Positions 1 to 29,044 of a stretch of 29,044 nucleotides of DNA are shown piece after piece; positions within the stretch are counted from its first letter, which is position 1, and each line of letters starts with the position of its first letter. This stretch comes from a virus: positions 1 through 29,044 of IMG/VR virus record IMGVR_UViG_3300020186_000187; one strand, written 5' to 3'. The position numbers and the translations under genes are program-made. The notes beneath the pieces are model-generated. The model ran no database searches. It was not told the DNA's origin and saw only the letters and a program-made list of their open reading frames with translations.

Positions 1-262
1 CCCCCGCCCTGCCCTCGCCTCCCCTCTTTGGAGCCTCCTTTTGGGTTCCCATGCCTGGTTCGTGTGCGGAGTGGATTTGTAGACGTTGCGCGATGCGGCT
101 GAATGTGGCAGGGTGGAGGGCGGCAGGGAAGGGAAGACGCGTCTGAGCGAAGCGAGGCACGCGTCGACGGGTGCTCGGAATCGGTGGGTTTGGAATGCGG
201 AATCCTTCCTGTCGTGGGCTTGGGCCTTGACGGGGTAACCGGGTGCGTGCAGTCTCGGGTGC
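1..262. other. Gene-free leader at left edge
   Basis: I see no convincing coding sequence here. The one structural element is a repeated ACGCGTC-type palindrome: GACGCGTC at 136-143 and ACGCGTC at 159-165, which can pair as a 7-bp stem (136-142 with 159-165). No clear sigma-70 promoter boxes are visible. The segment could hold a promoter, a terminator of an upstream gene or a packaging-related site; the sequence alone does not decide. Confidence 0.4.
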
Positions 263-730
263 ATGAGTGACGCCGACCTGCCGGTGAAGGGTTCCGACGA
301 GGAAGACCCGATTTCGTCGATGATGGAGGCTGCTTGGGGTGCGGTTGGTCCTGAGCTGGAGGCTGACGGTGCGCGGTGGGGTTTGGAGTTGGAGACCTCG
401 GTTGACGGGGAGGCGCATTTGCGTGTGGCGCACGAGTCGGTATCGCTGATGATTCGCGCGCTGCTGGAGGCTTCGGTGCGGATGCAGTTTGCGTTGGCGC
501 AGGGCGCCATGAGTCCGGAGCTTGTCCAGAAGATCAACTTGGGCCTGGCCTCGTTCGCGCATGCGGTAGCGACGGGCGTGCGTGCTTCTTGCGCGGGTTT
601 GGAGTGCGACTGGACCGGGCCGGCTGGGGACGCAGGTCCGGTGGCGCGGTGTCCGAAGTGCGGCGGCCGAGTGGCTCCGCTTCGCAAGCTGGGGCTCGTG
701 GGCGCGAACGGTCGGGGGATTCACGCATGA
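263..730 (+). CDS. Small protein with C-terminal zinc ribbon
   Basis: This is a 155-aa acidic protein. The middle (about residues 45-105) looks helical. The C-terminus carries four cysteines as C110-x4-C115-x14-C130-x2-C133, ending in a CPKCGG knuckle, which is the pattern of a zinc ribbon. Such small zinc-ribbon proteins in phages often bind nucleic acid or a protein partner, but no specific family is recognised. The ATG at 263 lacks a strong Shine-Dalgarno. The stop overlaps the next ATG (ATGA at 727-730), so it probably heads a coupled run of small genes. Function is unknown. Confidence 0.7.
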   Translation: MSDADLPVKGSDEEDPISSMMEAAWGAVGPELEADGARWGLELETSVDGEAHLRVAHESVSLMIRALLEASVRMQFALAQGAMSPELVQKINLGLASFAHAVATGVRASCAGLECDWTGPAGDAGPVARCPKCGGRVAPLRKLGLVGANGRGIHA

Positions 731-978
731 CCATCTATGAGGTGTTCAAGGGTCGCGACGGGCTGTGGCGCTATCGCGTGATCGCTGGAAACGGCGAGAT
801 CCTGTCGCATTCGCAGGCGTACTTTGGGGTGTCGAGCAAGCAGAACGCGAAGTCTGCGGCGCGCAGGCGCGCAGGCAAGACGCCTTGGTCCGAGCTGCGC
901 GTGCGCGCGTGCGACGACATTCAGCCGTGTCCGCGTGCGCGCATGGTCCGCCGCGCCGGCAAGGTCGTTCCCCGATGA
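727..978 (+). CDS. DUF1508/YegP-like small protein
   Basis: This is an 83-aa protein starting at the ATG at 727, which overlaps the previous stop. A longer in-frame start at 589 would run deep through the zinc-ribbon gene and is rejected. The N-terminal half reads YEVFKGRDGLWRYRVIAGNG followed by an SKQNAKSA segment. This is the DUF1508 (YegP) pattern: aromatic residue, GKDG-W-RW-R, NGE, then SKQNA. Members are small alpha/beta proteins of unknown role, common in bacteria and some phages. The C-terminal 30 residues are basic and contain two Cys. It ends in an ATGA overlap with the next gene. The family call is from recall of the motif, not a search. Confidence 0.7.
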   Translation: MTIYEVFKGRDGLWRYRVIAGNGEILSHSQAYFGVSSKQNAKSAARRRAGKTPWSELRVRACDDIQPCPRARMVRRAGKVVPR

Positions 979-1400
979 CGCTCGACGCTCTGCCTTCGCA
1001 CCGTGCCGTTCACGTCGTGGCTGGATCGCTCGCCGTGGTGGATCTGTACCTGCGTAACCAAGTGAACGCGGCGCTGCTCCAGGCCGCGGTCGCATCATGG
1101 AGCTTCAGGGTCTACTCCGAGCAGAGCGCCTCGCCGGAGACCGTGCTCTATTCGGAGCTCGCAAAGGCCAACACGGCCGAGAACGCCGACGCATCGGTGA
1201 TCGTTCTGGCGGCTGCGGCTGTCACGGGCGCGTCGCGTCTGGCGATCGGGCACACGTTCCTGCACAAGTTCGATCCGTTGGTGCTGTTCAGCGCATCGGA
1301 CGGTCGGCTGTACACGTTGGAGTACACGTTCGTCCTGACGTCCACGGGCGGTCCGCTGGTCGTGAGGGTTCCCTTGGCGGTCGGCGCGTCGTATCAATGA
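975..1400 (+). CDS. Hypothetical beta-rich protein
   Basis: This is a 141-aa protein from the ATG at 975 (ATGA overlap with the gene before). An upstream in-frame start at 765 would lie wholly inside the DUF1508 gene. The sequence alternates short hydrophobic strands, for example around residues 10-20, 35-45 and 105-135, with Ala-rich stretches, suggesting a small beta-sandwich. It has no Cys and no membrane segment. I do not recognise a family. Its place left of the terminase genes would fit a minor structural or accessory protein, but that is only positional. Confidence 0.6.
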   Translation: MTLDALPSHRAVHVVAGSLAVVDLYLRNQVNAALLQAAVASWSFRVYSEQSASPETVLYSELAKANTAENADASVIVLAAAAVTGASRLAIGHTFLHKFDPLVLFSASDGRLYTLEYTFVLTSTGGPLVVRVPLAVGASYQ

Positions 1401-1528
1401 GCCTGTTCGGGGCCTTCATGCCACGCGAGACCGGAGACGTTCGCGCAACTCCGGTGCTGGCCGCACGCTGCCGCGAAGCCTCGTGCGCGCCCATGTGCCT
1501 GCTTCGGTGGGACCGTGCCCCGGAATGA
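1397..1528 (+). CDS. Possible 43-aa ORF
   Basis: A 43-codon frame begins at an ATG overlapping the preceding stop (ATGA at 1397-1400), continuing the coupling pattern of the three genes before it. It has three Cys in a row of about 12 residues (C-x5-C-x3-C) and no recognisable fold. The gene-like start context is the main support. It could equally be noncoding spacer before the terminase operon. Confidence 0.35.
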   Translation: MSLFGAFMPRETGDVRATPVLAARCREASCAPMCLLRWDRAPE

Positions 1529-1532
1529 CCCT

Positions 1533-1577
1533 TGCCCGCCCGCGCCCTCGCCGTTTCGGCGGATGAGTGCGCGGGCA
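1533..1577 (+). promoter_or_regulatory. Nested stem-loop before small terminase
   Basis: A 7-bp outer stem (TGCCCGC at 1533-1539 with GCGGGCA at 1571-1577) encloses a 5-bp inner stem (CGCCG at 1549-1553 with CGGCG at 1557-1561) closed by a TTT loop. It lies in the only spacer of the left region, 26 nt before the GTG of the small terminase gene. There is no T-tract, so it is not a textbook intrinsic terminator. A transcript-processing, attenuation or packaging-recognition role is possible. Confidence 0.45.
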
Positions 1578-1603
1578 CTACATGAAATCCGATCGGAGTT
1601 CCT

Positions 1604-2128
1604 GTGAGCGACGAGAAGAGCCCCGACGAGCCCGAGGTGCGCTTCACCGCGGACGGGCGCGTGCTGCACCCTGAGTTCGTCAAGCGCATGGGGGCCTATA
1701 AGTTCGAACCCGGAAACAAGTCGAGGTTCGGACTACGCAAAAAGCCGTTGACCGAGGCGATCGAAAACCTCGTCGAGGACAACCCCGAGCTGGCCGACAT
1801 GATGGCCGCCAAGCTGTTCCGTATGGCGCTCAACGGCAAGGGCGACATTCAGGCGATCAAGCTGCTATTCGACCGTCTCGACGGAGTGGTCAAGCCGAAG
1901 AAGGAGAAGACGGAAATGCAGGGGATGACCGTCGTGCTTCAGCAGGTGAGCCACTCGCCGCGCGCGCCAGAGCAGGCAGCCTCGATCGTTCTGCCGGTCG
2001 TCGATCCCGAGACGCCCGCCGAGTCGGAGGCGATGCTGACGGCGATCCGGCGCGCGTCGAGGCATCTGCCGCCGGTGAGAGACCTGCTTCCGCCCGGACC
2101 CGAGGACGACATTGACATCCCACGGTAG
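1604..2128 (+). CDS. Small terminase subunit (probable)
   Basis: This is a 174-aa protein. The GTG start at 1604 is preceded by a GGAG at about 1594. Small terminases recognise phage DNA and feed it to the large-subunit motor. Residues 30-90 read like the N-terminal module of many phage proteins of this position: an FxPGNKSRFG basic patch, then KKPLTEAIENLV, a helical segment and an AIKLLFDRLDG segment, resembling DUF5681-type terminase-associated proteins. The C-terminal third is Pro-rich and acidic, a plausible large-subunit contact. It lies immediately upstream of, and overlaps, the large terminase gene, which is the strongest support for the role. Confidence 0.7.
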   Translation: MSDEKSPDEPEVRFTADGRVLHPEFVKRMGAYKFEPGNKSRFGLRKKPLTEAIENLVEDNPELADMMAAKLFRMALNGKGDIQAIKLLFDRLDGVVKPKKEKTEMQGMTVVLQQVSHSPRAPEQAASIVLPVVDPETPAESEAMLTAIRRASRHLPPVRDLLPPGPEDDIDIPR

Positions 2129-3752
2129 CGGGATGCATCAGATGGTCGTTCGCGGACCCTTCGCGAAGCTGTGGCATTGGCTCGACCATCCCGAAGAAGC
2201 GCCCGACGAGGTGGCGTTTTGGGGAATGGCTGGAGCGTCAAAGAGCTGGCAGATTCTCACTTTCCTGCTCTATGTGATGCACAGGTATCCGAACGTGCCG
2301 GGTCGCATCCTGATCTGTCGCGACACCTACAACTCGCTGACGCGTTCAGCGTGCGTGACGATTCGCAAGATCCTCCCTGCGGGTCACCCGATGTTGGAGG
2401 GTCCGACCGACGAGCACCGCACGGAATACAGGCACGGTGCGTGGGTGGTAACGCTCTCGGGGCTCTCGGAGCCATCGCGGCTCTACTCGACAGAGTGGGA
2501 CTTTGTATTCGTCGAGGAGGCGCGCGAAACGTCGCTTGGCACGTGGGAAGAGTTCTCGCGCGCTGCGCGCAACTACGCTCTCTATCGGCACGACGCCGAC
2601 GGGCGCCTCGTGCGCGACGAGCTTGGCCGGCTGCTCTACGACGACGCGGTGCCGTGCATGGAGGTTCCGATGTCCATGACGATCCTCGCGACGAACCCTG
2701 ATTCGAAGAACCATTGGATTCTGAAGCGCGGAACCGCCGGCCAGATGGAGTTCCTCCAAGCGACGATCCACGACAACCCGGCCTACTGGGACATCGAGGG
2801 CAACTGCTTGACGCCGATGGGCGCGAAGTACACGAACCGGATGTCGAAGATCGGCGGCGTTCGCAGGCGGCGGCTCGTGTTGGCGGAGTGGTGTTCGCCC
2901 GAAGGTGCGGTGTGGCCGGAGTTCGACACGGATCGTCACGTGATGATGGGCGTGAAGCGCGACGCGGACGGTTTCCTGCTCAAGTCGGAGATCGAGCGTC
3001 TCGGCATCGTCGAGTTCTACGCAGGCGCCGACTTCGGCTACGACAACTCGGGCGTGCTGGTGGTCGGCGGGTACACAAAGGCTCGCAAGATCATCATTAT
3101 CGCGGAGGTCTTTCACTCGCGTCAAGACGTGCGTTGGTGGACGGACTGGCTGGTGAAGCTGCACAAGCGGTATCCGTTGACTCTGGCGTTCTGCGACCAC
3201 AACCGGCCCGACTGGATCTTGGCCTGGAACGACGCGCTGGGCGTGCCGACCGACTCGCCCGGTGCCATCTGCGTGCGCGCCGACAAGGGCATCGACCGCG
3301 GTCTGGAGATCGTGCGGCGGCGTCTGGCGTCGCACGACAACGGTCCGCACCTGCACGTCATTCACGACGCGCTGGTGCATCCGCCAGACCCGGAGCTGCT
3401 GGAGCGCCACGTCGCTTGGAGGACAATCGACTGCCTGAGCGAGTACGCCTACAAGCGCGGCTCGACCTCGGACGATCTTGCGGACGACACGGGCGCGCGG
3501 CCCGACAGGCCCGACAAGTCGAAGGCCAACTCGGACGGCGCGGACGCGGTTCGCTACCTTTGCACGGGCCTGGAATACTTCGAGCCGGAGACGGACCCGC
3601 TGTCGCTCAACTCATCGTATCGGAAGAAGCTGCGGATGACTGGCCGGAGGCCGCAGTTCGAGGGTGACATTGCGCCCGACGACGACATGGAGCAGATTGA
3701 CGAAGAGGACTGGATCGTAGACACGATTCGCCGGTCGATGCACCCCGACTAG
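2112..3752 (+). CDS. terL: Large terminase subunit (ATPase and nuclease)
   Basis: This is a 546-aa DNA-packaging motor. The N-terminal ATPase has a deviant P-loop, G38-MAGAS-K44-S45, with Ser in place of the usual Gly before Lys. The Walker B-like strand FVFVEEAR (E135, E136) is followed by a coupling motif, TILATNP. The C-terminal RNase H-like nuclease shows three acidic sites: ADFGYD (D307), FCDHNR (D362) and SDGADAVRY (D478). I place the start at TTG 2112 because a GAGG sits 6 nt upstream (2102-2105). The later ATG at 2133 has no Shine-Dalgarno but would also give an intact enzyme. The gene overlaps the small subunit by 17 nt. Length and motif order are typical of podovirus-type terminases. 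Confidence 0.93.
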   Translation: MTSHGSGMHQMVVRGPFAKLWHWLDHPEEAPDEVAFWGMAGASKSWQILTFLLYVMHRYPNVPGRILICRDTYNSLTRSACVTIRKILPAGHPMLEGPTDEHRTEYRHGAWVVTLSGLSEPSRLYSTEWDFVFVEEARETSLGTWEEFSRAARNYALYRHDADGRLVRDELGRLLYDDAVPCMEVPMSMTILATNPDSKNHWILKRGTAGQMEFLQATIHDNPAYWDIEGNCLTPMGAKYTNRMSKIGGVRRRRLVLAEWCSPEGAVWPEFDTDRHVMMGVKRDADGFLLKSEIERLGIVEFYAGADFGYDNSGVLVVGGYTKARKIIIIAEVFHSRQDVRWWTDWLVKLHKRYPLTLAFCDHNRPDWILAWNDALGVPTDSPGAICVRADKGIDRGLEIVRRRLASHDNGPHLHVIHDALVHPPDPELLERHVAWRTIDCLSEYAYKRGSTSDDLADDTGARPDRPDKSKANSDGADAVRYLCTGLEYFEPETDPLSLNSSYRKKLRMTGRRPQFEGDIAPDDDMEQIDEEDWIVDTIRRSMHPD

Positions 3753-3763
3753 GAACCAGAACG

Positions 3764-5683
3764 ATGTTGGACACAAGCGCGAAGACGATGTGGGACGAGC
3801 TGGAGGCTTCGCGCCGTCAGATCGAGAAGGAGGACCACTACCGAGCTGAGGCTGTCGCGCGCTACCACGGCCCCTTCTACGACTCCGGTTGTCCGACCGG
3901 AGCGGAGCCGGAAAACGCTGCGTTCGAGTACATCGCCACGAAGACTTCGCAGATCATGGCGGGCAATCCGGCGTGCTCGTTGAAGCCGACGCGCGGCGAC
4001 CGCCCGGAGGTGTTCCTGAAGGCGAAGGCTCTCCAGCACGCGATGAACCGCTGCTCCCGTGAGGGCAACGACCGCGCGACGTTCAAGAAGCTGCTCATTG
4101 ACTGGCACTTCGGGCCGTGCCTTGCCTACACGTCGCGCAAGCCGATGCCGTGGATAGACCGCGGCCCGCTGGACGGTCCGGCGCATCGCCCGACGTTGAG
4201 GCGCGTGCGGCCCGAGATGCGGCGCCGCGACGCGCGTGCGACCGACTGGGAAGAGACGCGCTGGCGCGGACACGGCTCGATCACGTCGAAGGGTTCGCTG
4301 CTGGAGCTGGCGAAGACCGAGCCTGGGTGGCGCATCGAGGAGCTCGGCGCGCTCAAGACCGAGACGGGCTTCGACAAGCTTCTGCCGATGGAGGGCAAGA
4401 ACCTTCAGGGTCGCGACGACGTGAAGGTGTGGATGGTGTGGGTCCCGGAGGAGCAGCTCGACCCGATTTTCACTTACGAGGAGGGCTTCTGGGGCACGAC
4501 GCACTGGTACGCCGAGACGGAGAGTTCGAGCGGTCAGAGTCATCCGCTCGTGGAGATCCGCGACCCGCAGCCGTACTTCGGCTGTCGCACCGGCCCCTAC
4601 CACATGAGCGGGCAGTTCTACGTTCCCGACCGCATCCACCCGTTGTCGGTCATGGCTGCGATCGAAAGCATCGCGAAGATGCTGAGGCTGCAATCGTCGG
4701 TGATCGACGACGGTATTCGCAACTTCTCGCGCTTCATCATCAACGGCACGGCGCAGAAGGGCATGGGCCGCATCATCAAGAACGCGAAACACAACGGCGT
4801 CGTGGACGCCAAGGGCTTCCAGCGCGCGATGGTCGAGGAGTTCACGAAGGGCGGCATCGACAACAACATGATCGCCGGGTACGAGTACCTCCAGAACCAG
4901 ATGCGTTCGCGCATCGGCCTGTCGAGCACAGAGAAGGGCAACCCGCAGTCGGGCACGACGGCGACGGCGGAGACGTTCGCGGCGCAGGGCGGGTCGGCGC
5001 GCGACTCCGCGTTGCGCGACGAGTTCTACGCCTTCATCGGCGGCACGTTCCGTGCTCGAGCGGAGATGATCGACCAGGACGACCAGTTCTTCATGCCTCC
5101 GCCGCCGGAGCTGGCCGGTCAGATCCCCGGCATCTTCGGTGGTCGCGAGCCGGGTGAGACGTTCGACGACTACGAGCTGGACGTGCAGCCGATCTCGATG
5201 CGCTGGCGCTCCGAGGAGGAGAAGGCTGCCGCGGCCGACTACGAGGTGTCGCTGTTCGGTCAGATCGCACCGATGGCGGTGCAGTACCCGTTCCTGGACA
5301 TCCCCGGCATCTTGGACGACGTGGCCGAGGCGCGCGGCGACATGCAGATCCCGTCGAGGTTCAACTCCGAGCTGGCGGCCGGCATCGCGGCGATGATGCT
5401 CGGTCAGGCGGTGTTGCCGGGCGCGATGGCTCCGGGCACCGTGCGTCCGTCGGCTTCGATGGGTCAGGACTCGCCGGCCGGTCGGTCGATGCTTCAGCCT
5501 CCGGCGCCCATGGCGTCGCTATCGAGCGCAGGGGGCGCGCAGGGCTCGCCGCAGGCTCGTCCTGCCGCTCCGGGCAGCGGAGCCGACCAGAGGCGCCCGA
5601 GCGCCGCGCGCTCGCAGGGGGCCGCGCAGGGCAACAAGGCGCGCAAGGCGAGCTACGCAAACCAGGGAGGAAGACCGTCGTGA
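3764..5683 (+). CDS. Portal protein
   Basis: This is a 639-aa protein directly after the large terminase, with AGGA (3751-3754) ahead of the ATG. The portal forms the dodecameric ring at the unique capsid vertex through which DNA enters and leaves. The early segment FEYIATKTSQIMAGNP, followed by KPTRGD, is characteristic of portals, with a WHFGPC segment next in the wing region. Residues 300-420 contain long helices typical of the stem and crown. The last 110 residues are low-complexity Ala/Pro/Gly/Ser/Gln/Arg-rich and probably disordered. The stop overlaps the next GTG. No ADP-ribosylation or MuF fusion is seen at the C-terminus. Confidence 0.88.
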   Translation: MLDTSAKTMWDELEASRRQIEKEDHYRAEAVARYHGPFYDSGCPTGAEPENAAFEYIATKTSQIMAGNPACSLKPTRGDRPEVFLKAKALQHAMNRCSREGNDRATFKKLLIDWHFGPCLAYTSRKPMPWIDRGPLDGPAHRPTLRRVRPEMRRRDARATDWEETRWRGHGSITSKGSLLELAKTEPGWRIEELGALKTETGFDKLLPMEGKNLQGRDDVKVWMVWVPEEQLDPIFTYEEGFWGTTHWYAETESSSGQSHPLVEIRDPQPYFGCRTGPYHMSGQFYVPDRIHPLSVMAAIESIAKMLRLQSSVIDDGIRNFSRFIINGTAQKGMGRIIKNAKHNGVVDAKGFQRAMVEEFTKGGIDNNMIAGYEYLQNQMRSRIGLSSTEKGNPQSGTTATAETFAAQGGSARDSALRDEFYAFIGGTFRARAEMIDQDDQFFMPPPPELAGQIPGIFGGREPGETFDDYELDVQPISMRWRSEEEKAAAADYEVSLFGQIAPMAVQYPFLDIPGILDDVAEARGDMQIPSRFNSELAAGIAAMMLGQAVLPGAMAPGTVRPSASMGQDSPAGRSMLQPPAPMASLSSAGGAQGSPQARPAAPGSGADQRRPSAARSQGAAQGNKARKASYANQGGRPS

Positions 5684-6051
5684 TCTGTTACGAGTTCGAA
5701 GACGTGAAGACGGGTGAGCGCGTCGAGGTGTGGATGAGCGCCGACGACTGCGTGCCGATCGGCGACACGCGCAAGATCGAAGGGCGCGAGCTGCGCCGCC
5801 TGGCGGCCTACGGGCCGGGCATGGTCGAGCCCGACTGGGCGCACACCACCTACCAGTTCCACGAGGACGACTGCCGCAAGTACGGGCCGAAGGACAGGCT
5901 TGGCCGACCGCGTGCGCTCGACGAGGCCGGCGGGATGCGGCTGAACAACCGACGTGAGATCAACGAGATGCGTGATCGCATGGCGGCCGACGGCCGCAGC
6001 GACGGCTACTCGTTCGGGCAGTTCCAAAGACAACGAAGGAGATCGAGATGA
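5680..6051 (+). CDS. FmdB-like protein lacking the zinc cysteines
   Basis: This is a 123-aa protein starting at a GTG that overlaps the portal stop (GTGA), with a strong GGGAGG at 5665-5670. The first 45 residues follow the shape of FmdB-family zinc ribbons often found in phage head operons: MxxYEFED, a charged turn, then PIGDTRKIEGRELRRL. The CxxC pairs expected there are missing; only scattered Cys at residues 3, 27 and 67 remain. The C-terminus is basic (QRQRRRSR). It probably lost metal binding and kept the fold. The link to FmdB is inferred from pattern only. It overlaps the scaffold start by ATGA. Confidence 0.6.
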   Translation: MICYEFEDVKTGERVEVWMSADDCVPIGDTRKIEGRELRRLAAYGPGMVEPDWAHTTYQFHEDDCRKYGPKDRLGRPRALDEAGGMRLNNRREINEMRDRMAADGRSDGYSFGQFQRQRRRSR

Positions 6052-7175
6052 GCATGGAAGAAGAGGGCGAGATCCAGGAATCGGGCGACGCGGTGGAGGT
6101 CGTCGAGACCCCCGAGCCGGAAACGAAGAGCGGTCGGCGCGAGCAGCCGATGCACAAGCAGTTCGAGGCGGAGCAGCCGAGCCGCGGCGCGAACGGCAAG
6201 TTCTCGAAGAAGGAGCGGGTGCCGGACGGCATCGACATGCGCGAGATCGCGGCCATCGCGCGCGACGCGCTCGCCGGGAAGGACACGCGGCTTCCGAAGG
6301 AGACGGATGCAGACGCCCTTGACGGCGTGAAGCCCAAGGGGCAGGATCAGGCTCAAGGACAGGACCCCAACAAGGGCGCAAAGCCCATTGGCGCAACCAA
6401 GTCCACCTCGAAGAACGCAGGCGAAAAAGCCGCCCCGGCCACCGAGCAGCAGCTCGACAAGGCCCGCAAGGCACTCGCGCTGACGGGACACGACGAGGAG
6501 GATCTCGCGTTACTGACTCCCGAGCAAACGCTCGCCTTGGGCAAGAAGGCCGAGCACCGCAACGCGGAGAAGTCGCGAGAGATGAGGGAAGCAGCCGCAG
6601 CGAAGAACGGGCAGAAATCGCCCGCCTCCGCAGCAGGCGAGTCCGACGAAGAGGGCGCGCTGTTCGAGGGTCTCGTGAAGGAACACTTCTCGGACTTCGA
6701 GGACAACGAGCCATTCCAGAAGTCGCTCGCCGGGTTCGCTAAGGCGACGAACGCACGTCTCGTCACGTCGCTGAAGGCCGAGATCGAAGGGATCGGGGCG
6801 GCTGCCGCAAAGCAGCTCTCCGAGATCAAGGAGGACATGCGAATGGCCCTCCACCTCGAGCTCGGAACGCGCGCCGCAGCCAGCCGCTTCCCCAAGGCAG
6901 TCACCAAAGAGGGTCGCGAAAGCGTCCTCGGCCGTGCTCGAGCCCTGATGGGGACCGACAAGAACCTCGATGCGTCGCAAGCGATCGAGGATGCGCTGTT
7001 GAGCCTCTACAAAGGTGAGAACGACCGAGCCAACGCCGAGCGGCAATCACGAATCGACGCCGCCAAGCAGGGCTCGCATTCGGACGTTCGCAGCAGCGGC
7101 GAGGCGCCGCGCAAGGTCTCCGACTTCGATATTGGTCGGCAGGCGGTGCGCGAGGCGATGAGCAGGCAGCGGTGA
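6048..7175 (+). CDS. Capsid assembly scaffold protein (probable)
   Basis: This is a 375-aa, highly charged, Lys/Glu/Ala-rich protein lying between portal and major capsid genes, the usual place for a scaffold. The N-terminus is acidic and disordered-looking. Residues 145-190 contain a GHDEEDLALLTPEQTLAL segment resembling scaffold-like proteins of other phages, followed by a coiled-coil stretch. The C-terminus ends in a basic helix (VREAMSRQR), as expected for scaffold that binds capsid protein. An excellent AAGGAG (6036-6041) precedes the ATG, and the start overlaps the previous stop. No protease motif is seen. Confidence 0.75.
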   Translation: MSMEEEGEIQESGDAVEVVETPEPETKSGRREQPMHKQFEAEQPSRGANGKFSKKERVPDGIDMREIAAIARDALAGKDTRLPKETDADALDGVKPKGQDQAQGQDPNKGAKPIGATKSTSKNAGEKAAPATEQQLDKARKALALTGHDEEDLALLTPEQTLALGKKAEHRNAEKSREMREAAAAKNGQKSPASAAGESDEEGALFEGLVKEHFSDFEDNEPFQKSLAGFAKATNARLVTSLKAEIEGIGAAAAKQLSEIKEDMRMALHLELGTRAAASRFPKAVTKEGRESVLGRARALMGTDKNLDASQAIEDALLSLYKGENDRANAERQSRIDAAKQGSHSDVRSSGEAPRKVSDFDIGRQAVREAMSRQR

Positions 7176-7185
7176 CGCTCGACGG

Positions 7186-7228
7186 CGCTTCCTGATTCGG
7201 CGGCCTTCACCACCAACACCAGGAAGCG
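7186..7228 (+). promoter_or_regulatory. Hairpin sequestering the capsid ribosome site
   Basis: A perfect 9-bp inverted repeat (CGCTTCCTG at 7186-7194 with CAGGAAGCG at 7220-7228) encloses a 25-nt loop. Two outer G-U pairs (7185/7229, 7184/7230) could extend it. The 3' arm contains the AGGAAG that is the only Shine-Dalgarno candidate for the major capsid ATG at 7232. Folding would hide the ribosome site. Whether this is a real control or merely an mRNA-stabilising hairpin is not shown. Confidence 0.6.
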
Positions 7229-7231
7229 TTC

Positions 7232-8401
7232 ATGGCTAACTTCAGTGCATTCGGGAGTGCCCTCGCGACGGTTGCGTCGAAGGTCGTCACCCCCAAGAAG
7301 TTCATCTACAACATCGCGGCGCTCAACAACTACGCGTCGCTCTACTACTTCATGGCCGGGCGCAAGATGAGCGAGATGCTCCGCGCCGGTGCCGACGTGC
7401 GCGCGCGCGTGAAGTTCACGGCCAGCTCGAAGGCGGGTTGGTACGAGGTCCCCTCCGAGGCTCACTCGCCGCAGGACAGCCAGGACGGCTCCTGGGCCAT
7501 CGCGTACTGGTGCGCCCACATGGCGCACGAGTCCTGGAAGGACGAGGAGCTGCTCATCAACTCGGGCGGCACCACCGAGGGCTCGCTGGCCGAAGAGACC
7601 TGGACACAGGAACTCTTCAGCAAGCTCCAGTCGCTCACGACCGCTCTGCACGGATCGCTGGCCGCCGGCCTGTGGGCGAAGCCGAACAACGTGACGATGA
7701 ACGGGACCGACCCGAAGCAGCCCCTCTCGATCCCGGCCTACCTCAACCCGATGGCGAACGGCCTGTTCATCGAGGACGCGGCCACGACCTGGGCGAGCAT
7801 CCACGGGCTGCGCCCGCAGGACACGCACCCGCGCTACAAGCCGAACGTCAGCACCTACGCCGACTGGACGATCAACAGCACGTCGAACCTGATCTTCGCG
7901 TTGTCGAAGGCGTGCCGCCTCACCACGCTCATTCCTCCGCCGAAGGACCAGGAATACTTCGACCCCGAAGGCGAAACGTCGATCGAGCGTTCGCAGGGCG
8001 TGATCTTCGCGAGCGCGCACGGCGTCGCGAAGGCGGAGAACCTCTACCGCGCCTCGCAGGATCGCTGGGCCGACTACAACGACCCGGCCGGCAACCCGCG
8101 CTTCAAGGGCACGCAGTTCGTGCACGAAGCGCAACTCGACACCGCCGCGATCCACCCGGACGCGAGCGGCTACGGCAACCAGACCGAGGCGGCGGCCGAC
8201 CTCGCCGGTCCGCGCTACTACGGCGTCAACGCCAAGTACATGAAGATGTACTTCCACAAGGCGCGGTTCATGGAGTTCCTGGAACCCTTCCGCCTGTCCC
8301 TCACGGGCTGGCAACAGGGCGTCAACACGATGGCGACGATGCTCTGCCCTGACCGCAGCAAGCACTTCCTCATCTCGCCGTCGGCCGACCTCTACACCTG
8401 A
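7232..8401 (+). CDS. Major capsid protein (probable)
   Basis: This is a 389-aa protein. The call rests on position (after scaffold, before the connector), size and composition: soluble, rich in aromatic residues, no membrane or coiled-coil segment, mixed alpha/beta throughout. An N-terminal helical arm (residues 1-45) precedes a long body. The segment YYGVNAKYMKMYFHKARFME near the C-terminus would fit a beta strand and spine helix of an HK97-type shell, but I cannot assign the fold by eye. No N-terminal prodomain or protease site is apparent. Codon use is strongly C/G-ending, more uniform than its neighbours, as expected of a highly expressed gene. Confidence 0.78.
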   Translation: MANFSAFGSALATVASKVVTPKKFIYNIAALNNYASLYYFMAGRKMSEMLRAGADVRARVKFTASSKAGWYEVPSEAHSPQDSQDGSWAIAYWCAHMAHESWKDEELLINSGGTTEGSLAEETWTQELFSKLQSLTTALHGSLAAGLWAKPNNVTMNGTDPKQPLSIPAYLNPMANGLFIEDAATTWASIHGLRPQDTHPRYKPNVSTYADWTINSTSNLIFALSKACRLTTLIPPPKDQEYFDPEGETSIERSQGVIFASAHGVAKAENLYRASQDRWADYNDPAGNPRFKGTQFVHEAQLDTAAIHPDASGYGNQTEAAADLAGPRYYGVNAKYMKMYFHKARFMEFLEPFRLSLTGWQQGVNTMATMLCPDRSKHFLISPSADLYT

Positions 8402-8431
8402 TCCCAACAGCACAAACAGGAGCAAATAAAC

Positions 8432-9058
8432 ATGAGTGGATTCGACGCAGGCTGGTTCCGCGACCAGATCATCGTAGGCAGCACCCCGTTCGCAGAACGG
8501 GCCTGGGGTGCGTACAACCGAACGGGCATCCCGCTCGTCAAGGGGAGCATCTACCAGTTCGACATGCCCCTTTCATCGCTTGTCGAAACCGTGCCCAACA
8601 CGGAAGGAATTCTTCTTCCGGTTCCGACGACGTTCAAGTGGGCAAACGTCAAGGGCCACGCCGACGCGATCGGCTCGGCGTGGCACAACGTCGTCAAGAT
8701 GTTGACCAGCGGCACCACCGCGAACCGGACGAAGAACTCCGTCCATTGTGTCGCGCTGGAGAACAACGCGAACAACGAGTGGGGCGAGATGCTCGTGGTG
8801 GGCGAGACCTCCATCAGCATCGTCGGTGTTGCCGACCAGGTCTACAGCGCCGGCTGGGGCGTGCGCGGCACGCCGGCCCTGTTCCACGGGACGTACTTCG
8901 AGCACCTCACCACGGCGGCGGATGCGGGCACCGCCGCGTTGCAGGCGGTTCAGAACAACTACAAGTGCATCGCGATCTCGCTCGCGGCGAAGACCGAGGC
9001 GGCTTCCCCGCTCCACACGCCCGTGTCCGTGTTCTTCAACGGCTTCGGCCTGCCCTGA
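8432..9058 (+). CDS. Probable capsid decoration or minor head protein
   Basis: This is a 208-aa, beta-rich, soluble protein next to the major capsid gene. AGGAG (8418-8422) lies 9 nt before the ATG. Many short hydrophobic strands alternate with Gly/Asn turns (for example around residues 30-60 and 115-150), and there are no coiled coils. Its position suggests a head-decoration or stabilising protein. A vertex or tail-associated role is possible. No family is recognised. Confidence 0.6.
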   Translation: MSGFDAGWFRDQIIVGSTPFAERAWGAYNRTGIPLVKGSIYQFDMPLSSLVETVPNTEGILLPVPTTFKWANVKGHADAIGSAWHNVVKMLTSGTTANRTKNSVHCVALENNANNEWGEMLVVGETSISIVGVADQVYSAGWGVRGTPALFHGTYFEHLTTAADAGTAALQAVQNNYKCIAISLAAKTEAASPLHTPVSVFFNGFGLP

Positions 9059-9077
9059 TCCTCGCCTGAAGTGAAAC

Positions 9078-9112
9078 GCGGGCGGGGTCGTCGCAACGAC
9101 GGCTCCGCCTGC
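9078..9112 (+). terminator. Strong hairpin after decoration gene
   Basis: Bases 9078-9093 pair with 9097-9112 around a CAA loop: 16 pairs, three of them G-U (9080/9110, 9086/9104, 9088/9102). It lies in the 89-nt spacer between the decoration gene and the adaptor gene. No U-tract follows, so it may be a partial terminator, an RNA-processing site or a 3' stabiliser that raises capsid mRNA over downstream mRNA. Confidence 0.55.
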
Positions 9113-9147
9113 TGGCCTGCACAACCTCCACCGAAGGACCCCGCGCC

Positions 9148-9909
9148 GTGGCATCTGACGAACTGACCGTCGCTCGATACCAGCAGCGCGTCGCGCGCGG
9201 CTGCGGCTGGCGCCGTCCGAGTGACTGGCCCGCCGACATGCCGGTCACCGAGTTCGTGAACGACGTGGGCGAGTGGTTCGTCTCGGCTGAACCGTGGAAC
9301 TTCCTCACGCGCCCGCCGGTCTATCTGGGGATCGTGAACGGCCAGGAATACTCGGAGCTGCCCGACGACTTCGGGCGACTGCTCTCCGTGACCGGCTCAT
9401 CGTTCGGCACCTACTCGATCCGCCTGGAGGACCCGACAGCCGTGGCGGGCGCGCGCGTGAGCGGCGCGACCAACCCGTCATGCTTCCTCGGGTGCATCAC
9501 CCACGGGGCTCCCACGACCGCAGGGCCGCGCGCCAGCGCGCGGCTCGACCTAGGGCCTATTCCGGGCGTCACCCAGGCCCAGGCGTTCCAACTGGCCTAC
9601 CAGGCCGGCTGGACGACGTGCCTCAATGCCAGCGACCACATCCTGCTCCCGCGCTGGACGACCTCGCTGTTCGTCATGGCAGGATCGGCTTGGATGCAGG
9701 GGCTCGAGCAGCCCAAGCGCGGTTCGATCGAGGACCGGCTGGACCGGCTCGTCACCTCGTCGCTGTGGCAGGCGGCTGTGAATCGCGACTCCGAGATGCA
9801 GGCCGACCTCGGGCCGATGCGCGGCGGAGTGGGCGAACTCATGGGCCTCGAAACCGCCTCGCCCTTCCTTAGCACGGGCCTCTCCATCCCGATCGTGGTG
9901 AGCCCCTGA
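9148..9909 (+). CDS. Head-tail adaptor, gp11-like tail tubular protein A
   Basis: This is a 253-aa protein starting at GTG 9148, with AAGGA at 9134-9138. It sits just before the nozzle-like protein, as tail tubular protein A does in T7-like phages, where it forms the ring joining portal to nozzle. The segment SAEPWNFLTRPP, followed by GIVNGQEYSELPDDFGRL, is characteristic of phage adaptors of this type (an aromatic-rich stretch, then an ELPxDF turn). The middle is beta-rich and residues 195-235 are helical. The stop overlaps the next start (TGATG at 9907-9911). Confidence 0.72.
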   Translation: MASDELTVARYQQRVARGCGWRRPSDWPADMPVTEFVNDVGEWFVSAEPWNFLTRPPVYLGIVNGQEYSELPDDFGRLLSVTGSSFGTYSIRLEDPTAVAGARVSGATNPSCFLGCITHGAPTTAGPRASARLDLGPIPGVTQAQAFQLAYQAGWTTCLNASDHILLPRWTTSLFVMAGSAWMQGLEQPKRGSIEDRLDRLVTSSLWQAAVNRDSEMQADLGPMRGGVGELMGLETASPFLSTGLSIPIVVSP

Positions 9910-12900
9910 TGGACGACGAGCTTCCGCTGCCGACCGAAGGGCTCTCCGACCTCAACGGGCCGGACCGGCAGGCTCGTGGAACGACGCGCCGCGCGAAGAA
10001 CGTCAGCGAACTCGACCCGGTGGACCTCACCGTCGGCGGAATCTCGCAGCGCGCCGGCCAGATCAAACACACCGCGGCGGCGCTCGTGGCCGACACGAAG
10101 GTCTCGCTGCTCTGCGACGTGGCGTACGACAACCCGAGCCACACGTTCGTGAACCTGGCGAGTGCGGCCTGCACCGTCGAGTGGTCCAGCTCCGGCGCGA
10201 ACCGCGCGCAGGCGTACGCGGCCGTGCACGACGACTTCGGCAACCACTACTACGTCGATGGCACGGCCGGCCTGGTGAAGACGAACGCGAGCGGCCGGCA
10301 GGCGTGGCGCATCTCTCTCCCGGCGCCCGAGAAGAACTCGATTGTGCGCGCGCTCGCGGTGGACGTGGACGGGCGCATCTTCGCAGGCGTGTCGGCGGGC
10401 GTGGAGCCTGAGAATGCGCGGATCTGGTGCTACGAGCCGCGCGAGGAGAACAAGCCCCCCGAGCTGCTCTGGACGCTCCAGCCTGGATGGCTCACCGAGG
10501 AGCTGCACATCGACGGCGCGACGTTGCAGGCGTCGCAGAACGATCCGATCGGGCACTTCTCGCGCATGGCTCTCTATTCGGGCCTCGGGCTCAACGAGCC
10601 GACGCTCATCAGAGAGTGGGAGATCCCCTACCCTGTCAACGGCCACCACTTCTCCCCGACCGACGGGTCGATCTTCACGGCGCACCAGCCGGACTCTGAA
10701 CGCACGCGCACGCCGCGTTCGCCGGAGACGACGGGCTCGCGTGAAGACTGGACGATCAAGGACCTCGACCACTACGCCGACCGCGTGTGGGCGTGGGTCG
10801 CGGGCGACGACATCAACGGCGGCGGCCTCGGCAACGACGGTGACTACGTTGCGGGCGACGAGGCCCCGGTGCTCGTGGACAAAACAGGCAACGGGCGCGG
10901 GTTCGTGGCGAACACGCCGGACACCGGGCCGACCGTGCGGGTCGGCGGGATCGCGGGCCGCGACTCCGTGTACTTCAACGGCACGTCACACTCGATGGTG
11001 TCGGAAGCGCCGGTCACGATCGAGCAGCAGTTCCGTTCGATCAATCGTTCGTTTCTGCCCTCGTATACGAAGGCGCAGTTCGTGCTCTTCATGGTCGTGC
11101 GAATGCCGCAGGAGGCGACGGAGCGGTATCTCCTCGGGCGGGCCGACACGACGACCACGAACCTCGCGCTGGTACAGAACAGCGGCGCGCGCTCGGGTGG
11201 GTTCTTCTCGGCGCCTGGCACGGTCAGTTGCTACGAGAACGGGTCTTTCGCGGTGGGGAGTGGGCCGGCGGGAACGCAGCTCCCCGGCGGATTCGACAAC
11301 TCGGGCCTCGCGCTCATCACATGGATTCACGACGGCGGGTACGACGACGTGGTGGGCATTCCGACGCGCTCGACGTACCGCGTGAACGGGCGCCCGTGTG
11401 ACCGCTGGACGAGCGACAAAATCTTCGCGAGCCTGAGAAGCACGTTCCTGGGCCAGTTCCCCCCTACGTCATCGTTCGAGTTCGGGACGATGGGGCGGTT
11501 TCGCGGCGACTTCTGCGAGGCGGTCGTGCTGTCCGACTGGTACGTGGGCGGATTCGCCGAGACGAGCGCGCTCGCGCAGCAGAAGCTGGTCACGACGCCT
11601 ACCTACCCGACGGGTGCCTGGGCCGCTGACGGCGACACGGAGCTTGAGCGCATCGAGGGCTGGCTGGCGCACAAGTGGGGGCTCGCGCACAAGCTCCCGA
11701 CCGGACAGGCGGGCGTTCTGGAGAGCGTCGGCACGCCGAACAACAACGACACGGTGACGATCGCCACGTCCACATACACCTGGAAGACGACTCTGACGGT
11801 CGCCGCGCTGGACGTGCTGATCGGCGGCAGCGCGGCGGTTGCATTCCTCAACCTGCATCGCGCGATCAACGGCGGCGGCACGCCGGGGACCGACTACTCA
11901 GCCGCGACGGTTCCGCACCCGACGGTCTTCTCTCCGGCTGCGCTCTTCAGTACCGACGCCACTCCGCACGTGGGCGTGCTCGTGCAGCGCCGCGACCCGC
12001 GCGTGTTCGCGACGTTTGCGACCACGGAATCGAGCGGTGCTGCTCGACAGCGGTGGGTCAACCTCACAACGAGCGTGACGGCCCTCTTCGATCCAGGGCT
12101 CAACACAGGGCACTACCCGCACAGCTTCTACCTCATGCGCGCGATGGGTGTGACCGGCGCCGGCACTCCGGTTTCGCGCGGCGGACCTCCGCGCTCCAAC
12201 CCGATTGGGGTCACGTTCCCGAGCGTCATCGGCGCGCTGATTTCACCCTACGGGATGCTCGTGAAGTGGGATCCGGCGAACGGTCGTGCGCGCAACGTGC
12301 TCACGACGGACGGGCCGGGCTACTCGTTCCTGCCCGTCGGCGGGGTCGGCTACGGCGTGCGCGTCGGCAGCGACGGCAGCGTGTTCTCGATTGGTCCGCG
12401 TCAAGCGGCGGTGTCGGGCGTCATCGCGAGCCCCGAGGACATCGACGTTCGCAAGCTGTGGGACAAGGGCGCGGAGGACACGACGACGGGCGGATTCGTG
12501 ACGACGCGCGGCGCGACGGCTCTCACGGCGTGGGAGGCGACCCCCGGCGCGCAGACGTACGCCTATCCGCGCATGGACCTGGACGAGTGGGACAACGTGT
12601 ACGTTCCGACCTTCCAAGGCTCGGCCGGCACTTCGCTCGCCGTGTACGCCAAGCTCGGGACGGGAGCGGGCACGCCGAACGCCGACGCGCTGCTCACGCT
12701 GCAATCGCTCGCGGACGACCCGCGCGCGCACGCGGTGTCGATCGACCCGGAATCCCCGCGCTTTCCGAACGCCTACGTCAAGCCGCGCGCCGAGCGCGTG
12801 CTGCTCGTCACCGAGCGCGCGACCGCGGCCAACCTGCTCACGCTGCACATGGTCCGCATCGTCAGCGCCACGCTCTCGAATCTACCGGCCTACGCAACGC

Positions 12901-14198
12901 GCATGTTCGCCGGCGTCGGCGCGTCCCTCTACGACATCACGACTCCGGCGTCGCCGGCACTCGTCAGCGCGGCGGCGTTCGACGTGAACACGCGCTTCAT
13001 CGACTGGTGCGAGGCGTTCGGCAAGCTGTTCTTTGTGGACGGCAACGCGCCGAAGTTCTACGACCCGTTCACGTCGCTGCTCGGCGCGTGGCGTGCGCGA
13101 TCCAGCGGCGAGATCCCCAAGCGCCCGCAGTTCATCGCTCGCAGCGCGAACCGGATCTTCCTGGGCGGCTTCAAAGACTTCCCCGAGCGCGCGGTTGCCT
13201 GCACGGCGGGTGATGCGTTCGGGTGGGACTTCGACCCGCCCGGCGAGTCCCCGCTGGCGACGGCTGCGTGGCGCTCCGACCTCTCGCCGCTGGGCGACTC
13301 GCCCGACGTGATGACGGGGATGATGGCTGCGCGGGACGACCTGCTCTACATCCTGGGCGCGCGCAACGTGTTCCTGGTGCGCGGCGACCCGTTGCAGGGT
13401 GGACGCTTTGACCAAGTGACCAAGGGCGTCGGCGGCGCGTACGGGCGCGCGTCGTGCGTCACGCCGGACGGCCGGTTCTGGTGGATCACGAACGAGGCCG
13501 AGCTTTACTTCATGCCGATCGGGGCCAGCGAGGGCTACGCGCGCAACGTGAGCTTCGCGATCTCGAAGCGGCTTCAGGACGCGATCGACTTCTCGGTGTC
13601 GCGCCCCGAGCTGGTCTACGACCCGCGCATGAAGCGGCTGCACGTCTACCTGTTCCCGGTGGGGGTGGGCAACACGCTCGTCAGGCACTTTGTCGTGTCG
13701 CTGCTCGGGCAGCAGCCGCGCTTCTGGGAAGAGTCCTACGGGCTGGCCGGCATTCAGCCGACAGCCGCGTACGTCCGCGACGGCGACACCGGCAACGACC
13801 GGCGGATGCTCTACGGTTCGCGCGACGGCTACGTCCGCGAGTGGAGCGCGTCGGCGGCGAGCGACGACGGGACGCGCATCGACTCGGAGTTCCTGATCGG
13901 CCCGCTGCACGACCCGGCCAGCGGTGACGAGGCGATCGTCGAGAACGTGCGCGTGCAGCTAGCTCGAGCGCAGGGCGGCGCGCGGGTGGAGCTCTACGCG
14001 ACCGACGAGCCCGAGGACCTGGGCGACGCGGTGGACTCGGCCTCGCTGCTCCCCGGCCGCAACACGCCGAGCGTGCGGGCTTCGGGCGCGTACCTGGGCT
14101 TGCTCGTGACGGGCGAGACGGGGCTGGAGCGGTTCAGTCTGCGCCGCATCGAGGCGGACGTGACGCTCACAGGACCGGTGCGGAGCCGTGGACGATGA
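9909..14198 (+). CDS. Tail nozzle-like protein with inserted LamG domain
   Basis: This is a 1429-aa protein. The N-terminal 60 residues (LSDLNGP, then LDPVDLTVGGISQRAGQ) match the opening of T7 gp12-like nozzle proteins. Residues 80-240 and about 740-1429 contain repeated propeller-like strands, such as AVDVDGRIFAG and MDLDEWDNVYVP. Between them, residues about 285-600 form a concanavalin/LamG-type domain, ending in the telltale LERIEGWLAHKWGL motif followed by KLP. A further module at about 605-725 has a DTVTIATSTYTWKTTL opening and a FLNLHRAINGG segment, a repeat seen in phage tail proteins. The gene is about twice the length of T7 gp12, which the insertions explain. It could bind host glycans. 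The downstream start overlaps by ATGA. Confidence 0.75.
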   Translation: MDDELPLPTEGLSDLNGPDRQARGTTRRAKNVSELDPVDLTVGGISQRAGQIKHTAAALVADTKVSLLCDVAYDNPSHTFVNLASAACTVEWSSSGANRAQAYAAVHDDFGNHYYVDGTAGLVKTNASGRQAWRISLPAPEKNSIVRALAVDVDGRIFAGVSAGVEPENARIWCYEPREENKPPELLWTLQPGWLTEELHIDGATLQASQNDPIGHFSRMALYSGLGLNEPTLIREWEIPYPVNGHHFSPTDGSIFTAHQPDSERTRTPRSPETTGSREDWTIKDLDHYADRVWAWVAGDDINGGGLGNDGDYVAGDEAPVLVDKTGNGRGFVANTPDTGPTVRVGGIAGRDSVYFNGTSHSMVSEAPVTIEQQFRSINRSFLPSYTKAQFVLFMVVRMPQEATERYLLGRADTTTTNLALVQNSGARSGGFFSAPGTVSCYENGSFAVGSGPAGTQLPGGFDNSGLALITWIHDGGYDDVVGIPTRSTYRVNGRPCDRWTSDKIFASLRSTFLGQFPPTSSFEFGTMGRFRGDFCEAVVLSDWYVGGFAETSALAQQKLVTTPTYPTGAWAADGDTELERIEGWLAHKWGLAHKLPTGQAGVLESVGTPNNNDTVTIATSTYTWKTTLTVAALDVLIGGSAAVAFLNLHRAINGGGTPGTDYSAATVPHPTVFSPAALFSTDATPHVGVLVQRRDPRVFATFATTESSGAARQRWVNLTTSVTALFDPGLNTGHYPHSFYLMRAMGVTGAGTPVSRGGPPRSNPIGVTFPSVIGALISPYGMLVKWDPANGRARNVLTTDGPGYSFLPVGGVGYGVRVGSDGSVFSIGPRQAAVSGVIASPEDIDVRKLWDKGAEDTTTGGFVTTRGATALTAWEATPGAQTYAYPRMDLDEWDNVYVPTFQGSAGTSLAVYAKLGTGAGTPNADALLTLQSLADDPRAHAVSIDPESPRFPNAYVKPRAERVLLVTERATAANLLTLHMVRIVSATLSNLPAYATRMFAGVGASLYDITTPASPALVSAAAFDVNTRFIDWCEAFGKLFFVDGNAPKFYDPFTSLLGAWRARSSGEIPKRPQFIARSANRIFLGGFKDFPERAVACTAGDAFGWDFDPPGESPLATAAWRSDLSPLGDSPDVMTGMMAARDDLLYILGARNVFLVRGDPLQGGRFDQVTKGVGGAYGRASCVTPDGRFWWITNEAELYFMPIGASEGYARNVSFAISKRLQDAIDFSVSRPELVYDPRMKRLHVYLFPVGVGNTLVRHFVVSLLGQQPRFWEESYGLAGIQPTAAYVRDGDTGNDRRMLYGSRDGYVREWSASAASDDGTRIDSEFLIGPLHDPASGDEAIVENVRVQLARAQGGARVELYATDEPEDLGDAVDSASLLPGRNTPSVRASGAYLGLLVTGETGLERFSLRRIEADVTLTGPVRSRGR

Positions 14199-14917
14199 GG
14201 CGCAAAGCGGCTGCCAACCAAGTCCCCCGCGCGCTCCCCGGCGACGCCGTGCGTGCGCGCCGCGGCGCGGGCGGGGCGGCGTCTGGCAACACCACCGGGC
14301 GCGGCTTCACGACGCTCCGGGGAGGGCAGTACGAGGTCGCCGTCGGAGACGGCCTCGACTACGGCCCGCACGGCGAGATCGTTCTACGCGAACCCGCAGC
14401 GCCTTTGGTGCTGGCTCCCGGCTCGCCGCGGCGGTTCACGCTTCAGCTCGGCGAGGGGTTGGAGGTGTCGGCGCGCGGCAAGCTGGCGCCGTCCACATCG
14501 TCGAGCGTGCGCGTCGTGGGCGGCGCGCTGATCGCGACCCCGAGCACGCTTCAGGTCACCGATCCGACGGACGGCACGGCCGCGGCTGCGCTGGACCGTG
14601 TGGCCAACGTGCTGGCCTCGCTGGACACTCGCCTCGACGCGCTCGAAGCCGCTCCGTCCGGCGCGGCTTCGGGCGCGACCGCGACGGTGGACTTCGGCGC
14701 GTTCGACACGACGACGACGGTGGTCGTCACGGGGCTGGCGTGGGTGACGCTCACCTCGCGCATCGTCGCCACGGTGGCGTCGCGCATGGAGGACGCGCTG
14801 CTCGACGGGGTGCTGCTCGCTGTGGGCGACCTCGTGGCGGGCGACGGGTTCACGGTCTACGCGCACGCTCCCGAGGGCAGCACGGGGACATTCGACATCC
14901 ATCTGGTAGGAGTGTGA
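14195..14917 (+). CDS. Tail fibre or appendage protein
   Basis: This is a 240-aa protein. A basic, Gly/Ala-rich N-terminus and a beta segment (45-125) are followed by a short coiled coil (about 130-165, heptads around ALDRVANVLASLDTRLDALE). The C-terminal beta domain (about 165-240) contains FGAFDTTTTVVVTGLAWV and GDLVAGDGFTVYA, ending in FDIHLVGV. This C-terminal pattern recurs at the ends of phage tail fibre and tail proteins and is probably trimeric. It may be a receptor-binding or fibre-attachment subunit. Start and stop overlap the nozzle gene by ATGA. Confidence 0.6.
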   Translation: MRRKAAANQVPRALPGDAVRARRGAGGAASGNTTGRGFTTLRGGQYEVAVGDGLDYGPHGEIVLREPAAPLVLAPGSPRRFTLQLGEGLEVSARGKLAPSTSSSVRVVGGALIATPSTLQVTDPTDGTAAAALDRVANVLASLDTRLDALEAAPSGAASGATATVDFGAFDTTTTVVVTGLAWVTLTSRIVATVASRMEDALLDGVLLAVGDLVAGDGFTVYAHAPEGSTGTFDIHLVGV

Positions 14918-14920
14918 CGC

Positions 14921-15589
14921 ATGGCCGTTCAGATTCTCGACAGCGCAGGCTCAAACAAGCTCGGAGTCGATGCGGGCAACGCCGCGATGATGACGCAGCG
15001 GCCTCCCTTTGTCGGAGCGAACGGTGCGTACCGCGTCTGCGCGCTGACGGGCCTGCTCACGGTGGTCGCGGCGGGCACGGCGAGCGCGGGGCACATATTC
15101 GCGGCGCGTTGGTCGCACGTCTCGAAGCTCTGCATCATCACGAAGCTCCGCGCGCGGTGGGTGACGGTCGCGGGCTTCACGGCGGGCCAGGAGGTCGGGC
15201 TCGACTGTTTCGTGTCGCGCACCCACTCGGCCGCGCACACGGGCGGCACCGGCCTCACGATCAACGCCGACCAAATGAAGAAGCGCAAGAGCCACGGCTC
15301 GACGACGTTCGCTGACCTTCGCGTCTCGACCACGGGCGCGCTCACGAACGGCACGAACACGCTGGACGCGCAACCGATCGCGTGGGGCGCGTTCAGCGAG
15401 CTTGCGGCGGGCGCGGCGGTGCCCAAGGGCTTCTTCGAGATGATCGTCGTGGACGAGGCGACTGCGGGGTATCCGCTGATCCTGTCCGCGAGCGAGGGCC
15501 TGGTCATCCGCAACACGGTGCTCATGGGCGCGGGCGGCACGGCGCGCGTGGCGATCGAGATGGACTGGCTCGAAGTGGACGCATACTGA
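14921..15589 (+). CDS. Virion structural protein, appendage type
   Basis: This is a 222-aa beta-rich protein, with GGTAGGAG just before the ATG. The order of segments is typical of a family of conserved phage virion proteins found beside tail genes: an N-terminal YRVCALTGLLT, a central FTAGQEVGLDCFV with THSAAHTGGT, then LTNGTNTLDAQPI and a C-terminal ASEGLVIRNTVLMG. Their molecular role is not established to my knowledge. Likely roles are tail or capsid surface appendage. The family link is from memory of the pattern, not a search. Confidence 0.6.
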   Translation: MAVQILDSAGSNKLGVDAGNAAMMTQRPPFVGANGAYRVCALTGLLTVVAAGTASAGHIFAARWSHVSKLCIITKLRARWVTVAGFTAGQEVGLDCFVSRTHSAAHTGGTGLTINADQMKKRKSHGSTTFADLRVSTTGALTNGTNTLDAQPIAWGAFSELAAGAAVPKGFFEMIVVDEATAGYPLILSASEGLVIRNTVLMGAGGTARVAIEMDWLEVDAY

Positions 15590-15598
15590 GGCACGCAT

Positions 15599-16276
15599 AT
15601 GGGATTCTTGAAGAGCGTCGGCAACTTCCTCGACCCGAACGCTCCGGCGCGCGAGGCGAACAAGCAAGAGGGCAAGACCCTCAAGGAGCTCCTTGCGCTG
15701 TTCGACGCGCAGGGCACGCAGAACAACCTGGCCTTTGGCAAGGCCGAGTCAAACGTGCGGGCGCAGCTACCGCTGGTGCGGAAGGCGTTTGGAGACGCGA
15801 ACGCCAACCTCGCGCTGACCGCGGACCGGCAGCGGCGCACGGTGCTCGCGCGCGAAGCTCCCGCAATGGCTGGCGCGAACGCGCAGGTATTCCGCGCTGG
15901 CGGCGGCGCGAGCAACTTGGGATCGCTCGTGTCGCGCGGCGTGCGCGGAGACACGACGCGCGCGATGCAGTCGCTCGACGACCTGTTCCAGCAGCACTTC
16001 TCGCAGAACGCGATCGGCCAAGCGCAGGGTCTCGGTTCGGTCTACGACCAACTCGGCAACCTCCAGGTCGGCAAGGCGCAAGCGGGAATGGGCATCACGC
16101 AGGGCAAGGCCGCCGCAATCAGCGGCAAGCAGCACTTTCAGTCTGGCGGCTTGGGCTCGTGGCTCGAGCTCGCCGGCAAGGCCGCGAAGGCGTACACGTC
16201 GTTTGCCTCGGGCAAGGCCCCGGGCGCGGGCGCGGGCCCGGGCGCGGGCGGGACCGGCGCGGCAGGTGTCGGGTAG
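15599..16276 (+). CDS. Internal virion protein (small ejection protein)
   Basis: This is a 225-aa helical, Ala/Gln/Gly-rich protein beginning with a short amphipathic segment (MGFLKSVGNFLD). Long helices follow (residues 20-150). The C-terminus is a Gly/Ala tract (GAGAGPGAG) over GC-rich DNA at 16219-16265. Size, composition and position ahead of two larger internal-type proteins match T7 gp14-like ejection proteins, which enter the host envelope at infection. A GAGG lies 7 nt before the ATG. The Gly/Ala tail may be disordered. Confidence 0.6.
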   Translation: MGFLKSVGNFLDPNAPAREANKQEGKTLKELLALFDAQGTQNNLAFGKAESNVRAQLPLVRKAFGDANANLALTADRQRRTVLAREAPAMAGANAQVFRAGGGASNLGSLVSRGVRGDTTRAMQSLDDLFQQHFSQNAIGQAQGLGSVYDQLGNLQVGKAQAGMGITQGKAAAISGKQHFQSGGLGSWLELAGKAAKAYTSFASGKAPGAGAGPGAGGTGAAGVG

Positions 16277-16303
16277 CGGCCCGCCTTCCAAGGAACACAA
16301 CAC

Positions 16304-18154
16304 ATGCGTTTCAGCACCAACAGGCACCCCAACTACGAATCTGGCTTCGACCAGTATTCGCGCGGATTCGACGCGCTCGCGGAAGCGGGCGACAAGATCG
16401 AGGAGCGGCGCAGGTCGCGTCACGACGAGAAGCAGGGCGACGAGAAGCACGGCAAGAATCTCGAAATGATGGCTCTGCGGATCGCGGACCTCGAAGACGA
16501 GCTGAAGAACCGGCCGGCTGATCGTGCGCGCATTATCGAGAAGGACAAAGCAGATATTGTCGATCGCGACCTTCGCCGCCAGGCCGACAAAGACGATCGC
16601 GACATTCGCAATCGGGCAATCGACCTCGCGGCGGCGGCGGCGAACCGCAAGACTGCGGACGACGACCGCGCGCGTGCGGCTCGCGCTGCGGCGATTGGGG
16701 CTCTCGGCGGTGGAGGTGGCTTGGTCGCCGACGCGCCTCCAGCTTCTCCGTCGAATGCGGGGATGCAAGGTCCGGTGTTGCCGGGCCAACCTGCTCCGTG
16801 GGACGACAACCCGGATGTGGGCGACCACATGTCCGACACGGATCGGATGTTCGGCGCGATCGCGCCGTTCGCGGCGGACATGGACGAGGACACGTTCCAG
16901 ACGCTCGTCGCGCCGCTGATGAAGGCTCGCTCGAACGGCCTTCTCAGGATCCGCCGACAACAAATGTCGTCGAATCTCGCGAAGGCCGTTGAGGCTGGAT
17001 ACCTCGACGACGCCGGCGCGGCGGATGGGGCAGCACTTCTGGAGTCTGGCGACGCCGTGGCTATCGACAAGTTCGACAAGTCCCTGATGGCGCTGAAGGA
17101 CGCGCACGAGGAGAAGATGACCGACGACATGCTGAAGCAGTCGTCGGTTGGGCGCGTGGAGGGGCTCCTGGCGAGCCTGCCCGCGATTGGCGTGAACCTG
17201 GACCGTTCAAAGCGAGCGCAGATCGAGGCGATGCGCGTCAAGCTCGCGAGCCCGTTCACGTCAGCGGACGATGCAGACCGGCTGGAGGACAAGATCCGCG
17301 ACTTGGTTTTCAAAGACGCCGCGGGCGGGTCCGGTGGCGGGAAGGCTTGGCACGAGCATCCTGCGGTGCTGAAGAAGCTGGAGTTCGGCACGCCGGAGGA
17401 GGCTGCGGCGCTTGCTCGGCAGCTCGGGCTTGAAGGCGTGCCGAACGAAGCGGCCCCGCAGGGCGGTGCTCCGGCTAGCGAGCCGCTCGATCCAGAGGAC
17501 GTGAAATCCGTTGTGGGCCTGCGCGCGGAACTCGAAGACCAGCTCGGCCGTGAGCCCTCGGACGAGGAAGTGGCGGACGAGATCATGCGTCAGTTGGGCG
17601 GATCTGGCTCGCAGCCCGTGTCCGCCGATGCGCCGTCGGCCGCGGACGTCGAGAAGGCGCGCGCAACCCTGCGCGACAAGTACGGCATGGAGCCCACGCC
17701 TGAAGAGGTCAACGCGAAGGTCGTTTCGGACAACCGCGCCAAGGAAAAGCGTCAGCCCTGGAAGCATTACCCTGGCCGAACAACGGGAATCGAGGTGGGC
17801 GATCGCACGCGCGAGTTCCTGAAGAGCGTCATCGGGAAGATGCCTAAAACGCAGGCCGAGAAGGACGCGGGGCTTGCTCATTTCGAGAAGCTGCTCGACG
17901 AGACGGAATCGCCGGGGTATCGCGAGAAGCTCCAGGTCGCGCGCTATGCGCTCACGCAGATCAAGGTGTCGGGCGCGCAAGATGAGTTCGTGAAGAACGA
18001 GCCCGGCAAGTTCAGCGAGGAGGACGCGCGAAAGCAGCACCGTGCTGACGACCGGCTCGTCTTCAAGAAGAACCCGCGCGGCGGATACGACCTCGTGGGG
18101 AAGAACGACCTGCTGCGTCACTCCGACCCGAAGGGCTCCCAGATCAACCAATGA
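16304..18154 (+). CDS. Internal virion protein 2-like, coiled coil
   Basis: This is a 616-aa protein. AGGA (16291-16294) is 9 nt before the ATG. Residues 25-130 form a very charged Arg/Asp/Glu/Lys coiled coil, then an Ala/Gly/Pro linker (130-165). A helical body follows with many short charged helices. Two copies of a sigma-factor-like phrase occur: LGREPSDEEVADEI (about residues 411-425) and YGMEPTPEEVNAKV (about 456-470). The role is inferred from context (T7 gp15-like position): it would be ejected with DNA or coat the portal interior. The stop overlaps the giant gene (ATGA). Confidence 0.6.
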   Translation: MRFSTNRHPNYESGFDQYSRGFDALAEAGDKIEERRRSRHDEKQGDEKHGKNLEMMALRIADLEDELKNRPADRARIIEKDKADIVDRDLRRQADKDDRDIRNRAIDLAAAAANRKTADDDRARAARAAAIGALGGGGGLVADAPPASPSNAGMQGPVLPGQPAPWDDNPDVGDHMSDTDRMFGAIAPFAADMDEDTFQTLVAPLMKARSNGLLRIRRQQMSSNLAKAVEAGYLDDAGAADGAALLESGDAVAIDKFDKSLMALKDAHEEKMTDDMLKQSSVGRVEGLLASLPAIGVNLDRSKRAQIEAMRVKLASPFTSADDADRLEDKIRDLVFKDAAGGSGGGKAWHEHPAVLKKLEFGTPEEAAALARQLGLEGVPNEAAPQGGAPASEPLDPEDVKSVVGLRAELEDQLGREPSDEEVADEIMRQLGGSGSQPVSADAPSAADVEKARATLRDKYGMEPTPEEVNAKVVSDNRAKEKRQPWKHYPGRTTGIEVGDRTREFLKSVIGKMPKTQAEKDAGLAHFEKLLDETESPGYREKLQVARYALTQIKVSGAQDEFVKNEPGKFSEEDARKQHRADDRLVFKKNPRGGYDLVGKNDLLRHSDPKGSQINQ

Positions 18155-21100
18155 CGCAGGGGATCACGCGAGAGGATGCGCTGGCGTTGGCGCGCGCGTC
18201 GCGGGGCACGGGCGAGCAAGCGCCCGACCCTGCGCGTGCGCGCGCGCTTGCCTTGGCGCGGGCTGCGCGCGAGTACCCCGAGCCCGGCTTTGGCGACTAC
18301 CTCGCGGAGTTCGGGGCGAGCGCCGTCGAGTCGGTCGCGGGCACTCTGCGGGGCTTTGGCTCGATCGCGGACGCGATGCGTCGGAACGTCCCCGGCATAG
18401 ACGCGCTGGACGTTCAGATCGGGGAAGGCGAGGAGAGCGTGTTCAGCACCGCCGGCGAGGCGGTGGGCGAGCTTGCGCCGGAGACGCACCCCGGCGCGCA
18501 ATACACGTTCCCCGGTCAGGTGGCTGGCGTGGCCGGCGGCGTCGGGGGCTTCCTCGCACAGGCGGCGCTGATCCCTGGCGGCGCTGTGGCGAAGACGCTG
18601 GGCGCGGGCGTGGGCATGTCGGCCAGCTCGTTCGAGCAGGGGCAGCAGCGGGCGCTTGCGGAGGGCGCGTCTCAGGACGACGCGGACATCGCGGGGCTCG
18701 CGACGATGCCTGCGGGCGCGATCCAGGCGCTTCCGATCGGCAGGGCTGCGGCGCGGATCGTAGGCCCGCTGGCGAACGCGGTATCCAAGAGCATCCTGGG
18801 CGGCGCGGCTGCGAACGCGGCCGAGTTCGTGGGCGTGAACGCGGTTGGCAAGGGCTGGTCGGAGTACGTCGCGCAGGAGATCCGGGACGAAGCCGAGGCG
18901 AAAGAGGTCTGGGACGCGGCGTTCTCGGGCACGCTACCGGAGGTCGTCGTCGGATTCATGCTGGGCGGGGCGGCGACGTGGCGAGCGAACAAGCGCGGCG
19001 CGCGTCTCTCGGAGCAAGCCCTGGCCGAAGTGGAGGCTGCGGGGGTCGAGGTTGCGAGGAATCTGGCTGCGAGGCGGGACGCTGCGGGCGACGCTGCGGA
19101 TGGCGCTGCGGATGGTGGGGACGAGTTCGTGGCTCGTCCGCCGCCCGGCTCCGATCCTGACAGATCTGGCGATGGCGACCCGGACGCGCCGGATGCGCTC
19201 GGGCCGATCGAGCTAGGCCCGGACGGCCCGGACGGTGCAGGCGGTGCCCAGATGACGCGCATCGAGGCGCCCGACGACGCGACCGCAGCGGTCGTCGAGC
19301 GGTTCTCGAGGTCGATCAAGTGGAAGACGCCGCTGGAGATCCACGAGGCACCGGTGCGCCTGCGCGAGCGAGCCGCGCGAGTCGGCATGAAGCTCGTCGG
19401 GGTCAAGGGCGAGGAGCCGCTCCCCGGCGAGGGGTACTACGACCGCGAGACCGGGACGGCGATTATCGACCTCGGTGGCGAGGGCGGTCCGAAGCGGATG
19501 GAGGATGTGCTGCGGCACGAGATCAACCACCACGCCGAGAAGACGCGGCCCGAGCTGGCGAAGGCGTGGGCCGACGCGCTGGACGAGATCGCGCCCGGCT
19601 GGACGGAGCACGCAGCCAAGGCGCGCTCGAAGGCGCAGAAGCTCGCCAAGCTCCCCGGCTTGTCGAAGGAGGGCGCGGAAGAGGAAGGGCGCTCCGAGGC
19701 GGCGGAGGGGCTAGGAACGATCCTGGACGTGCTGGACGCCCAACCGGACCTCGTGGCCCAGGTCGCGGCGCACAAGCCAGGGATGCTTCGCACGCTCGCT
19801 GACTTCCTGATCGACTTCGCGAACAAGATCCGGGGGTCGAAGGACAAGTCCATCAGCGCCAAGGTGCGCGAGCTTCAGGCGGTGCTCGAGCTTCACGGGT
19901 CCGACATCGAGAAGTCCGTCGGCGCGGAGGGCGCGTCGCGGCTTGCGCTCAAGCTCCGCGATCTCCACGCGGCGCTGGCTGTCGAGGAGTCGGTCGAGCA
20001 GCCGCGCGCGAACAAGAAGGCCAACGAGTTCCTGGCGCCGATAGAGAGCGCCGAGGTGCAGGGGCCGCAACCGAAGGCGACGAAGCGCGCCGGGCTCCGC
20101 GCGGGAATGCCGGCGCACGACATCGTGGGCGCGCTGTCCGACATCAGCCGGAGGATTGAGGACGCGCTGCTGGCGGGCGAGTCGCTGGACGCGCCGCGCC
20201 TCCGCGAGCTGCGAAAAGACCGCACGACGGCCGAGGGGCTGCTCTACGAGGCCGACCCGACGCACGCCGCTCTATCGCGTGAGGATCCGGTCGCGATCTG
20301 GAAGCGCATCGTCGCCGAGGACGAGACGGCGACGACCGAGAGGCGGAAGCAGGCCGAGAAGCGCGGGGTCGCTATCGGCCGCGCGCACGAGGCTTTCGAG
20401 GCGGACGTGAAGCGCAACACCGACAAGCGGCAGCGCGAAAAGATGGGGCAGGAGGTCGCGTACGAGCGCGCCTTCCAGAAGATGCTCGCGGAGGAGGAGC
20501 AGGCTGCCACGAAGCGCGCCGACGACGAGCGCGCCGACGACGCTAAGGCGCGCAAGGGCGAGCTGAAGGCGCTGCGTGATGACATCCGCTCGCGCGTCAA
20601 GCCGGAACCGAAGGCCAAGAAGGCGACGAAGGCCAAGGCCCAGGTGGCTGCGGACACGAAGAGGCAGGACGTCCTCGCGGCGCACTATGCGCGGATCGCC
20701 GAGCGGAAAGCGGAGGAGGCCGCGAATCCCAGAGAGCCCGAGCCCGTCGCGCCCGAGCCCGAGAAGAAAAAGCTGCCCGTTCGGTGGAAGCGCGAGAAGC
20801 TCGACGACCCGCGACTGAAGGACGAGGTGGTTCGCGATGAGCTGGGCGCGATGATCCACGGTGCCAAATGGATGATTGTAGGCGGCACGAAGGATATGCC
20901 GGGTGGGAATCGCGACTCGGACAAGCACTACATCAGACACAAGTGGACCGCCGAACAGGATTGGGTGCGGATGCGCGCCAACGCTGGATTCAAGTTCAAC
21001 CTGGAGGAGACGAAGCGGATCATCAAAGATGCGCTCGCCGACCGCGTGCTCACCGCGAATGAGCGCCTGTACGCCACCTGGCTGATCGACACGGCGCACG

Positions 21101-24100
21101 AGAGCGCGTTTCGTGGCGCGGACACGCCGGAAGACATGGCGAGGGCGCGCGAGTTCTACCTCGATGAGAAGATCAGGCGGGGAGAGCGCCCGATCGGGGA
21201 GAACGAGTCGCTGCCCGATGCGGGGGCGCAGGAGGACGTGCCGTTCGCGCTCCCAATCAAGACCCGCGAGGCGGCGGCGCACCAAGCGGAGCTAGAAGCG
21301 CCGCAAGGGCGGCTGGGACGGCTGGGACGGCTGGGACGGCAAGGGCGGCTGGAGCGGTTCCTGGAGCCCATTCGCGCCGGCGCCGAGCGCAACGCCGTGC
21401 GCCGGCTGATCTGGGCCGAAGGGAACAGCGACCAAGCATTCCCGGTGTCCGTGGAAGGAGCAAAGACGAACCTGGTGGTATATGGCTTCCCCCTCCGCCC
21501 ACCGGGGCTTCTTTCGGAAAGAATGGTTCGGTTGCAGTCCCTGGCCCGGCTCTTCATCGAGCAGGAGCTCAACTTGGACACAGAAACGAAGCAACGGGAA
21601 TGGGACTCGCTGGAGCCTTTCGAGTTCCAGCCGAGCGCGCGCAGGGACGCCTACGAGGCGGAGCTCCGCGAGCGGAACGGCTGGATGGAGACCTTCCAGG
21701 GGGCGCTTCGCGACGGGGAGACCGACGCAGCAGCGGCACGTCTCGCCGCGGCGGCGCACCCGGAGGCGCTGAAGCCGTCGAGGTTCCTGGCCGGGTTCGA
21801 CGATCCCGCGTTCGATGGGCCGGCGTTCGCGTTGCCCCTGCGGCGCAGGGAGCAAACAGACACTCCCGAGTTCAAGGCGTGGTTCAAGGGCTCGAAGGTA
21901 GCGGACGAGCATGGGAATCCACTGGTGATGTATCACGGGACGGGGAGTGCCTCGTTCAACGAGTTTGACTCAACCAAGAGTGAGAGATTCGGGTGGGGGT
22001 TGGGTTTCCATTTCGCATCTAACCCTGACCAAGCGAGCAGTTACGCTGGTCAATGGGACGGTCTCAAGGATAGTAGTGTCCGCGTTATCCCCGCCTACCT
22101 GAACATCAAAAATCCGCTAGACGGGGAAGAGTATCACCGTATTCAAGAAGAGGTTGGGGAATCCATGCCCGTTGGGGTCCCCCGCCATCCAAGGATAGTC
22201 GCGGTACGGACGCGGGATCGGCTGATGTCAGAGGGATACGACGGGGTTCGTTATTGGCAAAACGATCAATGGCTTTGGACGGCCTTCTCCAGTAACCAGA
22301 TCAAGTCCGCGACCGGCAACGTCGGCGCGTTCGGTCAACGTGCGCCTACGGCGCAAGAGGCGTCCCAACTCGGCATGACCGAGGAGCGGGCGCTTGCAGC
22401 GCAGGGACGAGGGGACATTCGGTTCGCGTTGCCCGGCGGCAAGGGCCGCGACGGGTCAGGTCTGCGCGAGTTCCTGGCCCGCTACGAGGGCGGCGACCCG
22501 CACTACGCCGTCACGTCGAAGGGCAAGCTCACGATCGCGGCACGCGAGGCTTCCGAGCAGTTCTGGGAGAAGGAGACGATCTCGAAGACCCAGACCGCGC
22601 GCGGCGCTCGCGAGATGCTCGCCACGAAGGCGGGCAAGACCGAGGTCGATGCGGCGATTCGGGGTCAGCACCCTGGCGACTGGCGCGAGCAGAGCACGCT
22701 CACCGTCGCGGCGGAGATGCGCGTGAACAACCTTCTGCGCGCCGCAGCGCAGGGCACGACCAACGCGCGCGCGGCCATCGGGCTCGCCGTGGACTACTTC
22801 ATGCTTCGCAGCGAGCAGGGGCGCGCTCTATCGGCCGTTCAGCGCCCGCGCACGCCGCGCGAGTCGTTCTGGCAGGAGATGAGCGAGCCGACGCCCGACA
22901 ACGCCAAGGCGCTCAAGAAGCTCCAGAACCAGCTCAGAGTCACGAGCACGCCCGAGGCGAAGGCGAAGATTCGTGAGCGCATCGAAGAGATCAAGGCCGA
23001 CGAGGCGCGGCTGTTCGACAAGGGGATGCTCGCGCTCAGGAAGGCAGGCATCGACCCCGAGACGATGGCCGACACGCCCGCGCAGGCGGCGCACGCGTTC
23101 CGCGTCGCGAACATCGCGAAGAGCAAGGGGTTCTGGGACTGGCTGCTCGAGCTGCGCGCGTCGGGCCTCGTGTCGTCGCCGGCCACGACGGTCGGCGCGC
23201 TGGGCGGCAACGTGCTCAACGTCGGCTGGAACACGGTGCTGGCTCGCATTGCGGAGCTTCCTGTCCCCGGCGGAGCGACGGCGGGCGAGATCCGCGCGAT
23301 CACCGCGGCGCTCCCCGGCGCGTGGAACAAGGGCCTGCGCGCGTTCTGGAACGTGGTGACGACCGACGCACCGACGTACGAGGCGCAGCTCAAGCAGCTC
23401 GGGCTCATCGACCAGGCGCAGAACTTCGAGAACGCCAAGCTCGCTTCGATCCCCGGCATTCCCGGCCGGCTCGTGCGCGGCATCGGCCTCACGCCCATGA
23501 CTGCGGTGGACGAGTTTGCGCGCGCGATGGGCTCGGAGCTGGAAGCCGTCGCCATCGCGCATCGTCGATCCGGCGGAGATCCGGCGCAGATGCGCCGCCT
23601 GCTCGGATCCACCGAGGTCTGGTCGGAGGCCGTAAAGAATACGCGCCGCAACATCTTCCAGGAGACCGACGAGAACGCGCTCGTCACGACGGGCTTCAAG
23701 GTGCGTGAGGCACTCGACCATCTCGGCGGGAACACGGTGCCTGTCGGGCACCTCATCTTCCCGTTCGTGCGGACCGGCGTGAACGGCGTGCTCGAGGCCC
23801 TCCGCAAGCTCCCCGGCCCCGCGCAGATCGTCGCGGCGAAGCACATCATCAAGGGCGAGTGGAAGGGCGATCCCGAGCTGCGCGCGCGTGACGTGTCGGC
23901 GCAGATCCTCTCCGTCGTCGTCGGCACGACGCTCTGGCAGCTCGCCAACATGGAGGACGAGAAGGGCCGTCCGTACATCACCGGCAGTCAGCCGGGAACG
24001 CGCGCGCAGAAGTCAGACGCGTGGAAGACCGCGCCGCCAATGAGCTACCGGGTCGGGGATCAATGGCGCAGCTATCGCAAGTGGATGCCGTTCGCGCTGA

Positions 24101-24831
24101 TGACCGCGGCGGTCCTCGACGCGGCGCAGGACGGCGTTGACCCGATGAGCGTGGTGCTGTCGCTTGGCGCGCAGGCTGTTGACGCGACGTACCTCTCGAC
24201 GCTCTCTTCGCTGCTCGATGCCGTGCAGAGCGAGGCCCCCACGAGCGACAAGATCGCCCAGGTGGGCGACGACTTCGCGCGCTCGTTCATCCCGAACCTC
24301 GTGCGCTCGGGCCTCGCCGCGAAGAAGGACGAGGTTACGATCGACCCGCTGCGCGCCAAGGGCGGCAAGGAACTCGGTTGGACCGACCGCGCGCGCGCAT
24401 ACACGGGCACCCTGGAGTCCGAGCAGCAGTACGACAACTGGGGCCGTCCGATGGAGAAGGGCGGCAATGTCATGGAGCGGTGGCTCTCGCCTTCGCCCCC
24501 GAACCGCCGGATCGCGTGGCACGCGGCAGATCAGACGATCGCCGCGTGGAACGACAACCTGCCCGAGGGCGAGAGCCCGTGGGTCCCGTCGAAGGCTCAA
24601 TACTGGTACACCGTGCGCGGCGTCACGAAGTACATGAGCCCGAAGCAGAGCAGCGCGTTCCAGCGGCGCGCCGGCGAACTCGCGGCGGGCATGTTGGACG
24701 AGTCCACGCTCGACCCGAAGAACCCCACACGCGCGCAGATCGACCGGATCAAGAAGGCGCTGTCGCGTGCGCGGAGCCGCGCGAGGCGCGAAGTCCTCAA
24801 CGAAATCCCAGACGAAGAAGAAGACGGATGA
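18151..24831 (+). CDS. Giant polyvalent-type ejection protein (zincin and ART)
   Basis: This is a 2226-aa protein, probably packaged and injected, like T7 gp16 in position but with a different domain set. Residues 1-290 are Gly/Ala-rich with hydrophobic stretches at about 122-160, possibly membrane-interacting. Residues 380-500 form a zincin-like peptidase with H456-E457-x2-H460-H461. Residues 500-900 are charged helices. FALP motifs sit at F1032, F1226 and F1425. An RLG tandem repeat lies at 1054-1070. An ADP-ribosyltransferase-like domain at about 1236-1400 has YH1262GT, GFH1287F, Y1298 and NQ1383IKSATGN. From 1435 to 2226 it is helical, with the IFPFVRTGVN and ITGSQPG pattern of large polyvalent-protein-associated domains. 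The domain calls rest on motifs; boundaries are approximate. No transglycosylase motif is seen. Confidence 0.85.
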   Translation: MTQGITREDALALARASRGTGEQAPDPARARALALARAAREYPEPGFGDYLAEFGASAVESVAGTLRGFGSIADAMRRNVPGIDALDVQIGEGEESVFSTAGEAVGELAPETHPGAQYTFPGQVAGVAGGVGGFLAQAALIPGGAVAKTLGAGVGMSASSFEQGQQRALAEGASQDDADIAGLATMPAGAIQALPIGRAAARIVGPLANAVSKSILGGAAANAAEFVGVNAVGKGWSEYVAQEIRDEAEAKEVWDAAFSGTLPEVVVGFMLGGAATWRANKRGARLSEQALAEVEAAGVEVARNLAARRDAAGDAADGAADGGDEFVARPPPGSDPDRSGDGDPDAPDALGPIELGPDGPDGAGGAQMTRIEAPDDATAAVVERFSRSIKWKTPLEIHEAPVRLRERAARVGMKLVGVKGEEPLPGEGYYDRETGTAIIDLGGEGGPKRMEDVLRHEINHHAEKTRPELAKAWADALDEIAPGWTEHAAKARSKAQKLAKLPGLSKEGAEEEGRSEAAEGLGTILDVLDAQPDLVAQVAAHKPGMLRTLADFLIDFANKIRGSKDKSISAKVRELQAVLELHGSDIEKSVGAEGASRLALKLRDLHAALAVEESVEQPRANKKANEFLAPIESAEVQGPQPKATKRAGLRAGMPAHDIVGALSDISRRIEDALLAGESLDAPRLRELRKDRTTAEGLLYEADPTHAALSREDPVAIWKRIVAEDETATTERRKQAEKRGVAIGRAHEAFEADVKRNTDKRQREKMGQEVAYERAFQKMLAEEEQAATKRADDERADDAKARKGELKALRDDIRSRVKPEPKAKKATKAKAQVAADTKRQDVLAAHYARIAERKAEEAANPREPEPVAPEPEKKKLPVRWKREKLDDPRLKDEVVRDELGAMIHGAKWMIVGGTKDMPGGNRDSDKHYIRHKWTAEQDWVRMRANAGFKFNLEETKRIIKDALADRVLTANERLYATWLIDTAHESAFRGADTPEDMARAREFYLDEKIRRGERPIGENESLPDAGAQEDVPFALPIKTREAAAHQAELEAPQGRLGRLGRLGRQGRLERFLEPIRAGAERNAVRRLIWAEGNSDQAFPVSVEGAKTNLVVYGFPLRPPGLLSERMVRLQSLARLFIEQELNLDTETKQREWDSLEPFEFQPSARRDAYEAELRERNGWMETFQGALRDGETDAAAARLAAAAHPEALKPSRFLAGFDDPAFDGPAFALPLRRREQTDTPEFKAWFKGSKVADEHGNPLVMYHGTGSASFNEFDSTKSERFGWGLGFHFASNPDQASSYAGQWDGLKDSSVRVIPAYLNIKNPLDGEEYHRIQEEVGESMPVGVPRHPRIVAVRTRDRLMSEGYDGVRYWQNDQWLWTAFSSNQIKSATGNVGAFGQRAPTAQEASQLGMTEERALAAQGRGDIRFALPGGKGRDGSGLREFLARYEGGDPHYAVTSKGKLTIAAREASEQFWEKETISKTQTARGAREMLATKAGKTEVDAAIRGQHPGDWREQSTLTVAAEMRVNNLLRAAAQGTTNARAAIGLAVDYFMLRSEQGRALSAVQRPRTPRESFWQEMSEPTPDNAKALKKLQNQLRVTSTPEAKAKIRERIEEIKADEARLFDKGMLALRKAGIDPETMADTPAQAAHAFRVANIAKSKGFWDWLLELRASGLVSSPATTVGALGGNVLNVGWNTVLARIAELPVPGGATAGEIRAITAALPGAWNKGLRAFWNVVTTDAPTYEAQLKQLGLIDQAQNFENAKLASIPGIPGRLVRGIGLTPMTAVDEFARAMGSELEAVAIAHRRSGGDPAQMRRLLGSTEVWSEAVKNTRRNIFQETDENALVTTGFKVREALDHLGGNTVPVGHLIFPFVRTGVNGVLEALRKLPGPAQIVAAKHIIKGEWKGDPELRARDVSAQILSVVVGTTLWQLANMEDEKGRPYITGSQPGTRAQKSDAWKTAPPMSYRVGDQWRSYRKWMPFALMTAAVLDAAQDGVDPMSVVLSLGAQAVDATYLSTLSSLLDAVQSEAPTSDKIAQVGDDFARSFIPNLVRSGLAAKKDEVTIDPLRAKGGKELGWTDRARAYTGTLESEQQYDNWGRPMEKGGNVMERWLSPSPPNRRIAWHAADQTIAAWNDNLPEGESPWVPSKAQYWYTVRGVTKYMSPKQSSAFQRRAGELAAGMLDESTLDPKNPTRAQIDRIKKALSRARSRARREVLNEIPDEEEDG
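21311..21355 (+). repeat. 9-bp tandem repeat encoding RLG
   Basis: The unit GGCTGGGAC occurs three times perfectly (21311-21319, 21320-21328, 21329-21337). It is followed by two degenerate units (21338-21346 and 21347-21355). It encodes an Arg-Leu-Gly-rich linker at residues 1054-1070 of the giant protein, just after the first FALP motif. Copy number is likely to vary by slippage. Confidence 0.85.
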
Positions 24832-25313
24832 CCACAAGTGCCCCCCCGGCAAGTCTCGTTATCTCCTGGATCTCCCGACTCCTCCTGTGGCTGATCGTGG
24901 CCGCGCTCGTCGTGTTCGCGGCATCGGGGTGCTCGGTGCTCGGCATCGCCACCGAGGGCTACGTCGAGGACCGCGTAGAGGCGCTGGACGAAGCGCGTGT
25001 CGAGACCGCGGTGGCGATCGTGGAGCCTCTGGAGCCGATCGTGCCTGGAATAACCTCATACGCGCGTGGGCGCGCACGCGGCGTCGAGGTACGCGCACCG
25101 ACGCCATCCGAGGACGGATTCCCGTGGGAGATGATCTTAGGCGTGGTCGCCACAACCATCGGGGTCGGAGTGCCCGCATCCGTCGGAGCGACGAACCACA
25201 TGCGCGACAAGCGGCGACGCCAGCTCAACGAAGCCACCAGCGTCCGCGAGGCGGAAGCGCGGGGCTACTACGCCGACGTTGTGCAGAACCCGAAGAAAGA
25301 GGGCCTGTCGTGA
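24828..25313 (+). CDS. Membrane protein with lipobox-like motif
   Basis: This is a 161-aa protein whose ATG overlaps the giant gene's stop (ATGA). A hydrophobic segment at residues 10-33 ends in AASGC35, a lipobox-like signal with Ala at -3 rather than the usual Leu. A second membrane segment spans about 101-120 and is followed by a basic patch (KRRRQ), which would be cytoplasmic. A charged helix lies between them (44-70). A lipoprotein with a second membrane span is odd, so it may instead be a two-span, holin-like protein. Its location before another membrane protein suggests a lysis or envelope role, but no endolysin is present. Confidence 0.6.
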   Translation: MTTSAPPASLVISWISRLLLWLIVAALVVFAASGCSVLGIATEGYVEDRVEALDEARVETAVAIVEPLEPIVPGITSYARGRARGVEVRAPTPSEDGFPWEMILGVVATTIGVGVPASVGATNHMRDKRRRQLNEATSVREAEARGYYADVVQNPKKEGLS

Positions 25314-25678
25314 GTAGCGACAACGGAGAGGCTTTCGAGCCGCGCCCGGTGGCGGAGCGACGAACCGTGCTCGGCGAAGGAAACCTGTTGAGAGCCACCA
25401 CGGTCATCGGTCTCCTCGTCGTGGTGGCGGGCGGATTCAGCAGCTACCAAAGCCTGCGAGACGAGATCCGCATGAGAGCGGAGTCGAACGCGGCAGCCAT
25501 GTTGGTCGCGACATCCGACCTCCAGCGGTCGATCTCCGAGACCTCGCGCGAGATCGCGGAGCTGCGCTATGACATCACGACCCGCACCGCGAATATCGTG
25601 ACGCGGCAGCAGGTGGAGGTGTGGATCGAGAGAGTCGCACGCAAGAACCCCGCGATGGACATGCCCCCGTTCCCGTGA
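25310..25678 (+). CDS. Single-span membrane protein, possible spanin
   Basis: This is a 122-aa protein. The GTG start at 25310 overlaps the previous stop (GTGA). Residues 1-27 are polar and residues 28-42 form a membrane span. The rest is a charged coiled coil (about 45-112), ending in PAMDMPPFP. This N-in, C-out layout with a periplasmic helix resembles inner-membrane spanins (Rz-like), and the neighbouring lipobox protein could be its partner. Many unrelated single-span phage proteins look alike, so the role is uncertain. It overlaps the sulfatase start by GTGA. Confidence 0.6.
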   Translation: MSSDNGEAFEPRPVAERRTVLGEGNLLRATTVIGLLVVVAGGFSSYQSLRDEIRMRAESNAAAMLVATSDLQRSISETSREIAELRYDITTRTANIVTRQQVEVWIERVARKNPAMDMPPFP

Positions 25679-27066
25679 CCGTCCCGCGCCTAGTCATCCA
25701 CCTCGTTCTCGACGACTTCGGCTCCGAGCAGCACTCGAAGTGGGGGCGCAACGCGGCTTTGCCGGGAGCGCCGTCCATGCCGTTCTTCGACACGATGTAC
25801 GACTCGGGGGTGCGTTTCGAGAAGCACTTTGCCGAGGGATTCTGCTCGCCCTACCGCGCGTGCATGATGACTGGGCGCCACACGGAGGACCACGGCATCG
25901 GGAACCTCGTGGAGGGCGACGCAGAGCAGCCGCTGCTCCTCTCCGAGGCGCTCATCCCAGAGATCCTGCGGATGTACTTCGGCAGCCGCATCGACCTCGC
26001 GTGCATCGGCAAGTGGCACCTCGGAAATATGGCAGTCGGAGGTCTCCTGTCGCCGAACCGCGCGGGGTTCGACTACTTCTTCGGCACCGAGCGGAACATC
26101 GACTACTCGACCGCGGAGCTCGTCTCTCAGGGCGACACGGTGCTTCCGCGTGGCCGATACCACCCCGACATCATGTGCCAAGCGGCGATCACGTGGTTGC
26201 GGAGATTCGCGGGGCGCAGCGGACAGAGCGGGTATCTCTATCTTCCGTTCCACTTGCCGCACGACCCGTTTCACCGGCCGCCTAGCGGATCGTACAACGC
26301 CGTGACGTGGGACTGCCCGCTCGCCCTCGCTTCGCCGCAGGACGGCGCGGGAATCATCCCCTACTACAAGGCGATGACCGAAGCATCCGACTTCTACATG
26401 CAGCAGATCTGGGACTCGATGCCATCGAGGCTCCAGCAGGAGACGCTGATTCTGTGCTCGAGCGACAACGGCTCCGACACACGGGTCCTCTCGAACGAGA
26501 TATATCCCCCCGCGCTCATCGGCGGCCCGTACAACGGGAGTCACGCCAAGCGCAGCAACTTCGACCCAGGGATCCGAACGCCAGCGTATGCCTACTCGCC
26601 AAACGCGGGGATCGTGGCCGCGCCGGGGCGATCGGTGACCGGGCTCGTGCAGTCGCTCGATTGGTTCGCGACCGTTCTCGACGTGTTCGGCGTGCCGTGG
26701 CAGGAGATCGTCGGCCGCCGCGCTCCGCAGTCTGGCATCAGCGCGGTCGAGCGATCAAAGTCGGTCGCGCCCAACCTCGCGGCCTCGCTCGCGACGACCC
26801 AGCGGCAGTACGCGATCACGGGGATCTTCGCCCCGAACGGCTACAACAGAGGCATGAGCCTTGGTCTTCGCTGCATCACGGACGGCACGGACAAGCTCAT
26901 CTTTCCGACGAACACCACCCGCTTCAGCGTGCCGAAGCTCTACAACATTGTGAACGATCCGCGCGAGGCGAATGTCGAGTTTGAAATGGTCGGCGTTCCA
27001 ACGCCCGCCCGCGTCATGCTGCAAGCGGCGTTCGACGCCTTCTTCAACGGACTGCCTCCCAACTAG
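25675..27066 (+). CDS. Type I sulfatase (arylsulfatase family)
   Basis: This is a 463-aa enzyme predicted to hydrolyse sulfate esters, probably on a host polysaccharide. Hallmarks appear in order: D13-D14 (metal site), C57-S-P-Y-R61 (the CxPxR maturation motif in which Cys becomes formylglycine) followed by MMTGR, K113-W-H115-L-G, H196 in LPHDP, D264-N265-G, and K292 before DPGIRTP. The set is complete, so activity is plausible if the host supplies a formylglycine-generating or anaerobic maturase; none is in this window. The GTG at 25675 overlaps the previous stop. A longer start at 25621 would extend back into that gene. There is no signal peptide, so it could be virion-borne or released at lysis. 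Sulfatases are unusual in phages. Confidence 0.9.
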   Translation: MTVPRLVIHLVLDDFGSEQHSKWGRNAALPGAPSMPFFDTMYDSGVRFEKHFAEGFCSPYRACMMTGRHTEDHGIGNLVEGDAEQPLLLSEALIPEILRMYFGSRIDLACIGKWHLGNMAVGGLLSPNRAGFDYFFGTERNIDYSTAELVSQGDTVLPRGRYHPDIMCQAAITWLRRFAGRSGQSGYLYLPFHLPHDPFHRPPSGSYNAVTWDCPLALASPQDGAGIIPYYKAMTEASDFYMQQIWDSMPSRLQQETLILCSSDNGSDTRVLSNEIYPPALIGGPYNGSHAKRSNFDPGIRTPAYAYSPNAGIVAAPGRSVTGLVQSLDWFATVLDVFGVPWQEIVGRRAPQSGISAVERSKSVAPNLAASLATTQRQYAITGIFAPNGYNRGMSLGLRCITDGTDKLIFPTNTTRFSVPKLYNIVNDPREANVEFEMVGVPTPARVMLQAAFDAFFNGLPPN

Positions 27067-27074
27067 GACTCCTC

Positions 27075-27317
27075 ATGCGAACAAACATCGTTGCTTCCAG
27101 GGTCTCGATCACGCCGAGCGACTCCGTAAACATCGCGGCGCCGTGCCACGGCGTGGTGGCTACGGGTGCAGGCAACGTCGTTCTCGTGTTCCCAGACGAC
27201 ACGACGATCACGCTGGCCTTGACCCTGAACGTCCCCGTCACGGGCTACCTGTTCAAGCGAATCAACGCGACGTCCACGACGGCTACTGGAATCAGCGGCC
27301 TGCGTTACGGAGAGTAG
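27075..27317 (+). CDS. Small spike-base-like virion protein
   Basis: This is an 80-aa beta-rich protein, with AGGA (27065-27068) ahead of the ATG. The layout ITPSDSVNIAAPCHGVV, TGAGNVVLVFPDDTTITL, then VPVTGYLFKRINATSTTATGI follows the small phage spike-base proteins related to Rhodobacter gene-transfer-agent Rcc01079, which anchor surface spikes. It directly follows the sulfatase, so one idea is that it attaches the enzyme or a spike to the virion. The family link is by pattern. Confidence 0.65.
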   Translation: MRTNIVASRVSITPSDSVNIAAPCHGVVATGAGNVVLVFPDDTTITLALTLNVPVTGYLFKRINATSTTATGISGLRYGE

Positions 27318-27338
27318 GGGCCGCGCGCCGCCGTGTTG

Positions 27339-27355
27339 CGCGGGGAGATCCCGCG
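27339..27355. terminator. Hairpin between convergent genes
   Basis: A 6-bp GC stem (CGCGGG at 27339-27344 with CCCGCG at 27350-27355) has a GAGAT loop. It lies in the 89-nt gap between the plus-strand spike-like gene and the minus-strand secreted protein, where a bidirectional terminator is expected. The tail AAGCCCTTT is only weakly T-rich, so this is tentative. Confidence 0.35.
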
Positions 27356-27406
27356 AAGCCCTTTCGTGAGTGGGGGCCATGAATCAGCGGCGCGCACCTG
27401 CCCGGA

Positions 27407-28108
27407 TCAGCGCCACTCGTACGCGAGGATCGCTCGCGCCTCCACGGGATTCTCGACGTATTGCATAGGGCTGTGCGAGCCCCACGAGCCAGGAGCAATG
27501 GGCCATTGCCAGCCCCAGTACCAGTTCGTTCCGTTCTCGCGGTATTGCGGGGTGAACCAGAGTCGCGCGAGCAGCAGTCCTCGACGCTCGCCGACGATCG
27601 GGAACTGATTTGACACGCATAACGCGTACTGCGCACCGACGTTCGAGAATGAAGTCACGTCGTCAATCAGGGCGCTCTGTCCCGGCTGCACGCACGACGT
27701 TGACCATGTTCCTCCACCCGCCTGAACGCTGTATACGAGACCGGCATAGTCACCGGACCAGATCCCTGTCTCGTAGTCGTAGGTCGTATTCGGGTGCGCA
27801 CCCGTCCAGTAGATGACCGTCCCGCCTCCACCGTTCGCGTAGCACGGTGCGGGCGAGTTTTGGTGCACGCGGACCTCGCCTGTATAGCGGTACTGAAGCG
27901 AGACCGTGTGGACCACGAGTTCGCGGCACGGGTCCGGGGACACCGCGATCAGCGCCGGATAGGTGAGATCGCTCGCCGTCTCGGCGTTGCAGGCCACCCA
28001 TCCGGTGTCAACCACAGGTAGGGACTGCGCGTGCGCGCCCGCACTGGTGAGCAGAAACAGAAGGAACGCGATGGCGACCGAGAGGAACCAAGTCAGGAAC
28101 TTCGACAT
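27407..28108 (-). CDS. Secreted Cys-containing protein, possible moron
   Basis: This is a 233-aa protein on the minus strand, the only clear one in the window. It has a textbook signal peptide: basic start, hydrophobic core at about 5-22, and AHA followed by QS near residue 27. The mature part is aromatic and Gly-rich with five Cys (VACNA, PDPCR, APCYA, STSCV, ALCVS), consistent with disulfide bonding outside the cytoplasm. The Shine-Dalgarno is perfect AGGAGG at 28118-28123 on the minus strand, 9 nt from the ATG. GC appears lower than in the neighbouring head genes (about 57% in one hand-counted 60-nt block). Reverse orientation, its own start signal and export make it look like a moron expressed independently. 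Family unknown. Confidence 0.75.
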   Translation of the reverse strand: MSKFLTWFLSVAIAFLLFLLTSAGAHAQSLPVVDTGWVACNAETASDLTYPALIAVSPDPCRELVVHTVSLQYRYTGEVRVHQNSPAPCYANGGGGTVIYWTGAHPNTTYDYETGIWSGDYAGLVYSVQAGGGTWSTSCVQPGQSALIDDVTSFSNVGAQYALCVSNQFPIVGERRGLLLARLWFTPQYRENGTNWYWGWQWPIAPGSWGSHSPMQYVENPVEARAILAYEWR

Positions 28109-28117
28109 GAGAGTGCG

Positions 28118-28123
28118 CCTCCT
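28118..28123 (-). promoter_or_regulatory. Shine-Dalgarno of minus-strand gene
   Basis: AGGAGG lies on the minus strand, 9 nt before the ATG of the secreted protein. It is among the strongest ribosome sites in the window and supports real expression of this reversed gene. Confidence 0.7.
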
Positions 28124-28147
28124 GGCGCTGTGGGGGTTGGTGGCGCG

Positions 28148-29044
28148 ATGATGGCGCCGCGTACTTCAATCGGGTCAGGAGTGGTAGCCTCGCACTTTGC
28201 TAGGCTGACGCACATGCTCCCCTTTTCGATTATGCCGTACGGCAGCGCGGCGCACATCATCACCCCCGGCCGTGGCGGCTGGCACAAGATCACCGACGAC
28301 ATCGGCGTCGAGGTCGTCCAGCGCGCCGGGGTGCAGTTCTGCACCAAGCGCGGCGGCTGGTACACGATCACGATGGATGGCTGGGGCACGCACGAGGGCT
28401 ACCTACCGCCGCGCGCGATCCTCACGATTCGGCACGACTCGCCGCAGCCGACTCTCGGGCTTCTGCGCCCCTACGGTGATCCGAGCGACTACTCGGGCGG
28501 AGGCGGGCAGGGCATCGACGCCTGCGGCGCACCGGGCACGGTCCACGACCATGACAGCGTGATGCAGCGATGCCCGGTCGGGCTGTACGACATGGCGACT
28601 GGAAAGCTGCGCGCGATCGGCGCGATCGCCGTCGCGGGTTACTACCGAGGCACGAGAGGCTGGCCGTACAACAAAGTCACGCAGCCGCCCGACTACTGCG
28701 TGTGGATGACGGCGGACAAGTACGACGATCGACGCAACGCGGCCGACGCGACGCCGATCCCGGCCTATGGTCTCGATCTGCGCGCGCGAGTGCTCGCGTT
28801 CCAGGCGTACGACCTCCAGCACTTCATCCGCGCGTTCCGCTTTGGGCTTCGGATTCCGCACGACAAGTTCGTGCAGGCCGACCTGCGCGCGCTCCTGCGC
28901 GACGCCGAGCTGGCATGGGACAAGAGCCGCACGGACGCGATCTGGTCGATGACGGGAGGCCTGGGGAACTCCAACATCGGCCGTGAGTTCGCGTGGGTCC
29001 TGTACCTCGCGGCCGTCGTCGAGCGAATGGACAACCGGCTGGTC
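28148..29044 (+). CDS. Partial hypothetical protein, runs off right edge
   Basis: An open frame from the ATG at 28148 (or the ATG at 28214, residue 23) continues without stop to the last base, giving at least 299 aa. The N-terminal part is beta-like with Gly/Trp turns (GRGGWHKITDD, KRGGWYTITMDGWG) and a Gly-rich stretch at about residue 115-122. The C-terminal part visible is helical (YDLQHFIRAFRFG, DLRALLRDAELAWDKSR). It has several Cys. Not recognised; possibly a virion or fibre-related protein given its place. Neither start has a clear Shine-Dalgarno. Strand is set by the uninterrupted frame and C/G third-base use. Confidence 0.65.
   Translation, partial: MMAPRTSIGSGVVASHFARLTHMLPFSIMPYGSAAHIITPGRGGWHKITDDIGVEVVQRAGVQFCTKRGGWYTITMDGWGTHEGYLPPRAILTIRHDSPQPTLGLLRPYGDPSDYSGGGGQGIDACGAPGTVHDHDSVMQRCPVGLYDMATGKLRAIGAIAVAGYYRGTRGWPYNKVTQPPDYCVWMTADKYDDRRNAADATPIPAYGLDLRARVLAFQAYDLQHFIRAFRFGLRIPHDKFVQADLRALLRDAELAWDKSRTDAIWSMTGGLGNSNIGREFAWVLYLAAVVERMDNRLV

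Follow-up and report, generated by a model that had tools for sequence, protein, structure and literature searches.

The viral contig analysed here encodes a 2226-aa protein that is probably a modular ejection protein, whose constant C-terminal trunk (PHROG 6651 type) is preceded by a conserved zincin-like domain and by an ADP-ribosyltransferase (ART) domain; the sister phage, L001, lacks the latter. The window, meaning the whole stretch of DNA analysed, comprises 29,044 nucleotides (positions 1 to 29,044 of IMG/VR record IMGVR_UViG_3300020186_000187). The gene forms a single intact frame on the plus strand (18151-24831) with an ATG start; a terminase lies upstream of it, and the ORF order resembles a podovirus late operon. 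A preliminary description based on the sequence had placed a zincin-like and an ART-like motif together in this 2226-aa frame, and both are there, HEINHH at residues 456-461 and YHGT at residues 1261-1264. These two had been located correctly, whereas the QIKSATGN motif spans residues 1383-1390 and thus ends at 1390 rather than 1388. The features are listed in Table 1.

Table 1. Positions of the features discussed, in window coordinates.
Feature	Residues	Position (nt)	Strand	Basis or remark
225-aa ORF, possible gp14-like first ejection protein		15599..16276	+	position and size only
616-aa upstream ORF, gp15-like by position		16304..18154	+	segment 17598-17967 replaced in L001
Putative modular ejection protein gene, 2226 aa		18151..24831	+	ORF and C-terminal homology
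Zincin-like domain	381-560	19291..19830	+	AF2, PDB matches IrrE/PprI, alignment with L030 and other phage proteins
HEINHH zinc-binding motif	456-461	19516..19533	+	sequence motif
FALP joint 1	1032-1035	21244..21255	+	sequence
In-frame cassette, 612 bp	1221-1424	21811..22422	+	lowest GC of any 612-nt stretch in the gene; missing from L001
FALP joint 2, flanks ART module on its 5' side	1226-1229	21826..21837	+	
ART-PolyVal domain	1236-1394	21856..22332	+	PF18760
ART residue	H1262	21934-21936	+	
ART residue (usual Y position)	H1287	22009-22011	+	
ART residue	D1364	22240-22242	+	
FALP joint 3, flanks ART module on its 3' side	1425-1428	22423..22434	+	
C-terminal ejection trunk	1584-2226	22900..24828	+	PHROG 6651 internal virion protein match

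The C-terminal trunk resembles internal virion proteins

Over its last 640 residues, the protein matches gene products annotated as internal virion proteins in NATL2A-133 (7e-10), P60, Syn5, MEP301 and CRP-804. The trunk fragment also matches the PHROG 6651 internal virion protein profile (3.3e-9), as do all 17 trunk members; this profile was listed for the fragment and unlisted in a scan of the full 2226-aa protein. Searches with a trunk profile built from a three-sequence alignment identified 68 loci in IMG/VR and 18 in bacterial assemblies, many of the latter sphingomonad or other alphaproteobacterial, a hint at the possible hosts. The preliminary description had taken the protein for the largest internal virion protein at the position of a podovirus ejection protein. 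Since the trunk matches internal virion proteins, that reading rests on more than position, and the homology supports the prediction that the 2226-aa protein is the largest internal virion, or ejection, protein of an uncultured short-tailed phage.

The cyanopodovirus internal virion proteins (Syn5 gp45, P60 gp34 and that of NATL2A-133) have a homologous C-terminal trunk and a like position among the virion genes. Unlike the 2226-aa protein, however, the matched cyanophage proteins (about 1170-1640 aa) contain neither an ART match nor an HExxH motif. Like T7 gp16, the protein is the largest of an apparent three-gene ejection set. Unlike T7 gp16, it has no match to a transglycosylase family and no detectable match to the solved gp16 structures: the trunk profile found no sequence match among the T7 gp16 chains in the PDB, and PDB sequence searches with the ART, zincin and trunk profiles returned nothing significant. 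No polymerase family matched the 2226-aa protein when it was tested for an RNA polymerase module of the N4-like vRNAP kind. Swapping of enzymatic domains is already known in the ejection-protein class (PMC8954989).

The ART-PolyVal domain

The ART domain proposed in the preliminary description is borne out by the PF18760 family model, which matches residues 1236-1394 over its full profile (1-140) with an E-value of 7.4e-24 and a score of 85.5 bits (family cut-off, 31.2 bits). At the level of the family, this profile-based assignment is certain. When ART domains of phages and of IMG/VR contigs were aligned, histidine occupied the strand-1 position of H1262 in 147 of 153 domains, and aspartate the strand-5 position of D1364 in 139 of 141. 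ART-PolyVal has been described as H-Y-D, with the tyrosine in strand 2 (PMC5512222). This tyrosine is missing from the window ART, where H1287 is found instead. As the strand-2 position varies within the family (Y in 73, F in 32, W in 22 and H in 15 of ~152 aligned domains), H1287 does not exclude membership of PF18760, and its occurrence in 15 members suggests a sub-type rather than random decay. Because histidine stands in place of the usual tyrosine, the activity of the domain is uncertain.

A probable zincin fold around HEINHH

An HExxH motif is expected in ~4% of proteins of this composition, so HEINHH taken alone is suggestive. The composition-based expectation in the 2226-aa protein was 0.039 for HExxH and 0.0006 for HExxHH, and the motifs appeared in 179 and 3 of 5000 shuffles, respectively. 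The region matched no Pfam or NCBIfam peptidase model. The profile check proposed in the preliminary description thus recovered ART-PolyVal and failed to recover MPTase-PolyVal or LPD families, PF18760 being the only family above cut-off in the 2226-aa protein. MPTase-PolyVal and LPD families are common among polyvalent proteins and absent from some members.

A first AF2 model of the region, from two sequences, had a pLDDT of 51 and gave meaningless Foldseek matches. With seven aligned sequences, residues 381-560 were modelled with a pLDDT of 79.5 and a pTM of 0.74. In this model strands precede the HExxH helix, and conserved glutamates lie in a further helix downstream. Aligning zincin and ART fragments together put the zincins in the wrong place, and that alignment was left out of the folding. 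The best Foldseek matches in the PDB were IrrE/PprI zincins (prob 0.96, 0.90 and 0.75), with ZMPSTE24 and a mini-zincin among the lower ones, although these matches were weak (E-value of 0.013 and up, TM about 0.33) and none was significant by E-value. The fold check anticipated in the preliminary description yielded a zincin-like topology, despite the weak PDB matches. A matching region with HEVGHH is found in L030, a protein with the same trunk and 27% identity (pairwise E-value of 4e-5). The motif and the downstream glutamates are kept in L030 and partly in other phages. Between the window and L001, residues 361-560 differ by four synonymous and no non-synonymous codons.

These results bear on the alternative that HEINHH sits in a helical scaffold and has no catalytic role, as the missing peptidase family match and the poor first model might indicate. 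Considering that the model from the larger alignment is a confident one of zincin-like topology whose best PDB matches are zincins, that the motif and glutamates are conserved beyond the sister phage, and that the region is under purifying selection, we regard this alternative as improbable. The zincin of the preliminary description is thus backed by fold prediction and conservation but not by any peptidase family model, and residues 381-560 probably adopt a zincin fold. The closest solved folds are, with weak similarity, the IrrE/PprI and ImmA-like zincins; those are host regulators, whereas the domain described here lies in a putative virion protein.

The only closer relative of this zincin in IMG/VR is that of L001, and none was found in phage records. 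Comparison by hhalign with the other zincins of the trunk family gave no support for joining them. One recurrent zincin type, ADASTxIHExGHxWLEEL, was observed in trunk proteins L039, L040, L043, L064, L065, L085, L088 and L096; it matches no Pfam zincin family.

An ART cassette missing from a near-identical phage

L001 is a 44-kb contig with 98-99% identity over the whole window. Its homologue has 2023 aa, as exactly 612 bp, comprising the ART and its surroundings, are cleanly missing in frame, and no ART was found elsewhere in the 44-kb record. The composition of the cassette is foreign: it is AT-richer than the gene, with a GC3 of 0.67 versus 0.88 in the remainder. Compared between the two phages, the predicted zincin is retained and the predicted ART is optional. 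The existence of an ART-less sister phage suggests that such effector domains can be exchanged as cassettes while the delivery trunk stays constant.

The sole other large difference between the window and L001 lies at 17598-17967, in the adjacent gp15-like ORF, where L001 carries unrelated sequence (616 aa in the window versus 695 aa in L001) while the remainder of the gene is nearly identical. Both large differences fall in adjacent genes that probably encode ejection proteins. Residues 407-426 of the same ORF (16304-18154) gave a 20-aa match to Sigma70_r3 (E-value of 3e-6), and a second, similar stretch lies nearby (LRDKYGMEPTPEEV); the match may be due to chance in a helical protein. In the 2226-aa protein, the module just before the ART (residues 1031-1221, 21241-21813) shows 12 non-synonymous and no synonymous differences from L001, a pattern possibly reflecting diversifying selection or a recombination tract.

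Other trunk proteins carry different modules

ART domains were found on the trunk proteins of the window, L030, L037, L043, L096 and L153. Other modules on the trunk include ddrB-ParB (L037), Zeta (L083) and SNF2 with a RelA_SpoT region (L039), as well as a GNAT-like match in L096 and HExxH zincins in some proteins. The pairs L042/L062 and L072/L073 have similar ends and different middle parts.

The window ART could alternatively be a recently acquired, inactive or decaying passenger, in which case the protein would simply be an ejection protein. This would agree with the replacement of the strand-2 tyrosine by histidine and with the presence of the domain in just one of two near-identical genomes, the other phage living without it. 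Conversely, the ART is open, in frame and full-length, it retains the H and D residues, its strand-2 histidine is shared with other family members, and independent ARTs occur in other trunk proteins, in L030 at a collinear position. We therefore consider a passenger unlikely and favour a modular protein with an optional effector. Vertical descent of the window and L030 ARTs was also considered and rejected, as the two were not paired in a poorly resolved tree.

Repeated joints between the modules

None of 5000 shuffles contained three FALP copies, as the 2226-aa protein does. In L030, YALPR/LALPR occurs three times; two of these copies flank the ART, and different synonymous codons are used. 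Joint spelling is kept despite synonymous codon changes, as in the FALP at residue 1032 and in the two LALPR copies of L030. In a test on 81 non-redundant ART proteins, with joints defined by a regular expression, a protein's own joint recurred just upstream of the ART in 14 of 94 cases, compared with 94 of 7520 when the joints were taken from other proteins (Fisher p 4e-11); relatedness in this set was reduced with some remaining, and the motif test was chosen after the motif had been noticed in the window. FALP is not enriched across the trunk proteins and was therefore rejected as a motif common to the family as a whole. The protein-specific spelling suggests that joints may be places where the protein is processed or where modules are inserted.

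The joints also speak to the possibility that the window is an assembly chimera to which the ART was joined artificially. The lower GC of the cassette, and the fact that a single record of this phage has the ART, could be read in this way, but the reading frame is kept at both junctions, each of which lies at a FALP joint, and in L030 the modules follow the same order, with the ART flanked by ALP joints at either end. A chimera is thus very improbable.

The zincin, in turn, could mainly be the processing protease of its own polyprotein, cutting at the FALP joints and freeing the modules rather than attacking the host. Such a processing role of these zincins was proposed by Iyer et al. (2017; PMC5512222), and it would fit three joints parting the modules, a spelling conserved through synonymous changes and the recurrence of a protein's own joint upstream of the ART. 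On the other hand, FALP is unenriched over the trunk family, zincin and joints sometimes occur apart, and the N4 vRNAP is packaged uncut (PMC5512222). We see this as quite possible, if on balance not favoured. Should the joints be true processing sites, they would tell how giant ejected proteins split into active parts.

Relation to polyvalent proteins

Virion-delivered polyvalent proteins that fuse a zincin and an ART were predicted by Iyer et al. in 2017 (PMC5512222; see also PMC9503650), and the vRNAP of Roseovarius Plymouth podovirus 1 is a podovirus example with MPTase and ART (PMC5512222). The combination is therefore less unusual than the preliminary description had assumed. Two marks of polyvalent proteins were found here: several effector-type domains in one polypeptide (the ART and the predicted zincin) and a location near virion or late genes (the terminase upstream and the internal virion trunk). 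Like the published proteins (PMC5512222), this is a large multidomain protein with a predicted zincin and an ART-PolyVal domain among late genes. It differs from them in its PHROG 6651 trunk and in the presence or absence of the ART between near-identical phages, and from the Roseovarius phage vRNAP in having no polymerase family match and no LPD domain. T4 Alt, a head-packaged ART injected with the DNA, is a functional analogy only (PMC5512222): it belongs to a different ART clade (R-S-E) and is a separate protein, unlike the window ART. Beyond papers on polyvalent proteins and on ejection proteins, our search yielded no literature on an ejection-protein effector system. In the literature searched we found no description of the with/without pair, of such varied effectors on the trunk or of the repeated joints, all of which appear to be new.

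In the modular ejection protein that we propose, the constant PHROG 6651-type trunk would do the virion and DNA-ejection job, and the effector modules would precede it, set apart by the repeated FALP joints. The protein would be packaged and then ejected with the DNA. The zincin may either cut host proteins or trim its own polypeptide, for which the FALP joints would be possible sites, and the ART may modify a host protein early in infection. Host transcription and defence proteins had been put forward in the preliminary description as possible targets of such effectors. More tentatively, proteins with this trunk might form a polymorphic delivery system, in which ART, ParB-like, Zeta kinase-like, GNAT, helicase and zincin cassettes are inserted and exchanged at short, protein-specific joints that also serve processing, so that near-identical phages would differ mainly in their injected cargo. 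Since 2017, the ART domains of polyvalent proteins have been predicted to act on proteins of the host; phages with 98-99% identity that differ by the ART cassette and a neighbouring segment offer a natural with/without pair for the effect of such an effector.

ART matches were also observed in other large phage proteins. Giant proteins of Limnohabitans phage DC33 (L022:7045-16422), Podoviridae sp. ctQRb9 (L023:6949-16578) and Caulobacter phage SR18 (L018:5327-11335) contain LPD22 and ART-PolyVal, with the ART missing from their annotation. A protein of the crAss-like ctcc615 (L014:1993-9591), annotated as RNAP-associated/zincin, likewise matches the ART close to its C-terminal end. L016, L163 and others carry several ART-PolyVal domains per protein, with linkers of the (F)DPxxPDIR[FY]S type.
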